This document shows positions 1-64,000 of a stretch of DNA of 64,000 bases, piece after piece. Both the position numbers and the translations under genes were made by a program. Numbering within the stretch: position 1 is the stretch's first letter; the number at the start of each line of letters is the position of its first letter. The stretch spans positions 124,001 to 188,000 of the forward strand of contig NZ_FNFE01000008.1 of the NCBI RefSeq assembly GCF_900100335.1, written 5' to 3'. The notes beneath the pieces were generated by a model. It worked only from the letters and a program-made list of their open reading frames with translations, was not told the DNA's origin and made no database searches. Origin of the DNA: Natronorubrum texcoconense (GTDB taxonomy: Archaea; Halobacteriota; Halobacteria; Halobacteriales; Natrialbaceae).

Positions 1-24
1 CGGTGGTCCTGCGAGGCAACTCCC

Positions 25-1065
25 TCAGTCGGTTGTCGCGACGGTGACGGCGGCCGGCGCCTCTCGCTCGAGTTCCTCGTCGAGCCACGACTCCGCATCG
101 AGGGCAGCCATACTCCCGGTTCCGGCGGCCGTGATCGCTTGCCGGTAGTCGGGGTCCATCACGTCACCGGCGCCGAACACTCCGTCGACCGCGGTCTCGG
201 TCGTCATCCCCTCGAGCGTCAGCAGATGACCCGTCTCGTCGAGTTCGACCGGCGTCTCCTCGAGAAACGCCGTGTTTGGAACGTGGCCGACGCCGTAGAA
301 GACGCCGCCGACGGCGACGGTCTCCTCCGCGACGTCGAGTCCCGCCTCGAGCTGTTCCGTCGGGCGACCGTCGGGGTGGCTCACCAGCGTCGCGCCGGTG
401 ACGCCCTCGTTCTGCGAACCGTGAATCTCGAGCAGTTCCGCGTTCCAGCGGAACGAGATCCGGTCGTGTTCGCGAGCGCGACGGGCCATAACCTCGGAGG
501 CCCGCAGTTCCTCCCGTCGGTGAACGATCGTGACGCTCTCGGCGAACTTCGCGAGGAAGAGCGCCTCCTCCATCGCGCTGTCGCCGCCGCCGACGACGAG
601 CACGTCGTCGCCGCGGTGGAACGCGCCGTCGCAAGTCGCACACGTCGAGAGCCCGTAGCCCATCAGTTCGGCCTCGTTCTCCGCGCCGACCCAGCGCGCG
701 CTCGCTCCGGTCGCGACGATCAGTGCTCGAGTTCGGAGGTTGTCACCAGTCGAAAGCTCGAGTTCGAGTGGACGGTCCGTAAGCGTCGCGTCCTCAACCG
801 TGCCGTGTTCGAACTCCGCGCCGAACCGTTCGGCCTGGTCTTTGCCCCGCTGGATCAGCTCCATCCCGCCGACGCCCTCGGGGAACCCGAGGAAGTTCTC
901 CACCTCGGTCGTCAGCGTAAGTTGTCCGCCCGGTTCCGGGCCCTCGAGGACGAGCGGCTCGAGGTCCGCTCGCGCGGCGTACACCGCCGCCGAGAGCCCG
1001 GCGACGCCGGAGCCGACGATCACCACGTCGCGGACGGGCGAAGGCGTGTTCGGACTCCCGCTCAT
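25..1065 (-). CDS. trxB: Thioredoxin reductase
   Basis: Flavoprotein that passes electrons from NADPH through FAD and a cysteine pair to thioredoxin in the cytoplasm. Visible in order are the FAD-binding GSGVAG (residues 18-23), the redox pair CATC (142-145), the NADPH-fold GGGDSA (159-164) and a C-terminal GAGDVMDPDYRQ that clamps FAD. The 346 residues fit the family. Its ATG overlaps the stop codon of the upstream thioredoxin as ATGA, so enzyme and substrate are co-transcribed and probably translationally coupled under one promoter. The long reading frame on the opposite strand is a GC-rich shadow. Confidence 0.95.
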   Translation of the reverse strand: MSGSPNTPSPVRDVVIVGSGVAGLSAAVYAARADLEPLVLEGPEPGGQLTLTTEVENFLGFPEGVGGMELIQRGKDQAERFGAEFEHGTVEDATLTDRPLELELSTGDNLRTRALIVATGASARWVGAENEAELMGYGLSTCATCDGAFHRGDDVLVVGGGDSAMEEALFLAKFAESVTIVHRREELRASEVMARRAREHDRISFRWNAELLEIHGSQNEGVTGATLVSHPDGRPTEQLEAGLDVAEETVAVGGVFYGVGHVPNTAFLEETPVELDETGHLLTLEGMTTETAVDGVFGAGDVMDPDYRQAITAAGTGSMAALDAESWLDEELEREAPAAVTVATTD

Positions 1066-1421
1066 TCAGTGTATCCCTCGATCAGGTCGCGAAGCCGGTC
1101 CGCCGGCAGTGCGCCGGTGTATCGTTCTGCCTGTTCGCCGTTCGCGAACAGCGCGAGCGTCGGAACGCCACGGACACCGTAGGCGCCCGCGAGCTGCTGG
1201 TGTTCGTCGACGTCGACTTTCGCGATCACGGCGTCCGTCTCGGCTGCCAGTCCATCGAGGACCGGCTCGAGCATCTGGCACGGGCCACACCACGTCGCGA
1301 AGAAATCCACGAGTACCACGTCGTGCTCGTCGACGATCTCGTCGAGGTGACGCTTGCCGTCGATGTGGATCGGTTCGTCGATCGACCGTTCGGGCGAGTC
1401 GCTGTATGCATCAACTGTCAT
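1062..1421 (-). CDS. trxA: Thioredoxin
   Basis: Thioredoxin-fold protein of 119 residues with the canonical WCGPC active site (cysteines 45 and 48) and the cis-proline region GVPTLALF. It reduces disulfides of cytoplasmic proteins and is reduced by the reductase encoded just downstream. I chose the ATG at 1421 rather than the one at 1466: a TATA-like element (TTAAATA on this strand, 1445-1451) sits 25-30 bases upstream of 1421, which fits a leaderless transcript, and the upstream extension has no thioredoxin character. An ATTGT-N9-ACAAT-type inverted repeat (1456-1474) lies immediately upstream of the TATA box, where an archaeal activator would bind. Confidence 0.93.
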   Translation of the reverse strand: MTVDAYSDSPERSIDEPIHIDGKRHLDEIVDEHDVVLVDFFATWCGPCQMLEPVLDGLAAETDAVIAKVDVDEHQQLAGAYGVRGVPTLALFANGEQAERYTGALPADRLRDLIEGYTE

Positions 1422-1455
1422 CACGTCCTCGTACGGCCCTCGAGTATTTAAGAGT

Positions 1456-1474
1456 TTTGTGGACACTATACAAT
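1456..1474 (-). promoter_or_regulatory. Inverted-repeat operator of the thioredoxin operon
   Basis: TTTGT-N9-ACAAT, nine of ten positions of the ATTGT-N9-ACAAT consensus seen in this block. It ends five bases before the TATA-like element of the thioredoxin gene. The core also contains the palindrome CAATATTG (1471-1478). Position suggests activation rather than simple block of TBP. Confidence 0.6.
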
Positions 1475-1747
1475 ATTGATTGGGGAAGAGAGCCGTCGAT
1501 GGTTTCGAATGAACTGGTCACGGAGCAGTCAGAGAATCAGATTGCGTCGAGGGCGGCCGGTTCCGAGGTTTCAGCCGTGCTAAAGTGGTATCGAAGCGTT
1601 CCCCATCTTCTGAACTACTGTTGGGACGAACACAACGTACCAGATGATTCGAGCGAGGTGTGCGGCAGACGTGTGTGACTAACACACATCCCGCGTGAAA
1701 GCTCGATGGGGTCGTGAAATCAGCACGGCTCTCGAGAGAGCCGGGAG
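1475..1747. other. Intergenic stretch without convincing gene
   Basis: Lies between the regulator stop and the thioredoxin promoter. It can encode a 59-codon plus-strand frame (1499-1678) preceded by a TATACAATA about 25 bases upstream, but its codon use (low third-position GC) is unlike neighbours and the product is not recognisable, so I do not call it. Confidence 0.4.
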
Positions 1748-2152
1748 CTATCCCTCGACGGGTGTGGGGGTGTCCTCGACGTGTTCGTACTTGTCCTCGA
1801 ACTCCTGGATGAGCTGACCCATCTTGGCGTACCAGTCGTTGAGCATTCGCTGCATATCGTTCGAGATCTGCGTCGGATCGGTCGGATAATAAACGTGGTA
1901 GTAACCACCCTGATCGTAGTTGATCTGCTCTTTCTGGATGAAACCGCTCTGGAGGAGCCGCTGGATCGATCGATAGGCGGTCGAGCGCTCGCGATCGACC
2001 CGCTCCGCGACTTCGTCGATCGTCAGCGGTTCATCGCTTTCGACCATCGCCCGGAAACACTCCTTGTCGAGCTGTTTGAGACCGTGGATACACTCCAGCA
2101 GCCCTTCACACTCCATATCCTGCTGGAGTTGTTCTGCCATCGAGTTAGCCAT
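1748..2152 (-). CDS. Winged-helix (TrmB-like) regulator with N-terminal cysteines
   Basis: A 134-residue DNA-binding protein and my candidate for the regulator of the sulfur/redox block. Residues about 38-85 form a winged helix (TIDEVAERVDRERSTAYRSIQRLLQSG), followed by a basic wing and a C-terminal helix that could dimerise. Cysteines at 15, 21 and 32 precede the HTH; this spacing would suit thiol or persulfide sensing, which is inference. The ATG at 2152 is chosen because a TATA element (2182-2188) lies about 30 bases upstream; a longer frame begins at 2260 but would include that promoter. A degenerate copy of the block's inverted repeat (2191-2209) abuts the TATA box, suggesting autoregulation. 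It resembles helix-turn-helix proteins annotated as TrmB family in haloarchaea. Confidence 0.8.
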   Translation of the reverse strand: MANSMAEQLQQDMECEGLLECIHGLKQLDKECFRAMVESDEPLTIDEVAERVDRERSTAYRSIQRLLQSGFIQKEQINYDQGGYYHVYYPTDPTQISNDMQRMLNDWYAKMGQLIQEFEDKYEHVEDTPTPVEG

Positions 2153-2190
2153 GTTCTGGTTCCGGAAAGGGGGCCCAGCGGTATAAGGGT

Positions 2191-2209
2191 TATGTGAATA
2201 TTGCGCAAT
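2191..2209 (-). promoter_or_regulatory. Degenerate inverted-repeat operator of the regulator gene
   Basis: TATGT-N9-GCAAT matches seven of ten consensus positions. It starts three bases upstream of the TATA element (2182-2188) of the regulator gene, the same geometry as the stronger sites nearby, and contains the palindrome ATTGCGCAAT (2200-2209). Confidence 0.4.
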
Positions 2210-2262
2210 CCCACTGTAGAGCCGGTTCAGAGTTCGAAAACGGCGTTCTCGTCGCAGCAATC

Positions 2263-2610
2263 TTACCAGCCGTCGGCAATGGCCTCGAGGAGCGCGTCGA
2301 TTTCGCCGATTCGGCGCTCGATCAGATCGGTGCCGACACCGTCGACGGTTCGAATCGCCTCATTGAGTGCGACGTGGGGCCAGATTTGCCGAACCAACTT
2401 CGAACCGGCGGGCGCCGGCTGCAAACGAGAAGTCGCCAGCGGTCGCCGTCTCGTACCGATCGGCCGTCGCCGGCGCGTCGTACTCGTGTGACCGAACGAA
2501 GTCGGTGGCGGCGCCGACGACGTACTCCTGGCTCCGCCCGTGTACGCCGTAGTTAAAATATGTCGCCTCCCCGAGTGCGGAACGTCAGCTCGGAGTTCCG
2601 GCGGCGTCAG
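2263..2610 (-). pseudogene. Class V aminotransferase (cysteine-desulfurase-like) remnant
   Basis: Pieces of a PLP-dependent class V aminotransferase spread over two frames. In one frame the N-terminal TPPELRADVP is preceded by CTG where a start would be; after a frameshift comes GEATYFNYGVHGRSQEYV, then SHEYDAPATADRYETA; a large internal deletion joins this to the C-terminal AGARRFEVGS, and another frameshift leads to HVALNEAIRTVDGVGTDLIE and a final EIDALLEAI. The catalytic lysine region and most of the PLP domain are gone, about 100 of the usual 370 or so residues remain. It sits among sulfur-transfer genes and still carries a perfect upstream operator (2675-2693), so it was probably a working member of that block until recently. 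Family assignment is from remembered sequence character, not a search. Confidence 0.65.
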
Positions 2611-2674
2611 CGCCGAACCAACTCCGAAACGAAGGGTGTCACTGGGTATGATGAGAAAGTAGAACAGCGATAGT

Positions 2675-2693
2675 ATTGTTAATATTGAACAAT
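2675..2693 (-). promoter_or_regulatory. Perfect inverted-repeat operator
   Basis: ATTGT-N9-ACAAT with both half-sites perfect; it extends to a 7-7-7 arrangement TATTGTT/AATATTG/AACAATA at 2674-2694. It lies upstream of the decayed aminotransferase gene, and about 800 bases before the VKOR promoter, so its natural target appears to be the pseudogene. Confidence 0.6.
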
Positions 2694-2867
2694 AGATAAC
2701 GTTCAGACTGGGTCGCCTCCACAGGGCCGAATCTGCAAGACACCCGAAAACTGGTCGTCTGACGCGCAGTTCGCCCAATCGAGTCGACTCGAGTCGATCG
2801 TCCCGTTACCGTTCTGTCGGTCGACGAAAGAGACGGTCAACAGCTTCGGATCGTGTGATGTCCGCTT

Positions 2868-3458
2868 TCAAACGCCCGGAATTGGAGCGAGCGTGAGACC
2901 GTACATCGCGACGACCGTAATCGAGATTGTCGCGACGATCAGCGGCGGCCAGATTCGCGTACTCGAGATCGGTGGGGCGACGCGTCCACCACCGAGATGC
3001 TTTACGATCACTTCGATCGCAAATAGACTCGTCGTCGCCGCTGCCGAGATCATACAGAACGGACAGATCGCCCCGATAACGCCGAGTTGAAGGGAGACGA
3101 AGTAAGCGGACGCACCAAGTCCGCCCAGCGTGATCGCGAAGATTCCCGTCCCGAGCAGTTCGTGTTTCGTCTCGAGCCAGAGCCCGCCCAGTACGATCAT
3201 CGTCGCGTAGTAGCCCGCACCGAGCAGTGCGAGCGGAACCGGACCGACGTACGCCCACGCGCTCGTGATCACGGCCATGCTTCCTTCAGGCTCGATTCCG
3301 GAGGGAAGCGGCAGTGCCCAGAAGTGCACTGCGGTGAGGAACACGCTGGCCCCCCAGCCGATCACCGCGATGCCGAGGAAGGCACCGAGGAGCTTGTTCA
3401 CGTACTGCTGCGTGCCGTAAGACTGTGCTGTCTCGCTTTGTGTGACCGTTTCGCCCAT
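2868..3458 (-). CDS. VKOR family membrane protein
   Basis: Vitamin K epoxide reductase family protein of 196 residues with four to five predicted membrane helices; relatives oxidise or reduce thiol partners using a membrane quinone. The active-site pair CPFC is present (about residue 133-136) after the helix ending GVIGAI. The loop that normally carries a second cysteine pair reads SMAVITSAWAYVGPVPLALL, with no cysteine, so this protein has only the CXXC. I start at the ATG at 3458 because a TATA-like element (3485-3493) lies about 30 bases upstream; the longer frame from 3521 overlaps the promoter. An operator copy (3494-3512) abuts the TATA element. Thioredoxins encoded nearby are plausible partners. 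Confidence 0.85.
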   Translation of the reverse strand: MGETVTQSETAQSYGTQQYVNKLLGAFLGIAVIGWGASVFLTAVHFWALPLPSGIEPEGSMAVITSAWAYVGPVPLALLGAGYYATMIVLGGLWLETKHELLGTGIFAITLGGLGASAYFVSLQLGVIGAICPFCMISAAATTSLFAIEVIVKHLGGGRVAPPISSTRIWPPLIVATISITVVAMYGLTLAPIPGV

Positions 3459-3493
3459 TGTATCCTGATGTATGGACTGGTCCGTCTTAATAG

Positions 3494-3512
3494 TTTGTAT
3501 GGTTTCCACAAT
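3494..3512 (-). promoter_or_regulatory. Inverted-repeat operator of the VKOR gene
   Basis: TTTGT-N9-ACAAT, nine of ten consensus positions, directly upstream of the TATA-like element at 3485-3493 and centred about 45 bases before the start codon. Confidence 0.6.
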
Positions 3513-3626
3513 ATAGTACACAGACGGTAGTGGCGACCAGCACGCGAGAACAGTCCTTGTCGAGGCGCTTGGGCCCGGGTTTCTACTCCGGCGGTCCTCG
3601 CAACTGTATCTCTTGCCGGGCGGCGA

Positions 3627-5480
3627 TCAGTCGTGGGGATGGAACCGCTTGACGGCACCATCGACCGCGTCAGTCTGGCCGAGAAAGGTGACTCGATCTC
3701 CGCTCCGAAGTTCGTGGTTACCAGTCGGGACCTCCGTCGTCCCGTCCCGATGAGTGAGCAGGCCGACGATACAGCCGTCGGGAATATCAGCGTTGAGTTC
3801 GGCGATCGTCTTCCCGACGAGGTCCGCAGCCGTCACTTCGATCTCCTGAACGTCGCCGGTTCGGCCGAGTTCGTTCATCCACGACGACAGCGACGGCCGC
3901 TCTAAGACGTTCTCGAGCGACCACGCGGTCGCCATCGAGAGGTCGATCGCCCGAACGTCGAGCGACTCGAAAGCTCCGACGTTGTCCGGCTGATTGACCC
4001 GCGATGCGACCTTCTCGACATCGAAGCCCGTCTTCGCGAGTTGGCAGACCAGCAGGTTGACGTCGTCGTCGGGCGTGGTCGCGATAACCGTCTTGGCCTC
4101 CGACGCGCCGGCACGCTCCAAGACGTCGGCGTCGGTGCCGTCGCCCTCGACCGCCCGGAGACCGCGTTCGCGGGCCTTCTCGACCGCGTCAGGGTCGCTG
4201 TCGATAAGCAGTACGTTCTCTCCGTCCTGTTCGAGCCGTGCGGCGAGGGAAAGGCCGACCCGTCCCCCGCCGACGATGATTATGCGCATTGGTGAAACCT
4301 CGAGGGTGTTCGCGATCTGTCGTGCGAGGCCGGCCTGAAGGACGACCGTCGCGAAAATGATGAGAAAGACGGTGCCAGCGAGCAACTGGGCTTCCTGTGG
4401 CCGACCGAGCGCCTGCAGTTCGACGGCGAACAGCGTCGCGACGCTGGCTGGGATGATTCCCCGCGGGCCGACGGCGCTGAGAAAGAGCCGCTCGTTGCGA
4501 GTAAACCGTTCATCCGTCGTCGAGAGGTAGATCACGGCGGGCCGGAGTACCAGCGTGATCGCAGCAACGATAGCGAGTCCGGCCAACCCGAGCGTAAAGA
4601 TGTCTTCGAAGTCAATCAGCGCCGCCAACGCAACGAAGATAAAGGAGAGTACAACCACCGAAAGGTCGTCGAGGAAGTCGATGACCTCCTCGTGGTGTGG
4701 CAGGTCGACGTTGCCGAGTGCGAATCCCGCCATCGCGGCGGCGGCGATCCCCGTCTCGCTAGCGATCGTCTCGGCGCCACCGTAGGCGACGACGATCCCG
4801 GCGAGAACGATCAGGCGCGCGTGCAACGACCCGGTTTTCGGCGCGAGGTTGCCCCGGCTGAGCGCGAACCAGACGATCCCAGCGACGAGCGCACCGATAC
4901 CGAGCCCGATGAAGAGCCGTCCGAAGAAGTTGACGAGAAACGAGAGCGAATTCCCGTTGTCGGCGATGAGAACCTCGAAGACGACGACCACCAGAATCGC
5001 CGCAGTCACGTCGTTGATCACCCCCTCACCCTCGAGGACGGACGCGACGTGGTCGCGGACGGTGACGACCTGCAGGATAGGGCCGATGACGGTCGGGCCG
5101 GTCGCGATCAGCAACGCGCCGACCAGCAGGCCGACCTCGAGGCTGGTCTCGAGGAAGACGACGACGGCGGCGGCCGTCCCGAGCCAGGTGATGGCCGCAC
5201 CGACGGTAACGAGGCGAGCAAGCGCCGTCGGACTCTCCCGAAGTTTCTCGAGCTGGAGGTGGTAGCCCCCCTCGAAGAGGATAATGGCGACGCTGACGCC
5301 GACCATCGCCGAGAGCCCGCCACCGAACGTCTCTCGAGAGACGAGTCCGAGGAGTTCGGGACCGATCGCGATTCCGGCGAAGATCAGAAAGAGGACGCTG
5401 GGAATCTGCAGTCGGTCCGCGAGGACGCGGGAGGCGACACCGAGTGCCAGGACGAGGGCAACGGTAGCGACGAGCATCAC
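3627..5480 (-). CDS. Cation/proton antiporter with RCK domains
   Basis: Monovalent cation:proton antiporter (CPA family, KefB/NhaP-like) of 617 residues. The first about 390 residues are hydrophobic, with a dozen or so membrane helices and the family's GPTVIGPIL and EGEGVINDVTAAI (ion-binding acidic residues). From about residue 397 comes a TrkA-N (RCK) domain beginning IIIVGGGRVGLSLA, a Rossmann nucleotide-binding fold, followed near 535-617 by a TrkA-C domain. Nucleotide binding there gates transport. It exchanges Na+ or K+ for protons across the cytoplasmic membrane, a normal need in a halophile. No copy of the block's inverted repeat precedes it, so it may be independent of the surrounding regulon. 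Start could be either of the two adjacent ATGs. Confidence 0.9.
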   Translation of the reverse strand: MMLVATVALVLALGVASRVLADRLQIPSVLFLIFAGIAIGPELLGLVSRETFGGGLSAMVGVSVAIILFEGGYHLQLEKLRESPTALARLVTVGAAITWLGTAAAVVVFLETSLEVGLLVGALLIATGPTVIGPILQVVTVRDHVASVLEGEGVINDVTAAILVVVVFEVLIADNGNSLSFLVNFFGRLFIGLGIGALVAGIVWFALSRGNLAPKTGSLHARLIVLAGIVVAYGGAETIASETGIAAAAMAGFALGNVDLPHHEEVIDFLDDLSVVVLSFIFVALAALIDFEDIFTLGLAGLAIVAAITLVLRPAVIYLSTTDERFTRNERLFLSAVGPRGIIPASVATLFAVELQALGRPQEAQLLAGTVFLIIFATVVLQAGLARQIANTLEVSPMRIIIVGGGRVGLSLAARLEQDGENVLLIDSDPDAVEKARERGLRAVEGDGTDADVLERAGASEAKTVIATTPDDDVNLLVCQLAKTGFDVEKVASRVNQPDNVGAFESLDVRAIDLSMATAWSLENVLERPSLSSWMNELGRTGDVQEIEVTAADLVGKTIAELNADIPDGCIVGLLTHRDGTTEVPTGNHELRSGDRVTFLGQTDAVDGAVKRFHPHD

Positions 5481-5553
5481 GAGCGCCTACGCGTGTGTGT
5501 GCCAGGCAGAGTAACAGTTGGTTCGGCGCTGTGCTGACGGTGCGTCGAGATCA

Positions 5554-6588
5554 TCAACGACCTCCGTCTGGAGCCGTCTGTGCGTCCGGTTCCCCACTGC
5601 CAGCCGACTGAAAGACCTTGTAGAGGATCATCGACGCGACGAAAAACGACGAGCCGACGAGCAGGAACACGCTCAGCATGTCGAGTGCACCCGTCCCCAG
5701 CCAGTTCGCGAGTTCGCTGAGCGCGATGCCGCCGCTGGCGAACAGCATCATCAGCCCGAAGTAGACGATCACGTCGTCCTCCTCGACCATCGTGGTCGCC
5801 GCCGAGCCGATTCTCGCACCGAGTGCGCTCCCGACGAGCAGCAAGGAGACCACCGTGAGGTCGACGCTGCCGGACATCCCGTAGGTGAAGGTCCCGAACG
5901 CGCCCGAGAAGAGGCCGGCAAAGAGGCTTGTGCCGACCGCGGCGGTCAGGGGCGTCCCGATCAAATAGTAGATCGCGGGCATTCGGATGAATCCGCCGCC
6001 GACACCGATCAACCCGGAGATGAGGCCGACGCTCCCGCCAGCGCCACCGATCGTCCACACCGACGCCCGACCGCCGGAGGTGAGGGAGATCATCGGCGGC
6101 ACGGTGTACGACTGAATCTTCTGGCCGATCGCCGGAATCTCGTCGTCGTTGGCACCGTCATCGTCATCGCCATCGTCGTCATCGTCCTCGAGGTTGTACG
6201 CACGGCGCAGGAACAGCACGCCGATTCCAGCCAGCAGGACGACGTAGGCGACGCCCGTGACGAGGTTGGCGACGCCGAGCGCCTCGAGGCCGAAGACGAG
6301 CCGACTCCCGAGTTCGATCCCGATCGAAAGGACGACGAACAGGATCGCACCGAGTTTGTAGTCGACCTGGCCGACGTCGTAGTGCTTCAGGACGGCGATC
6401 ACGGACGTCCCGAAGTAAAACGCCAGCCCGCTACCGATTGCGACCGAGGCAGGGTAGTCGAGGAGCAACAGCGTCGGCGTGATCAGGAAGGACCCACCCA
6501 TCCCGAAGAACCCGAACAGCACCCCGACCATGAACCCAAAGCTCACGAACAGCGCCAACAGCGCCAGACTGAGGCCGAATATCTCCAT
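5554..6588 (-). CDS. TauE/SafE-type sulfite/anion exporter
   Basis: Membrane permease of 344 residues, TauE/SafE family, whose members export sulfite, sulfoacetate or other organosulfur anions. Two repeats of four helices are visible; each begins with the family glycine motif (GVLFGFFGMGGSFLITP near residue 22 and GLISGLIGVGGGFIRMP near 190). Between them lies a cytoplasmic loop with an Asp run (DDDDDGDDDDG, about 136-146). The start ATG follows the stop of a 49-residue membrane protein without any gap (TAGATG), so both are made together. Expression should depend on the promoter and operator near 6825. In this context sulfite from the rhodanese/dioxygenase protein is a likely substrate; that is inference. 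Confidence 0.88.
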   Translation of the reverse strand: MEIFGLSLALLALFVSFGFMVGVLFGFFGMGGSFLITPTLLLLDYPASVAIGSGLAFYFGTSVIAVLKHYDVGQVDYKLGAILFVVLSIGIELGSRLVFGLEALGVANLVTGVAYVVLLAGIGVLFLRRAYNLEDDDDDGDDDDGANDDEIPAIGQKIQSYTVPPMISLTSGGRASVWTIGGAGGSVGLISGLIGVGGGFIRMPAIYYLIGTPLTAAVGTSLFAGLFSGAFGTFTYGMSGSVDLTVVSLLLVGSALGARIGSAATTMVEEDDVIVYFGLMMLFASGGIALSELANWLGTGALDMLSVFLLVGSSFFVASMILYKVFQSAGSGEPDAQTAPDGGR

Positions 6589-6738
6589 CTATCGTGCGTC
6601 CGTGATCGTGTCGATCAGTGGCGTTGCGACTCGCTCGAGGATGCCGTAGCCAGCGTAGAGGGCAACCGCCTGAACGAGGATGACTCCCACGAGGAGCATC
6701 GCCTGCACCGGTGGGGAGAGGGCTGCGAATTCGATCAT
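6589..6738 (-). CDS. Small single-helix membrane protein (DUF7512-like)
   Basis: A 49-residue protein with one strong membrane helix (AMLLVGVILVQAVALYAGYG, residues 13-32) and a charged C-terminus ending TITDAR. It resembles a family of tiny haloarchaeal proteins I remember as DUF7512, found beside TauE/SafE exporters. Its stop codon touches the start of the exporter, and its own start overlaps the stop of a 14-codon leader frame as ATGA, so the three frames are translationally chained. A role as subunit or stabiliser of the exporter is inference. It is below the size usually called automatically. Confidence 0.7.
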   Translation of the reverse strand: MIEFAALSPPVQAMLLVGVILVQAVALYAGYGILERVATPLIDTITDAR

Positions 6739-6779
6739 TCGTCCGGCCCCTCGTTTGCGTTCGATAGTGTGCGGATCAT
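6735..6779 (-). CDS. Possible 14-codon leader peptide
   Basis: Frame MIRTLSNANEGPDE with an ATG about 10 bases after the transcription start expected from the TATA element at 6814-6821, and a stop overlapping the next start as ATGA. It is the first start codon on the predicted mRNA. It may be a leader that couples or attenuates translation of the exporter operon, or may not be translated. Confidence 0.35.
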   Translation of the reverse strand: MIRTLSNANEGPDE

Positions 6780-6824
6780 GGATTTCTACTCGGTGCTCTC
6801 TACCCGGAGAGATGGTATAACGCT

Positions 6825-6843
6825 TTTGGGACTAGTGTACAAT
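6825..6843 (-). promoter_or_regulatory. Inverted-repeat operator of the exporter operon
   Basis: TTTGG-N9-ACAAT matches eight of ten consensus positions and lies four bases upstream of the TATA element (GTTATACC on this strand, 6814-6821). Confidence 0.55.
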
Positions 6844-6849
6844 ATTACT

Positions 6850-7130
6850 GCGAAATATGGGACGGCTATCCAACGGAGATATCTGTGTAAGTTATGAGAA
6901 TATGGGAGTTGCGTTGATCGGCCAGTTCGTGCCGGGGCGTCGTGTCGCCCGCGTTAGTATTTCCGGGCGACTGGCGTCGCGAAGACGTGCAATCTCGCGT
7001 CGCGAGAGCGTAGGCGCGAACCGGGGTGTGCGAGCGAGCGATCCTGTCCGCTGGGAGTCCAGACGACCGCAAGGAGTCGGCGTACAACGAGATCCAGCAC
7101 TTCTTCGTGTGCGATTGTTTTCCACTCGGT
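6850..7130. other. Intergenic stretch, nothing recognised
   Basis: Between the divergent exporter and stress-protein promoters. Short frames exist on both strands but their composition (Arg/Ser-rich, non-acidic) is that of shadows. I see no RNA gene or repeat here. Confidence 0.4.
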
Positions 7131-7149
7131 ATTGGGCTACCCAAACAAT
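7131..7149 (+). promoter_or_regulatory. Inverted-repeat operator of the double stress protein gene
   Basis: ATTGG-N9-ACAAT, nine of ten consensus positions, ending directly at the TATA element ATTATACC (7149-7157) that lies about 25 bases before the start at 7177. Confidence 0.6.
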
Positions 7150-7176
7150 ATTATACCGCCAGCACCTACGGTCGGT

Positions 7177-8019
7177 ATGAAAGCGGTACTCGCCACTGAC
7201 CTCTCGGCCGCCAGCGAGGCGACCATCGAGAACGAGACCTGTCTCGAGTGTCTCGGACGGATTGGGATCGAAGAAATGCATCTCGTGACGGTTATCCCGT
7301 CGAACGTCCACAGAGGAATGCCCGGTATCGACTTCGAGACCCGGCGACGGAAAGCGATCGGGAAATACGAACGGGTCATCGAAGACGCCGGATTCGACGT
7401 CCAGACGCACGTCGTCCGCGGGACGCCTCACCGACGTATTACCGGACTGGCCGAGACGATCGGAGCGAGTCTCACGGTCGTGGGCTCGCGCGGGAAGAGT
7501 CCGCTCGAGAATCGCGTCATCGGTTCGACGGCGCGCAACCTCGCCCGGACGACCGAGACGCCGCTGCTGGTCAACCGCATCGAGCGAGCGGCCGACGACC
7601 CGGCTGTCGTCAGACAGCATCTCTTCCAGCGGATGCTGTACGCGACGGACTTCTCGGAGAACGCCGAGCGCGCGTTCGAGACGTTTTCGTATCTGCGTCA
7701 CGCGACCCAGGAAGCGACGCTGGTCCACGTCGAAACGCCGAAGGATTCGGGGCTCTCGAACGACGAGGATCCAGAAACACGGCTGGGTGAACTGGCCGAT
7801 CAACTCGAGGCGTGGAGTATCGAGACGCGGACCGAGGTTCGACAGGGAGACCCCGCCGACGAGATTCTCGCTGCGGAAGAGTCCCACGATCCGACGACGA
7901 TCCTCGTCGGCTCGCGCGGCCACAGCCGGCTCCGCAGATTATTGCTCGGCAGCGTCTCCGAAGATATCGTCGCTCGAGCGAACGGGAACGTGATGCTCGT
8001 GCCGCCGTCCCGAGCGTGA
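7177..8019 (+). CDS. Tandem universal stress protein (UspA)
   Basis: A 280-residue protein made of two universal stress domains. Each ends in the nucleotide-binding signature: GSRGKSPLENRVIGSTARN near residue 106-124 and GSRGHSRLRRLLLGSVSED near 249-267. Each domain starts with a beta-strand plus Asp (VLATDLS; MLYATDFS). Tandem forms bind ATP and act in stress survival; the exact job is not known. Cysteines in CLEC (residues 24-27) could be redox-active. I start at 7177 because the TATA element ends about 20 bases upstream, consistent with a leaderless mRNA, and the upstream in-frame extension from 7132 overlaps the operator. Confidence 0.88.
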   Translation: MKAVLATDLSAASEATIENETCLECLGRIGIEEMHLVTVIPSNVHRGMPGIDFETRRRKAIGKYERVIEDAGFDVQTHVVRGTPHRRITGLAETIGASLTVVGSRGKSPLENRVIGSTARNLARTTETPLLVNRIERAADDPAVVRQHLFQRMLYATDFSENAERAFETFSYLRHATQEATLVHVETPKDSGLSNDEDPETRLGELADQLEAWSIETRTEVRQGDPADEILAAEESHDPTTILVGSRGHSRLRRLLLGSVSEDIVARANGNVMLVPPSRA

Positions 8020-8106
8020 GATTGCACGAACTCGAGCGGTAGTACTAGCGGGAATTTTTCGAAATTGTGGTTGGTGCTTATTACGGCATCGATCGAATCG
8101 TTCCGT

Positions 8107-8460
8107 ATGGCTGACGATGATACGCTTCTTCGAATCCTGTTGCTCGTCGTCGCACTCGTCGTGCTCGTGCCGCTCCTGCTGATGGCCGTCGCCTGGCCGA
8201 TGATGGGTATGTGGGGTGGCGGCCACATGTGGAACGGCGGCACGTGGAACGGTCCAACCGGGACGGGAATGTGGCTAATAGGCTGGCTCCCCCTCCTGTT
8301 GCTCCTCGTCGTCGGCTATTTGGTATACAAGGCGGCCGCGCGCTCGGCGCGGACCGAAGAAGACCCGGCGCTCGAGGAACTCCGACTGGCCTACGCTCGC
8401 GGTGATCTCTCCGACGAGGAGTTCGAACAACGCCGCGAGCGCTTACAGCGGGACGAATGA
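8107..8460 (+). CDS. SHOCT-domain membrane protein
   Basis: A 117-residue protein with two membrane helices (about 8-35 and 58-76) separated by a Gly/Met/Trp-rich segment (MMGMWGGGHMW), then a C-terminal SHOCT motif (LEELRLAYARGDLSDEEFEQRRERL). SHOCT tails are short oligomerisation modules found at protein ends. Function unknown. The ATG at 8107 avoids a long non-hydrophobic leader in the frame from 8065. The Met/His-rich loop could bind a metal, which is speculation. Confidence 0.75.
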   Translation: MADDDTLLRILLLVVALVVLVPLLLMAVAWPMMGMWGGGHMWNGGTWNGPTGTGMWLIGWLPLLLLLVVGYLVYKAAARSARTEEDPALEELRLAYARGDLSDEEFEQRRERLQRDE

Positions 8461-8482
8461 GGGGGCGGTAGCGCGACGGCGA

Positions 8483-8830
8483 TCAGCCGATCGTCAGCAC
8501 GCGGTCGGACGACGTCACGATCTCGAGGAGGTCGGACATCGTCGACATCGGACAGTACTCGCTTTCCTCGCTGTTGCGGATCTCGAGACACGTCCCACAC
8601 GCTTGTAGGTCGCCGCCGCCGTCGACGAACGCCTCCATCCGATCGCGGACATCGAACTGACCGTCGGTGACACCCTCGGCCTCGACGCCCTCGCCAAGAA
8701 GGAACACCGAGACCTCGTGGCCGTTCTCTACGGCCGTAATACCGAGTCGAAGTGCGTTCCAAGCGCGTTCGGGATCTGCGGTCTCGAGGACGATTCCGAG
8801 CCGTTCGGTCGCTGCATTCTGTTCAGGCAC
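8483..8830 (-). CDS. DsrE/DsrF-like protein
   Basis: A 115-residue DsrE-family protein, cytoplasmic sulfur-relay type. It has the Rossmann-like start RLGIVLETADPERAWNALRL, the strand HEVSVFLLGEGVEA, and a cysteine-containing ACGTCLEI (about 82-89) plus a further Cys in EYCPMST. Such cysteines carry persulfide in DsrE proteins. I place the start at a GTG (8830) because a TATA element TTTATAGC (8853-8860) lies about 26 bases upstream; the ATG at 8851 would fall on that TATA box. Unlike neighbours I could not find a good operator copy here. Confidence 0.8.
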   Translation of the reverse strand: MPEQNAATERLGIVLETADPERAWNALRLGITAVENGHEVSVFLLGEGVEAEGVTDGQFDVRDRMEAFVDGGGDLQACGTCLEIRNSEESEYCPMSTMSDLLEIVTSSDRVLTIG

Positions 8831-8853
8831 AATAATGTATAATAACCCCAATG

Positions 8854-9120
8854 CTATAAAATGTCGGTTCGCTCCACGGGCGCGTCATCGACGGTGAATC
8901 CGGCCCGCTCGAGTTGGCTCGCCACCTCTTCGGGGCCGAACCGCTCGTCCACCGGCGGACCGTCCTCGCCGTCTCCAGTCGCTGACCAGTCGACGGTGAC
9001 GAGGCGGCCGTCCGGTCGGACCACGCGGGCGAGTTCGGCTAGCGCCTCGGCGTCAGCGTACTCGTGGTGGGTCATCGTCGGGAACGGCGCGACGTCCCGC
9101 GAGTAGAACCCCGTTCCCGA
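8854..9120 (-). pseudogene. SAM-dependent methyltransferase remnant
   Basis: The readable C-terminal piece EALAELARVVRPDGRLVTVD, followed by GDGEDGPPVDERF and ASQLERAGFTVDDAPVERT, is typical of class I methyltransferases. Just before it a short piece, SGTGFYSRDVAPF, looks like the N-terminal SAM-binding glycine motif (normally GTGFYADDVAPF). About 60-70 residues between them are missing, and the C-terminus stops early at ERTDIL. It appears to be the product of an internal deletion and truncation. No start codon context is left. Confidence 0.6.
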
Positions 9121-9315
9121 CTCCAGTCGTATACCGACCGGCGACGTAATAGTGGTTCGCGTCCGCCCAGTCCCGCATTCGCCAGAGGCTTCCGAAAACG
9201 AGACCAGAAACGACAGCAACGGTCCTCGAGCGGCGAGCCGATATAGCGTCCCCCCAGTTCGGACGATCGCCGTTGAGAACCGGTATCTCGATGAGAGTCG
9301 ATTCGACCACGCAGT

Positions 9316-9334
9316 ATTGTTCAGTAAGAACAAT
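9316..9334 (+). promoter_or_regulatory. Perfect inverted-repeat operator of the second thioredoxin
   Basis: ATTGT-N9-ACAAT with both half-sites perfect, abutting a TATA-like TTACTAAG (9334-9341) that lies about 28 bases before the start codon at 9367. Confidence 0.65.
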
Positions 9335-9366
9335 TACTAAGGTCGCCGAGTCCGTACGAACGATCT

Positions 9367-9810
9367 ATGAGCGAGTCACCGGACGACGAACGAGAACGGA
9401 TCCGCGAGCAGAAGAAACGAGAACTTCAGCAGCGCCTCGAGAACGACGGCGAGCTGGACGGGACCGGCGACAGTATGGCGACACCGTCCGAACCGATCGT
9501 AATCGAGGGGCAGGCACACCTGAATGACGTCGTCAGTACGCACGACGTCGTGCTCGTGGACTGTTACGCCGACTGGTGTGGACCCTGCCAGATGCTCGAG
9601 CCGACGATCGAGTCGCTGGCAACCGAGACCGACGCCGCGGTCGCAAAAGTCGATGTCGACGCCCATCAGCGTCTGGCGCAGCAACTCGGCGCCCGGGGTG
9701 TGCCGACGCTCGTACTGTACGCCGACGGCCAGCCGGTCGAGCGGACGGTCGGAGCACAAAGCAAGGGCCAACTCGAGGAGTTGATCGAACGACACAGCGG
9801 TCCCAGCTAG
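9367..9810 (+). CDS. Thioredoxin with charged N-terminal helix
   Basis: A 147-residue thioredoxin with WCGPC (cysteines 71 and 74) and GVPTLVLY for the cis-proline. Residues 1-30 are a highly charged helix (DDERERIREQKKRELQQRL) like the N-terminus of small DNA-binding or coiled-coil proteins, an extension not found in ordinary thioredoxins. Because the thioredoxin domain is close in sequence to that of the first thioredoxin in the window (both have QMLEP after the active site), the two may be paralogues sharing a reductase. Expression should be leaderless from the TATA-like element at 9334-9341 with a perfect operator upstream. Confidence 0.9.
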   Translation: MSESPDDERERIREQKKRELQQRLENDGELDGTGDSMATPSEPIVIEGQAHLNDVVSTHDVVLVDCYADWCGPCQMLEPTIESLATETDAAVAKVDVDAHQRLAQQLGARGVPTLVLYADGQPVERTVGAQSKGQLEELIERHSGPS

Positions 9811-9965
9811 CTCGCGTTTGCCGGCAAATCGCTTCGCGTGGCTTGGTGTGTAAGACGACGCCCCCGTCGCTCAGTCGACCAATGCGCTGATCTCAGCGGT
9901 GGCGCACGTGATAGCAGAACCACCCGCTATTTCGAGCGCCGAACGCAAGACGTGCGTGAAACGAA

Positions 9966-10427
9966 TTAGTCAGCGCCTGCGGGCGTGGTTTCCGAGACAG
10001 CGCGTTGGCTGCGCCAGTAGCCCTGGATGTAGGCTCCGACGAACATCCCAGCGAGTGCCCACAGGATCGTGATGTTACCGACGCCGAGGCTGGCGTAGGC
10101 CGCACCGGGACAGATCCCCGAGAGGCCCCAACCGACGCCGAAGATCGCGCCGCCGATCAGGACGTTGCGGTCAAACGATTTTAGCCGCCGGCCGTACGTG
10201 TCGCCCGTCAACGGCGCACGATCGCGGAGTCGCGGGACGATCGCAAACGCGATGCCAGAGACGATCGCCGCGCCGAACATGACGAACAGCAGTCCGAAAT
10301 CCTCGAACTGCAGGAAGTTCAGCACGACTTCGGGTCGGGCCATATGACTGAAACCGAGCCCGAAGCCGAAGATCAGGCCGCCGACGAAGATCAGCGGCAT
10401 GAACAGCGGGTGGCGATTGCCGCTCAC
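9966..10427 (-). CDS. YeeE/YedE-type transporter, second half
   Basis: A 153-residue membrane protein of the YeeE/YedE (DUF6691-like) family; relatives take up thiosulfate or sulfur compounds, using a cysteine in the pore. The signature WGLSGICPGAAYASLG (about 106-121) holds the conserved Cys. Four helices are visible. The start is a GTG at 10427 overlapping the stop of a 19-codon frame. It forms an operon with the other half-transporter and the rhodanese-lactamase protein, all reading from a promoter near 12290. Confidence 0.85.
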   Translation of the reverse strand: MSGNRHPLFMPLIFVGGLIFGFGLGFSHMARPEVVLNFLQFEDFGLLFVMFGAAIVSGIAFAIVPRLRDRAPLTGDTYGRRLKSFDRNVLIGGAIFGVGWGLSGICPGAAYASLGVGNITILWALAGMFVGAYIQGYWRSQRAVSETTPAGAD

Positions 10428-10483
10428 GGGTCGTCACCTCCCCGTTCGCGTTTCCGAGATTCTCGAACGAGAATCTCGCTCAT
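10424..10483 (-). CDS. Possible 19-codon linker frame
   Basis: Frame MSEILVRESRKRERGGDDP fills the gap between the two transporter genes exactly: its ATG overlaps the first gene's stop by one base and its stop overlaps the GTG of the second. It contains a perfect 10-bp inverted repeat (10456-10477) with a two-base loop. It may serve translation coupling or mRNA processing rather than encode a working peptide. Confidence 0.35.
   Translation of the reverse strand: MSEILVRESRKRERGGDDP
10456..10477 (-). repeat. Perfect hairpin between two transporter genes
   Basis: GAGATTCTCG, two bases, then CGAGAATCTC. A strong short stem located in the intercistronic frame of the operon. Confidence 0.7.
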
Positions 10484-11040
10484 CACGGACTCACCCCCAG
10501 TGCCATTACGACCTGGGCCGTTCCGATCGCCACGGCGAGGAACGTCATCACGCCGACGATCGACGTCTTCGAGGCCGAGCCGACGCCACAGACGCCGTGG
10601 CCCGAGGTACAGCCCTTGCCGATCCGGGTGCCGATCCCGACGAGAATGCCGCCCAGGAACAGCCGCCAGGGCTGGACATCGGTCAGCCAGAGTGTGACAC
10701 CGCCGACATCGTACAACTCGCCGGTCGCCCCGGCTTCGTAAAGCCCGCTCGAGACCAGTCCGGACTGGAACGTCAGCGCGTAGGCGAACGCGCCGGCGAT
10801 GATCCCGAGTGTGAAAACGACCCGCCAGTCCCGTGAACTCCGGTAGCGCTGGAACCACGACTGGTCGGAGACGTACGACAGCGTCGACTCGAGGAACGTA
10901 CTCGCGCCGGCCGCGATGCCGGTTCCGAGGTAGATAACGACGGCTCCGAGGCCGACGAGCAGTCCGCCGACGACGTAGCGGCTGATCCCCACGGGAAACA
11001 GCGATTCGTACAGCGCCGGAGCGAAGAGTTCAGTGACCAT
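10483..11040 (-). CDS. YeeE/YedE-type transporter, first half
   Basis: A 185-residue membrane protein with the YeeE signature GKGCTSGHGVCGVGSASKTS (about 141-160), whose cysteines line the sulfur-compound path in known thiosulfate importers. About five helices. It lies 20 bases downstream of the rhodanese-lactamase gene and is followed by the partner half; together they match the full-length two-domain YeeE. Likely import of thiosulfate or related sulfane sulfur for the enzymes in this operon. Confidence 0.87.
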   Translation of the reverse strand: MVTELFAPALYESLFPVGISRYVVGGLLVGLGAVVIYLGTGIAAGASTFLESTLSYVSDQSWFQRYRSSRDWRVVFTLGIIAGAFAYALTFQSGLVSSGLYEAGATGELYDVGGVTLWLTDVQPWRLFLGGILVGIGTRIGKGCTSGHGVCGVGSASKTSIVGVMTFLAVAIGTAQVVMALGVSP

Positions 11041-11060
11041 TCGACTGTGGATATGAGGCG

Positions 11061-12263
11061 TTAGTCACCGGCCAGCGACTCCTGGCTGGCGGCGCAGTTG
11101 TTCGGGCCGAGCTCGAGTTCGAACGCTTCTTGATCGCCGGTCTCCCGTTTACCGAGGTTCGTCGCGATGATGTCCTCGTAGTTGGCTGGCCGGGGCGGCA
11201 TATCCGAGAGGATCAACTCGACGAACTCGGCTTCGTCCATCGTCAGGGCATCCATCTCGTCAACGAGTTGGCCGACTGGCGCCGTGTAGGTGCCGTCGGC
11301 GGCGGGCTCAGCGGCGTCGCTGAAGTGGGCGCCACCGATTAGCGTCTCGTCGGGCAGAGAGAGCACGCGCTCTTGCAGCGACTCGTAGAGCTGTTTGGCA
11401 GCGTCTTCGGCCCCCTCGTCGCCTTCTTCCAGGTCGGGGCGAGCGACGCTCTCGACGAACAGCCCGTCGCCAGTCGCGAGCAGTTCGCCATCGATCAGGT
11501 ACGAGGTCATCCCGGAGGTGTGGCCGGGCGTGGAGACGGTCTCGATGGTGGCGTCGCCGATCTGGAACTCGTCGCCGTCCTCGGCCAGTGTCAGTTCGTC
11601 GGCGTAGGTGACGCCGCGGTCGACGGCGGCTTCGGGGATAACGCCCTCAACACCCTCTTCGGCGAGGTTTCGAAGGCCCGAGATGTGGTCCGCGTGGATG
11701 TGCGTGTCGATCGCGTACGTTAGCTCGACACCTAACTCCGCCGAATCCTCGAGGTAGCGATCCGTGAACGCACGCAGGGGGTCGATGACGGCCGCCTCGT
11801 CGCCGTCGACCACGAGGTAGCCGAGACAGCCCGAAGAGGGGCGCTGGTACTGGTAGAGCGTGCCCGCGCCGTCGTAGCGCTCGATCTCGACGGCCTCGTA
11901 GATGCGTGCCCAGCCGTTCATCCCCTCCTCGAGGTGGTTTACGTCGTAGCCGCGCTCTTTCAGCGCGCCCGCAACGAACTCGCTGGCACCGCCTTTCGCA
12001 CAGAGGACCGTAACCTCACGGTCGTCCGGAACTTCTGCAAGAACGTCGTCGTCGATCTCCTCGTCCAGGAAGTGGAAGTACGGGACGTTGACCGACTCGA
12101 CGCGCTCGCCGTCGATCTTCCACTCCTCGTAATCCGACTCCATCCGGGCGTCGAGGAGCGTGACCTCCTCGCCCGCGTCGATGCGTCCTTTCAGCCCGTC
12201 CGGCGTCACCGACTCGATCTCGACATCCGGCGTTGGAAAGTCCATGTCGTCCATATTGTACAT
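11061..12263 (-). CDS. Rhodanese/metallo-beta-lactamase fusion (persulfide dioxygenase-like)
   Basis: A 400-residue two-domain enzyme. Residues about 14-125 form a rhodanese domain with active-site loop LCAKGGAS (Cys88) that moves sulfane sulfur. Residues about 130-330 are a metallo-beta-lactamase fold with THIHADH (His188, His190, Asp192, His193), then TPGHTSGM and GDGLF, the layout of ETHE1-type persulfide dioxygenases that oxidise glutathione- or other thiol-persulfide to sulfite using mononuclear iron. Domain order (rhodanese first) matches other haloarchaeal examples. A TATA-like element (12286-12291) lies about 25 bases upstream of the ATG, suggesting leaderless start at 12263. It heads the operon with both YeeE halves; a sulfite product would be handled by the TauE-like exporter. 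Confidence 0.9.
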   Translation of the reverse strand: MYNMDDMDFPTPDVEIESVTPDGLKGRIDAGEEVTLLDARMESDYEEWKIDGERVESVNVPYFHFLDEEIDDDVLAEVPDDREVTVLCAKGGASEFVAGALKERGYDVNHLEEGMNGWARIYEAVEIERYDGAGTLYQYQRPSSGCLGYLVVDGDEAAVIDPLRAFTDRYLEDSAELGVELTYAIDTHIHADHISGLRNLAEEGVEGVIPEAAVDRGVTYADELTLAEDGDEFQIGDATIETVSTPGHTSGMTSYLIDGELLATGDGLFVESVARPDLEEGDEGAEDAAKQLYESLQERVLSLPDETLIGGAHFSDAAEPAADGTYTAPVGQLVDEMDALTMDEAEFVELILSDMPPRPANYEDIIATNLGKRETGDQEAFELELGPNNCAASQESLAGD

Positions 12264-12293
12264 TACTCGGTAGCGGCTACGAGCCCTTAAGCG

Positions 12294-12322
12294 TTTGTAT
12301 AGTAGTTCCTAAATCACACAAT
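12294..12322 (-). promoter_or_regulatory. Possible wide-spaced operator of the rhodanese operon
   Basis: Half-sites TTTGT (12294-12298) and ACAAT (12318-12322) separated by 19 instead of 9 bases, that is one helical turn more. The first half abuts the TATA-like element as at the other promoters. Weak evidence. Confidence 0.3.
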
Positions 12323-12460
12323 ATAGCTCGCGAGATGTATCGGGTTATAATCCGAGAAGGGCGCGTGAAGCACTCATACAGAGACATACACCAACCTCCG
12401 CAAACCACAGGTGTTCTTATACAGTGCAATAATCGACATCCTTTTATGGGTGCATTCGAT

Positions 12461-12479
12461 ATTGTATGATAGCTCCAAT
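12461..12479 (+). promoter_or_regulatory. Inverted-repeat operator of the tusA operon
   Basis: ATTGT-N9-CCAAT, nine of ten consensus positions, centred 30 bases before the tusA start. The TATA element is less clear here (a CTTTTATG at 12441-12448 would place this repeat near the transcription start, so repression is possible). Confidence 0.5.
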
Positions 12480-12499
12480 ACAGAGCATAGAAATCAACT

Positions 12500-12745
12500 A
12501 TGAGTTCCCAATACGACACCACGGAGACGCTCGACGTGAAAGGACAGTCCTGCCCGATGCCCATTGTCAAGACGAAGCAAGCCATCGACGACCTCGAGGC
12601 TGGCGATGTCCTGGAAGTGGTTGCAACCGACTCGGGCAGTATAAGCGACATCCAGGGCTGGGCCGACGGCACCAGCGGGGTCGAACTCCTCGACCAGGTC
12701 GAGGATAGCGACCTCTACACCCACTACGTCAAGAAAACGGAATAA
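12500..12745 (+). CDS. tusA: TusA sulfur carrier protein
   Basis: An 81-residue TusA-family protein with the hallmark CPMPIVKTKQAI (persulfide Cys18) and the usual alpha/beta sandwich ending in DLYTHYVKK. It accepts sulfane sulfur from rhodanese or cysteine desulfurase and hands it to DsrE or tRNA-thiolation partners. It precedes a DsrE2-like gene by one base. A copy of the block's inverted repeat lies in its promoter. Confidence 0.92.
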   Translation: MSSQYDTTETLDVKGQSCPMPIVKTKQAIDDLEAGDVLEVVATDSGSISDIQGWADGTSGVELLDQVEDSDLYTHYVKKTE

Positions 12746-12746
12746 C

Positions 12747-13340
12747 ATGAGCACGGACAATCCCCCATCGTCGGTCGACGCCGACGGCGAGAGCGAGTTC
12801 GATGCCGCCGAGGTTCAGGCGCTTCGGGAGCGCGTCGAGGAACTCGAGGCGTCGATGGCCGAACTGGACGACGACGACGACCGACAGAAGCTGACGATCG
12901 TCGCCACCCAGGGGAGTTTCGACATGGCGTATCCGCCGTTGATCCTCGCAAGTACAGCCGCAGCTTTCGGCTGGGACGTCGTCGTCTTCCACACGTTCTG
13001 GGGGCTCGATATCCTCCACGAGGAGAAATCCCGGGACCTCAAGCTCAGTGCCGTCGGGAATCCCAACATGCCGATGCCGAACGCACTCGCCGCGCTCCCC
13101 GGAATGGACGCGATGGCGACGCGGATGATGCAAAAGAGGATCGATGAGAACGGCACCGCCAGTATCGAGGAACTGATCGAACTCTCGCTGGAAACCGGCG
13201 TCGACCTGCAGGCCTGTCAGATGACGATCGAGTTGATGGAGTACGACGAGGACGACTTCTACGACGGTGTGACGACGGGTGTGGGCGCGGCGACCGCGCT
13301 ACAGCACATGGCCGAATCCGACGTTCAGCTCCTCGTGTAA
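12747..13340 (+). CDS. DsrE2-like peripheral/membrane sulfurtransferase
   Basis: A 197-residue protein of the DsrE/DsrF/DrsH-like family. It has an acidic coiled-coil N-terminus (about 25-45, EVQALRERVEELEAS), then a DsrE2 domain with TIVATQGSFDMAYPPLILAS (about 50-69) and a conserved Cys in VDLQACQMTIELM (about 153-165), the probable persulfide residue, followed by a glycine-rich stretch near the C-terminus. TusA and DsrE2 form sulfur relays in sulfur-oxidising prokaryotes; here they are one operon with one base between stop and start. Confidence 0.88.
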   Translation: MSTDNPPSSVDADGESEFDAAEVQALRERVEELEASMAELDDDDDRQKLTIVATQGSFDMAYPPLILASTAAAFGWDVVVFHTFWGLDILHEEKSRDLKLSAVGNPNMPMPNALAALPGMDAMATRMMQKRIDENGTASIEELIELSLETGVDLQACQMTIELMEYDEDDFYDGVTTGVGAATALQHMAESDVQLLV

Positions 13341-13477
13341 CTCGTGATCGAAACCCGTACGGACACAACGGAGTAGATCGAACTGGCCTCTTGATCGGCG
13401 ATAATATCAACGTTCGGCAACTAAATAGACGCTAACGCAACCCAATGGTTATTGGGACAGCGCCCCTGATATGAATA

Positions 13478-14620
13478 ATGAACGTTCTGGCATTCGGACC
13501 GCTGCAGCTCGGTGATCCGATGCTGACCGCGGGAGTCGTCGTCCTCCTGCTCGTCGTCATCACCGTCTGGCAGATGGTCGAGATCGTCGACGCCTACGAC
13601 AGGGGCGCACTGACCGTCTTCGGAGAGTACCGCAAACTGCTCGAGCCGGGGCTGAACATCGTCCCGCCGTTCGTCTCGCGGGTCTACACCTTCGACATGC
13701 GGACCCAGACGATCGACGTCCCGAGTCAGGAAGCGATCACGCGGGACAACTCCCCGGTGACGGCCGACGCCGTCATCTACATCCGAGTGATGGATGCCAA
13801 ACGCGCGTTCCTCGAGGTCGAGAACTACGAGCGAGCGGTCTCGAATCTCGCTCAGACGACGCTGCGCGCCGTCATCGGTGACATGGAGCTCGACGACACG
13901 CTCAGCCGCCGAGAGATGATCAACGAGCGAATTCGTACCGAACTCGACGAGCCCACCGACGAGTGGGGGATCCGCGTCGAGAGCGTCGAGGTCCGCGAGG
14001 TGACGCCGTCCCAGGGCGTCAAGGGGGCGATGGAACAGCAGACCTCCGCCGAGCGGAAACGCCGCGCCATGATTCTCGAGGCCCAAGGTGAACGCCGCAG
14101 CGCCGTCGAGAAGGCCGAAGGGGCCAAACAGAGCGAGATCATCCGCGCACAGGGTGAAAAGCAGAGCCAGATCCTCGAAGCGCAGGGTGACTCGATCTCG
14201 ACCGTTCTGCGCGCGAAATCCGCCGAATCGATGGGCGAACGCGCCATCATCGACAAGGGAATGCAGACGCTCGAGGAGATCGGCCAGAGCGAATCGACGA
14301 CGTTCGTCATGCCTCAAGAGCTCACCTCGATGGTCGGCCGCTACGGCAAACACCTCTCCGGTAGCGATGTCAAAGAGGGCGACGACTCGCTCCAGAGTCT
14401 CGAGTTCGACGAGGAGACGCGCGAACTGATCGGCCTCGACGACATTGCCGAGATCATCGGCGAGATCGAGCAGACCGAGATGGACGTCGAAGCGATGGAG
14501 GCGGAGGCCCAGGCGATCAAGGAAGGTCAAGATATCGGCGGCGAGACCGAGCCGTCCGCGACGGCGACCGAGATTGAACCCGACGTCGATTCCGGCGACG
14601 AGTCCGGCTCCGATCGGTAG
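13478..14620 (+). CDS. SPFH/band 7 membrane protein (stomatin-like)
   Basis: A 380-residue stomatin/prohibitin-like scaffold protein. One N-terminal membrane helix (about 16-33) is followed by a band 7 domain (about 38-195, including VDVP-like TIDVPSQEAITRDN and VRVMD), then a long Ala/Glu/Gln coiled coil (QGERRSAVEKAEGAKQSEII) and an acidic, probably disordered tail after residue 340. Such proteins organise membrane microdomains and often partner with an NfeD protein; none is encoded here. A same-length frame on the other strand is its shadow. Confidence 0.9.
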   Translation: MNVLAFGPLQLGDPMLTAGVVVLLLVVITVWQMVEIVDAYDRGALTVFGEYRKLLEPGLNIVPPFVSRVYTFDMRTQTIDVPSQEAITRDNSPVTADAVIYIRVMDAKRAFLEVENYERAVSNLAQTTLRAVIGDMELDDTLSRREMINERIRTELDEPTDEWGIRVESVEVREVTPSQGVKGAMEQQTSAERKRRAMILEAQGERRSAVEKAEGAKQSEIIRAQGEKQSQILEAQGDSISTVLRAKSAESMGERAIIDKGMQTLEEIGQSESTTFVMPQELTSMVGRYGKHLSGSDVKEGDDSLQSLEFDEETRELIGLDDIAEIIGEIEQTEMDVEAMEAEAQAIKEGQDIGGETEPSATATEIEPDVDSGDESGSDR

Positions 14621-14712
14621 GCCGTCCGAAGACGCGAATGGAGAACGGAGTCAGCGATCGACTCAGAACGAGAACCCGGATCCAGGTTCGGCGAAGAAAT
14701 AGCGCGAGGTCG

Positions 14713-15078
14713 TCAGAATTTTTCCGTCGCGTTCGACCAGATGCCGAGCGACTGGTCGTTCGATCGGTCGACGTCGACGCGGAGTTCGCGATCCGAGTCG
14801 AGGCTGATCGCGATCCGGTCGAAGTTCGCCACGTACCGCGACTTGTGGTGGCGGCCCTGTCGCACGCCGACCGTCTCCTCGACGAGGTCGGCTTCGGTCA
14901 GCCGATCGAGTTTGCGGTAGGTCGTCGAGAGCGGCAACTCGGCCTCGTCCGCGATTTCCGGGACAGTCTTGGGCGCCTCGAGCAGCGAGATGATCTCCCG
15001 ACAGTCAGCGTCGTCCAACACGCCGATGATGCGCTCGAGACCGGGCGTGTCGCCGGACGACGAGAACTCGAGTGGCAT
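14713..15078 (-). CDS. ArsR-like winged-helix regulator
   Basis: A 121-residue DNA-binding protein. Residues about 10-65 form a winged helix (ADCREIISLLEAPKTVPEIADEAELPLSTTYRKLDRLTEADLVEE), then a wing with GRHHKSRYV and a C-terminal beta region. The start at 15078 is supported by a TATA-like CTTTAGGC (15103-15109) about 28 bases upstream, giving a leaderless mRNA; the frame also extends to 15114. Its target is unknown; it is convergent with the SPFH gene and divergent from cobO. Confidence 0.8.
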   Translation of the reverse strand: MPLEFSSSGDTPGLERIIGVLDDADCREIISLLEAPKTVPEIADEAELPLSTTYRKLDRLTEADLVEETVGVRQGRHHKSRYVANFDRIAISLDSDRELRVDVDRSNDQSLGIWSNATEKF

Positions 15079-15130
15079 AACTGCGACCACGTTAGGAGCG
15101 AAGCCTAAAGACACGTTTGGTCGATACCGC

Positions 15131-15190
15131 CGATCGTCGAATCATTCGTTCGGTCGTCGAATCGCTCCTCCGGTCGTCGAATCACTCGAT
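15131..15190. repeat. Three 20-bp direct repeats upstream of cobO
   Basis: Units at 15131, 15151 and 15171 share the core GGTCGTCGAATC with small changes. They lie between the HTH gene promoter and the cobO promoter and could bind a regulator or be drift. Confidence 0.4.
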
Positions 15191-15229
15191 GTGCCTACCT
15201 ACATATACGCCCGGGCCGACGGACACCGT

Positions 15230-15919
15230 ATGAGTGACGATCACCCGTCGGAGTCGACGGTCGAAAACACGCCGGGGCGGGGTCGGAGTCCCGAAGCCGA
15301 GACCATCGAGCCCGCCGCTCCCGAAGAGTTCGGTCTCGTCCAGGTCTGGTGGGGCGACGGAAAGGGGAAGACGACGGCCACGCTCGGCATGGGAATGCGC
15401 GCCGCGGGCCACGGCTACCGCGTCCACATGCTCCAGTTCATGAAAGGCGGCGCCTCGAGCGTCGAGGCCGTCCGCGGCGAGTACAACGCGATGGCCGCGC
15501 TCCCCGGAATCAGCTACGAGAACCTCGGCCACTACGGCTGGCACGGCATGGCCGACGGCAGCGACGAGGCCGACCACGCAGCCCAGGCACAGGCGGGACT
15601 CGAACGCGCTCGCGAGTTGCTCGAGGCGGCCGACGGGACCGATCTGGGTTCGCCGATCGATCTCGATGCGCCGCCCGAAGACGGGGTCCACATGCTAATT
15701 CTGGACGAAGTGCTCTACGCAGCGGATCGCGGACTACTCAGTGAAGACGATATCTACGGGCTGCTCGACGCGAAGCCGGCCGAGCTCGAACTCGTGCTCT
15801 CGGGTAGCCACGCCGAACCGACGTATCTCGAGGAGCGAGCCGATCTGATCACCAACGTGCGGAAGGTGAAACACCCGATCGACGACGGCCAGCGGGCGCG
15901 ACGCGGCACGGAGTTCTGA
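15230..15919 (+). CDS. cobO: Corrinoid adenosyltransferase
   Basis: Cob(I)yrinic acid a,c-diamide (or cobalamin) adenosyltransferase, CobO/BtuR/CobA type, 229 residues; it transfers the adenosyl group of ATP to reduced corrinoid cobalt. The P-loop WGDGKGKTT (41-49) is the reverse-order loop typical of this family, followed by MQFMKGG-like LQFMKGG and LDEVLYAADRGLL. Residues 1-32 are an acidic, probably disordered extension common in haloarchaea. A CATATAC element about 25 bases before the ATG suggests a leaderless mRNA. It belongs to the same pathway as cbiP at 23.9 kb but is not linked to it. Confidence 0.92.
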   Translation: MSDDHPSESTVENTPGRGRSPEAETIEPAAPEEFGLVQVWWGDGKGKTTATLGMGMRAAGHGYRVHMLQFMKGGASSVEAVRGEYNAMAALPGISYENLGHYGWHGMADGSDEADHAAQAQAGLERARELLEAADGTDLGSPIDLDAPPEDGVHMLILDEVLYAADRGLLSEDDIYGLLDAKPAELELVLSGSHAEPTYLEERADLITNVRKVKHPIDDGQRARRGTEF

Positions 15920-16093
15920 ACGGCGACGGCTCACATCGCTCCGTCCCGATCGGGGACAGCACTACTGCTCTAGAAGCGTTCGATCTCGGCATCGGTGGCT
16001 CTCGGATGCGGTGTCGCGATAGTGAGCGGAATCGAACAGTCGCCCGGACCTCGAATTGGCTTTCTTACTCCCTCCCAGTGTACGGTCGGGAGT

Positions 16094-16822
16094 ATGAGAG
16101 AGAATAGCACGTCGCCGAAATCGGTGATAGGGAGACGGACCGTCCTCGCGACGGGAAGCGCACTCCTCGCGGGACTGGGAAGCAACCCGTCTGTACTGGC
16201 GGCGGGTGCACGGGAAGAACCGGACCGGCCGGCCGACCAGCAGCGGTCCATCGGCAGTACCGACGTTCAGAGCGGCGCTGACGAGCGGAACGGCGAAGAC
16301 CGCTCCGACGATTCGGACGACGACCCGCAACGGACGATCACCGACGACACCAGGACGGTTCAGATCACGGTCCCGGAAGCCTGGGACGACGTCAACAGCA
16401 CGCAGGTCGGTAACAATCCCTCGATCATCGCCGCCCCGGACCTGGACGGTTACCTCACCACGAGAGACGTTCCCGGCGTCGAGGTCGCCGTGACCACGAG
16501 ACTGGGCGGCGATCCGGCCGCGATCCTCGACAGACTCGTCGACTACAGCCACGAGTGCGACGACGGCGGTCGACAGCGGTTTCGGTCCGACGAGTTCACC
16601 TTCCGGAGTCAGATCTGGCGACGGTGTGACGGTGACGGCACGATGTTCCTGACGATAGTCGGTGCACCAGTCGACGACCAGTCGGACCGGACCTCGGATG
16701 CGCCGTACGTGCTTCTTATCGGTGCACAAATCGTCACCGAACCGGACGCGGACGCGATTTCCGTCGCCATCGAATCACTCGAGATCCGCTCGTCCGACGG
16801 TCAGTTCCTTCGGAACGAATGA
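16094..16822 (+). CDS. Secreted protein with Tat signal, unknown function
   Basis: A 242-residue protein that starts with a twin-arginine signal (GRRTVLATGSALLAGLGS, about 13-30) and an acidic linker (DDSDDDP), then a compact domain (about 75-242) with beta-rich segments such as RTVQITVPEAWDDVN. No lipobox Cys is evident, so it may be released or remain membrane-anchored by its signal. It resembles haloarchaeal proteins of about this size with a twin-arginine leader; I do not recognise the family. Confidence 0.75.
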   Translation: MRENSTSPKSVIGRRTVLATGSALLAGLGSNPSVLAAGAREEPDRPADQQRSIGSTDVQSGADERNGEDRSDDSDDDPQRTITDDTRTVQITVPEAWDDVNSTQVGNNPSIIAAPDLDGYLTTRDVPGVEVAVTTRLGGDPAAILDRLVDYSHECDDGGRQRFRSDEFTFRSQIWRRCDGDGTMFLTIVGAPVDDQSDRTSDAPYVLLIGAQIVTEPDADAISVAIESLEIRSSDGQFLRNE

Positions 16823-16945
16823 CGTCTCGACCTCGAGACGCCGGCACGGAACCGGCGACATCGGGCCCCGACCTATCGCACGGGTACTTCCACGACGCGG
16901 GAATATCACCCGTCCTATATATGATCAGTCGTCGAACCGGTAGCT

Positions 16946-17362
16946 ATGCACCTACTGGTTCCGATGGACGACTCCGAACCGGCTCGCGCGGCACTCAAAT
17001 ATGCACTCACGACGTTTCCCGACGCGACCATCACCGTGTTGCACGTCGTCGATCCGTCGATGGCGATGTACGGGGGCGACACGGCGTACAACGTCGAACG
17101 GGCCCTCGAAATCGAGGAGGAGAGAGCCGAGGCGCTGTTCGAGCGCGCGCGGGAGTTCGCTAGCGAACACGACGTGACGATCACGACCGAAACCATCGGC
17201 GGACCGGCCGCTCGAGGCATCGTCGAGTTCGCCGACGAACACGACGTCGACGGGATCGTCATCGGAAGCCACGGCCGGTCCGGCGTCTCCCGCGTCCTGC
17301 TGGGGAGCGTCGCCGAGCGGGTTGTTCGCCGCGCAACGGCCCCGGTGACGGTCGTCAGATGA
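16946..17362 (+). CDS. Universal stress protein
   Basis: A 138-residue single-domain UspA protein: MHLLVPMDDSEPARAALKYA at the start and the ATP-binding GSHGRSGVSRVLLGSVAERV near 109-128, with APVTVVR at the end. A TATATAT element at 16914-16922 lies about 28 bases upstream of the ATG, so leaderless. It stands alone between a secreted protein and a ZIP transporter and has no copy of the sulfur-block operator. Confidence 0.92.
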   Translation: MHLLVPMDDSEPARAALKYALTTFPDATITVLHVVDPSMAMYGGDTAYNVERALEIEEERAEALFERAREFASEHDVTITTETIGGPAARGIVEFADEHDVDGIVIGSHGRSGVSRVLLGSVAERVVRRATAPVTVVR

Positions 17363-17463
17363 TGCGAAGAGCAGGCGGACATCAACGGCGGAGTGATGTG
17401 GGCTGTCGATCCGTCTGCCCGCCGAATCGACAACCGTAATGTGTTCTGACAGCGAGAGATAGT

Positions 17464-18264
17464 ATGGTTGTCGAGGGGCTTGGACTCGTACTCGCCGCCG
17501 GAATATTCACGGCCGTAGTCTGCGGATTAGGAACCCTTCCGTTCTTTTTCGTCGACGATATCAGCGATCGGGTGACCGTCGTCCTCTGGGGGCTCGCGGG
17601 CGGCATTATGCTGTTTGCCTCGTTGTTCGGGTTCGTCGTCGAGGGGCTCGAGGAGGGCACGCTAACCCAAGTCGGAACCGGCCTCCTCGTCGGCGTCGGA
17701 CTCGTCATCGTCGCCGACCGGCTCATCTCAGACTACGAGTTCAAGCCCCGCGAAATGCCCAACGCTGACTTCCGGAAGCTCGTCCTCATCGTCGGCATTC
17801 TGACCGTCCACAGCTTCCCGGAAGGGGTCGCTCTCGGGGTGGCGTTCGCCGATCTGGGCGTCGACGGCGACCTCGTCGTCGCGGGGCTCGCGGTGCCGGC
17901 GCTGGCGGTCTTCATCACGGTCGCGATCTCGATCCAGAACATTCCGGAAGGGCTCGCCGTCGCGATCCCGCTGCACACGTACGGGCTCCCGAACTGGAAG
18001 ATCTTCGGCTGGGCGGTTTTCTCGAGTATTCCACAGCCGATCGGCGCGGGAGTCGCGTTCGTGTTCGTCAGCGTCGCCCGCGAGTTTCTCCCCTTCGGCT
18101 TCGGTTTCGCCGCCGGCGCGATGATCTACCTGGTGCTCCACGACATCTTTCCCGAGGCATTGGATCACGGCGCGGAGCTTCGAGGTGGCGGTCGTCGGGA
18201 ACTGGTCGGCGGAATCGTCCTCGGCGTTGCAATCATGCTCCCCGTCATGTTTCTGACGGAGTGA
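17464..18264 (+). CDS. ZIP family metal transporter
   Basis: A 266-residue ZIP permease importing Zn2+, Fe2+ or Mn2+. About eight helices are visible. The two metal-site helices are present: TVHSFPEGVALGVA (helix IV) and IQNIPEGLAVAIP (helix V). GufA-like members of this subfamily have the same motifs. A short charged segment between helices III and IV (KPREMPNADFRK) replaces the longer His-rich loop of some ZIPs. Confidence 0.92.
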   Translation: MVVEGLGLVLAAGIFTAVVCGLGTLPFFFVDDISDRVTVVLWGLAGGIMLFASLFGFVVEGLEEGTLTQVGTGLLVGVGLVIVADRLISDYEFKPREMPNADFRKLVLIVGILTVHSFPEGVALGVAFADLGVDGDLVVAGLAVPALAVFITVAISIQNIPEGLAVAIPLHTYGLPNWKIFGWAVFSSIPQPIGAGVAFVFVSVAREFLPFGFGFAAGAMIYLVLHDIFPEALDHGAELRGGGRRELVGGIVLGVAIMLPVMFLTE

Positions 18265-18353
18265 GTTCAGACACCAAGAACGGCGTTTAACAACTCACCA
18301 CTTCGAGCGATACTGCGAAACAGTAGGATTTATACTCAATGGTATTTATTAAC

Positions 18354-19094
18354 ATGGAGATGATCCACACACGAGTCTCAGAGCGCGTTGGTCAGCAAGA
18401 ACAATATCAGCTGACCGACGAGGAGATCGACCGATACAACGAAAACGGCTATCTGAAACTCGAGTCCGTGTTCGACGAATCGGAACTTGAGGCGCTTCGG
18501 GCGGAGAACGATACGTTGATTCAGAATGCTGATACTGGAACTGATCACGGATCAGCACCGATCAAGACGAGCGATCATCTGTTCAAGTCGGGCGTCTGGG
18601 CTCGGGCGATACAAGACCCCCGGATCACCGTCCCGATGACACAGTTGATCGGACCGAACGTGGAACTCGATCATACCACAGGGCGAAAATGGATGCCCGC
18701 GGAGACAGCCGAGATCGAACAACACGATCTCCATCAGGACCGCGTCTTCTACTCCCACAGTGCGGAAACGTTCATCAATGCGATCGTCTATCTTGACGAT
18801 TTCCCCGAAGACGAAGGCGGCATGCGGTTCATACCGGGAAGCCACCTCGACGGCGATCTCGAACACGTCGACGGGGAGAAAGGGCCGCAACTTCCAGAAA
18901 CCAGTCACTCGTTCGACGAGACGATCGGCGTTCCAGCGAATGCGGGAGACGTAATCCTGTTCCACATAAATGTGGTTCACGGAACCCAGGTCGCTCGACA
19001 ATCCGATCCTGGAACGATTACGTGGGTGATTTACAACGATCCAGCGTACGGATCCGAGCAAGCGGGCGTCATGGTTGCTGGAAGCCGGCCATAA
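18354..19094 (+). CDS. Phytanoyl-CoA dioxygenase (PhyH) family protein
   Basis: A 246-residue Fe(II)/2-oxoglutarate oxygenase of the PhyH family. It begins DRYNENGYLKLESVF, has the iron-binding HQD (about 123-125), a downstream His in VVHGTQVAR (about 212-220) and an Arg in the same segment for 2-oxoglutarate. The substrate is unknown; relatives hydroxylate ectoine, phytanate and other small molecules. The start at 18354 suits a TATA-like TTTATACT (18329-18336). Codon third positions are less GC-rich than those of the neighbours, a possible sign of transfer. Confidence 0.85.
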   Translation: MEMIHTRVSERVGQQEQYQLTDEEIDRYNENGYLKLESVFDESELEALRAENDTLIQNADTGTDHGSAPIKTSDHLFKSGVWARAIQDPRITVPMTQLIGPNVELDHTTGRKWMPAETAEIEQHDLHQDRVFYSHSAETFINAIVYLDDFPEDEGGMRFIPGSHLDGDLEHVDGEKGPQLPETSHSFDETIGVPANAGDVILFHINVVHGTQVARQSDPGTITWVIYNDPAYGSEQAGVMVAGSRP

Positions 19095-19306
19095 CGGCTC
19101 ATTTGTAATTCTGTTTCTGCGCTAGTGACGTGCATCAGATGGATCTACGGGAGACCGCTCACTCTCCTGTCGCGATAGATCTTTCAAAAACTAGTCTCAC
19201 TAGACAGCGTCTCTCCATCGGTATAGTCGGTCCTTGGAGCCAAACACTCGAGAGGGGGAGATGCCAGCACAATTATTACCAATCGTACCGAATGTTCGGC
19301 AAATCG

Positions 19307-20128
19307 ATGGGTGTGATACAGGTCGACGGACTGGTGAAATCGTACGGGGATGTCGACGCAGTGGACGGGCTATCGTTTTCCGTCGAGCGGGGCGAATTAT
19401 ACGGCTTTCTCGGGCCGAACGGCGCCGGAAAGACGACCACAATCGGCGTTCTGACCGGCCAACTCCGGCCGGATTCGGGAACGGCTCGCGTCCTCGAGAC
19501 CGATCCGACTGCTGAACCGATCGAAACGCGACATCGGGTCGGAATCCTGCCCGAACAGGGATCGCCGCCGAGCTTTCTGACGCCGCGGGAGTTCCTCGAC
19601 TTCGTCGGCGACGTCCGCGGGCTCGAGCCCGATCGAGTCGCGACGCAGACCGACGTCTGGGCCGACCGACTCGGCTTCGAGAGCAAGCTCGACACGCTTC
19701 ACACGGATCTCTCGCGGGGTCAACAACAGAAAGTGATGATCACACAGGCCTTCGTCCACGAACCTGACGTGGTCTTCATCGACGAGCCGCTGGCGAACCT
19801 CGATCCGCTGGTCCAAGAGCAGGTCAAGCAATTCCTCGTCTCCTACGCCGCCGGTGACAACGCCGTCTTCGTCTCGACGCACAACATCGACGTCGCAGAA
19901 GAGATCTGTACCCGTGTCGGAATCGTTGCCGACGGACAGCTCGTGACGGAGCGGTCGCTCGACGGGAGTGACGGCGGTGATGGTGGTGATGGTGGTGACG
20001 GCAATGGCCGCGGCGACGGTATCGACAGCGACGAATCGTTGCTCGAGATCTTCCTCGAGCGCGTCGAGGACGCCGACGTCCGCGACGCACCGTCGCTCGA
20101 TCGCCTAGGGGCTGAGTCGAAACAATGA
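19307..20128 (+). CDS. ABC transporter ATP-binding protein
   Basis: A 273-residue ABC ATPase. Walker A GPNGAGKTTT (about 37-46), the Q-loop region GILPEQGSPPS, the signature LSRGQQQKVMI, Walker B VVFIDEPLANLD and the H-loop THNID are all present. The C-terminus has a Gly/Asp run (GGDGGDGGDGG) and an acidic end. It overlaps the following permease gene by four bases (ATGA), so it is the energy subunit of that exporter. I use the ATG at 19307, though another in-frame ATG exists at 19292. Confidence 0.9.
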   Translation: MGVIQVDGLVKSYGDVDAVDGLSFSVERGELYGFLGPNGAGKTTTIGVLTGQLRPDSGTARVLETDPTAEPIETRHRVGILPEQGSPPSFLTPREFLDFVGDVRGLEPDRVATQTDVWADRLGFESKLDTLHTDLSRGQQQKVMITQAFVHEPDVVFIDEPLANLDPLVQEQVKQFLVSYAAGDNAVFVSTHNIDVAEEICTRVGIVADGQLVTERSLDGSDGGDGGDGGDGNGRGDGIDSDESLLEIFLERVEDADVRDAPSLDRLGAESKQ

Positions 20129-21582
20129 GTACGGCCTCGCGCTCGCCGCGATCGACGTGGCGACTGTTCGCGCTCCTCCTCCGCGAGGAGTGGCGGCTAC
20201 ACACGCAGCTGTTCGGCGGCTGGCGATTCGTACTCTTCCCGGTCGTCATCGCCGCCCTCACCGTCGGCGCGACGGTCGCGCTTCTCGAGACCGGAACCGC
20301 CGCCGGAACGATCGTAACCGGGCTGCACGTCCTCGCGCTCGGTTTCGGCCTCTACAGCGGGACGGCCGGCTTCGCGGGGTCGGACATGCTCGAGAACGTC
20401 TTCGGTCGGCTCTCGCTCGTCCTCTCGACGTCGACGACGCTGCCGCTGTCCCGGCGCCGGTTGCTGGGGATCTTCCTCGTCAAGGACGCGCTGTTCTACG
20501 CGGTCGCGTTCGTGCTCCCGATGGCGGTCGCCAACGCGGTCCTCGTCGGGGAGGTGTCCGCCGCGCCGGTCGCCATCGGAACGCTGTGGCTCTCGCTATC
20601 GCTGTCGTTCGCGGCCGGCATGGCGCTGACCGTCGCGATGATCGCGATTCGAACGCGAGGGATACCGACGTGGGCAATCGCCGGGACGATCGTCGTCGTC
20701 GCGGGCGGATCGTGGCTGACGGGAACCGCTCGAGACGGCTGGGCCCTGTTCGTCCCGATCGAGGGCTCGCTCGCCAGCGCACTCGGATTGGCCGCCGGGA
20801 CCGTCCTCGTCGGTGTCGCATCGCTCGCGCTGTACGACCCGACCTACGGCCGACCCTCGCGGACGGCCGGCGACCGGTTCGCACGGCTCAGCGATTCGCT
20901 ACCGCTGGGGACGGACAACAGCAGCGCACTCGTCTCGAAGACGTTGCTCGATCTGGCACGCTCGTCGGGTGGCGTCGCGAAGCCGTTCGTCTCGGCCGCG
21001 ATCCTGTTCGCGCTCGTGGCCGCCCTCGTCGGCGTCGTCGACTCGATCACCGGCATCGCGCCCGCACCGGGAATCTTCTTCGGCGGCGTACTCGGACTGA
21101 CGGCGTTTACCACGTACAACTGGCTGACCCAGTTCGATTCGCTCGAGGCCTACCTCACCTACCCCGTCTCGATCGAAGACGTCTTCCGCGCGAAACGGAT
21201 CGCGTTCGTTCTCGTCGGCGCACCGACGGTCGCAGTGCCGTACCTGGCGGCCGTGATCTGGTTCGAGGCGACGGTGCTGGATGCAGTCGTCGGCGCTCTC
21301 TTGCTCGCGGGCTACGCGCTGTACTACTACGGCCTGACCGTCTACATCGCCGGCTTCGATCCCAACGAGTTCCTCTTCGATGCCGTCCGGTTCACGATGT
21401 TCACCGTCGGCGTCGGCGTTGCGCTCGTGCCGACGCTCGTCGCCGGGTTCGTCGTCGTGCCGCCGTCCGGGACTGTTGCGCTCGCGCTCGGGATTGCAGG
21501 GGTGGGGTTCGGTGTGGTGGGAGTGGTGCTCTCGAGTCGGGCGGGGCCGCGGTGGGAGAAGCGGTATCAGGTAGGGGGCTGA
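20125..21582 (+). CDS. ABC-2 type permease
   Basis: A 485-residue multi-span membrane protein with about twelve helices; the N-terminal region FALLLREEWRLHTQLFGGWR precedes the first helix. It is the permease of the ABC exporter whose ATPase is encoded directly upstream with overlapping codons. The exported substrate cannot be told. The antisense and shifted frames here are long because of the high GC content and are not genes. Confidence 0.88.
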   Translation: MSTASRSPRSTWRLFALLLREEWRLHTQLFGGWRFVLFPVVIAALTVGATVALLETGTAAGTIVTGLHVLALGFGLYSGTAGFAGSDMLENVFGRLSLVLSTSTTLPLSRRRLLGIFLVKDALFYAVAFVLPMAVANAVLVGEVSAAPVAIGTLWLSLSLSFAAGMALTVAMIAIRTRGIPTWAIAGTIVVVAGGSWLTGTARDGWALFVPIEGSLASALGLAAGTVLVGVASLALYDPTYGRPSRTAGDRFARLSDSLPLGTDNSSALVSKTLLDLARSSGGVAKPFVSAAILFALVAALVGVVDSITGIAPAPGIFFGGVLGLTAFTTYNWLTQFDSLEAYLTYPVSIEDVFRAKRIAFVLVGAPTVAVPYLAAVIWFEATVLDAVVGALLLAGYALYYYGLTVYIAGFDPNEFLFDAVRFTMFTVGVGVALVPTLVAGFVVVPPSGTVALALGIAGVGFGVVGVVLSSRAGPRWEKRYQVGG

Positions 21583-21716
21583 AAAACCGACTGCTGAAAG
21601 TTTGCAGAGAGATACACCACATTTTCGAACAAAAGGGTAGCTGTCGATCACAGCCATTCACTTTTACAGCGAGCCTCCACGTTCCATCATTTCCACTAAT
21701 TAGTTAGCAGAGGGGG

Positions 21717-21738
21717 ACGGGGGGTATTCCAGTGTAAA
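21717..21738 (-). repeat. Origin repeat (ORB) A1
   Basis: Reverse copy of TTTACACTGGAA followed by a C run. It faces the copies at 21859 and 21890 across an AT-rich stretch. Confidence 0.65.
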
Positions 21739-21858
21739 TCCCCGACAGTATGGGCAGACAACTGTTGGAGTACCAATATTAGGATTACAGAACGTTCAGA
21801 ACAATGTTATTCAGAAAAGGTGGGTCAATATTCAGTTGTGCTATTCCTGTTTTTGTGA

Positions 21859-21910
21859 GTTTACACTGGAATCCCCCCTCCCTCACTAGCTACACTGGAA
21901 CGGGGGGTTT
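21859..21910 (+). repeat. Origin repeats (ORB) A2 and A3
   Basis: Two forward copies: TTTACACTGGAATCCCCCC at 21860 and TACACTGGAACGGGGGG at 21891. Each has the invariant ACACTGGAA followed by a run of C or G. Confidence 0.65.
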
Positions 21911-21937
21911 ATTATAGAGAAGAAGAATGGTTGTATC

Positions 21938-23197
21938 ATGTCATTATTCCCGTCGGATGATCCTATCATCGAGAACCACGCTGTTCTCGAGCCCGATAAC
22001 AACTCATACACACCGTCTAACCTCCCCGAACGAGAGGACGAATTAGCCGAAATTAATCGGATTCTGCGACCGCTCCAAACGGGTGGGTCACCACATAATG
22101 CACTTGTCTATGGCCCGACCGGGCAAGGAAAGACCGTAGCTGTAGAGCTGAAAATGCAGGAACTCCGGACGTGGGCAGACAACAAGGGAGAGGACGTCAC
22201 TATCGTGATCGCACGATGCAAAGGTTGCGATAGTTCTTATCACGTTCTCACACTTCTGGTGAAGCGACTCCGAGAAATCAAGGAAGGACGAGGTGTTGAG
22301 CGACCACAAGGCTACCCACGAAAGGCTCTCATCGAGATGGTATTCAACGAGATCGATAGGCTAGGTGGTATCGTTGTTCTCGTTTTAGACGAGATCGATG
22401 GAATCGGCGAAGATGACTATGCTCTCTATGAGCTCTCACGTCCAGATATCTCGAATGCGAAGATCGGTGTGATTGGGATCACGAACGACGCCCAATTCCG
22501 AAACAATCTGGATGCGGACGTCCAGTCATCACTCGGACAGCGTGAGATTTTTTTCCATCCGTATGATGCAAACCAACTTCAAGACATTCTGGCACGCCGC
22601 GCTGGTAGAGGGTTAGTGGATACGTCGTTCAACGGCGCAGAGAGAACGTTTGAAAACCTCGAGAGTAACGTCCTTGATGACGCTACAATTCCGTTGACGG
22701 CGGCCCGAGCAAGCAATGAAACGGGTGATGCAAGGCAAGCAATCCGCTTGCTCCGGGATGCGTGTGAGATCGCAGAGGAGCGAGAAGAACTCGTCCGAGA
22801 GGGACACGTTAAAGAAGCACACCGGAAGATCGAGAAGGAGGCTCATCGGGAGCTAATCGAATCTGAGACGACACAGCGAAAATTGGCGCTTGCAGGAGTA
22901 ATCAAGCACGAAATCACCGGGAATCCAAATCCCGGGACGACGGATATCTATCAGACATACTGTGCCTTCTCGAAAGAAATCGATGGGAGACAAGTATCAC
23001 AGCGGACTGTTCGAGCCAAACTCAACGACCTTGCACATCAAAACATTCTGACCCAGTCCCGTCGTGGCCGAGGACAGGGACGAGGGATGTCGAATTTCTA
23101 TTCCCTCTCAATCGACCCTGAACTCGCGATTGAAGCCCTCGGAGACGACCAGCGACTCGAAGGCGTCGCAGAAATACTCTGGGATCTCGGGAAGTAG
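21938..23197 (+). CDS. orc: Orc1/Cdc6 replication initiator
   Basis: A 419-residue Orc1/Cdc6 AAA+ protein that binds origin repeats and loads the MCM helicase. Walker A is GPTGQGKT (59-66), Walker B LVLDEIDG, with sensor I at IGITND; a C-terminal winged helix is visible near 330-400 (RQVSQRTVRAKLNDLAHQNIL). Six origin repeats of one type surround the gene. Its codon use is less GC-rich than that of most neighbours, as is common for accessory orc genes. It differs strongly from the orc gene at 38.3 kb, so each probably recognises its own repeat family. Confidence 0.9.
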   Translation: MSLFPSDDPIIENHAVLEPDNNSYTPSNLPEREDELAEINRILRPLQTGGSPHNALVYGPTGQGKTVAVELKMQELRTWADNKGEDVTIVIARCKGCDSSYHVLTLLVKRLREIKEGRGVERPQGYPRKALIEMVFNEIDRLGGIVVLVLDEIDGIGEDDYALYELSRPDISNAKIGVIGITNDAQFRNNLDADVQSSLGQREIFFHPYDANQLQDILARRAGRGLVDTSFNGAERTFENLESNVLDDATIPLTAARASNETGDARQAIRLLRDACEIAEEREELVREGHVKEAHRKIEKEAHRELIESETTQRKLALAGVIKHEITGNPNPGTTDIYQTYCAFSKEIDGRQVSQRTVRAKLNDLAHQNILTQSRRGRGQGRGMSNFYSLSIDPELAIEALGDDQRLEGVAEILWDLGK

Positions 23198-23198
23198 T

Positions 23199-23239
23199 CT
23201 TTACACTGGAACACCCCCCGTACACTGGAACTAGGGGGT
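23199..23239 (+). repeat. Origin repeats (ORB) A4 and A5
   Basis: TTTACACTGGAACACCCCCC at 23200 and TACACTGGAACTAGGGGG at 23221, directly after the orc stop codon. Confidence 0.6.
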
Positions 23240-23363
23240 TTTGTGGTTCAGTTGGAACAGTTGTATGTAACCAGATAGACCCTCTCCACCGCTCCAGATG
23301 GATTACAAGTCAAGCTATCCAACTCGGGTTGGAGCAATCGATCCGCATGACCCGGAAAGACGA

Positions 23364-23385
23364 GTTTACACTGGAATCCCCCCTC
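23364..23385 (+). repeat. Origin repeat (ORB) A6
   Basis: TTTACACTGGAATCCCCCC, nearly identical to copy A2. The space 23240-23532 has no gene I can support. Confidence 0.6.
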
Positions 23386-23532
23386 CCCAACTGATCACAG
23401 TAGAACGATCGATATTGCGTTTCATTTGCAGCAGTAGTGTGATTGTATTGACTCGAAATCGACCACCGATCCTGAAAACACCCTTCACGTGCAGGGCGCA
23501 TCCAAACCAGCCAATCCGTTGAACGGTTTCCC

Positions 23533-23745
23533 ATGAAAGTCGTCTACAAACCCGGCAACGCCTACGAGGAGATCAACTGCTTCGACTTCCGCGAGTACGA
23601 TCAGGGAATCGTCCTCCACGACGAGGAGGGGTACAACATCGGTTACGTTCCCCACGAAATTCTGAGCCACATCGAACCGCACGAGGGGGAGATGGTCGAC
23701 TTCGAGGACGGCCAGCCGCCGGAACCCGGTTACGACGACGAATAG
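23533..23745 (+). CDS. Small acidic protein, unknown function
   Basis: A 70-residue acidic protein ([20 protein letters not shown] at the start, PPEPGYDDE at the end) with alternating strand-like segments. It has the codon use of a true haloarchaeal gene. I have no family name for it. It lies between the origin repeats and cbiP. Confidence 0.6.
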
Positions 23746-23866
23746 CGACGGACGAACTCGAGCAACGACCAGCGAAGGCGCTCGAATCATCTCTAACTCG
23801 CTCGAGTCCCCGCCACGCCGAACCGATAGGACGATACTTCACGGCACGCGAGTAGCCCCAACGCGG

Positions 23867-25564
23867 ATGACACGAACGCTTCTCGTCGCGGGGACGGCGA
23901 GCCACGTCGGCAAGTCGACGGTCGCCGCCGGACTCTGTCGGCTGCTCGCCGACCGTGGCATTTCGGTCGCCCCATTTAAGGGACAGAACATGAGCAACAA
24001 CGCCCGCGTGGTCGTGCGAGCGGAGGTCACTGACGACGGTTCCGGCGTCGTCCCAGGCGACGAACCGAATTCCGACCAGTCGAACGGCGATCGACCAAAC
24101 GTCGACCAGTGGGGAGAGATCGGCGTCTCGCAATTCGTGCAGGCTCGAGCCGCCTCCATGACCCCGACGACGGACTGCAACCCGGTCCTACTCAAACCGC
24201 GCGGCGACGGCGAGAGCCAGCTCGTGCTCCAGGGAGAGGCCCACGAGCACGTCCCAGCCGGGACCTACTACGAGGAATACTGGGAGGAAGCTCGGGACGC
24301 GGCCGAAAACTCCTTCCGGCGGCTCGCAGCCGATCACGACGTGATCGTCGCGGAGGGCGCGGGGAGCATCGGCGAGATCAACCTCCACGACCGGGACCTC
24401 GCGAACGTCGAGACGGCTCGGTTCGCCGACGCCGACATCCTCCTGCTGGTCGACATCGAACGCGGCGGGGCGTTCGCCAGCCTCTACGGCACCGTCGAAC
24501 TCCTCCCCGACGCGCTTCGCGAGCGCGTCGTGGGCGCAGCCATCACCAAATTCCGGGGCGACCCGACGCTGCTCGAGCCCGGCATCGAGGAGATCGAGGC
24601 GAAAACCGGCGTCCCGATTCTGGGAGTGCTCCCCTACGACGATCCCGGGCTGCCTGAAGAGGATAGCGTCGGCCTGCCGTCGACGAGCGAACGCGGCGTG
24701 CTGGGTGGCGACGACGGCGTGCCCGCCGAGCAGCGGCTCCGGATCGCCGTCCCCCGACTCCCCAGAATCTCGAACGCGACGGACCTCGAGGCGCTGGCGG
24801 CCGAACCCGGCGTCTCGGTCGTCTTCGTCCCGGTCGAGAGCGGGTCGACCGACAGCAGCGGAGACGAAACTGCGGACGTGGCGGCGACGCTCGAGGACGT
24901 CGACGCCGATGCCGTCGTCCTCCCGGGGACGAAGAACACGGTGGACGATCTGCTGGCGCTCCATCGCGCCGGTTTCGGCGACGCGCTCACGAACTTCGAC
25001 GGGCCGATCGTGGGAATCTGTGGCGGCTATCAGCTACTGGGCGAGCGGATCACGAACGCCTCGCTCGAGGGAACGGGCGAGGACGACGTGGTCGACGGTC
25101 TCGGCTTGCTGCCGGTCGAAACCGAGTTCGAGGGCAGCAAACGGCTCGAGCAGACGACGGTGCCGGTCGACGGGACCGCGACGCCGTTGCTCGCGGGCGC
25201 CGAGGGGTCGGCGTCTGGGTACGAGATCCACGCCGGACGAACGCGGACGCTCGAGGACGTCGCTCGGCCGCTCGGCGAGTCGAGCGCCTCCCGCGGACGG
25301 GTCCTAGGGACGTATCTCCACGGGCTGTTCGACAACGAACCGATTCGGTCGGCGTTTCTCACACACGTCGCCGCCGACGCCGGAATCGAGTGGTCGCCGT
25401 TAGGTAGCGACTCGGCTACAGTAGCTGACGAAGAGACGGGATCCAGCACGACGCCCTACGACCGCGCCGCGGCGCTGGTTCGAGACAATCTCGATCTCGA
25501 AGCGCTCGGCGAGCCGTTCGACGAGGGGATCGAGAAGTCGGTCAACGAGACGCTCGACCCGTGA
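23867..25564 (+). CDS. cbiP: Cobyric acid synthase
   Basis: Adenosylcobyric acid synthase, 565 residues, which amidates side chains b, d, e and g of the corrin ring with glutamine and ATP. The N-terminal ATPase domain has [19 protein letters not shown] (9-27) and [11 protein letters not shown]; the C-terminal glutamine amidotransferase domain has [11 protein letters not shown] (nucleophile Cys near 385) and YLHGLFDN with the catalytic His. Residues near 48-65 ([12 protein letters not shown]) are a small acidic insertion relative to bacterial enzymes, as expected of halophiles. Confidence 0.94.
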
Positions 25565-25589
25565 TGCTGCAGCGCGGCGTCGAGTTGCG

Positions 25590-25979
25590 TTAGGCCGACT
25601 GATTTCTGTACGTGCCGAGCAGTTCCTCGAGAATAATACACTCCTGGTCTGTCGAATCGTAGTGGGTGTCGATGAAGCGTTCCGCCGCCTCGTAGTCGCC
25701 GCGAAGGCCGTGTTTGCGGACGTTGATCACGGCGTCGAGGAAGAACGTGCCGCCGTCCGTGCCCAGCACGGCTGCGTGATCCTGCTCGCTGATATCGAGT
25801 TCGGACTTGATCTCGTCGAAGTTGAACGTCTCCACCTCGTGGTCGGAGTTGATCAGCGTCAGTACGTACTCCGCGGAGAAGCGATAGAACTCGGATTTGC
25901 TCTCGAACATACCGTCGTCGACGAGTTCGTCGATCGCCTCGACGACCTCGTCCGGGTATCTGACGGTATCTTTCGCCAT
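25590..25979 (-). CDS. Ribbon-helix-helix regulator
   Basis: A 129-residue protein. The N-terminal 45 residues (DTVRYPDEVVEAIDELVDDG followed by FESKSEFYRFSAEY) match a ribbon-helix-helix DNA-binding domain; the rest is acidic, with a C-terminal helical region (NVRKHGLRGDYEAAERFID). Haloarchaeal proteins of this type are annotated as CopG family regulators. Start at 25979 (MAKDTVRYP) is preferred to the ATG at 25994 because the RHH strand normally begins close to the N-terminus. Confidence 0.78.
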   Translation of the reverse strand: MAKDTVRYPDEVVEAIDELVDDGMFESKSEFYRFSAEYVLTLINSDHEVETFNFDEIKSELDISEQDHAAVLGTDGGTFFLDAVINVRKHGLRGDYEAAERFIDTHYDSTDQECIILEELLGTYRNQSA

Positions 25980-26156
25980 ATCGACACAGTGCACACTCCT
26001 GGCTCATTACTGTTTCGAACAGCTGTAGATTTTGAGACAGGATCGGGGGGTCTCGAGTAAATCCGACGGACACTCGAGGCTCGTATCGAGTCTCGAAACG
26101 GAACGAACGTTAAAGCGAACGGGAGGGGTTGGCCCACACAGATAGGTGTAATCGAC

Positions 26157-26927
26157 GTGTCTCTCGGCCTCTTCGTCAGTTCCCTCCCCTGGTGGTTGGC
26201 AGCGCCGCTGCTCCAAATCGCGGTGCTCGTCGTCGGGATGGCACTGGACGAAACCTACGTCAATCGGACGACGATCCTGACCGGCGCCATCGCCGCGCAC
26301 ATGCACATCTTCGTCGCCGGCGACGCCGGGTTCCTGGTCGCGCTGTACGCCGACGTGGGTCTCGTGATCGGTGCCTACGGGCTGTACGCTTACGTGATCG
26401 ACGGCTACGTCGGGGCCTGGTTCCGACTGCTCGCGTACTTCGTCTACTCGCCGCTGGCGGTCTTTCTCGTCATCCTGACCGCCGGGCCGACGCTGTTCGG
26501 GGTCGAGCCGCTGGTCGTTCCCGCGATCGTGCTCGCAGGCTACGCCAACCACCAGCTTCGAGAGTACCTCAGCCCCAGAGAACCGTACTACTTCGGCCCC
26601 GATTCACCGGACGCGTTCGAAGCAAGCCTCGAGACCGGAGCGACGGCCGGATCACCGATCGACGCACCGACGGCCGAGACCGGCGACTCGGCGGCCGAGT
26701 CGGCCACAACAGCGTCCGAAAACGAGCCGACAGCAGCGGCGACAGCCGACGACGCGACTGCTCGTTCCGGCGGTGGGCCGGAATCCGGCCGCCCGGAGGC
26801 GAATTCGTTCGACGAGTCCGGCGTGCGTGAGGGCGGTACCGAGTTCGACCATCCCGGAGCCGAACCGGCAGCCGCCGCGGACTCGAGCGAGCGGGGGATC
26901 CTCCCGGAGTTCATGCGCCGGCTGTAG
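26157..26927 (+). CDS. Multi-span membrane protein, unknown function
   Basis: A 256-residue protein beginning at a GTG. Residues about 5-150 hold four to five helices (PLLQIAVLVVGMALD, FLVALYADVGLVIGAYGLYAYV, LLAYFVYSPLAVFLVILTAG), then SPREPYYFGPDSPDAF and a long Ala/Glu/Thr-rich disordered tail. Similar membrane proteins with this tail are common in haloarchaea, with no known role. Confidence 0.7.
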   Translation: MSLGLFVSSLPWWLAAPLLQIAVLVVGMALDETYVNRTTILTGAIAAHMHIFVAGDAGFLVALYADVGLVIGAYGLYAYVIDGYVGAWFRLLAYFVYSPLAVFLVILTAGPTLFGVEPLVVPAIVLAGYANHQLREYLSPREPYYFGPDSPDAFEASLETGATAGSPIDAPTAETGDSAAESATTASENEPTAAATADDATARSGGGPESGRPEANSFDESGVREGGTEFDHPGAEPAAAADSSERGILPEFMRRL

Positions 26928-27026
26928 CTGGACGGGTTGTCTACTGTGCTAACAAGTGTAGAACGAAACCGCTTACTACAGGACGGTCGGCTGTTGCGCG
27001 GCCCACCTGCGTGAATTATTGCCATG

Positions 27027-27062
27027 CGCTACTGTAGAGTGGCCCTTATCGCCACAGTAGCG
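27027..27062. repeat. Two-step hairpin upstream of the MTH865-like gene
   Basis: CGCTACT pairs with AGTAGCG, and an inner GTGGC pairs with GCCAC around a seven-base loop. It lies about 75 bases upstream of the next start codon and could be a terminator-like or regulatory hairpin. Confidence 0.4.
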
Positions 27063-27136
27063 GTCTCATCGTACCGCCGTCAGCGATAGCAACTACCTGC
27101 AAATTTATTATTTATCGGGCACAACTAGCACGCGCA

Positions 27137-27388
27137 ATGGCAGACGAATCCGAAATCCGCGACCAGATGATCGACGCGTTCGAAGGTGCCGACTATCCAA
27201 TCTCCAGTCCGATGGATCTCGTGCCGGCACTGCCAAACGGTCCCGGGACGAAGTTCGAGTCCGGCGACTTCTCGATGACCGCAATGGAACTGAACACGAA
27301 AACCTCGGGCGGGGACTTCCCCTACGACGACCCCGAGTCCTTCGTCGACGACATCATCGAGGACCTCAAAGAACAGGGCGAAATCTAA
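27137..27388 (+). CDS. MTH865 family protein
   Basis: An 83-residue acidic protein of the MTH865 family (an EF-hand-like fold of unknown role first seen in a methanogen). It has ADYPISSPMDLVPALPNGPG followed by TKFESGDFSMTAMEL near residues 18-52 and ends FVDDIIEDLKEQGEI. A TTATTTAT element lies about 27 bases before the ATG, so the mRNA is probably leaderless. Confidence 0.85.
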   Translation: MADESEIRDQMIDAFEGADYPISSPMDLVPALPNGPGTKFESGDFSMTAMELNTKTSGGDFPYDDPESFVDDIIEDLKEQGEI

Positions 27389-27620
27389 CTCGGACGGCGG
27401 GACTCGAACCACCCGAACGACCGTTTCACGCACGGGAGACGGACTGGCTCCCCGGCGATTCCAGTCCCTATTCCTCCGACGATCACGGGGCAGTAGATCC
27501 CCGCTCAGTAGTTGCCCAGCGGTCAGTAGTCGTCGGTTCAGCACAGCGGAGCAGACACCGCCACCAGTTTCAGCGACCCCGGGCCGGGGTAACCACCGCC
27601 GGAGCGTGATCGCACGGACA

Positions 27621-27679
27621 ATGTGGTGACAGCCTCGACGCTAGGTGGTGACAGTCCCGATGTTACGTGGTGATCACCC
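27621..27679 (+). repeat. 22-bp direct repeats
   Basis: Units at 27621 and 27643 share GTGGTGACAG and the ends CGAYGYT, and a third partial unit begins at 27665 (GTGGTGATCACC). Confidence 0.5.
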
Positions 27680-27736
27680 AACCTGCAATACTTTCGCCTA
27701 TCGGTAGGGTACCGCACAAGCAGTGCACAAGTTCTA

Positions 27737-27761
27737 CACAGTGTACACCGTGTACACTGTG
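27737..27761. promoter_or_regulatory. Perfect 25-bp palindrome
   Basis: CACAGTGTACAC, one base, then GTGTACACTGTG. It is a strong operator or cruciform candidate. An 11-base relative of its right end, ACTGTGCTAAC, also occurs at 26944-26954. Confidence 0.6.
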
Positions 27762-28065
27762 CTAACGATCCACCGTCCCAGGAATTAAGCGAGCTGGCGA
27801 CGAACGAGGGGTAGGACCGTCGAACGCATCTCCGACTGCCGAGACGTCTGGCGTGTCGACCGAACTGACCGTGAGCGATACTCACGAGTTCCCACCGAAT
27901 TAGTATCAGGTTTTGTGAAATGCGTTCAACAGTTCGACATCGCCCACTAATTCCCGAACGCCTCGTCTAGCGGCGGGGCGATGTACCAGTAGTCTTTTAT
28001 TCTGATGTGGTGATAGGACAGAAAGAAGACGGCGACAGATAGCGATCGGTAAATACTGGTACCGC

Positions 28066-30108
28066 ATGTCCCACGAGAACCCATCCGGATCGGTCACGCA
28101 CATCACAGACGCACGATCGAGTTCCCTCCAAAGCCGACTCCGCGACGGGACACCGTACGCTACTCGAGCAATTTCAGTAGCGACGGCTCTCGAAGACGGT
28201 CTCGTGGGCGAGTTCGGATCCGCTTCTCGAGACGGAGCCGACCCACAGGGCCCCGTCGCCGTCGTCATCGAACACGACGATCCGGCGGAAACGACGGCCC
28301 TACTCGAGCGGTGTCACGCGACCGATGCAGCCGTTCCGACGATCGTGGTCCCGAAAGCGGGAAGCGAAGCGCTCGCGACGGCTGCGCTGCGGGGGAACGC
28401 CGACGAGTACGTCGCTCCCGGAACGGACGAGGATCCTGTCGAACGAATTCTCGAGACGATTCGCTCAACCCCGGAAACGAGTGTGGAGACAGCGCGAACG
28501 CGACCGTCGACGCGATCCGCCGACCGCGACTACCACCGAATCCTCGCGAACGAACTGCCCGACGAGGCGTTCGTCCTCGGCGAAGACGGAACCTACCTCG
28601 AGGTGAAGGTGCGACCGGACGCTGCGGAACTGTACACGAAGCCGGCCGACCAGTTACTGGGAGAACAGCTCCAAAACGTCTTTCCGGACGACGTCGCCGC
28701 GAAGCTAGAGGCGTGTATCGATCGAACGCTTCGGACCGATACGATTCAAACGATCGAGTACGGCGCGAAGACGACCGACGGAGACCGACAGTTCGAAGCT
28801 CGAGTCGTCCCGATCGACGATCGAATCGAGGGACAGCGAGCCGTCGTCTGGCTCGCCAGGGATATCACCGAACGGGCGAAACGCGAACGCGAGCTTCGAT
28901 CGCGTCAGGATCAACTCGAGACACTCAATCGAATCAGCACGGTCGTCGGGCAAGTCATCGATACGCTGGTGGAGGCCCCATCGCGGGACGCCATCGAGCG
29001 CGAGGTCTGTGAACAGCTCGTCGACTCGGAGCTGTACTGTGGCGCCTGGATCGCCGAGCGCACGGGCGAAGGGACGCTTGCGTACCGAACCGGTGCCGGC
29101 GATGCCGAAACCTACCTCGAGGCGGTCGAAGCGCTCGACGCCGACCACGAGTGGTTAGGAATGCGAACCGTCCAGACGGGGTCGGCCCAGACGGAGATGG
29201 ACGTCCAGAAGAGCGAGACGGTCCCCGAGCCGTTGCGAAACGCCGCTCGCGAGGACGACGTCAGTTCGGCGATCACCGTTCCGATCGACCACAACGACTC
29301 GATTTACGGCGTGTTAACCGTCCTCGCCAGCCGTGATGAGGCGTTCAGCGGCGACGAGATGGCCGGCTTCGAACTCCTCGGCGAGACCATCGGCTTCACC
29401 ATCATGGCCGTGAAGAATCGACAGCTGCTGTTCGCCGATACGGTCGTCGAACTCGAGTTCCGGATCGACGGCGGCGACACGTTCGCGTTCGACCTCTCGG
29501 AGGAGTACGGCTGTACGTGTTCGCTCGAATGGGCCGGAACGACCTCCAGCGGGCGGACCGTCCAGTACGTGACGGTCGACGGAATCGACGGCGAAACCGT
29601 CCTCGAAGCGGCCAACGACCACCACTCGATCGAGGAGTGTCGACTCATCCACGACGGCGATGCCAGCTGTACGATCGAAATGCGTCTCTCCGAGTCGGGC
29701 GTTCGGACGCTGGCGAATCACGGTGCGACGATCAGAGACGTCAGCGTCGAGGACGGGGTCGGATGCTGCGTGATCGAGGTTTCACAGGACGCGGACGTTC
29801 GAGAGATCGCGGAGGCGCTGACCGTCGTCTACGAGAACACACAGCTCATCGCTCGTCGCGAAGTCGACCGATCGGTGCAGACCGCAGCCGAGCGTCGCAA
29901 CCGAATCCTCGATCAGCTCACCGATCGACAGCTGACCACGCTCCGACTCGCCTACTACAGCGGCTTTTTCGACTGGCCCCGGGAGAGTACCGGCGAGGAG
30001 ATCGCCGACGCGATGGGGGTTACTCCACCGACGATGCACCAGCACCTTCGAAAGGGGCTAAAAGCGGTTCTCTGCGAGTTCTTCGAGGTCGGCACCGAGA
30101 CGGAGTGA
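28066..30108 (+). CDS. Bat-like PAS/GAF sensor-regulator with HTH_10
   Basis: A 680-residue bacterioopsin-activator-type protein. In order: an N-terminal receiver-like segment (about 60-140, lacking a clear phosphate Asp), a PAS domain (about 165-275), a GAF domain (about 290-450), the Bat-specific region (about 460-615) and a C-terminal HTH_10 (about 625-675, RNRILDQLTDRQLTTLRLAY and TGEEIADAMGVTPPTMHQHL). Such proteins sense redox, light or oxygen and activate transcription directly without a kinase. The HTH region DRQLTTLRLAYYSGFFDWPR is the family hallmark. Its targets here are not visible. Confidence 0.9.
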   Translation: MSHENPSGSVTHITDARSSSLQSRLRDGTPYATRAISVATALEDGLVGEFGSASRDGADPQGPVAVVIEHDDPAETTALLERCHATDAAVPTIVVPKAGSEALATAALRGNADEYVAPGTDEDPVERILETIRSTPETSVETARTRPSTRSADRDYHRILANELPDEAFVLGEDGTYLEVKVRPDAAELYTKPADQLLGEQLQNVFPDDVAAKLEACIDRTLRTDTIQTIEYGAKTTDGDRQFEARVVPIDDRIEGQRAVVWLARDITERAKRERELRSRQDQLETLNRISTVVGQVIDTLVEAPSRDAIEREVCEQLVDSELYCGAWIAERTGEGTLAYRTGAGDAETYLEAVEALDADHEWLGMRTVQTGSAQTEMDVQKSETVPEPLRNAAREDDVSSAITVPIDHNDSIYGVLTVLASRDEAFSGDEMAGFELLGETIGFTIMAVKNRQLLFADTVVELEFRIDGGDTFAFDLSEEYGCTCSLEWAGTTSSGRTVQYVTVDGIDGETVLEAANDHHSIEECRLIHDGDASCTIEMRLSESGVRTLANHGATIRDVSVEDGVGCCVIEVSQDADVREIAEALTVVYENTQLIARREVDRSVQTAAERRNRILDQLTDRQLTTLRLAYYSGFFDWPRESTGEEIADAMGVTPPTMHQHLRKGLKAVLCEFFEVGTETE

Positions 30109-30415
30109 CGGCACAGTCGATGTCAGACGAGGTGCGGACCGACCTCGCTACCGGAGAGTCGTTCTCGGTACGATCGAGAGCTCTTCACCGGAAATCCGGT
30201 GTGGTAGATGCGGTGGGACACACGTCGACCGAACCGCGCAGAATCGAGTGCGTTCGGGCTCAAACGGTTCGATATCGGGCGGGACGGCGAGACGCTCGAG
30301 AGACGGGACGGTCAGTCGTCCAACCGGTCGAACGCTCCCCTATCAAAACTTGGGAGAGCGAACAGGCACACGAACGCACAATGTCGATACGGAACGGCGC
30401 GCTACGGCAATTCGT
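30109..30415. other. Intergenic stretch before the dsrE pseudogene
   Basis: Nothing recognised apart from the likely former promoter of the pseudogene. Confidence 0.35.
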
Positions 30416-30848
30416 ATCCCAGACGCAGCAATCGTCGTTCTCGCCGGTACAAAGTCGCCATCCGAGCTCGGCCGGGTCGTCAACGGTCTCCAGACCGCAC
30501 AGGAGTTCGACGACGCGGGGGATAGCGTCGAGATACTCTTCGACAGTGCGGGAACACAGTGGATTCCCGAACTCGAGGACGAGGATCACGACTATCACTC
30601 GCTGTACGCCGAACTGACCGGGCTCATGTCGGCCTGTAACTATAGTAACAACTGCAAGTCATTGCACACCTGATCGCCGAACCGTCTGGCGATCAGTGTG
30701 TAAATCGTTGCAGTGGCTACTATACTGTGCGAACGCCTACGAGGTCGGCGACGAGGTCAAAGATAGTCCGGCAGAACTACTCGACGAACACGAGGGCCAC
30801 CCCAGTATCCGATCGCACCTCGTCGACGGCTACGAGATTATACGCTGA
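30416..30848 (+). pseudogene. DsrE-family gene split by a MITE
   Basis: The readable 5' part (PDAAIVVLAGTKSPSELGRV, then FDSAGTQWIPELEDEDHDYH) matches haloarchaeal DsrE-family proteins, which carry sulfur as persulfide. An 80-base element inserted at 30643-30722 introduces a frame change and stop. Removing it with one copy of the TA duplication restores the codons TGT AAC TAC TGT GCG AAC, reading CNYCAN, the conserved double-cysteine site, and the frame then runs to DEHEGHPSIRSHLVDGYEII and the stop at 30846. The expected ATG reads ATC (30416), so the start is also lost. Two separate lesions argue for a dead gene. Confidence 0.75.
30643..30722. mobile_element. 80-bp MITE, copy 1, with TA target duplication
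   Basis: Terminal inverted repeats TAGTAACAACTGCAA and TAGTAGCCACTGCAA, with inner arms containing GATCGCC and CACAC, flanked by TA on both sides (30641-30642 and 30723-30724). TA duplication suggests mobilisation by an IS630/Tc1-type transposase; none is in the window. Confidence 0.75.
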
Positions 30849-30854
30849 ACAGGC

Positions 30855-31411
30855 GCAATACCACGGCCTTCAGGCCGTGGATACGCGCCGTCACTTAGTG
30901 CCACATTCCACCGTTAAGAGCATAGCCGAGTTTCCGATCCTAACGTTCAAGTTACAAGAGTCTCCATAGGCTGGTAAGGTCAGGTCGGAACGGAGCGGAT
31001 TCCGAACAACCTTCGGAGGCGGCCTGCCCGCCACCCAACGAGGCAATATCCGAAACGCTGACGCGGTGAACACGAATCCTCGAAGGGTTCGTCATTGTGC
31101 CCGTCGGTCGAGCAAGCCCGACGATAACTCCGAGTTCGTCGACGTGTCAGCGGCTCCCTGCTGGCAAAAAAAACAGATGAGAGCCAAAGACACTGAGGAT
31201 AGGAGTAACGGCGGTTTGGCACCGCCAGTCAGCCACCGTCACGATGGCTGGGTTAGATGTGGACTCCCGTAAAGTGGCGGAGTCATGGTTGCGAACCTGA
31301 AACTCTCACCGCTCGGGATTCCTGCGTTAACGAGACGCGTCGCGTCTCGTTCGCACACCAGAACGCTCCGCGTTCTGGAGACGTCTTCAGGCGCAGGAGG
31401 ATGTCAACACG
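30855..31411 (+). mobile_element. Non-autonomous IS200/IS605-like element (PATE-like)
   Basis: No transposase or TnpB frame. It begins near a palindromic hairpin (30861-30880, CCACGGCC pairing with GGCCGTGG) of the sort at the left end of haloarchaeal IS1341-type elements, and ends near GGAGGATGTCA (about 31399-31409), which resembles their right end. Shortly before the right end lie two perfect hairpins (31329-31351 and 31358-31378). The family is inferred from remembered element ends. Confidence 0.5.
31329..31378 (+). repeat. Pair of hairpins near the element's right end
   Basis: AACGAGACGCG pairs with CGCGTCTCGTT (one-base loop, 31329-31351), then CCAGAACGC pairs with GCGTTCTGG (three-base loop, 31358-31378). 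The layout resembles the hairpin pair in the tnpB 3' end at 42858-42910. Confidence 0.6.
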
Positions 31412-31618
31412 TACTGAGGACCCCAGTAGACGACAAGCGAACGATACGCGGCCCAATAGGTCGGTGCCAACGACGCCGACAGCTATTCTGCCGAGCAACA
31501 GAGGACTCGTCGAGACGCCAGCGAAGGCACCACCCTCGGTCGCGTACCTGAGTCCGAACTCGCCAGCGGAGTACTCATAACGAAAGTCGATAGTCACGAT
31601 ATCTTAAAGAAACGGTAT

Positions 31619-31990
31619 GTGAACCCGAGGGCCGATGTCGTCGCCTCGAGTTCGAACGACTGGGATGGGTACGACGACCGCCTCGGCGATAACCACCGTC
31701 GATCGACCGACGGAGAGCGTGGTATCGTGGTGACGGATACACCCGCCGACGTGCTCTACGAGGGGGCAAACGGCCACTACTACACCGACTGCCAGGTCAC
31801 GACCAATCTGCGTACCGAACGATGGAAGCCATGCATCAGACAGCGTGACCCGGACCGACGACTGGTGGAAACGAGCGACGGTGGCCTGCTGTTGCTGACA
31901 CCGACAGACGACCTCCCCGCCTGGGCGGAGATACGCGTCGACGACCGCGGTACTCGCGTCGTCGATACGCGACGCCCACTGCCGGAGTGA
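31619..31990 (+). CDS. Hypothetical protein
   Basis: A possible 123-residue protein with acidic middle and C-terminal regions (GERGIVVTDTPADVLYEGAN, then VETSDGGLLLLTPTDDLPAW). The composition favours this strand over the frame on the opposite one. No family recognised. It adjoins the mobile element, and its N-terminal 30 residues look less convincing, so the true start may be further in. Confidence 0.45.
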   Translation: MNPRADVVASSSNDWDGYDDRLGDNHRRSTDGERGIVVTDTPADVLYEGANGHYYTDCQVTTNLRTERWKPCIRQRDPDRRLVETSDGGLLLLTPTDDLPAWAEIRVDDRGTRVVDTRRPLPE

Positions 31991-32176
31991 CGTTCCGTCC
32001 CAACGATTTTCGCTGTGTTCGACGGTAGCGCCTGCTGCCAACACCCGCAGTTCGGAAACGACGACGTCTCGGTGACGAAATAGGTGTGGGGATGAGTGTC
32101 AGGCGTACCTGACCGACTATAATGGAGTACTATGTGAAGCGGTACAAACTGGCCGTCGCGCGCGAGAGGAGCGATC

Positions 32177-32941
32177 GTGAATCGACGCGTGTTTCTCGGA
32201 ACGGCCGGCTCCCTCGCCTCCGTCGGGACGCTGGCGTACGCGACCCGGGACCCCGTCGACACGCTCGAGATTCGCGTCTGGCTCTCGGAGCAGGCGGCAA
32301 GTTACGGCGGCGTCACCGATCGTATACTCGAGTATCTCGAGCGAATCTTCGACCTCGAGCACTGGTCGCTCACGGTCTCGAGCGGTGGAACCGTCGACGT
32401 CTCGACCGAGAACGGTGCGGAAGTGACGAGCGGCGGCGAATGGCCGGCAGCGCTCGCTGCGGGGGCGATCGGTCGCCGTGACTTGTCACCGGTCTCCGAC
32501 GTCAACCTGCTCGTCACGGACGGCCAGATGCGGCAGGCCCCGACCGGCTACGGGCTTCCGCACATCGCCTCGGTCGGCGGCGCCAGGCACATCGCCGCCC
32601 TCGACCCGTTCGACGAACTCTTCTCGTCACCGGGAGCCGACGCCGACCGGCGGATCGTTCCGAACGGACGGCCGCCGCGGACGATGCAAATTCTCGCCCA
32701 CGAAGTCGGTCACGCGCTTGGCTTACAACACGATCACGGCGTCGCCTATCGGTACGGTGATGCGATCGTCGCCTCACCGATGCTGAGCAGTTACGCCTGG
32801 TCGTCCGACTACGACGACGATAGCTCGCGATGCGGTACGAGCTACCCCGACCCCGCGGGTCTCGATCGAAAGCTCAGTCTGGCGTTCTCGCCCTGTGCGC
32901 GCCGCGAACTCGCCGACTACAGCGGCGGGTTTCTCCCGTAG
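32177..32941 (+). CDS. Secreted zincin metallopeptidase-like protein
   Basis: A 254-residue protein starting at a GTG with a twin-arginine signal (NRRVFLGTAGSLASVGTLAY). The zinc site HEVGHALGLQHDH (about 175-187) is the HExxHxxxxxH of metzincin-like proteases, followed by a Met in SPMLSSYAW that could form the Met-turn. Cysteines near the C-terminus (RCGTSYPD, SPCARRE) could form a disulfide outside the cell. Similar Tat-exported zincins with this motif exist in haloarchaea. Substrate unknown. Confidence 0.8.
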   Translation: MNRRVFLGTAGSLASVGTLAYATRDPVDTLEIRVWLSEQAASYGGVTDRILEYLERIFDLEHWSLTVSSGGTVDVSTENGAEVTSGGEWPAALAAGAIGRRDLSPVSDVNLLVTDGQMRQAPTGYGLPHIASVGGARHIAALDPFDELFSSPGADADRRIVPNGRPPRTMQILAHEVGHALGLQHDHGVAYRYGDAIVASPMLSSYAWSSDYDDDSSRCGTSYPDPAGLDRKLSLAFSPCARRELADYSGGFLP

Positions 32942-33051
32942 ACGAACACAAATTTCACACCCCGCCCCTTGACGCGCCGACGGAGAGAGGCCGTCCGGAA
33001 ACGCATCAGCGGGGAGGACTCGACTTGGATCAACGGAGCGGGACGACCGGA

Positions 33052-33408
33052 TCAGTCTTCGTCGTCGTCGCTCTCGTCCTCGCCGCGGACGAAACTCGCC
33101 TGCGCATCGCCACCCTGTCCGGTCCCGCCCGCGCTTGGACCTTCGATGAGCGAGTCGAAGTCGTCGACCTCGTCGTACTGCTCCCGGTAGACGAGCGCTG
33201 CCTTCCCGAGGGACGTAATCTCGTATAACCCGGACCGTTCGGCCGGCCCGATCTTCCGGACGAGTCCGTAATCTTCCAGTACCGGGAGCCTCGTGTTGAT
33301 GTTTTTGCGGCTCTTCCCCGTGTGAGCGGCGAGATTCGTGGCGACGTTTCGACCCTTGTCCTCGAGCGCCTCGAGGACCAAAAAATCAGTAGGTTGACGT
33401 AACTTCAC
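33052..33408 (-). CDS. Winged-helix repressor-like protein
   Basis: A 118-residue protein like the phage phiH1 repressor and its chromosomal relatives in haloarchaea: winged helix at about 5-75 (DFLVLEALEDKGRNVATNLA, then NTRLPVLEDYGLVRKI and GLYEITSLGKAALVYREQYD), then an acidic, Gly-rich tail (SDDDED at the end). Target unknown. The AT-rich region upstream (33409-33612) probably holds its promoter; no gene is visible there. Confidence 0.78.
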   Translation of the reverse strand: MKLRQPTDFLVLEALEDKGRNVATNLAAHTGKSRKNINTRLPVLEDYGLVRKIGPAERSGLYEITSLGKAALVYREQYDEVDDFDSLIEGPSAGGTGQGGDAQASFVRGEDESDDDED

Positions 33409-33612
33409 TATCGTTCACTCTCATCTATCACTATATTTCCACCGGTAACTAATACTTTCGCCTTTTTCGGTTGTGGTTTCTACGATACCGGACACCGAAA
33501 ACAGCGAATAAAATTACGAAATTTAACATTTCAAGATTAGTAGAGACCAAGATGGTACACGGCAACGCCGAATATCGGGCCCTGGTGTCAGGTACGCGAC
33601 TGAGACCGATAG

Positions 33613-34551
33613 TTAGCTCGAGCGGATCTCATCGATACGTGTCGTATCGGCGTTCGACCGTGTGCCAGCGGTCGAGCGGGTATCCGGTCTCGAGTAGATA
33701 CCAGTCCTCGATCGGCCGTCCGGCGATCTCGTTCGCGTTCGATTTCGCTCGAGTGAGTCGACGCCGACCGAACCGAGCCACTCCAGGAACGTCGCGACGT
33801 CGTCGGGAGCATCGAGTCGACAGGAGGCTGCAGACGGCTCGTCGTCACCGACTCGAATCCCGATTCCCTTTGGTTCGACGGTCCGAAACGCGGATTCGTC
33901 GGTCACATCGTCGCCGATGTATATCGGCACCGTCCGTGGCGGCATATCCGCGTCGATCAAGCCGACCGCGTTCCCCTTCCCCCACGGAATCGACGGCCCG
34001 ATTTCGAGGATGCGTTTTCCGGTCGAAATCTCGAGTACGTCGCCGCCGAATCGGTCGACGACCGCGGTCGTCAGGTGCTCGACGATCGGCCGCAGCGCAG
34101 GCGGGACCGATCGCACGTGAACCGTCCCCGTCAGTCGCTTGTTCTCGATTCGCGTGTTCGGCACGTGTTCGAGGGCCGTCTCGAGCGCCGTACAGACCCG
34201 CTCGATCTTCGCGGCCCGCTTTCGAGCGACGGGATGGACGGCGACCGACTCACCGCGCTCGAGTTCGAGACCGTGGTTTCCGGCGTACGTCTTCGGGCCG
34301 TCGATTCGCTGCCGGACGTCGGCTAACGCACGGCCGCTGACGATTGCCGTCGTCACCGACGATGTCGCCGCGAGGGTCGCCACAGCGGCCTCGTTTGCGG
34401 CCGTCGGCACCGCCGCGTCGGGATCGTCGACGATCGGTGCGAGCGTCCCGTCGAAATCCAGACAGCACAGGAGATGCGACGCGCCGGCGAGTCGCGACCG
34501 AATTCGATCTCGCTGCTCGTCCATCGGCTGGGGGGGTGTCGCGTCCGACAT
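33613..34551 (-). CDS. otsB: Trehalose-6-phosphate phosphatase
   Basis: A HAD-superfamily phosphatase of 312 residues that removes phosphate from trehalose-6-phosphate. Motif I is DFDGTLAP (32-39), motif II is the Ser in AIVSGRAL, and motif IV is IYIGDDVTDESAF near 217-229. The last 45 or so residues (RTRTRSPDGRSRTGIYSRPD) are basic and Ser/Arg-rich, unusual for a halophile protein, and may be a tail extended by a lost stop. It lies four bases after the otsA stop codon, so the two enzymes of trehalose synthesis form an operon. Confidence 0.92.
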   Translation of the reverse strand: MSDATPPQPMDEQRDRIRSRLAGASHLLCCLDFDGTLAPIVDDPDAAVPTAANEAAVATLAATSSVTTAIVSGRALADVRQRIDGPKTYAGNHGLELERGESVAVHPVARKRAAKIERVCTALETALEHVPNTRIENKRLTGTVHVRSVPPALRPIVEHLTTAVVDRFGGDVLEISTGKRILEIGPSIPWGKGNAVGLIDADMPPRTVPIYIGDDVTDESAFRTVEPKGIGIRVGDDEPSAASCRLDAPDDVATFLEWLGSVGVDSLERNRTRTRSPDGRSRTGIYSRPDTRSTAGTRSNADTTRIDEIRSS

Positions 34552-34554
34552 TGA

Positions 34555-36423
34555 TCACACGGTGGAGGTGTATTCGGGCGGGTCAGTATCCGAATCCGAG
34601 TCCGGATTTGAATCTGAATCTGAGTTGGAACTGGAACCGGAATCGGAACCGGAACCGAAATCGGAACCGGAACCGAAATCGGAACCAGAACCGGAATCGG
34701 AACCGGAGTCCATCTCTGTACTAGCGTCGGAGTCACCAGACTGACCCGAATTCGAATCCGACGGCCGATCCTGAGCGGTGGCCGAGTCAGTTCCTCGAGC
34801 CGCTCCCGAGTCTGTTCCTCGAGTCGCGCCACCGTGACGGGTATCGCTGCGGCGCTCGTTATGTACCCGGCGAATCCAATCGAACTGGGTGTCCATCCAC
34901 CACTCGAGATCGCCGTCGAACACCCGGTTACGGAGCGTGCGTATCCGGCGCTGTCGTCCGTGTAACGGCATCGCGACCGCGACCTCGAGCTGGCTCGCGA
35001 AGCCGTCGATATCCGCCGGATCGATCGTCAGCGCGTGGGAGCCGAGCGTCTCGTGGGCGCCGGTCCGATCGCTCAACAGGAGCGTCCCATCGCCGTCGAC
35101 GCTCGCGGCGACGTACTCCTGGGCGACCAGATTCATCCCGTCGCACAGCGGACTCACGACCATCACGTCCGCACGGCGGTAGAGCGCACAGAGCTCGTCG
35201 TTCGAGAGGTAGTCTTCGGTGTAGACGATCGGCGTCCAGTCGTCCGTTCCGAATCGCTGATTGATCCGCGTAACCTCGCTTCGGACGAGATCCCCGTGTC
35301 GCTCGTAGGTCCGAATATTCGTTCGGGAGAGCGAGCACGACTGCACGAAAGTGAACTCGCCGTGCCACGACGGGTTCCGTTCGAAAAATCGCTCGAGAGC
35401 GGCCAGGCGTTCCGGGATCCCCTTCGAGTAGTCGAGTCGATCGACGCCGAGACCGATGACGTTCTCCGGCGAGATATCGTATCGCTCGAGCAACTCGGAC
35501 GCCGCCGCATCCGAGACCGATCGCGCGTCACGGTCGTAGGACTCGGCGTCGACACCCATCGGCGTCGCGACGACGCGGGTCGTCGTCCCGTTGTAGCGGA
35601 CGACCCGCCGTGAGCGATCGACGCTGGCAGCCGGTACGTACCGCTGGACGCAGTCGAGAAAGCGCTCGGCGTATCGGTCGACGTGGAAGCCGAGCAGGTC
35701 GTTTCCGAGCAATCCCTCGAGAAGGCTGCCACCGGCCGGGCAGTGCTGGAACGTCCGGGCCAGCGGCCACGGAATGTGCCAGAATTGCGCGATGGTCGTC
35801 GACTGCGGAACCGACTCGCGGATCATTCCCGGCGCGAGTGCGAAGTGATAGTCCTGCAGCCAGACGACCGAATCGTCAGTCGCGTGCTCGCTCACCGCGT
35901 CGGCGAATCGTTCGTTGACCGTCCGGTACCAGTCGAAATCGTTCGACCGATTCTCGACCAGATCGGTAAAGCCGTGACAGAGGGGCCAGAGGACGCGATT
36001 ACTGAATCCGTAGTAGTAGGAGTCGACCGCCTCGTCCGAGAGATCGAGCCGTCGAAGGGTGTACGACTCCTCCGCCGGCGGGACGGCAACGCAGTTGTCC
36101 TCGTCCGTAACGTCGAAGTCCGCCTCGCCGTCGCCCCAGGCGATCCAGGTGCCTTCGGACTCCTGGACCACGGGATCGAGACCGGCAGTCAGTCCGCCGG
36201 TCGGCTCGTCGACCTCGATGGATCGACTCGCCGTCTCCGCGGCAGCCTCCTCGTCATCCTCGTACTCGTGGCGGTACGGCTGCCGATTCGAAACGACGAT
36301 CAGCGAACCGGGACAGGTCGATTCGTCGGCCTGCGTGTCAGCGGTCACACGACCGTATCCGTCGGTCCGCAACTGTCCGTTATTCGGGTGCGTCGACGAC
36401 GACCGCTCGTCGGTAAATCGCAT
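34555..36423 (-). CDS. otsA: Trehalose-6-phosphate synthase
   Basis: GT20-family enzyme of 622 residues joining UDP- or GDP-glucose to glucose-6-phosphate. Residues about 35-505 form the catalytic region: LIVVSNRQPY, GGLTAGLDPVV, VWLQDYHFAL, GLGVDRLDYSKGIPERL and PLCDGMNLVAQEYVA are all family motifs. The C-terminal about 110 residues are a Ser/Asp/Gly low-complexity tail built on 18-bp tandem repeats (about 34630-34710). Trehalose is a compatible solute used by many halophiles. I start at the ATG at 36423 rather than 36438, both being possible. Confidence 0.92.
   Translation of the reverse strand: MRFTDERSSSTHPNNGQLRTDGYGRVTADTQADESTCPGSLIVVSNRQPYRHEYEDDEEAAAETASRSIEVDEPTGGLTAGLDPVVQESEGTWIAWGDGEADFDVTDEDNCVAVPPAEESYTLRRLDLSDEAVDSYYYGFSNRVLWPLCHGFTDLVENRSNDFDWYRTVNERFADAVSEHATDDSVVWLQDYHFALAPGMIRESVPQSTTIAQFWHIPWPLARTFQHCPAGGSLLEGLLGNDLLGFHVDRYAERFLDCVQRYVPAASVDRSRRVVRYNGTTTRVVATPMGVDAESYDRDARSVSDAAASELLERYDISPENVIGLGVDRLDYSKGIPERLAALERFFERNPSWHGEFTFVQSCSLSRTNIRTYERHGDLVRSEVTRINQRFGTDDWTPIVYTEDYLSNDELCALYRRADVMVVSPLCDGMNLVAQEYVAASVDGDGTLLLSDRTGAHETLGSHALTIDPADIDGFASQLEVAVAMPLHGRQRRIRTLRNRVFDGDLEWWMDTQFDWIRRVHNERRSDTRHGGATRGTDSGAARGTDSATAQDRPSDSNSGQSGDSDASTEMDSGSDSGSGSDFGSGSDFGSGSDSGSSSNSDSDSNPDSDSDTDPPEYTSTV
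34630..34710 (-). repeat. 18-bp tandem repeat inside otsA
   Basis: Repeated Gly-Ser-Asp-Phe units in the tail coding region. Length may vary between strains by slippage. Confidence 0.7.
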
Positions 36424-36777
36424 TCGCTGATAATACACAGTTTCGTGGCGGGTTGCTGCGCGGCCTGCATCCGCATGGACCTCTAATAGCGTCCACTACT
36501 CGTCAGACTCACCAGACAATGAGGAAAAATGAACGGATCTACTTCGGATATCGCGCAACAATATCGGATATTTCTCGACGAGTGGCACGCAATAGCGTGG
36601 GAGAGAATACACTGGCGGTCTGCCGAGTTGACAGTGATTTGCCTCCCGGACAGCCATTGACCCACCCTCAGATTACTATTACCTCACCCCCCAGAATAAC
36701 ACCGGCCACACCGCTACCCGGCCGAGAGACCACTTCTCAGTCCAAACGTTCTTTCCGTTCTCCCGCGAATCGCGAGT
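36424..36777. other. Intergenic region between divergent genes
   Basis: AT-richer in places (36530-36610). It must hold the divergent promoters of otsA and the M24 peptidase. No gene, repeat or RNA recognised. Confidence 0.4.
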
Positions 36778-37980
36778 ATGCAATCGCTCTTCGAGCGCCG
36801 AATCGCGGACTGTCAACGCCGACTCGAGCGCACCGACGCGTCGCTCCTCGTCTGTTTTCCGAGCCCGAATCTGACCTATCTGACCGGGTTCGAGGAATCG
36901 CCCTCCGAGCGCCACCTGTTGCTGTTCGTTCCGCGAGCGGGCGACCCCATCGTCGTCGCACCGACGATGTACGACCGACAGCTCGCCGACGTGCCGATCG
37001 ACGACCCCTCGCTCGGGATCCGGCTTTGGGACGACAACGACGATCCGGTGGCCGTTATCGACGGTGTTCTCGAGAAACTGCTCGAGCAAGGGAGTGGTGA
37101 CGACAGCGCGGCAACCGACGAAACGGGCGACGAACCGCCCACGATATTCGTCGACGACCGGATGTGGGCGACGTTCACGCAGGATCTCCGAGCGTGCGTT
37201 CCGAATGCACAGTTCGGTCTCGCGAGCGACGTCCTCGAGAACATCCGAATTCGAAAGGACGAGGTCGAACTGGAAGCGCTGCGGAGGGCGGGGCAGATCG
37301 CCGATCGCGTCTCGCTCGAGATTCGCTCGCGCGGTGACGACCTCCTCGGCACGACCGAGTCGGAGTTGGCGGCCGAGATCGAACGCCTGCTCGCAGCCGA
37401 AGGTGGCGGGAAGCCGGCGTTCGAGACGATCGTCGCCTCGGGACCGAACGGTGCGCGGCCACACCACCACAGCGGCGACCGAACGATCGAACGCGGCGAT
37501 CCCATCGTGTTGGATTTCGGGGCGTTCGTCGACGCCGATCTCGAGGCCGGAACGGGACGCTACCCGGGTGACCAAACCCGAACGATCGTCGTCGGCGAGC
37601 CGTCAGACGAGTACGAGCGAGTCCACGAGGTCGTCCGAGAGGCACAGCAGGCCGCGGTCGATGCGGTCGAGCCCGGCGTGACAGCCGACGCGATCGATCG
37701 AGCCGCCCGAACGACGATCGAGGCCGCCGGCTACGGCGACGCGTTCGTCCACCGAACCGGCCACGGCGTCGGCCTCGAGGTCCACGAGCCGCCGTACATC
37801 GTCGAGGGCAACGACCGCGAACTCGAGCCCGGAATGGTGTTCAGCATCGAACCGGGCGTCTACCTCGAGGGGGAATTCGGTGTCAGAATCGAGGATCTCG
37901 TCGTCGTGACCGAGGACGGTGCCGAACGGCTGAACGACTCACCGCGGGGCTGGGAAACCGGTGTGCCGTCTCAGTCCTAA
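36778..37980 (+). CDS. M24 family Xaa-Pro aminopeptidase
   Basis: A 400-residue creatinase/prolidase-type peptidase. The N-terminal domain (1-130) has SPNLTYLTGFEESPSERHLLLF; the C-terminal pita-bread domain has the metal ligands in VLDFGAFVDADLE (Asp, Asp), HRTGHGVGLEVHEPPY (His) and SIEPGVYLEGEFGVRIED (two Glu). It cleaves an N-terminal residue before proline from peptides. Residues 100-121 are an acidic insertion (SGDDSAATDETGDEPP). Confidence 0.92.
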   Translation: MQSLFERRIADCQRRLERTDASLLVCFPSPNLTYLTGFEESPSERHLLLFVPRAGDPIVVAPTMYDRQLADVPIDDPSLGIRLWDDNDDPVAVIDGVLEKLLEQGSGDDSAATDETGDEPPTIFVDDRMWATFTQDLRACVPNAQFGLASDVLENIRIRKDEVELEALRRAGQIADRVSLEIRSRGDDLLGTTESELAAEIERLLAAEGGGKPAFETIVASGPNGARPHHHSGDRTIERGDPIVLDFGAFVDADLEAGTGRYPGDQTRTIVVGEPSDEYERVHEVVREAQQAAVDAVEPGVTADAIDRAARTTIEAAGYGDAFVHRTGHGVGLEVHEPPYIVEGNDRELEPGMVFSIEPGVYLEGEFGVRIEDLVVVTEDGAERLNDSPRGWETGVPSQS

Positions 37981-38031
37981 CTCGAGGAACTCCCAGTCGT
38001 AACTCGGGGAACATCCCAGTCCTCACTCGAG

Positions 38032-38230
38032 ACACCACGTTTCCGGTGAATCAGTTCAGACTGTCAGCGAATCAGACACCTGGTTTCCGGTGAATTCGCT
38101 ACCGGGGTTGTGGTGTGATCAGCATCAAAGTCGTAGTGTGACCAGCGCCAACGTTGTGGTACCTCGGCGACGAGTCTCCGAAGCGCCGTCGCAAGTTTTC
38201 GGATCCGAGGACGCCGGGCTTCCGGTGAAA
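38032..38230 (+). repeat. Origin repeats (ORB) B1 to B3
   Basis: ACACCACGTTTCCGGTGAA at 38032-38050, ACACCTGGTTTCCGGTGAA at 38077-38095 and GCCGGGCTTCCGGTGAA at about 38213-38230, downstream of orc1. The space 37981-38267 has no gene. Confidence 0.7.
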
Positions 38231-38267
38231 TATCGTCGTACTATCGGCCTATCGATCGGAATCGCCG

Positions 38268-39473
38268 CTACGTCTCGTCCGTCTCGACGAGTACCTTCCG
38301 TACGACGTCCGGATCCTCGAGCAGTTGGTGTTCGGTGTAGCTCCCTTCGGCGCTGCCGCCGCTCTGTCGGGACTGTTCGATGATGTCGAGAAACGCGTGC
38401 TCCTTTAACAGGTCGCGGACGCGACGCAGCGAGAGCGTGTCGGAGCCCTCCTGCCGACAGATCTCCTCGTAGACGTCGAAGATGCGCGTCGTTCGAAAGC
38501 CGTCCTCCTCGGGTCTGTTGAGTGCGAGCACCGCGAGCGCCTGCAGCACGTACCGGGAGTGGGGTGTCGATCCGCGGATGAGCTCGCGGAATCGATCGGT
38601 TTCTGCCCGTTCGCGGGCCTGTACGACGAACTCCTCGCGAACCGTCTTGCTCCCGTTCGACTGGGCGATCTCGCCGGCGTATCGGAGGATGTCGATCGCC
38701 TTTCGGGCGTCACCGTGTTCGCGAGCCGCGAGCGCTGCAGCCCGCGGAATAACCGACGGATCGAGCACTTCGTCCTTGAACGCGTCGCTGCGCGCCTGCA
38801 TAATATCTCGGAGCTGATTCGCGTCGTACGGCGGGAAGACGAACTCGCGCTCGCAGAGACTCGACTTGACCCGTTCATCCATCCGATCCTTGTACTTGAT
38901 CTTGTTACTGATCCCGATAACGCCGATCTTGCAGTTCTCGAGTTTCCCGGCCTCGCCCGCGCGCGAGAGTTGCATGAGAATGTCGTCGTCGTCCAGCTTG
39001 TCGACCTCGTCCAAGATGATGAGCACGACCTCGTACTGGGTGTCGAGCACCCGCCAGAGGCGTTTGTAGTAGGTCGACGTGCTGAGCCCTTTGTCGGGGA
39101 TCTTGATATCGGTGACCGCCGAGTCGTTCAACGAGTGGGCGATCGTCTGGACGGCCTGCGTCTCGGTGCTGTCCTGTGCACAGTCGACGTAGGCGAACTC
39201 GGCCGTGACGCCCTCTTCTTTTGCGACGCGGACCAGCCGTTCGGAGATGTGCTTCGCACAGAGGGACTTTCCGGTGCCCGTCTTGCCGTAGATGAGCAGA
39301 TTGCTCGGACTCTGTCCGAAGATCGCCGGGTTGACGGCGTTCGCGAGATCCGCGATCTCGTCGTCTCGCCCGACGATACGCCCTTCCTCGGGGAGGTGAT
39401 TGATCTCGAGCAGCTCTTTGTTCTCGAAGATCGGATCGTCTCGGGTGAAGAGATCGTCGCCGGAACTCGACAT
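38268..39473 (-). CDS. orc1: Orc1/Cdc6 replication initiator
   Basis: A 401-residue Orc1/Cdc6 AAA+ ATPase. Walker A is YGKTGTGKSLCAK (about 63-75), Walker B LIILDEVDKLDDDD, sensor I IGISNKIKYKDRM, and a C-terminal winged helix around 300-395. Its start at 39473 lies just inside an origin repeat cluster, and the adjacent repeats CACCACGTTTCCGGTGAAAC are the classical ORB type, so this is the likely initiator of the main origin. The upstream region is 1.6 kb without genes. The frame also runs back to 39689 through the repeat DNA, which I regard as non-coding. Confidence 0.92.
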   Translation of the reverse strand: MSSSGDDLFTRDDPIFENKELLEINHLPEEGRIVGRDDEIADLANAVNPAIFGQSPSNLLIYGKTGTGKSLCAKHISERLVRVAKEEGVTAEFAYVDCAQDSTETQAVQTIAHSLNDSAVTDIKIPDKGLSTSTYYKRLWRVLDTQYEVVLIILDEVDKLDDDDILMQLSRAGEAGKLENCKIGVIGISNKIKYKDRMDERVKSSLCEREFVFPPYDANQLRDIMQARSDAFKDEVLDPSVIPRAAALAAREHGDARKAIDILRYAGEIAQSNGSKTVREEFVVQARERAETDRFRELIRGSTPHSRYVLQALAVLALNRPEEDGFRTTRIFDVYEEICRQEGSDTLSLRRVRDLLKEHAFLDIIEQSRQSGGSAEGSYTEHQLLEDPDVVRKVLVETDET

Positions 39474-39481
39474 AGGTAGTA

Positions 39482-39646
39482 GACACCACGTTTCCGGTGA
39501 AACGTCTTTACTGTTTGGACTCGTTCGCCGGAAACCGGTGAAACGGTGAAATATCGAGGAGAGAGCGATTCTCGAGAGGGGAGGGTGGAACGAACCGGAA
39601 GTGGGTGAGAAGTGGAGCACACACACACCACGTTTCCGGTGAAACG
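39482..39646 (+). repeat. Origin repeats (ORB) B4 and B5
   Basis: Full forward copies at 39482-39502 and 39624-39646 (ACCACGTTTCCGGTGAAAC) and a partial copy near 39530-39545. Confidence 0.7.
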
Positions 39647-39690
39647 GGGTGAAGGGGGTGTGGGGGTGCAGTTGAAACGGGGGTTGCATT

Positions 39691-40964
39691 CATCGGAAAC
39701 GCGGTGTGGTGGGGGTTGGCTATCGGTGCATCAGGACACGATTTCATCAGTGTGAGTACTCCTATGGTGTAAGTAGGGCAGGTTAACGATACTCGGCCGA
39801 AGAACAGCCACAACGCTACGGAGACAGCAGCGACGAATAGCGGAATCAGAAGCGATTGAGAAGGGATAACTGGAGGGTATCACCACGAATTGGCGAAACA
39901 CCGCCTATGAGATCCGAAGGAGGCTGGTTTCTGAGAACAAACACACCAGAGAACAGATACACGACCTCGAATTTCCGATGAAACACCTTCAATCGACTCA
40001 CATCGATTTCTATGTTAGTTCTGGACTCAATGGACTTTTTGATCTGAGGAAACTTATAATTACCGGATGCGGTCTTACACTAAGTGACATTCTAGTAAGA
40101 GTAAGGGAATCCAGTAGAGAAACTTGACGACGCCATGCAAACAATTAGTTTCTCTCTTATACCACCGGATCATTTCACCGGAAGCGTGGTGTGTTGATCG
40201 TCACTGCTGCCCCTCACTATTGGTCTTTACAACAACGTTTCAGTGGAATAACACCGTTAAATGACTCCGTTAGCGTTTGATTTTGGTGATTAGCGTTCGA
40301 CCTCGGTATCCTCTTCTCCTCGAGTTCGTCCTATTCGAGTTCGCTATCGCTGCCGCAAATCGAATCTTTCGCTGTAGTTATCGATCCGGATTGATCATCG
40401 AGTCGGATCCCCCCACACCCCTTCTTTTCCCCTTTCACCGGAAACGCGGTGTGTGCGCGCGACTCGATCTGGTTACGTTTCTTCCAGTTGCTTCACTCAC
40501 TTTCGGCCTCCCCACTCGTTTCCTCGTTCACCGGAAACGTGGTGTGTCAGTGCAACCGATAATCGTCCCGGACGGACGCCTGTTTCTTCTTCGCCACATC
40601 AATTCCCGCACTCACTGCCTCATCCCCTATATCTCCTCTACTTACGGCCTCGTTCCAGTCTTGCTCCGGTCTCGCCCAGGTCTCACTATCGCTACCCCTT
40701 TCGTACTGTTTCATTCCTGGCGTACTCTCCGTACAGGGAATCCATGAATAGCGAACCTACGTGAACCGCGAACCCACGAAGGGCGTTTTGCGCTGCCCAC
40801 CAACGACATGTCTTCACCGGAAACACGGTGTGTGACTCGGTAGCGACGCTGCTCTCGAGCGTCGTGTCTCGACTATCGGCATCGCGTGCCGACCGTCAGT
40901 ATGTCGCACCGGCCGTCAGCTTCGCGTACCGGCCTCGTGTATTTTCACCGGAAACATGGTGTGT
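39691..40964 (-). repeat. Inverted origin repeats (ORB) B6 to B11
   Basis: Inverted copies with core ACCGGAAACGTGGTGTGT or close variants at 39691-39719 (ATCGGAAACGCGGTGTGG), 40174-40195, 40432-40455, 40527-40548, 40812-40833 and 40942-40964; weaker traces near 39970 and 40232. Confidence 0.7.
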
Positions 40965-41152
40965 CCGTCTCGCTCGATAGTAGCCAGTTGCACGGTTTCA
41001 GATAGCGACTGGAATTTCGTCTGGTTCCGTCTTCTGTCACTGATTGTTTTTCATACTGGGTTCGTCGTACATGGTTACTCGGAATCCACTCAGAACCAGT
41101 CGAACCGAAGCCGAGACCAAAATCGAACGTCGAAACCGACGTCGATGCAGGA

Positions 41153-41329
41153 TCAGTAGTAGTACAGCTCGAGTTCGTGTCCACAGTTCCGACACGCGGT
41201 TTCCCTCCCCTGGAGTCGGTTCGTGGCACGTTCTTCGTGGATCCCCGGACCCGGCGGCACGGACGCGTCGACGCGTGCTTCACACTCCGGACAGCCGATA
41301 CGCATATCTGAGTGGTCTGATCGAGACAT
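41153..41329 (-). CDS. Small zinc ribbon protein
   Basis: A 58-residue protein with two CXXC knuckles: IGCPECEARV (Cys13, Cys16) and TACRNCGHELELYYY (Cys46, Cys49), with a charged linker between. The TATA-like GGTATAAC on this strand near 41353-41360 lies about 27 bases upstream of the ATG at 41329, consistent with leaderless expression. Such small CPxCG zinc-finger proteins are common in haloarchaea and usually of unknown role. It is too short for automated calls and sits between the origin and the TnpB element. Confidence 0.75.
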   Translation of the reverse strand: MSRSDHSDMRIGCPECEARVDASVPPGPGIHEERATNRLQGRETACRNCGHELELYYY

Positions 41330-41690
41330 ACCCCGAGAGTACTCGAGAGCTTTGGTTAGTTATACCAGCCGTACGGTCGGTTCATCGTCGGTTTCGATGC
41401 GTTTCGTCGTCGTAGGGTCGAACTTCTGCCACCTGACGATAGACATCGGCAACGAACACACCATCGGTATTGGCACCGATCCCGGTCTACAGGAGATCCG
41501 GACCGTCCAGTCGGTCGGCTCGCAAGGCACATGCTTGTTAGCTGAAAGAGAAGGCGCTAAGCCCCCTTCCTCAGAGAGCGCCGAAGGCGCGAGCAGGGAG
41601 GGATACAGCGCCCGCACGACTCTCAAACACCCATCCAAAACCAAACCATTACATTCTACACGTGTTAATCAGCAGAGAGAGGCGTCGCAC
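41330..41690. other. Intergenic region with possible left end of the TnpB element
   Basis: Holds the zinc ribbon promoter. Around 41550-41630 there are GC-rich inverted segments (GAGCGCCGAAGGCGCGAGC) that could be the left end of the IS1341-type element. No gene seen. Confidence 0.35.
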
Positions 41691-43019
41691 ATGAACTACG
41701 GGCCACGCTACCGACTCTTCCCCGATAAACCACAGCGAGAGTCGCTGGGCTGGCAGCGTAACACCGTGCGACAAGTGTACAACCACGCACTCTACCGACT
41801 CGACCAAATACCCGAAAGTGAAGGCACTGTTCGACAACGAGTCTGGACAGTCCGAGACGAACTACCAGACTTGAAACAATGGTGGAATGACCTCACACAG
41901 GTCTACTCCACTGTACTCCAAGCCGCTGTGGAACGCATCTACCACAGCATCAAATCGCTTGGACAGCTCAAACAGAACGGGTTCTCCGTGGGAGAGTTGA
42001 ACTGGAAGAAACCCAGAGAATTCAAGAGCTTCACGTATCGCCAGCGGGGCTTCGAACTCGACAAAAAGAGTGGTCCCAAAGGCCGTGGGCTCTTAATTCT
42101 CAAGAAAGTGCGTGGCGAAACCCTCGAAATCCCTATTCGACTCCACCGCGACGTGCTTGATGACGCCGACATCAAGCACGTCACAGTGAAGCAGGAAGCC
42201 ACTGGTGTGTGGTACGCGTCTTTCAGCGTCGAAACCGAGACTCCAAAGAAACCCGCTCCAGAAGACATCAACTCAGAGGACACTGTTGGACTTGACCTTG
42301 GAGTTCTCAACTTCGTGTCCGATTCAGATGGACGCTCCATCGGACGACTCGACCTCGATGATGACCGTGAGCGATTAGAGAGAGAACAGCGTTCCCTGTC
42401 TCGAAAGAAATACGAGTCGCGTAACTGGGAACGACAGCGTAGCCGCGTTGCTAAGGTTCACGAGGGGATGTCGAACAAGAAACGCGACTACAAGCACAAA
42501 CTCGCTCACGCGTATACGACGCTGTACGACGCAGTGTTTGTCGAAGAACTTGACGTGAAGCCGATGCTCGAATCCGATGGCAATGCTCGGAACAAAGCCG
42601 AAGTAGGCTGGCGAGACTTCATCACGATTCTGAAACACCACGGACGGAAGAACGGCTGCCACATAGTCGAAGTCGAACCGCGAGGCACGACGAAGGAGTG
42701 TGCCGAGTGTGGCGTTGAGACCGCGAAGCCGTTGTGGGTTCGAGAGCATTCGTGTCCGTCATGTGGGTTTGAAGTAGATAGGGATTTCAACGCCGCGTTG
42801 AACGTACAGTCGCGCGGCTTGGCGAAACTAGGAGTGGTTCACTCCAAAGCAACGTCCTCAGAATCGCTTTGCGATTCTGATGGGCTGCGAAAATCGCGCA
42901 GCGATTTTCGAACGCCTGTGGAGACTGCGGCCACTGTGGATACACGGTCAGTATCTGCAAGTCGCGTCGTTGAATCAGGAAGCTCCGCCCTCAAGGAAGC
43001 CGCGTCAGCGGCTGAGTAG
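41691..43019 (+). CDS. tnpB: TnpB-type RNA-guided nuclease (solitary IS1341-type)
   Basis: A 442-residue TnpB, the RNA-guided nuclease of IS200/IS605-type elements. RuvC residues: Asp202 in GLDLGVLNF, Glu285 in VFVEELDVKPM and Asp363 in DRDFNAALN. The zinc ribbon has CAEC (337-340) and CPSC (355-358). The whole length is open, so it may be active. No tnpA is nearby. At about residues 389-407 a short run (SSESLCDSDGLRKSRSDF) interrupts the usual C-terminal sequence; it is encoded by two DNA hairpins (42858-42910). The frame also runs upstream to 41223, but TnpB proteins begin near this Met. Confidence 0.88.
   Translation: MNYGPRYRLFPDKPQRESLGWQRNTVRQVYNHALYRLDQIPESEGTVRQRVWTVRDELPDLKQWWNDLTQVYSTVLQAAVERIYHSIKSLGQLKQNGFSVGELNWKKPREFKSFTYRQRGFELDKKSGPKGRGLLILKKVRGETLEIPIRLHRDVLDDADIKHVTVKQEATGVWYASFSVETETPKKPAPEDINSEDTVGLDLGVLNFVSDSDGRSIGRLDLDDDRERLEREQRSLSRKKYESRNWERQRSRVAKVHEGMSNKKRDYKHKLAHAYTTLYDAVFVEELDVKPMLESDGNARNKAEVGWRDFITILKHHGRKNGCHIVEVEPRGTTKECAECGVETAKPLWVREHSCPSCGFEVDRDFNAALNVQSRGLAKLGVVHSKATSSESLCDSDGLRKSRSDFRTPVETAATVDTRSVSASRVVESGSSALKEAASAAE
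42858..42910 (+). repeat. Two hairpins inside the tnpB 3' region
   Basis: TCAGAATCGC pairs with GCGATTCTGA (loop of three, 42858-42880) and CGAAAATCGC pairs with GCGATTTTCG (loop of three, 42888-42910). They lie within the coding frame and within the region where an omega RNA would be made. Confidence 0.7.
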
Positions 43020-43030
43020 GGCGGAGTAGT
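42858..43030 (+). ncRNA. Possible omega RNA (reRNA) of TnpB
   Basis: In IS200/IS605-type elements the guide RNA is processed from the transcript overlapping the 3' end of tnpB and the right end of the element. The two hairpins and a third possible stem (CCGCGTCAGCGG, about 42999-43010) fit that position. The guide would begin just after the element's right end near 43030. Not verifiable by eye. Confidence 0.3.
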
Positions 43031-44218
43031 TCACACGGTGAACGAAACGTCTTCGAACTCGAAAAACGCCGTCTCGTACCCGTCGTGGCGCGACACCTGG
43101 GGTGGTGAGTCGACGGCGACCGTGATCTCGTCGTCGCTCTCGAGATCGTCGACCGCGAGTCCGTAGTGGTGACCGTACTCGTGATCGATCCGTTCGGTCA
43201 GTCGTTCGTCCTCGAGGACGGTCGATCCGTCCCGGTCGATCGTCACCCGCAACGAGGCGGACGGGAGGATGACGTCGTTGTACGGGGTCCGCAGACAGCC
43301 CATCAGATACGCTGCATCGTCGGCGAATCGGTCGGTATTAGGGACGATCACGGATAGCTTCGCGTCGCCGCTTCGTTCCGTTCCGAGGACGTCACCCGGT
43401 AGTTCGTCGATGGCCGGCCCGTCGGACGTCGGCGGGTGTCCGGGGTCGCCGCCGTGGTCGCCGTGGCCGCGCCCCCCGTCACTGTCGTCGTGGTCGTGAT
43501 CATCGTTCTCTCCGTGATCTGCGTGCTCGTCGTCCCCGTGACCGTCGTGCGCTCCGTGGTCGCTGTGGTCCATCAACTCGAGAGCGTCCCGCTCTCCGCG
43601 TCGATCCTCGTCGATCAGCTCGAACTCGAGGTCGTGGATGTCCGACCGGTTGAACTCGAAGTCGATCTCGAGCGTGGACGAGCTATCGAATCGATCCCCG
43701 AACGCGCCCGTCCTCTCGGCCTCGAGCCGGCCGATCCGAATGCGAGCCGTGTACTCGCCCTCGTCCGGGAGCGAGATGTTGTCGCCGTAGTGAAAGCCCA
43801 TCCGCTGGGAGAGCATCGGCCAGGGCGAGAACTGTCCGGTGACCGAGTCGCCGCCTCGGCGCACGTCGAGTTCAGCGTTCACCGGAAGGACGGTGTCCGT
43901 TTCGGGGTCCCAGACGGTGAGCATGAGATGCATGCTGTCGTCGGCGTCGACGTCGACGCGTTCGGTTTCGCCGGCGACGAGCCAGAATCGGTGCGGGATC
44001 GTGTAGGTGAGTTCGACGGCGTACTCGCCGTCGGTCGCACGCCCGTAGGTTCCCATCTCCTCGATGCCGGCGGGGAGGTAGACGGCGTCGGGTCGGTTTT
44101 CGACGAGCGGCGGGTTCGACCAGGCGGACTGCTCTTCGAAACCGAGCCGCTCGAGACAGCCCGCGATGGCGGCGGTTCCGGCCACGGCGGTTCCGCGCAG
44201 GAATCCCCGACGGTTCAT
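43031..44218 (-). CDS. Metal-binding lipoprotein, Tp34/P19-like
   Basis: A 395-residue Tat-exported lipoprotein: RRGFLRGTAVAGTAAIAGC gives a twin-arginine signal and a lipobox Cys (about 21). The N-terminal domain (about 45-205) has HLMLTVWDPETD and WPMLSQRMGFHYGDNISLPD, which resemble the Tp34/P19 high-affinity iron-binding family. A His/Asp-rich segment (HSDHGAHDGHGDDEHADHG and more, about 215-260) should bind divalent metals. A second beta-sandwich domain follows (about 265-395). It is probably part of a metal uptake system with the membrane protein encoded next door. Confidence 0.8.
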   Translation of the reverse strand: MNRRGFLRGTAVAGTAAIAGCLERLGFEEQSAWSNPPLVENRPDAVYLPAGIEEMGTYGRATDGEYAVELTYTIPHRFWLVAGETERVDVDADDSMHLMLTVWDPETDTVLPVNAELDVRRGGDSVTGQFSPWPMLSQRMGFHYGDNISLPDEGEYTARIRIGRLEAERTGAFGDRFDSSSTLEIDFEFNRSDIHDLEFELIDEDRRGERDALELMDHSDHGAHDGHGDDEHADHGENDDHDHDDSDGGRGHGDHGGDPGHPPTSDGPAIDELPGDVLGTERSGDAKLSVIVPNTDRFADDAAYLMGCLRTPYNDVILPSASLRVTIDRDGSTVLEDERLTERIDHEYGHHYGLAVDDLESDDEITVAVDSPPQVSRHDGYETAFFEFEDVSFTV

Positions 44219-44379
44219 TGCGCCGATCTTGGGATGCCAGTGACAAAACGGCTATTGGTTTGCTGCTCGAATCGCGGCTGTCGACCTGCCGCTCGAATCG
44301 CGACTGTCGAGCTATCGTTCGAACCGCGGCGATCGAACCGACCGAGGTGTCTCTCCTCGCTGCCAGCCCCTGTTCCATC

Positions 44380-46038
44380 CTATCCAGCAACGTACACCGG
44401 CTCCATCGTCGGCAGCGTCAGGAGCCACAGACTGAGCGCCGTATAACAGACCATGACGACGACGAACGGATACTGACTTCGAATCGCCTGCAAACGACCT
44501 GGAACACAGTCGAACGCGATCGCGTGGGCGGTCCAGATCGCGAGCACGTGACCGGCGAGGAGGGTGGCGATCTCGAGCGTCCCCATCCACCCGGGAACGA
44601 CGAGCGTCGTCGGATTCACCGGCGGGGCGAACGGACTCGAGAGCGCAGCCAGCGACGCCGGAGCGAGCGAGACAACGAACGTGACGTAGTGAGCGAGGTG
44701 ATAGCCCGCGGCGATCGCCAGCAGGGGCGGGGCGAACCGGCGGGCGAGCACTCGCTCCGAGAGGTAGGTCGGTGCGGTTCGCCGCGAGAGGTGTGCGGCC
44801 AGCCAGTAGACGGCGAGCGCGACGGCGAACCCGCCGACGAGCAGCGCGAGGTAGACGACGCGGGCGGGGAGTCCGGTCGCGACGAGTGCCTCGACGACCC
44901 GCCGGCCGGGTCGCGTCACGACGAACCCGTTGAACGTTAGCTCCCAGACCAGCAGGACGACGAAAGCGACGTCGCTCGAGTCGGTCACGACGTCCGCGTC
45001 CCGAAGACGAGCGCCCGGAACGACGAGTCGAACTGTCCCGTCGCGTCGCTGAATCGGAGCGACGGCCCCGTAGAGCCGAAAGAGTACGGCCAGTGGATCG
45101 GCGCGTCGAAACCACACCGTCGGCGAGAAGAGGACCGCACCGGTGACGGTGTACCCCGCGTAGCCGACCGCAGTGAACGCGAGGAGCTCCGTATCGGTCG
45201 TGATGGGGAGGACGAGCTCGAGCCACACGAGCGCTCCCAGCCCGAGTACCGCCGGCCACGACGAGAGCCACGTGGGGTACTCGAGAAGAGCCGAGTCGAC
45301 CGCTGACGAATCGTTTTCGTTCGTCTCGTTCGTTCCGTCCGTTCTGTTCGTTTCGTTCGTGCTCGGGTTCGACGGGCGACGCCGGACGCGTTCTCGAACT
45401 CGAGTCACCAGTTCTCGGACTCGAGTCACTAATTTATCGACACCGCGCGCGAGGGTCCGAAACGGATCGATCGTTGGCCACGGATCGACGACGAGAAAGG
45501 CGACCATCGGTAGGACGGCTCGCACGCCCACGAACGCGATGATAACGGCGAGGTTCGCCGTCGGCATCGTCGGTCCCTCGAGACCGACGACGATCACGGC
45601 TGCGAGTCCGAGCACGCCGAGACCCCCACCAATGAGCGATCCCGCGGCGACCGTTCGTCTCGAGAGCCCCGTCGATCCGACGGGGCTCGACTCGGCGGGA
45701 CTCGATTTGCCAGGACTTGATTCGGTAGGATTCGACTCCGCGATAGCCGCGAGCGGAACGCCCCACTCGTGGACCGTATCGACGAAGCGACGATCGGTCA
45801 CGAGCGCGGCGAGCAGCGCGGAGGCTCCGACGGCGGCCCCGCCGGTGAGCAGCGTGAGCCACGTCGGGACGGTGAGCGTCCGATCGTCACCGAGTCCGGC
45901 GGCGACGTTCGAGGCCGCGACGGGTTCGGTCCAGTAGCCTGCGACGATACCGATCGCTCCCAGTCCGAGGACGATCGAACCGACCGCTCGAGCCGAACGC
46001 GACGGTGACACGCGGGATATTACGACGACGACCCACAT
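44380..46038 (-). CDS. Polytopic membrane protein, unknown function
   Basis: A 552-residue membrane protein with about eleven or twelve helices and a central charged segment with a Thr/Asn/Glu repeat (STNETNRTDGTNETNEND, about 225-245). A long cytoplasmic Arg-rich segment precedes it. The N-terminus may start a few residues inside the open frame. It stands beside a metal-binding lipoprotein and diverges from an SCO gene, so a link to metal or copper handling is possible. I do not recognise the family. Confidence 0.7.
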   Translation of the reverse strand: MWVVVVISRVSPSRSARAVGSIVLGLGAIGIVAGYWTEPVAASNVAAGLGDDRTLTVPTWLTLLTGGAAVGASALLAALVTDRRFVDTVHEWGVPLAAIAESNPTESSPGKSSPAESSPVGSTGLSRRTVAAGSLIGGGLGVLGLAAVIVVGLEGPTMPTANLAVIIAFVGVRAVLPMVAFLVVDPWPTIDPFRTLARGVDKLVTRVRELVTRVRERVRRRPSNPSTNETNRTDGTNETNENDSSAVDSALLEYPTWLSSWPAVLGLGALVWLELVLPITTDTELLAFTAVGYAGYTVTGAVLFSPTVWFRRADPLAVLFRLYGAVAPIQRRDGTVRLVVPGARLRDADVVTDSSDVAFVVLLVWELTFNGFVVTRPGRRVVEALVATGLPARVVYLALLVGGFAVALAVYWLAAHLSRRTAPTYLSERVLARRFAPPLLAIAAGYHLAHYVTFVVSLAPASLAALSSPFAPPVNPTTLVVPGWMGTLEIATLLAGHVLAIWTAHAIAFDCVPGRLQAIRSQYPFVVVMVCYTALSLWLLTLPTMEPVYVAG

Positions 46039-46171
46039 GTAATCGGCTCTCGATCGCAGCAGTGGAGAGGGGTCCGTTCGACGCTACGTTCGGAATTTCC
46101 CCGACCGGATTCGTCTCACATTCGGTGAGCGAACCAACGAGCATTTCATGGCGCGCTCCTACGCATCTCGT

Positions 46172-47011
46172 ATGGAACGACGGACGTACCTTCGCGCGCT
46201 CGGGGTCGCGGGTGTCGCTGGGACTGCCGGCTGTCTCGACACGGTCGATCAGGCACTTTCCGGCGACAACCACGATGGCGACGGGATTCTCCCGCCGCCG
46301 GACCACCCGACGGGGGCCTCCTATCCGGAGTACGGCGAGGAGTTCCCCTCGTTTTCGATTCCGGACCCGATCGCGGAGACGTCCGTCTCGCTCGAGGACT
46401 TCGTCGGCGAGAAGCCGTTTCTGCTGACGTACTTCTTTACGACGTGTCCGGACGGCGCCTGTCCGGCCCTCCTCTTGCGACTCCGGTGGATTCAGGAGGA
46501 CGCCGCGGAACATGGCTACGAGGACGATATCGCGTTGCTCGCGTTCACGTTCGATCCCGAACGCGACACGCCCGAGGTCCTTCGTGAGTACGCGGCCGAG
46601 CGAAGTATCGACTACGAGGCGGACAACTGGCACTTCCTCCGGCCCGAAACCAACGACGAGGCCGAGGACGTGATGACCGAGACCTTCAAACTGCCACTCC
46701 AGCGGATCGACGACGAGGAGGAACTCGAGGAGCACGACGAGTTCGAGGGCAACGGCGACCACGACGGTGAGGGACACGACGATGCGGACGATCACGACGA
46801 TCACGACGACTCGGACCGCGATCACGAAAACGAATCCGACCACGACGACCACGACCACGGCGAGTACACGTTCATCCACAACAATTTGATCACGCTCGTC
46901 AACGAAGACGGAATCGTGGAACGGGCGTATCCGTCGGCCGTCCAGTCCGAGCGGGCGGTCGACAACGAACAGATCGTCGAGGACACGAGGACGGTCGTCG
47001 GGGTGGAGTGA
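46172..47011 (+). CDS. SCO1/SenC-type copper chaperone lipoprotein
   Basis: A 279-residue SCO-family thioredoxin-fold protein, used to deliver copper to the CuA site of cytochrome oxidases. A Tat lipoprotein signal (RRTYLRALGVAGVAGTAGC) is at residues 3-21. The copper motif TCPDGACP (about 90-97) has the CxxxC pair. A His is expected near the C-terminus. A His/Asp-rich insertion (DHDGEGHDDADDHDDHDDSD, about 200-230) could store metal. The start at 46172 places the RR near the N-terminus; the frame from 46148 adds eight residues. Confidence 0.88.
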   Translation: MERRTYLRALGVAGVAGTAGCLDTVDQALSGDNHDGDGILPPPDHPTGASYPEYGEEFPSFSIPDPIAETSVSLEDFVGEKPFLLTYFFTTCPDGACPALLLRLRWIQEDAAEHGYEDDIALLAFTFDPERDTPEVLREYAAERSIDYEADNWHFLRPETNDEAEDVMTETFKLPLQRIDDEEELEEHDEFEGNGDHDGEGHDDADDHDDHDDSDRDHENESDHDDHDHGEYTFIHNNLITLVNEDGIVERAYPSAVQSERAVDNEQIVEDTRTVVGVE

Positions 47012-47013
47012 GC

Positions 47014-47589
47014 ATGCGGAGACGGGACGTCCTCGCCGGCCTCGGGAGTGCGGGCGTCGTTGCCGGCGCCGGTGCGATCGCCGTCTACGGACTCCCGTCG
47101 ACCGAGCGTCTGCTAAACGAGGAATCGGCTGACGAACCCGACGAGCCGCTCGAGATCGAGACGATCGACGCCCCCGGGAGCGAGGCGGGAACGATCGAGG
47201 TACCTACCATCGGACAGGTGACGTTCGTCGACCTGTTCGGAACCTGGTGTGCGCCCTGTATCGAACAGATGCCGGCGCTCGCGACGGCCAACGAGCGGAT
47301 CGGCGAGGACGTACTGTTCTGCTCGGTCACTAACGAGTCCGTCGGCGAGAACGGCTCGATCACCGAGGCGGAACTCGTCGAGTGGTGGGACGAACACGAC
47401 GGTGACTGGATGGTCGGCCACGATCCGGCGGCCGAGCTCACGGCTCGCTACCTCGAGGGCGGCTTTCCCACGGCCGTCGCTATCGACGCCTCCGGACGCG
47501 TTCAGTGGGCCGATTCGGGCGTCAAGAGCGCGGATGAACTCGTGTCCGGAATCGAGCAAGCGCTCGAAGCCGATGCCGGTGACGAGTAA
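47014..47589 (+). CDS. TlpA-like exported thioredoxin
   Basis: A 191-residue thiol-disulfide protein with a Tat signal (RRRDVLAGLGSAGVVAGAG) and active site FGTWCAPCIEQM (about 72-83). It acts outside the membrane, probably reducing copper-site cysteines of SCO or cytochrome oxidase. Its GTG/ATG start overlaps or abuts the SCO stop (GTG at 47008 overlaps as GTGA; I report the ATG at 47014). Confidence 0.88.
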   Translation: MRRRDVLAGLGSAGVVAGAGAIAVYGLPSTERLLNEESADEPDEPLEIETIDAPGSEAGTIEVPTIGQVTFVDLFGTWCAPCIEQMPALATANERIGEDVLFCSVTNESVGENGSITEAELVEWWDEHDGDWMVGHDPAAELTARYLEGGFPTAVAIDASGRVQWADSGVKSADELVSGIEQALEADAGDE

Positions 47590-47639
47590 GATGGTACTGC
47601 AGATGAGGGGACCGGTGATGCCAACTCGGGTGACGGGCG

Positions 47640-48308
47640 ATGACTGACGGCTCGTTGCCGCTCACGTTCGCGTTGGTAGCGGGCATTGCGACGTTTTTTT
47701 CGCCGTGTGCGTACCCGCTCTTACCGGGCTACGTCGGATTCTACGTGAGCCAGACCGAGGGAGAGCAAGCTTCGCTGTCCGGCGCGCTGAGTCGCGGTCT
47801 CGTCGCCGGAATCGGCGTCCTGGCGACGTTCGGCGTACTTTTGGTCGCCGCCTACTGGGTCGGCCACTCGACGCTGTCGAACATCGTCCTCTTCGAGCCA
47901 ATCGTCGGCGCGATTCTGGTCGCGTTCGGCCTGCTGGTCGTCTTCGACCGTGCTCCGTCGCTCACGATCCCCCTTCCGAAACGCCGCTCGAGCGTGTTCG
48001 GCTTCGGAATCTTCGGCGCTGGCTACGCGCTGGCTGCGGCGGGCTGTGTCGCGCCGCTGTTCGTCGCCGTGCTCGCACAGGCGCTAGCGCTCCCGCCAGT
48101 CTCGGCGGCGCTCGTCGTCGGCACCTACGTCGGCAGCGTCGTCGTATTGATGATCTCGCTGACGGTCGCGACTGGAATGGGCCTTGTCGCGAGCGCCGGC
48201 CGACTGGCTGCCCACAGCGAGTTACTCGAGCGTATTGCGGGGGTCGTCATGATCGTCGCCGGCCTCGGACAGCTGTATCTCGCGATCTTCGTCCTCGACG
48301 TGATCTGA
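47640..48308 (+). CDS. ccdA: CcdA-type thiol transporter
   Basis: A 222-residue CcdA/DsbD-like membrane protein with six helices. The redox cysteines are in TFFSPCAYPLLPGYVGF (helix I, about 19-35) and LAAAGCVAPLFVAV (helix IV, about 134-147). It moves electrons from cytoplasmic thioredoxin across the membrane to the exported TlpA-like protein encoded just upstream. The gap between them (47590-47639) holds an 18-codon frame I do not call. Confidence 0.9.
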   Translation: MTDGSLPLTFALVAGIATFFSPCAYPLLPGYVGFYVSQTEGEQASLSGALSRGLVAGIGVLATFGVLLVAAYWVGHSTLSNIVLFEPIVGAILVAFGLLVVFDRAPSLTIPLPKRRSSVFGFGIFGAGYALAAAGCVAPLFVAVLAQALALPPVSAALVVGTYVGSVVVLMISLTVATGMGLVASAGRLAAHSELLERIAGVVMIVAGLGQLYLAIFVLDVI

Positions 48309-48375
48309 TCGCGCCGACTCGCGGATTTCGATCGTGCTAACTCGCGGGTTCCGATCGTGCCAACCTGCGGGTTTC
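48307..48375 (+). repeat. Three 23-bp tandem repeats after ccdA
   Basis: Units at 48307, 48330 and 48353 start GATCG and share GCCRACYYGCGG-type cores; they begin inside the ccdA stop codon. Confidence 0.5.
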
Positions 48376-48421
48376 GATCGCAAGCGGACCGCTTGTTCTG
48401 TTCGTGGTCGTACTCCATCCC

Positions 48422-48559
48422 ATGGATTCGAAGCGCCCCGACGTTCGACTGGACGACAATCCCGACGAAGCGGGCCGGGTAACGAACTCCGGCGGCGAGG
48501 CGAACGAGGGGACGTCACAGTCACTGCTCTGGCGGATTCGATCGTCCCTGCGTCGATAG
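48422..48559 (+). CDS. Small hypothetical protein
   Basis: A possible 45-residue protein (MDSKRPDVRLDDNPDEAGRV at the start, LLWRIRSSLRR at the end): acidic first half, basic amphipathic end. Composition is haloarchaeal; no family recognised. Confidence 0.4.
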   Translation: MDSKRPDVRLDDNPDEAGRVTNSGGEANEGTSQSLLWRIRSSLRR

Positions 48560-48562
48560 CGT

Positions 48563-48790
48563 TTACTCCGGCTCGGAGTCCTCGAGCAGTCCGAGATCGG
48601 TCGCAGCGAGGTCGGCGATACGTTCGACGATGTCGGGGTCGACGGCCGCGACGTCCTCGCCGTCGTGTAACTGGTCGTTGTGTCGCTCGATGGTGTCGGC
48701 GACGTCCGAGAGGGGGATGCGGGAGGTCGTCTCACAGTCGGGACACACGATCGGGACGCGGGGATCGTCCGAGTCGCTGGCGGCTGTCAT
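48563..48790 (-). CDS. Small CXXC protein
   Basis: A 75-residue acidic protein with one CXXC (VPIVCPDCETTSRIPL, about 12-27) and a helical C-terminus (DPDIVERIADLAATDLGLLE). The ATG at 48790 is preferred because the upstream in-frame part is basic and lacks a promoter. It may bind zinc as a dimer. Convergent with the 45-residue frame. Confidence 0.65.
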   Translation of the reverse strand: MTAASDSDDPRVPIVCPDCETTSRIPLSDVADTIERHNDQLHDGEDVAAVDPDIVERIADLAATDLGLLEDSEPE

Positions 48791-49062
48791 CGTTTGACTC
48801 TCTCGAGCGGAGCGGCAAAATCTCACTGGTTGGACGGTTTCGAGGATGGCACTGTGTTAGCTGTCTCGAGGTGCTTTACGTGACTCTCCGATCGACCGAT
48901 CGGCCAGCACTCTTATTATAGATGGACTGATGCGTTCACTCGAGGGGGCGATAGACTATCGACCGGTTCCACCGGTTTTCCGTTCGCTGTACGACAGTTG
49001 AACCCATCAGGCTCTGACTCTCGCGTGAGCGTGTCACCGACTCGCACACTGTGCTCAGCTAC

Positions 49063-49236
49063 CTATTCAGACGAGGCGTGATTGAGACCGATAGCGGCGA
49101 GCGTGATCAGTACACCCGCCCAGATCAGGAGGTAGCCCGGTCCCTCAGGGGTGGGGCCAATTTCCCGGAGAATCAGATCGAGTGCAGCGACTATCGAAAT
49201 TTGAAAGCCGAGTATCCCGAGTAATATTTCGTTCAT
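49063..49236 (-). CDS. Small membrane protein
   Basis: A 57-residue protein with two predicted helices (LLGILGFQISIVAALDLIL and GYLLIWAGVLITLAAIGL) and a short loop REIGPTPEGP. A TATA-like TTATATTATT lies just upstream of the ATG at 49236. Function unknown. The stretch 48791-49062 between it and the previous gene holds nothing I recognise. Confidence 0.5.
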   Translation of the reverse strand: MNEILLGILGFQISIVAALDLILREIGPTPEGPGYLLIWAGVLITLAAIGLNHASSE

Positions 49237-49525
49237 ACCAAAATAATATAAGCATGCTGTTAAAAACGTTACTGTTGTATTCAATCTACTTCACGAAACA
49301 AATGCCGTGAGTCCGCTTGTTGAGGTTTTCTTCCCCTGCCGTCTCCTTCCTATGGTAGAAATCCATTTTCGAGAGTACACTGAAAGGTGAGAGTATCATA
49401 GAACCCTCATTACTCCTGATGATGGTGCTTCTCGGTTGTCTCCGCGGTCGTCGTTGGAGATCGCAACGACGAGGCACAGACACGACGCAAGGACCGTGTT
49501 TTCTCCGAAACGGTTTCGTCCGTCG

Positions 49526-50518
49526 TCAGGTCGATCGGCGGCGGACGCCGAGGAGTGCGGCGATCGCCAGCGCGACGATCACTGCCGGAACGCCGAATCC
49601 GGGGAGTTCGTCGCCGTCGTCGGCGTCGTCTTCGTTGCTCGTTCCGTCGGTACTCGACGATCCATCGTCTTCGTCGCTCGAGTGCTCCGTTCCGTCACTA
49701 TCGTCCGAGTCGCCGTTCTCCTCGCTCGAGTCGCCGTCGTTGACGCCGGTCTCGTCGGCGTCGAGCTGGAGGACTGCGATGACCTGGCCGTGTGAGCCGT
49801 CGGGCTTGAAGGTCCACTCGCCGCCGACTTCCTCGTAGGATTCGGCGTCCTCGATCGGATCGACGCTCGTGTCCCAGGTGTCGTGGGTCTGCTCGATGTA
49901 GCCGACGACCTCGATCTTGTCGGCGTGTTCGCCCTCGATCTGGACCTCTCCGTACTCGATGGTCGCGTCCTCGGGCTGGCCGTGCATCTCGATGGTGTGG
50001 GAGTCCATATAGCCGTCGCCCTGTGGCAGATCGTCGGTCGTGCCGAACTGATCGGCGTCGAGCGGCCGGTCGTAGTGGTCGGTCAGCGGGTACTGGACGG
50101 TCACCGGATTGGCGTGGGAATGCCAGTTCAACTCGTCGCCGGTCTCGATCGTGACGGTCGTGTTCGGGACGGTTTCACCGACGATCGGTTCGCCCGCTTC
50201 GTTGAGGAGCGTCACGCCGATTTTCCCTGAGCCGTCACCCAGATACGGGGACCGGTATTCGTCGCGCGGGTTGATGTAGCTGACCCAGTTCCCGTCGCTC
50301 GCTTCGTAGTACGGATCGCCCACTTCGGGGGCCGGTTCGACGTACGCCTCCTCGGAGACGTTCGCGTTCGTCGACGCGTCCGGATCGATGGTCGCGCCGG
50401 ATGCGGCTACCGACTCGTCGGCGCTGACGCCGCCCATGAGGGCGACACCGAGGACGCCGACGAGACAGAATGCGAACGCGCCAGCCACGACGGTCGTCCG
50501 TGCTCGATTCGCACTCAT
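49526..50518 (-). CDS. PGF-CTERM surface protein
   Basis: A 330-residue exported protein with an N-terminal signal (RTTVVAGAFAFCLVGVLGVA) and a C-terminal sorting signal ELPGFGVPAVIVALAIAALL followed by RRR, the PGF-CTERM motif processed by archaeosortase ArtA. Residues about 40-235 are a globular acidic domain, then a Ser/Asp/Glu/Gly-rich stalk (DSSEENGDSDDSDGTEH). The globular domain is not recognised. Lipid attachment of such proteins needs the archaetidylserine decarboxylase pathway, whose gene lies at 57.0 kb. Confidence 0.85.
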   Translation of the reverse strand: MSANRARTTVVAGAFAFCLVGVLGVALMGGVSADESVAASGATIDPDASTNANVSEEAYVEPAPEVGDPYYEASDGNWVSYINPRDEYRSPYLGDGSGKIGVTLLNEAGEPIVGETVPNTTVTIETGDELNWHSHANPVTVQYPLTDHYDRPLDADQFGTTDDLPQGDGYMDSHTIEMHGQPEDATIEYGEVQIEGEHADKIEVVGYIEQTHDTWDTSVDPIEDAESYEEVGGEWTFKPDGSHGQVIAVLQLDADETGVNDGDSSEENGDSDDSDGTEHSSDEDDGSSSTDGTSNEDDADDGDELPGFGVPAVIVALAIAALLGVRRRST

Positions 50519-50977
50519 CGAGAGTCCCCTCCGGAAGTCACCGTGTCGGTCGCGTCGCTCGACCTTTCAGGCCGTGCGTCCGTCGCGACCCGACGCTCGA
50601 GCGTCCGGGACCGCTCTTCGAATTCGGTGGTACGTTCGCGATCGAAGGTCTCGTGAGGCGACCCGGGGACAGGACGAGTGCCCCAACGACATCGGTTCGC
50701 CGACCGTGATCTGAATCGATTCATACGATCGAACCACTTCATTCATCCATTTTTATATGACCTGAATACCAGAATGTCAGGAACGAGTAGGGGGCGACTT
50801 ACGCTGGTTTCGGAGTGGTTACTCCCCACCGGTGATTCGGAATGCAGTCACTACTTGCCCGTACTGGCCGCCCTTCCGGCAGTTCACGGCCGTCCACCGA
50901 CTCCTGTGGATCGTCGATGCTCGACGCTTGCGCTGGCACCCCGAACCGACTTCCGGGGCGGGACTGTACGGTTTTTG
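50519..50977. other. Intergenic region without supported gene
   Basis: Contains the divergent promoters. Frames on the plus strand from 50678 run into the next gene but lack acidic composition until residue 100. AT-rich segment near 50740-50770. Confidence 0.4.
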
Positions 50978-51607
50978 ATGCGCGTTCGATCCGCCGTCGA
51001 TACGGATACGTCGTCGCCACAGGACCGGTCGCCGAACGTGACGAACACCGACTCGAGCAGGGCGCTCCGAACGCTCGTACTCGTGGCAGCCGGGACCGTC
51101 GTCGTCGCGTACGCCCTCGATCGCGTTCTCGGTTCGAGTGACGAGGACGAACCGTCACTCGAGGCGATCCGAGAGCAAGCCGTCGACGCCGTCCCCTCGG
51201 CCGTCAGCGACCGCGTTCCGGACGCAGTTCCCACGGAACCGCAGGCCATTCCGATCGGTGACGTCGGCTCCGACGAGAGCGAGGCGGACACGACGGACGA
51301 GGCGAATACGACCAACGAGACGGGGACCGACACCGATACCTCGAGTGACGCTTCCGCGTCCGGTGCCGGAGAACCGGTCGACGACGCGGAGACGAACGTC
51401 GATCTCGCCGACGACCCGTCGTCCACGAAGATTACGTCGGGCTCGAGCGACGAGATTCAGGAGAAGCCGGCCGAACCGGGCGAACTGTCCGTCGACGAAG
51501 ACGTCGAGGACGTGATCGACGAGGACGATGTGGGAACCGACGTGGATGCGGACGGGCGTTCGGCTGACGGTGCTGACGGCGACTCGAGCGCCGACGACGA
51601 GGAGTGA
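50978..51607 (+). CDS. Single-helix protein with acidic tail
   Basis: A 209-residue protein with one membrane helix (LRTLVLVAAGTVVVAYALDRVL, about 30-51) and a long acidic Glu/Asp/Thr/Ser tail, including TNETGTDTDTSSDASASG. Function unknown. I choose the ATG at 50978 because the frame before it looks non-coding; an earlier start is possible. Confidence 0.6.
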   Translation: MRVRSAVDTDTSSPQDRSPNVTNTDSSRALRTLVLVAAGTVVVAYALDRVLGSSDEDEPSLEAIREQAVDAVPSAVSDRVPDAVPTEPQAIPIGDVGSDESEADTTDEANTTNETGTDTDTSSDASASGAGEPVDDAETNVDLADDPSSTKITSGSSDEIQEKPAEPGELSVDEDVEDVIDEDDVGTDVDADGRSADGADGDSSADDEE

Positions 51608-51699
51608 GGACGGACACGTGGGGACTCTCGAGTCCGACCCGCCCGATTTAACCGCCGGGAACGTGGTGCTTATCCGGTTCTCGCCCCTACGGGCTCTCG

Positions 51700-54540
51700 A
51701 TGAGTGAGGGCGACGTCGCGGCGTTTACGCACCTCGGACCGACGGTTCGCGGGGCGCTCTCCGAGCGCGGCTTTTCGACGCCAACGGCACCGCAGCGACT
51801 GGCGATTCCGCCGCTGTCGGCCGGCGAGCACACGCTCGTGATCGCACCCACGGGGAGTGGCAAGACCGAGACGGCGATGTTGCCCGTTTTCGATCACCTC
51901 GTGGCAGAGGATGGCCCTCCGGAGGGCTTTGCTGCGCTCTACGTGACTCCCCTGCGAGCGCTCAACCGAGACATGCGCGAACGTCTCGAGTGGTGGGGCG
52001 AGTATCTGGATCTCGAGGTGGACGTCCGTCACGGCGACACGACCCAGTATCAGCGGGGCAAGCAGGCGAAGAATCCGCCGGACGTGCTGGTCACGACGCC
52101 GGAGACGCTGCAGGCGATGCTCACCGGCGAACGGCTGCGGGAGGCGTTAGTCGACGTCTCCCACGTCGTGATCGACGAGGTCCACGAACTCGCAGCCTCC
52201 AAGCGGGGGGCACAGCTGGCGATCGGCCTCGAGCGTCTGGAGGACCTCGCGGACGGGATCCAGCGGATCGGCCTCTCGGCGACCGTCGGCGATCCTGGCG
52301 AGGTCGGGCAGTTCCTGACGGGCGGGCGGCCCTGCGAGATCCGGGAGATCGACGTCGGCAGCAACGTCGACGTCACCGTCTGCCAGCCCGAAACCACCGA
52401 GGAAGACGACCGGCTCTCGGGCGAACTGATGACCGAAGCGGACACGGCCAGCCACGTTCGGCTGATCCGCGACCTGGTAGCGGACCACGAGTCGACGCTG
52501 ATATTCGTCAACACGCGACAGACGGCGGAGGCGCTGGGGTCGCGATTCACCGAACTCGAGCTGCCGATCGGCGTCCACCACGGCTCGCTGTCGAAGGAGG
52601 CCCGGATCGACGTCGAGGACCGATTCAAGTCGGGCGAACTGGACGGGCTGCTCTGTACGTCCTCGATGGAGTTAGGGATCGACGTCGGCCGGGTCGATCA
52701 CGTGGTCCAGTACAAGAGCCCGCGACAGGTGACGCGACTGCTCCAGCGAATCGGTCGCGCGGGGCACCGCCAGGACGAGGTCTCGAGCGGCACTATCGTC
52801 ACGACCCGACCCGACGACACGTTCGAGGCGCTCGCGATCGCTCGGCGCGCCCGCGACGGCGAGGTCGAACCGGCCGCGATCCACGAGGGCAGTCTGGACG
52901 TCGTCGCGAACCAGATTCCGGGATTCGTCCAGAGCCGCGGTGCGACGCCGCTCCGGGAGGCCTACGAGACCGTCACGCGCGCGTACCCGTTCAGGAACCT
53001 TCCCGAGGAGACGTTCCGCGAGGTCGTCTCGGAGCTCCACCGCAACCGAATCGTCTGGTTCGACGAGGCCGACGACCGACTCGAGACGACCGGCGGCACC
53101 TGGCAGTACGTCTACGCAAATCTCTCGATGATCCCCGACGAGGAGACGTACGAGGTCCACGACATCGCCTCGGGTGGTCAGATCGGGACCTTGGACGAGC
53201 GGTTCGTGGTTAACTTCGCCCAACCGGGCGAGGTGTTCATCCAGCGCGGCGAGATGTGGCGTATCGCCGAGATCGACGACGAGGAGGGACGGGTCAAGGT
53301 GAGTCCGATCGAGGACCCCGCCGGCGAGGTGCCGTCGTGGATCGGCCAGGAGATCCCCGTTCCGGCGGCTGTGGCGGGTGAAGTCGGCGAAATTCGGGGG
53401 GTGGCCGAGCCACAGCTCTCGGCGGGGGCCGACGCCGCCGCGGTCGGTCGCGAGTTGGCACACCGATATCCCGCGGACGACTACACGCTCACCGAGGCCT
53501 GCGACCAACTCGAGCGGCAGATCGAATCCGAGGCGCCGATGCCGACGGCGGACCGACTCGTCCTCGAGCGCCAGGGCCGGTCCGTCGTCCTGAACGCGCC
53601 GTTCGGCCACACGGCCAACGAGACGCTCGGACGGGTGATCTCGGCGCTTCTGGGACAGCAGTCGGGCTCGTCGGTGGGGCTCGAGACGGACCCCTACCGG
53701 ATCGAACTCGAGGTACCGAACTCGGTCGCGACGAGCGACGTGCTGTCGGTGCTCGAGGAGACCGATCCCGGCCACGTCGAGGCCATCGTGGAACTCGGGC
53801 TCAAGAACTCGGACGCGCTCGCCTTCCGACTGGCGCAGGTCTCGGCGAAGTTCGGCGCGCTCAAACGCTGGGAGGCCAGCGGGTCGGGGCGGATTTCGAA
53901 CGACCGACTGCTCGCGGCGCTCGAGGACACCCCGATGTACCAGGAGTCGATCCGCGAGGTGTTCCACGAGGATCTGGACGTCGAGCGGGCGAGCGCCGTG
54001 CTCGAGGGGATCCAGTCGGGCGAGATCGAACTCGTGACCCACCGGGGCCGAACGCCGGTCGGACAGGGAGGTCGCTCCTCGAGCGGGAAGGAACTGCTGG
54101 CGCCGGAGAACGCGGACGCGAGCGTCATCAACACCGTCCGGGAGCGGATCCAGAACGATCGGATCATCCTGCTCTGTACGCACTGCACGGAGTGGAAGGT
54201 GAAGACGAAGGTCAAGCGGGTCCGCGACCAGCCCGAGTGTCCCGACTGCGGTTCGACCCGGATCGCTTCGCTGAATCCGTGGGCCGACGAGGTCGTACAG
54301 GCGGTTCGTGCCGAGGAGAAAGACGAGGAGCAGGCGGCGATGACCGAACGGGCGTATCGCAGCGCCGGACTGGTCCAGAGCCACGGGAAGCAGGCCGTGA
54401 TCGCGATGGCCGCCCGCGGCGTCGGGCCGCACAACGCCGCCCGGATCATCAACAAGCTCCGGGAAAACGAGGACGAGTTCTATCGCGACATCCTCTCGAA
54501 GGAGCGAGAGTACGCGCGAACCCAGTCGTTCTGGGACTGA
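51700..54540 (+). CDS. lhr: Lhr-type DEAD/DEAH helicase
   Basis: A 946-residue superfamily 2 helicase of the Lhr group, used in DNA repair and recombination. Motif I APTGSGKTETA (about 49-59), motif II DEVHELAASKRG (about 158-169), motif III GLSATVGD, motif VI QRIGRAGHRQDE near 347-358; the winged-helix and beta-barrel region follows (about 440-700). The C-terminus contains a four-Cys zinc site, LLCTHCTEWK with PECPDCGSTR (about 826-850), then a helical end. Lhr proteins unwind DNA 3' to 5'. The frame on the other strand is its shadow. Confidence 0.9.
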   Translation: MSEGDVAAFTHLGPTVRGALSERGFSTPTAPQRLAIPPLSAGEHTLVIAPTGSGKTETAMLPVFDHLVAEDGPPEGFAALYVTPLRALNRDMRERLEWWGEYLDLEVDVRHGDTTQYQRGKQAKNPPDVLVTTPETLQAMLTGERLREALVDVSHVVIDEVHELAASKRGAQLAIGLERLEDLADGIQRIGLSATVGDPGEVGQFLTGGRPCEIREIDVGSNVDVTVCQPETTEEDDRLSGELMTEADTASHVRLIRDLVADHESTLIFVNTRQTAEALGSRFTELELPIGVHHGSLSKEARIDVEDRFKSGELDGLLCTSSMELGIDVGRVDHVVQYKSPRQVTRLLQRIGRAGHRQDEVSSGTIVTTRPDDTFEALAIARRARDGEVEPAAIHEGSLDVVANQIPGFVQSRGATPLREAYETVTRAYPFRNLPEETFREVVSELHRNRIVWFDEADDRLETTGGTWQYVYANLSMIPDEETYEVHDIASGGQIGTLDERFVVNFAQPGEVFIQRGEMWRIAEIDDEEGRVKVSPIEDPAGEVPSWIGQEIPVPAAVAGEVGEIRGVAEPQLSAGADAAAVGRELAHRYPADDYTLTEACDQLERQIESEAPMPTADRLVLERQGRSVVLNAPFGHTANETLGRVISALLGQQSGSSVGLETDPYRIELEVPNSVATSDVLSVLEETDPGHVEAIVELGLKNSDALAFRLAQVSAKFGALKRWEASGSGRISNDRLLAALEDTPMYQESIREVFHEDLDVERASAVLEGIQSGEIELVTHRGRTPVGQGGRSSSGKELLAPENADASVINTVRERIQNDRIILLCTHCTEWKVKTKVKRVRDQPECPDCGSTRIASLNPWADEVVQAVRAEEKDEEQAAMTERAYRSAGLVQSHGKQAVIAMAARGVGPHNAARIINKLRENEDEFYRDILSKEREYARTQSFWD

Positions 54541-54738
54541 TACGACCTGCGTGGGACTGATACGGTCTGGCTGTACCCCTTTTCCGACACAACCCAGGAC
54601 GGTCGCAGCGACACCGGAACTGACGCACTGCGGCCTGTCTAAAGCGGCCGTTTTCCGGGGTCTTGCTCGTGTTCGTTTCGGCGGTCTCTCATTTCGTCTC
54701 GCCCGCCGGACGCCGCTTTCACGAACCCAGTTCTTATA

Positions 54739-56889
54739 ATGACGACTGGCCAACTACGCGCAATGGAATCCGGTCCGTCCTCGTCGTCCCCGTCCGAAGA
54801 GCCGGACCTCGACGAGCCGGCGAACGGCTTCGAGCTGGGATCGCTTCTCGCGGCGGCAGACATCGCGGGCTTTCGCGCCCGCTTGGACGGTACGATCGTC
54901 GACGTCACCGACGCGTTCGCGTCGCTGACCGGCTACAGTCGTTCGGATCTCCTCGGTACGTCGTTCTCTGACGTTGTGGCGGACGACGAACCGTCCCTCG
55001 AATCCCTCGTCGCCGGCGAGGATGGGCAGCCGATTTCTACGACCCTCTCGATTCGGACGAAAGCAGGGAGCGTCGACTCCCGAGTCGTCCACCTCGAGCA
55101 CCTCGAGTCCGACGGGGAGGAGCCGCGGATCGCGGGTATCGTCGACGGCCGACCGGGCGCGACGGGGTCAGGGTCGGAGTCGGAATTGGAGTCGAAGTCG
55201 GAAGCGGGCTCGGAGTCGGAGTCGGAAGCGGGCTCGGAGTCGGCGGTAGGATCAGGATCGGATAGCGGACTCACGTACGGCCGAACGTTTCAGGCGCTCG
55301 CCGACGCGCTTCCCGACGGGATTATCGTTCTCGACACAACTAGCGAGATCCAGTACGCCAACCCCGCCATCGAGCGCATTCTCGGCCATTCGCCGGACGA
55401 ACTCCTCGGTTCGAGCAAGGTCAACATCATTCCGCCGCGGCTTCGGCAGACACATCTCGACGCGCTGCAGCGATACCTCGAGACCGGTGAGCGAAATCTG
55501 AACTGGACCTACGTCGAACTGCCGGGCCAGCACAAAGCGGGCCACGAGGTGCCCCTCGGCGTCTCACTCAACGATTTCACGTACGACGGCGACCGCTACT
55601 TCGTGGGGCTGTTCCGGGATATCTCTCCGCGAAAGGAGGCCGAGGAGACGCTCACGGCCAAGGTCGCCCAACTCGAGTCGGTCGCCTACCTCGGACGGCA
55701 CGCACTCGAGAACACGGATACCGAGGAGTTGGCCGACAAAGCGGCCGAGCTAGTCACGACGGCCCTCGACGTCGAGTGCTGTGGGGTGTTCGAGCGGACG
55801 CCGACCGCTCCCGAGCGCCGGTTTCGGGTCCGTTCACAGGTCGGCTGTGCGGACCCGCTCATCGACAGCGAAACGCGTCGCTCGAGCGAGAGCAGTTCGC
55901 TGGCGGCGGTAACTCTCGACGCGAGTGAGCCCGTAATCATCGAAGCGTTCGGGACGGACACACAGATCGCCGACACGACGGGACTGACTGAGGCCGGCGT
56001 CCGAAGCGGTATCGGCGTGACCATCGGGCCGCTGAACGATCCCTGGGGGATCCTCACCGTCTACGATACGGAGTCTCGGGAGTTCGCGGAGCACGACGTC
56101 GACTTCCTCGAGAGCGTCGCGACGATCATCGCGACGGCGATCGAACGCCAGTCCTACGAGCGCCGATTGAGCGACACCGTCGACGAACTCGAGGAGTCGA
56201 ACGAACGGTTAGAGCAGTTCGCCTACGCCGCGTCGCACGATCTCCAGGAGCCGCTGCGGATGGTCTCGAGCTACCTCCAGTTGCTCGAGGGGCGCTACGC
56301 GGACGAGCTCGATTCGGACGCGGAGGAGTTCATCGACTACGCCGTCGACGGCGCCGAGCGAATGCGGTCGATGATCGACGGCCTGCTCGCGTACTCCCGC
56401 ATCGACTCCCAGGGGGACCCGTTCGAGCCCGTGGAGTTGGACGCGCTGCTCGAGGACGTCCTGACGGACCTGCAGGTGATGATCGAGCAACAGGACGCCG
56501 AGATTACCGCGGAGTCGCTGCCGGAGGTACACGGCGACGCGAATCAGCTTCGACAGCTGTTCCAGAACCTGCTGTCGAACGCGATCGAGTATTCGGGCGA
56601 CGAGCCGCCGCGGGTTCGGATCGAGGCCGAGCGAACCGGCGACGTCTGGACGCTGTCGGTGCACGACGAGGGGATCGGGATCGATCCCGACGACTCCGAA
56701 CGGATCTTCCAAGTGTTCCAGCGGCTACACAGCCGCCAGGAGTACGACGGCATGGGGATCGGGCTCGCGCTCTGTCGGCGCATCGTCGAGCGCCACGGCG
56801 GCGAGATCTGGGTCGAGTCCGAGGCCGGGGAAGGGGCGACGTTTTCGTTTACGCTGCCGCGCCACCGGCCGGCCGAGGGGCTTCGATAG
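54739..56889 (+). CDS. PAS/PAS/GAF sensor histidine kinase
   Basis: A 716-residue soluble sensor kinase. Order: PAS-like domain (about 35-140), an acidic Ser/Glu repeat linker (SGSESELESKSEAGSESESE, about 143-175), PAS (about 180-295), GAF (about 310-465), HisKA with H-box YAASHDLQEPLRM (His about 500), HATPase_c with LLSNAIEYSG (N-box), HDEGIGIDPD (G1) and GMGIGLALCRR (G2). It has no membrane segments. No response regulator is encoded next to it, so its partner is unknown. Confidence 0.9.
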   Translation: MTTGQLRAMESGPSSSSPSEEPDLDEPANGFELGSLLAAADIAGFRARLDGTIVDVTDAFASLTGYSRSDLLGTSFSDVVADDEPSLESLVAGEDGQPISTTLSIRTKAGSVDSRVVHLEHLESDGEEPRIAGIVDGRPGATGSGSESELESKSEAGSESESEAGSESAVGSGSDSGLTYGRTFQALADALPDGIIVLDTTSEIQYANPAIERILGHSPDELLGSSKVNIIPPRLRQTHLDALQRYLETGERNLNWTYVELPGQHKAGHEVPLGVSLNDFTYDGDRYFVGLFRDISPRKEAEETLTAKVAQLESVAYLGRHALENTDTEELADKAAELVTTALDVECCGVFERTPTAPERRFRVRSQVGCADPLIDSETRRSSESSSLAAVTLDASEPVIIEAFGTDTQIADTTGLTEAGVRSGIGVTIGPLNDPWGILTVYDTESREFAEHDVDFLESVATIIATAIERQSYERRLSDTVDELEESNERLEQFAYAASHDLQEPLRMVSSYLQLLEGRYADELDSDAEEFIDYAVDGAERMRSMIDGLLAYSRIDSQGDPFEPVELDALLEDVLTDLQVMIEQQDAEITAESLPEVHGDANQLRQLFQNLLSNAIEYSGDEPPRVRIEAERTGDVWTLSVHDEGIGIDPDDSERIFQVFQRLHSRQEYDGMGIGLALCRRIVERHGGEIWVESEAGEGATFSFTLPRHRPAEGLR

Positions 56890-57038
56890 GGGTCGGTTCG
56901 TTTGGAGTGCGTGCGCGAGTTTTCCGTCGCGCATCACCGTCTTTTGCCGTCACAATCCGCGTTGCGCTCCGTCTCGCGTCTCTCACGCCGCTGCAGTCCA
57001 CCGTAACGGCCATACGAATCGGTCACGTGGGTTGGCCC

Positions 57039-57836
57039 ATGAACTTCGCGCCGGGAGCCTGGAAGTACGCGATTCTCCCGTTGCTCGCCGCGCCGTTCGC
57101 GTTCGTCTTCAGCGTGACGGCGAGTATTTTTGCACTCGCGCTCGGTGCCGGAACGCTCGCGTTCTTCCGCGATCCGGAACGAACGCCGCCGCCGACGGGC
57201 GTGGTCTCGCCGGCCGACGGAAACGTCTCCGTGCTCCGCGAGGAGGGCGACCGCGTGCGGCTGGGGGTCTTCATGAACGTCTGGCACGTCCACGTCGTCC
57301 GCGCGCCGTTCGCCGCGTCGGTGACCGACGTCGAGCACGTCTCCGGGGCGAACCGGCCCGCCTTCTCGAAGGACTCGGATCGGAACGAGCGCGTGCACGT
57401 GCGGTGTGAAACCGAGTCGTCGAACCTGCCGGCCTCTGAGTCGTCTGAGGGAATGGGGAATGAGAGTGGTGACGACGATTCGGTCGCCGATGACCCGCAC
57501 GCGAAAGCCGACCAGCCGCCGAGCAACGCCGAGGTGACGCTGATCGCCGGCGCGTTCGCCCGTCGGATTCACCCCTACGCCGAGCGCGGCGACGAACTCG
57601 AGCGGGGCGACCGAATCGGGCATATCGCCTTCGGCAGTCGGGTGGACCTCCTGTTTCCGCCCGGGGTGGCACTCGAGGATATCGACGTCGAAATCGGGGA
57701 CGCGATGACGGCCGGGGAGACGGTGGTGCTCGAGGCCGAGACGCCGGTCGGCGGGGAGATCGATTTCGGGGCGGCGTCGGATGTCGATCTCGACCGTGGC
57801 GACCTTGGTGGTGAGGGCGACGACCCAAACGTATAG
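57039..57836 (+). CDS. asd: Archaetidylserine decarboxylase
   Basis: Phosphatidylserine-decarboxylase family protein of 265 residues. An N-terminal membrane segment (ILPLLAAPFAFVFSVTASIF) is followed by GVVSPADGNVSV, FMNVWHVHVVRAP and, near the C-terminus, IAFGSRVDLLFPP, whose Gly-Ser is the autocleavage site that makes the pyruvoyl group. A low-complexity acidic insertion is present at about 125-165. The family member in haloarchaea makes archaetidylethanolamine and is required with ArtA for processing of PGF-CTERM proteins, one of which lies at 49.5-50.5 kb. Confidence 0.88.
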   Translation: MNFAPGAWKYAILPLLAAPFAFVFSVTASIFALALGAGTLAFFRDPERTPPPTGVVSPADGNVSVLREEGDRVRLGVFMNVWHVHVVRAPFAASVTDVEHVSGANRPAFSKDSDRNERVHVRCETESSNLPASESSEGMGNESGDDDSVADDPHAKADQPPSNAEVTLIAGAFARRIHPYAERGDELERGDRIGHIAFGSRVDLLFPPGVALEDIDVEIGDAMTAGETVVLEAETPVGGEIDFGAASDVDLDRGDLGGEGDDPNV

Positions 57837-58226
57837 CACAACCGTTACTTCTCTGTCAGACTCGACGATGATCCGAGAGTCGCCATCAGTGACCGTCCGG
57901 ACGAGGTTCGCGAACAGTTTGTGTCTGCATCTGTCCAGAGTCGTGCTGTAAAACGCGATAGAAAAGCCACGCTGACGTTCGTGAGGACGAAACCGTGAGT
58001 ACCTAAAGCGGAACTGTGCCAATCGGCTCAGTCGTAGAGACAGTCGTCGGTCTCGGCAAACAGTAGAGAGTAGTCGCTGAACGCCACTGCACAACTGCCG
58101 TGCGATCAGGTGTGCAGTGAGTTTGATTTACTATCCAACATGATATTTCATGATGAAGGAAATGTGCCTGGTACAATTTGAATACAATCTCATAGAATTA
58201 TATACGCTGCCCCGATTATTAACTGT
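57837..58226. other. Intergenic region with MITE relic
   Basis: No gene recognised. A decayed copy of the 80-bp MITE lies at about 58084-58134. The last 60 bases, AT-rich, should be the promoter of the following lipoprotein gene. Confidence 0.4.
58084..58134. mobile_element. Decayed, shortened copy of the MITE
   Basis: One arm CGATCAGGTGTGCAGTGAG with TTTACTATC matches the outer arm of MITE copy 1, and GCCACTGCA matches the other end; most of the middle is missing. Age and boundaries are uncertain. Confidence 0.4.
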
Positions 58227-59051
58227 ATGAGACGTAGAGGGGTGCTTACTGCAGGAGGGGCCTCGTTGGTGGCGGGGCTTGCTGGTTGTACCGGAGGTAT
58301 GGACGATAGTAGTGAGGACGATACGGCGAATGACGATACAGCGAGTAGCAGTGGTCCCGATGGAGACCGGTCGGATGCCGATACACTACTCACAATCAGA
58401 GAGATCTCAGATCTCTACGAACTCCCATTCGATGCCACTGTCGTCGGTGAATTCAATGGTGACGGGAGCACTGTGACTGATAGTTTTGCGCTCGAGTCGG
58501 GTCCCACGATACTCGCCTACGAGTTCGGAAGCGATACCGCACCCTTCTCAGTTGATCTCAATCGAACGGATGGCGATACGCTGTACAGCCACCCGGGTAT
58601 TATCAGTAGAATGGGCGACAGTGCCCCCGAGTTTTCGACTGGTTCTCCGATGGCCATGGCTGATGCTCGGGACTACGTCTTAGATATCGATGCAGATACT
58701 GACTGGAGTATACACGTCGCTCAACCTCGTGCACCTGCTGCAGAGATTCGAACGATGCCAGTTTCGACATCGGGTGCGGGCCGAGCAGTTGTCGGACCAA
58801 TCGACGTTGCTGATCGCATACGAGTTACCGGTGAGTTCAATCCTGCGGGCGACCTGGACTTCCTCACGGCTGTCGCCTTTCCCGAGGGCAATACAGACGA
58901 CCCCGCATATGCCACACCCATACTTTCACAAAGCGGCGATACTGGGTCTGAAATTGACGGCGAGCCGATCATCTTCGAGGGACTCACATGGGGAACCGCA
59001 TGGGTATCAATCGGTGCGTTGGGAGACTGGTCCCTCGAATTTGAAGCGTAA
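58227..59051 (+). CDS. Exported lipoprotein, unknown function
   Basis: A 274-residue Tat lipoprotein: MRRRGVLTAGGASLVAGLAGC has the twin arginines and a lipobox Cys at 21, followed by a Thr/Ser/Asp-rich linker (EDDTANDDTASSSG). The rest (about 55-274) is a beta-rich domain with repeated Gly/Thr/Asp strands and no motif I recognise. It has lower GC at third positions than the neighbours. It is alone between the relic MITE and the PemK pair. Confidence 0.75.
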   Translation: MRRRGVLTAGGASLVAGLAGCTGGMDDSSEDDTANDDTASSSGPDGDRSDADTLLTIREISDLYELPFDATVVGEFNGDGSTVTDSFALESGPTILAYEFGSDTAPFSVDLNRTDGDTLYSHPGIISRMGDSAPEFSTGSPMAMADARDYVLDIDADTDWSIHVAQPRAPAAEIRTMPVSTSGAGRAVVGPIDVADRIRVTGEFNPAGDLDFLTAVAFPEGNTDDPAYATPILSQSGDTGSEIDGEPIIFEGLTWGTAWVSIGALGDWSLEFEA

Positions 59052-59263
59052 GCTCGAGTTCACCTCACACGCTGATTCTCAGCTTCGAACTGACCGGCCT
59101 CCGATTTCGCGTGTTCTTCCGAGAGGCGAGTTAGTTCCTCCACATTTCGAGTCCGATTCCGGTGATCGGGCGCTCGAGGACTGTCGATGGACTCGAGGAC
59201 GAGTCGAACGCCTGATCGCTCGTCCGATGTGTGCGCTCGGGTGTGTTTTCGGGGGAGGTGTTT

Positions 59264-59581
59264 TTACTCGCAGATGTACCGCATCGTTTGATCGGTGACG
59301 GTCTCGATCAGCTCGGTGGTGACGCGAGCGACAGCCCGATCCACGTCGGTGGCCTGTAGCGAGACGACGGCCCACGGAGACACGAACGAGTCGCGATTGA
59401 GGGTTCCAGTTTCGAACGCACCGGAGAGGGGAACGCTCTCGGCGTACTCTTTCGTCGTAATTCCGAGCGCGATGTACTGGTCCCCGGGAAACGGATGGGT
59501 CTCATCGCTGATGAGCAGATACGGCCGACGCGGCGTGTTGCCAAACGGGTCCGTTGCAACGACGACGCCGCGCTCGTGCAT
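59264..59581 (-). CDS. PemK/MazF-like toxin
   Basis: A 105-residue PemK/MazF-family protein, probably an mRNA-cleaving toxin. It starts ERGVVVATDPFGNTPRRPYL (strand-turn-strand with the conserved PR) and has RDSFVSPWAVVSLQATDV (conserved Ser near the second strand) and a C-terminal TTELIETVTDQTMRYI helix. Its ATG directly follows the TAA of the gene upstream, so both are from one mRNA; the upstream HTH protein is the probable antitoxin. Confidence 0.8.
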   Translation of the reverse strand: MHERGVVVATDPFGNTPRRPYLLISDETHPFPGDQYIALGITTKEYAESVPLSGAFETGTLNRDSFVSPWAVVSLQATDVDRAVARVTTELIETVTDQTMRYICE

Positions 59582-59962
59582 TTACCGCTCCTCCGACGAC
59601 TCGTCGTCCGCCGCTTGCTCATCGAGATCGGGGAGGTCGTCGTCCCAGTCCGGATTCTGATCATAGTAGTCGCCTTCGAACTGTTCGGCGACGGTCTGGA
59701 GACCGATGACGCTCGCCGTGTGGGCGTCGTAGGCCTCCGGGTTGATCGCCCAATACTGGCCCTTGTGACGAACGAGTCCGCGACTCTCGAGTCGGCTCAG
59801 CGTGGTTCCGACGCTCCCGCGCGGGATCTCGAGTTCCTCCGTGAGTTCACCGGCCCGGTAGCCCGTTTCGGGGTGGGTCGCGAGGAATTCGAGGATCTGA
59901 CGCACGTTCGTGTTCTCGTCGGGGAGATCGGTCGGCCGGTAGTTCTCGTAATCGACGGGCAT
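59582..59962 (-). CDS. Winged-helix antitoxin/regulator (MarR-like)
   Basis: A 126-residue winged-helix protein (about 15-75: VRQILEFLATHPETGYRAGE and LTEELEIPRGSVGTTLSRLE, SRGLVRHKGQYWAINP), then an acidic C-terminus (DWDDDLPDLDEQAADDESSE). Placement before a PemK toxin with zero gap suggests it neutralises the toxin and represses the operon. An inverted repeat TGTAACT-N14-AGTTACA overlaps its start region (59964-59991), partly created by the MITE. Confidence 0.8.
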   Translation of the reverse strand: MPVDYENYRPTDLPDENTNVRQILEFLATHPETGYRAGELTEELEIPRGSVGTTLSRLESRGLVRHKGQYWAINPEAYDAHTASVIGLQTVAEQFEGDYYDQNPDWDDDLPDLDEQAADDESSEER

Positions 59963-59963
59963 G

Positions 59964-59991
59964 TGTAACTGATTTTGTTGGGTAAGTTACA
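59964..59991. promoter_or_regulatory. TGTAACT inverted repeat at the antitoxin start
   Basis: TGTAACT, 14 bases, AGTTACA. The last two bases (CA) belong to MITE copy 2, so the natural half-site may be only AGTTA. It shares TGTAAC with the repeats at 60097-60146. Confidence 0.35.
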
Positions 59992-60069
59992 TTAGCCACT
60001 GGAAGTCAGTGCACACCCGATCGTACGACGGCTATGCGATCGGTGTGTAAACAGTTCCAGTTGTTACTA
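59990..60069. mobile_element. 80-bp MITE, copy 2
   Basis: Ends CATTAGCCACTGGAA and TAGTAACAACTGGAA (inverted), flanked by TA on both sides, exactly 80 bases like copy 1, with CACACCGATCG arms. It sits between the two divergent toxin-like operons and so may influence their promoters. Confidence 0.7.
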
Positions 60070-60096
60070 TAGCAGCGCCGACCCGTACCCGCTGTC

Positions 60097-60146
60097 TGTA
60101 ACATTAATCGCAACTTGTTAATATACGAGTTTCGTACTATGTTACA
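60097..60146. promoter_or_regulatory. TGTAACAT-N34-ATGTTACA promoter repeat
   Basis: TGTAACAT (60097-60104) and ATGTTACA (60139-60146) bracket an AT-rich TTGTTAATATACG stretch that looks like the TATA region of the gene starting at 60149. The centres are about 42 bases apart, four helical turns. A likely autoregulatory operator. Confidence 0.5.
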
Positions 60147-60148
60147 CA

Positions 60149-61075
60149 ATGCTTCGACGCATCGAACTCGAGGTCCTCGCTACCGTCGAACGCGGTGACA
60201 CGATCTCCGAGCTCGCGACGAAGCTCGACCATAGCGAGAGCTATCTCTCCCGGGCTGTCGCGGACCTCGTCGAGAAAGACCTCGTCTACACGGAACGCGA
60301 CGGTCGCCGAAAACGGGTCGTTCCCTCCGGTAGCCGGGCCGTCGAAGTCTACCAAGACCTCGTCCGCCAGCACTCCCACATCGACTTCCCTGAGCTGTTG
60401 ACCGGCAAGGCCCTCGAGGTACTCTACTATCTCGATCAGCCGCGAACCGTCTCCGAAATCGCCGACCAAAGCGAAAACTACCGTAACACGGTCAACCGAG
60501 TTTTAAAACGGCTTCGCGATCGTGGTCTCGTCGGCACGGACGACAGCCGATACGACTTCAACGCCGACTTCGACCGACTCAATGAATTCGCACGCGAATT
60601 GACGCACCATCTTCACCGACAGCGTCTCGAAGCGGTCGCCCCGAATGGCACGATTCTCTGGGAGGGTCACGATGAATTTCTCGCGCAGACAGCGACGGAG
60701 GTCGACGCGGAGAGCTTCCACGAAACCGGCCTCGCTCGGTTTGCGGCGTTCGACCTCCAGTTTCTGTTGACCCGCCACCGCTACTATCTCTACTCCGAGG
60801 ACGTCGCGGGAATCTCGCCGGCGGAACTCTGCTGTCACACGCTGCTGATTGACAACGACACCCGCCACCGCTCGTACTGTCTCCTGTTGCTCATCCACGT
60901 CGATATCGACGAGAACGACCTTCGAGAGCGAGCGGTGAAATACGGCCTCGAAGACGACACCGACGCCCTGCTCCGGTACCTCGAGACACACGGAGCGGTC
61001 GACGACGACCAGCTCCCGGAGTGGGACGATTTCCAGGAGCTGGCGGCTGACTACGAGGTGCCACTACCCAAATGA
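60149..61075 (+). CDS. Two-HTH regulator, AbiEi-like partner
   Basis: A 308-residue protein with two winged helices: residues about 6-60 (TISELATKLDHSESYLSRAV) and about 85-135 (LLTGKALEVLYYLDQPRTVS, then NTVNRVLKRLRDRGLVGTDD), then a C-terminal domain (about 150-308) with ILWEGHDEFLAQTATE and HRSYCLLLLIHVDID. The pair with the following nucleotidyltransferase, ATGA overlap and operator-like repeats before the start fit a type IV toxin-antitoxin system in which this protein is the antitoxin and repressor. I do not recognise the C-terminal domain. Confidence 0.7.
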   Translation: MLRRIELEVLATVERGDTISELATKLDHSESYLSRAVADLVEKDLVYTERDGRRKRVVPSGSRAVEVYQDLVRQHSHIDFPELLTGKALEVLYYLDQPRTVSEIADQSENYRNTVNRVLKRLRDRGLVGTDDSRYDFNADFDRLNEFARELTHHLHRQRLEAVAPNGTILWEGHDEFLAQTATEVDAESFHETGLARFAAFDLQFLLTRHRYYLYSEDVAGISPAELCCHTLLIDNDTRHRSYCLLLLIHVDIDENDLRERAVKYGLEDDTDALLRYLETHGAVDDDQLPEWDDFQELAADYEVPLPK

Positions 61076-61875
61076 GACCAACATTCGGCCGCGAATACAT
61101 CGAGAACGAGTTCCAGCGAATCGCAGATGGGCTGTCTGACCCGCTCACGGTTTACCTGATCGGTGGCGGCGCGATGTCGCTGCGCGACCTCAAGGGGGCG
61201 ACAAAGGATATTGACCTCGTCGTCGCGGACGCCGACGCGTACAGCCAGCTGTGGGCCGTCCTCATGGACCTCGGATATTCGGAGGTGCAATCGCTGGAAG
61301 CCGATTACCGGGCGCTGGGTGCGACCAGCTGCGTCGAGAACGACGATGGCTGTCGCCTCGACATCTTCAATCAACAGGTCGCGAACAAACTCGTGCTGAC
61401 CGAGGGGATGCGCGACCGGAGCGAGCCGTTCCTCGCGACGGATCGGTTGCGGGTTCGGCTGGTCAGCAACGTGGATATCTTCCTTTTTAAGCTGATCGCA
61501 GGTCGCGACGACGATATCGAGGACATGACTATGCTCGTACAGGCTGGCCTCGAATACGACGTCGTCCGAGAGGAACTCGAAGCGCAGATCGACCGGCTCG
61601 GCGACGACCAGTTTGCCACCTTCGCCAACGAGGCGCTGATCGAACTCGACGAGCGATACGGGGTGACCACACCAATCGAGGACCGCATCCAAGAGCTGAC
61701 GAACCGATACTACCGCGGGCTCGAAGTCCTCCAGGCACTCCATGAACCGATGACCGTCGACGAACTGGGTGCCGATCTTGGACTAGACATCGATGACGTC
61801 CGGGACAGGGTCGCGTATCTCGTCGAATTCGACCGGGTACGCCAAGAAGGCGACACAGTCAGTCCGGTAGAGTAG
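61072..61875 (+). CDS. AbiEii-like nucleotidyltransferase (DUF6036-like)
   Basis: A 267-residue protein with the nucleotidyltransferase signature: IGGGAMSLRD (30-39) and KGATKDIDLVVADA (41-54), where DID (46-48) bind metal. This resembles the AbiEii/MenT toxins, which have GG(T/S)AL and DIDL, and the DUF6036 family. Residues about 70-205 complete the fold (YLGATSCVEN, RVRLVSNVDIFLFKLIAG). The end (about 210-262) is a winged helix (VLQALHEPMTVDELGADLGL and VAYLVEFDRVRQ). Its start overlaps the HTH gene's stop (ATGA). Likely target in relatives is tRNA; here unknown. Confidence 0.78.
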   Translation: MRPTFGREYIENEFQRIADGLSDPLTVYLIGGGAMSLRDLKGATKDIDLVVADADAYSQLWAVLMDLGYSEVQSLEADYRALGATSCVENDDGCRLDIFNQQVANKLVLTEGMRDRSEPFLATDRLRVRLVSNVDIFLFKLIAGRDDDIEDMTMLVQAGLEYDVVREELEAQIDRLGDDQFATFANEALIELDERYGVTTPIEDRIQELTNRYYRGLEVLQALHEPMTVDELGADLGLDIDDVRDRVAYLVEFDRVRQEGDTVSPVE

Positions 61876-61914
61876 CCCGGTCTCCACCGCTACGCAGACG
61901 GACGGCGACCATCT

Positions 61915-62070
61915 TGGCGGGGAAGTTCGGTCGCCGTTTCAGTCGGCTCGTACTCGACGTGCGGGGGACTCTCGTCGTCGGATCGACGCTCGAGGCTGTC
62001 GGCGTCGGCGAGTTCGGACAGCCGCTGGGAGAGCACCGTCGGCGTGATTCGATACGAGCCTCGAGTATCA
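61915..62070 (-). pseudogene. HxlR-family HTH remnant
   Basis: The frame reading TPTVLSQRLSELADADSLER, then ESPPHVEYEPTETATELP matches the C-terminal half of HxlR-type winged helices (recognition helix and wing). The first half is missing and a frameshift lies just before the piece. No start. Confidence 0.5.
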
Positions 62071-62427
62071 AGCTCACTTCTGGTCGTTCAGCATACGAGA
62101 CGCAACTCAAAACGCTGCTCGAGTGGATTCGAAATACCGGCAAACACCGCCTCAGAACCCCGTTAACGGCCAATAAGCTTACTTTCCACCGGTCGAGTAA
62201 CCCAACCGACGGGGGGAAGGGGTACTGTCGTTGCCGACAGGGTCCGTTCGACGTGAGACATCGACCCCACCGTCACCGATCGGGATCGGTTCACCGTCAC
62301 CAGCCACCGACGGTTGATTTCCGATCGGCCCGTCCGGTTGGCATACCACCACCGGATGGGGGGCTTCGACGTCGGTTCAGTACCGACGTTTTCTGAGGGA
62401 GTTGATTCGATCAGTGTTGTCTAAATC

Positions 62428-62550
62428 AGCAGACGGATGGCGAGGTTCCCTCCAAGAGGGAGACAAGCCAGTCAATCCGCGCTGGTTGCGTCACTCGCCG
62501 TGGGTGTGGTCTGGGGACTGTGGCACGCACCGCTCGTTCTTGTTGATGAC
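62428..62550 (+). pseudogene. CPBP intramembrane protease remnant
   Basis: A short piece with the CPBP-type core: GWRG in one frame (62434-62445), then after a small deletion SALVASLAVGVVWGLWHAPL in another. The EE(x)3R catalytic pair that precedes GWRG in working CPBP proteases is not visible. Confidence 0.5.
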
Positions 62551-62744
62551 CTCCGTTGTCAGCAATCCCGTTCGGCAGGTACATGGCCTTGCTCGTCGGA
62601 TTCCACTCCTGACCGGTTGGGTGCCGTGCTGAGTGAACTGCCGGAGTGTGACCCACGAGCGTGTAGCCATCTCGAGGGTGGTGGTCGTCTGTCTCGGTCC
62701 GCAGCAGGTAGCGGATTTATTATTTTCGTCGTCGTCCGAGAGCT

Positions 62745-63950
62745 ATGTCGGTCGCTCAGTTTGATGACGAGTTCGAGGCCCAGTTCGAGCGGGCGCTGGC
62801 GAAGACGGTTTACGGCTGTGCGGAGATCGGCGAGTGTCTTGCCACAGCCGACCGGATCACGGACGGCGAGTACGACAGCTGGTATCACGAGTGGTTCGAG
62901 ACAGCCGAATCAGTCGAGACCGCTGCCCAGGACTCACTCGATGGCGATCACCGGGTGAGCGCACGGCAGGCGTTTCTCCGCGCGGCGGAGTACTACCGCT
63001 CGGCGTACTTCTTCCACAGACACGACCTCGACGATCCACAGTTGCTCGAGGCCTGGCGTCGACAGCGCGAATGTTTTCGAGATGCGACCTCCCTGTTCGA
63101 CCGCTACTGCGAGATCGTTGACATTCCGTTCGAGGGGACGACCCTCGACGGTTACTTTTTCGCGCCGAACGCATCGGGGCAGGTCCGACCGACCGTAATC
63201 GGCTTTCCTGGCTACGACTCTCCCGTCGAGGAGTCGTATCCGATGCTGGCGGCACCCGCAATCGCCCGCGGCTACAACTGCCTGCTGTTCGAGGGGCCGG
63301 GACAGGGTGGAACCCTCTACGAGAAGCGTCTGTTCTTTCGTCCGGACTACGAGACCGTGCTTCGTCCGGTCGTCAACTACGCCGCCAGACGGACGGACGT
63401 CGACTCCTCCCGTCTCGCACTGGTCGGCCGAAGCTTCGGCGGCTACCTCGCGCCCCGAGCGGCCACGGGCGACCATCGACTCGCCGCGCTCGTCGCCGAC
63501 CCCGGCATATCCGACCTCGGGTCACTCGTGTTGAATCTGGTCCCCGACGAGCTTCGGGAAGCCGTCCTCGAGGGCGACGCCGACGCCGATGCGACGCTCG
63601 ACAAACGCCTCGAGGATCCACACTCCCTCGAGTACTTCGGCTCCCGGATGGCCGCCCACGGCGTCGACTCGCTCGGCGAGTACGTCCGCGAACTCCAGCA
63701 GTACACGCTCGAGGATCGAGTCGACGCGATCCGGTGTCCGACGCTCGTTACCGACAACGAATCGGACCGTCTCGCGAGCCAGTCTCGAGATCTCGCATCG
63801 TCGCTCTCGGCACCGACGACGTACCTCGAGTTCACCGACGCGGAAGGGGCCGGCGGTCACTGTGAGGGGATGGGACAGTCAGTGTTCCACCAGCGAACGT
63901 TCGACTGGCTGGACGAGACGCTCGAGCGGTCGAACGCTGGAGCAACGTGA
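62745..63950 (+). CDS. Alpha/beta hydrolase
   Basis: A 401-residue alpha/beta hydrolase of the FrsA or 2,6-dihydroxypseudooxynicotine hydrolase type. An N-terminal all-helical domain (about 1-135, with EYYRSAYFFHRHDL) precedes the catalytic domain: PTVIGFPGYDSP (oxyanion region), LLFEGPGQGGTLYEK, LVGRSFGGYLAPRA (nucleophile Ser near 229) and GGHCEGMGQ (catalytic His near 372). An acidic residue near 340 (LVTDNESD) would complete the triad. Substrate unknown; relatives act on C-C bonds in aromatic breakdown. The end of the window follows 50 bases later. Confidence 0.88.
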   Translation: MSVAQFDDEFEAQFERALAKTVYGCAEIGECLATADRITDGEYDSWYHEWFETAESVETAAQDSLDGDHRVSARQAFLRAAEYYRSAYFFHRHDLDDPQLLEAWRRQRECFRDATSLFDRYCEIVDIPFEGTTLDGYFFAPNASGQVRPTVIGFPGYDSPVEESYPMLAAPAIARGYNCLLFEGPGQGGTLYEKRLFFRPDYETVLRPVVNYAARRTDVDSSRLALVGRSFGGYLAPRAATGDHRLAALVADPGISDLGSLVLNLVPDELREAVLEGDADADATLDKRLEDPHSLEYFGSRMAAHGVDSLGEYVRELQQYTLEDRVDAIRCPTLVTDNESDRLASQSRDLASSLSAPTTYLEFTDAEGAGGHCEGMGQSVFHQRTFDWLDETLERSNAGAT

Positions 63951-64000
63951 CAAAAAGCAGGTGAGAACGCCCTCGCCGCGTGAAACAACTATTTGTCCAG

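Follow-up and report, generated by a model that had tools for sequence, protein, structure and literature searches.

Introduction

MITEs in haloarchaea, and the disruption of genes by mobile elements, are both already known. A TA target that is duplicated on insertion is typical of IS630, Tc1 and mariner elements. The closest described counterparts of the elements reported here are the MITEs of Haloquadratum walsbyi, which, in the portion of PMC3119063 drawn on here, are short, non-coding, bounded by terminal inverted repeats, accompanied by a target duplication and moved in trans, a description that also suits the 80-bp element below. Some mobile MITEs are reported there from a genome with no functional transposase that fits them (PMC3119063, same portion). 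The IS200/IS605 TnpB elements and PATEs covered in that portion share with our second element the lack of a target duplication, a palindrome near the left end, a conserved right end and loss of the core (PMC3119063).

Here we describe one small gene of Natronorubrum texcoconense that was struck by two unrelated mobile elements. It lies in a window of 64,000 nucleotides (contig NZ_FNFE01000008.1, positions 124,001 to 188,000), to which all coordinates refer. We are close to certain that this is a recently dead gene for a predicted DsrE-fold protein, with a MITE between its two conserved cysteines, a separate TnpB-element insertion and a lost start codon.

The interrupted gene and its product

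The features of the locus, with the support for each, are as follows.

30416-30418, forward strand: lost start codon of the DsrE-like gene, with ATC in place of ATG; relatives L116-L121 have ATG.
30416-30642, forward strand: 5' segment of the disrupted DsrE-like gene, ending with Cys-Asn-Ty; 96% match to the N-terminal part of the query, in-frame translation and relatives.
30641-30642, no strand: left TA of the target duplication; a single TA in the orthologue (L009/L116).
30643-30722, forward strand: 80-bp MITE, a near-complete palindrome with ends TAGTAACAACTGCAAG and (reverse complement) TAGTAGCCACTGCAAC; copies, terminal repeats and fold.
30723-30724, no strand: right TA of the target duplication; orthologue comparison and direct reading.
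30725-30841, forward strand: central segment of the gene, which begins with the second conserved Cys and runs to Glu-Ile-Ile; in-frame comparison and orthologue.
30838-30841, forward strand: TTAT, bordering the second element on its left; also precedes copies L202, L203 and L204.
30842-31407, forward strand: 566-bp TnpB/IS200-IS605-type remnant without an intact tnpB, including the TGA at 30846-30848; TnpB elements on contigs C2 (two) and C3 of the same genome match its left end and 3' part, and the right end GGAGGATGTCAA is shared.
31408-31417, forward strand: the gene's own 3' terminus, C ACG TAC TGA, completing Ile-Thr-Tyr-stop; relatives end ATC, then ACG, ACC or ACT, then TAC and a stop.

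An orthologue of the gene is found in a syntenic position in Natronorubrum halalkaliphilum (L116), where it has one TA and no insert. Synteny extends upstream to a BAT/HTH_10 regulator (74% identity) and downstream to the products of 31619-31990 (71%), 32177-32941 (76%) and 33052-33408 on the minus strand (89%). An AlphaFold2 model of the L116 protein has a mean pLDDT of 96.3, and a Foldseek search of the PDB with this model returns 2fb6 first, followed by DsrEFH (2hy5), 2pd2, TusBCD (2d1p) and 3mc3, with modest E values (7.5e-4 to 1.4e-2) and probabilities of 0.99-1.00. A sequence search of the PDB with the DsrE-like profile gave no meaningful match. Pfam DsrE (PF02635) matches 11 of 15 members of the subfamily at E<=0.1 (alignment A2; best 1.6e-5). 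The product is thus a predicted DsrE-fold protein, and we infer a role in sulfur transfer. The first-pass annotation had called the gene a dsrE, a sulfur-relay gene outside the sulfur block; the name is sound at the level of fold, given the matches to DsrEFH, TusBCD and DsrE/F-like structures; at the level of the Pfam family the nearest intact orthologue scores 18.0 bits against a cut-off of 22.7. Its location outside the block is correct, and the sulfur-relay role is the inferred part.

That block (about 5.5-12.3 kb) contains TauE, a DsrE, thioredoxin, a sulfur-transport fragment and a lactamase-rhodanese gene. The genome keeps two other DsrE-domain genes, one of them the block's own (8483-8851, minus strand). 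We note also that at 10483-11040 (minus strand) the match to Sulf_transp (PF04143) is limited to the last 46 profile positions, and this is probably a truncated or broken sulfur-transport gene.

An 80-bp insertion between two invariant cysteines

Read directly, the filled site runs TGTAAC, TA, the 80-bp element (TAGTAACAACTGCAAG...GTTGCAGTGGCTACTA), TA and CTGTGCGAAC. The element has the terminal inverted repeat TAGTARYMACTGMAAV at either end and no coding capacity. Alignment with the G005 orthologue (same genus; L116 is 100% identical) shows exactly 82 bases missing from the latter; identity on the left side ends in ACTA, identity on the right begins with TACTG, and because the two overlap by TA alone the borders of the element are fixed. 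The uninterrupted junction TGTAACTACTGTGCGAA (TGT AAC TAC TGT GCG AA) occurs naturally in L118, from the MAG Natrialbaceae CSSed10_265. The insertion point falls in the TAC codon between cysteines C74 and C77 (numbered as in alignment A3), a CxxC pair that is invariant in all 39 intact relatives aligned (chosen from 80 kept of 146 confirmed). The insertion duplicated the TA, threw the gene out of frame and introduced stop codons, which rules out any protein product that contains the CxxC site; the killing lesion is the MITE.

These comparisons bear out what had been proposed from the interrupted sequence itself, namely a TA-duplicating 80-bp MITE at the cysteine site, with exact borders and CNYCAN as the restored reading. 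The dsrE copy of the element was seen in this genome only, and the terminal repeat is absent from the gene regions of the 80 named relatives, none of which carries the same insert in the gene.

A second insertion in the last codons

Downstream of the cysteines the gene is cut again. A TnpB element on C2, and relatives on C2 and C3, share sequence with window segments 30837-30896 and 31324-31383. All four copies (the window and L202, L203 and L204) have the TTAT left flank and the right end GGAGGATGTCAA, and both ends of the second element are fixed because the three other copies share them. The copies are about 1.5 kb (L202 and L204), about 1.0 kb (L203) and 566 bp (window); TnpB domains PF01385 and PF07282 are present in L203 and L204, and an intact tnpB is not present in the window remnant (566 bp against about 1.5 kb). 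There is no target duplication. The DNA to the left ends GAG ATT AT and that to the right begins C ACG TAC TGA; joined, these read Glu-Ile-Ile-Thr-Tyr-stop, as in relatives, so the TnpB insertion lies within the final codons of this gene. By itself this insertion replaces the last two residues, Thr-Tyr, with Arg and leaves the frame otherwise open. A C-terminal 1-bp deletion was considered as a lesion and rejected, since the ends of the TnpB element account for it.

The six closest relatives (L116-L121) begin ATG CCA, where the window has ATC CCA. The limits of 30416 and 30848 given to the gene in the first-pass annotation therefore need revision at both ends: ATC at 30416 is not a start, and the TGA at 30846-30848 belongs to the TnpB element, which enters at 30842 and separates the gene from its real tail at 31408-31417. 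That account was right about the MITE and missed both the TnpB element and the loss of the start codon.

The 3' part of the remnant (31250-31423) has a strong RNA fold (z -4.6). Should this segment still function as an omega RNA, the dsrE tail would serve as its guide and would point at the empty site; no recognised omega RNA is present, as Rfam gave nothing for 30000-32200 at E<=0.1. A two-hairpin repeat within the remnant was tried as a mobile in-frame element and set aside, as it occurs in only two places in the genome.

Coding constraint and the order of events

Read in frame around the insert, the window gene has dN/dS values of 0.135 against L116, 0.162 against L117 and 0.121 against L118, and apart from the insertions there is no other frameshift or stop. 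The low dN/dS indicates that the gene was under constraint until recently. Its loss looks recent on these sequence comparisons, a timing that low dN/dS alone cannot date. An assembly error behind the lesions is unlikely, because there are three separate lesions and the insert belongs to a family of elements.

We propose that a transposase with TA as its target would have moved the non-autonomous 80-bp MITE in trans, placing it in the TAC codon that separates the invariant cysteines. Separately, an IS200/IS605-type TnpB element inserted after TTAT in the last codons, without duplication, and would later have lost most of its inside. The start codon also changed from ATG to ATC. The simplest order would be a tolerated TnpB insertion, then the inactivating MITE, then loss of the start codon; a working gene could have borne the TnpB insertion, as this costs only the last two residues.

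A different order, which we regard as possible and clearly less probable, is that the gene was already dead, through loss of its start or alteration of its tail by the TnpB element, and that the MITE landed in a pseudogene. The ATC start, where six relatives have ATG, is in keeping with this, as are the decay of the TnpB remnant, which is therefore not new, and a Ser in the window at G44, a residue invariant in the 39 aligned relatives. Against it stand the low dN/dS and the absence of any further frameshift or stop, and the TnpB insertion alone leaves the frame open to within two residues of its normal end.

Copies and distribution of the 80-bp family

The genome (4.64 Mb, 11 contigs) holds at least 27 places for the 80-bp family, the dsrE copy included, so that the further copies anticipated in the first-pass annotation are indeed there. 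This number results from merging by hand, across strands, the 40 matches scored of 217 candidates with a 433-bp query. The terminal-repeat pattern has 55 matches in the genome compared with 1 for its reversed control, and the DNA fold of the element, a single long hairpin, lies 6.9 s.d. below shuffled sequences (0 of 200 shuffles as good); together these show that the family is not due to chance. With the element alone as query, 19 of 41 genomes gave matches (own genome counted), comprising all 10 of the genus (own included) and 9 of 15 others of the family; in the order's other families, 16 genomes gave no match.

From 18 genomes we extracted 30 distinct copies of 78-82 bp, with longer and strongly decayed copies filtered out. 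Within this range 28 are 80 bp, with one each of 79 and 81 bp. TA is present on both sides in 22 copies, and mutation could explain the eight in which it is not. C precedes the left TA in 19 of the 30 copies; after the right TA, 14 copies have G and 9 have C. A second copy in the window (59990-60069) has TA on both sides and a more decayed left end. The flanks of another copy in this genome (L002) resemble those of L031 in G003, so at least one copy may be at a shared, older site.

Relative to other copies in the same genome, the outer ends and inner arms of 30643-30722 are swapped, as if the inner palindrome had been flipped (AACAAC then ...CAAG, GCCAC then ...CAAC). Seven longer copies in this genome (L054, L055, L059, L062, L067, L074 and L075) measure roughly 110-420 bp, and in most of them the hairpin loop contains G+C-rich repeats such as GCGGTTCGGAGCGAACGAAGTGAGCGAGAACCGCGG; their length is too small for a transposase.

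Partner transposase

Searching the genome by terminal-repeat pattern revealed no autonomous element with these ends. Of 30 terminal-repeat loci examined, 29 are paired with a second repeat at a distance of 63 to 400 nt; in the remaining one (L051) the partner has a deletion. In five genomes the same pattern gave mainly pairs 64-65 nt apart, with no full-length element among the matches listed. A search of 41 genomes for the IS630-type transposase domain PF13358 had no match in the N. texcoconense genome; it had more than 100 matches in 20 genomes, and in 30 of these loci from relatives no terminal-repeat pair surrounds the transposase. At one such locus (L080) a separate 80-bp copy is located beside the transposase. 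PF01609 has two weak matches in the N. texcoconense genome, and viral contigs yielded 0 and 6 stretches. The ends of the family have the sequence TAGTARCMACTGMAA.

The way the element moves is drawn by analogy, from the TA duplication it has in common with IS630/Tc1/mariner elements, the partner itself not having been found; an absent partner is not unheard of, as the mobile Haloquadratum MITEs reported without a functional transposase illustrate (PMC3119063, portion used here). More tentatively, and as a suggestion we think has only a modest chance of being right, the family may be an unusually compact, fixed-length and near-fully palindromic Natrialbaceae element with a CTA(G/C) target bias and no IS630-type partner, for which the candidate mover would be an unrecognised haloarchaeal transposase recognising the whole hairpin, and of which the dsrE copy would have its inner part flipped relative to its ends. 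It is improbable that the repeat is instead a non-transposable hairpin, for example REP-like or regulatory, spread by other means; the near-complete palindrome and the missing partner would suit such a repeat, but it does not account for a clean TA-bounded insertion against an empty site, for a copy placed inside coding sequence, or for most copies being fixed in length with TA flanks.

The gene in other Natrialbaceae

A profile of the intact family matches in 81 of 125 family genomes, and absence of the gene is thus common. Other broken copies are also present. In G011 the gene (L219, C129:13900-14900) is interrupted by a 57-bp insert that forms two hairpins, contains a TAG and has GACG on both sides; one of these hairpins resembles that at window 31358-31378. 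In G093 one copy contains a short hairpin insert, and another copy elsewhere is intact. In G138 the gene is split over two contigs (L215 and L216; C74 and C75) one residue before the CxxC motif, and a 270-bp sequence, 99.6% alike, is found at both ends of the break; either an element or an artefact of assembly may account for this. Paralogues may have left the fragments seen in G050, G075 and G107. The DsrE-like gene has therefore been broken repeatedly in Natrialbaceae.

It is very improbable that the N. texcoconense locus still makes a useful product, whether a shortened N-terminal protein or a small one initiated at a GTG within the MITE. A 50-aa ORF (30696-30848) starts in the element, continues the old frame and keeps the second cysteine in Cys-Ala-Asn, but the first cysteine, a normal start and the N-terminal half of the DsrE fold are all missing from it, and nothing similar was seen in relatives.

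Comparison with known systems

As a gene-loss event the locus is of an ordinary kind and unusually easy to read. It provides a base-exact pair of empty and filled sites for a widespread haloarchaeal 80-bp MITE, and the 80-bp family would offer a natural record, ready to use, of the activity of a partner transposase if one were found. A description of the family was not found in the literature searched, which is not proof of absence; four terminal-repeat strings occurred there in two papers, both unrelated by title.

The 80-bp element shares a TA target and its duplication with the stowaway-like MITEs of the Tc1/mariner/IS630 type, and differs in its setting: the genome lacks PF13358, and the 30 IS630 loci of relatives do not have these repeats around the transposase. 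The DsrE-like product has the predicted fold and conserved cysteines of the DsrE/DsrF/TusBCD sulfurtransferases, whereas the gene represents a haloarchaeal CxxC subfamily whose nearest orthologue falls below the Pfam DsrE cut-off. The H. walsbyi MITEs, as presented in the portion of PMC3119063 used, have terminal repeats related to known transposons, whereas a transposon related to the 80-bp element was not found, and the two are likened by description and not by sequence. PATEs are described in that portion as derivatives that consist of the termini only (PMC3119063), whereas the remnant here keeps 566 bp and not a bare pair of ends, and bears two extra hairpins in its 3' part.
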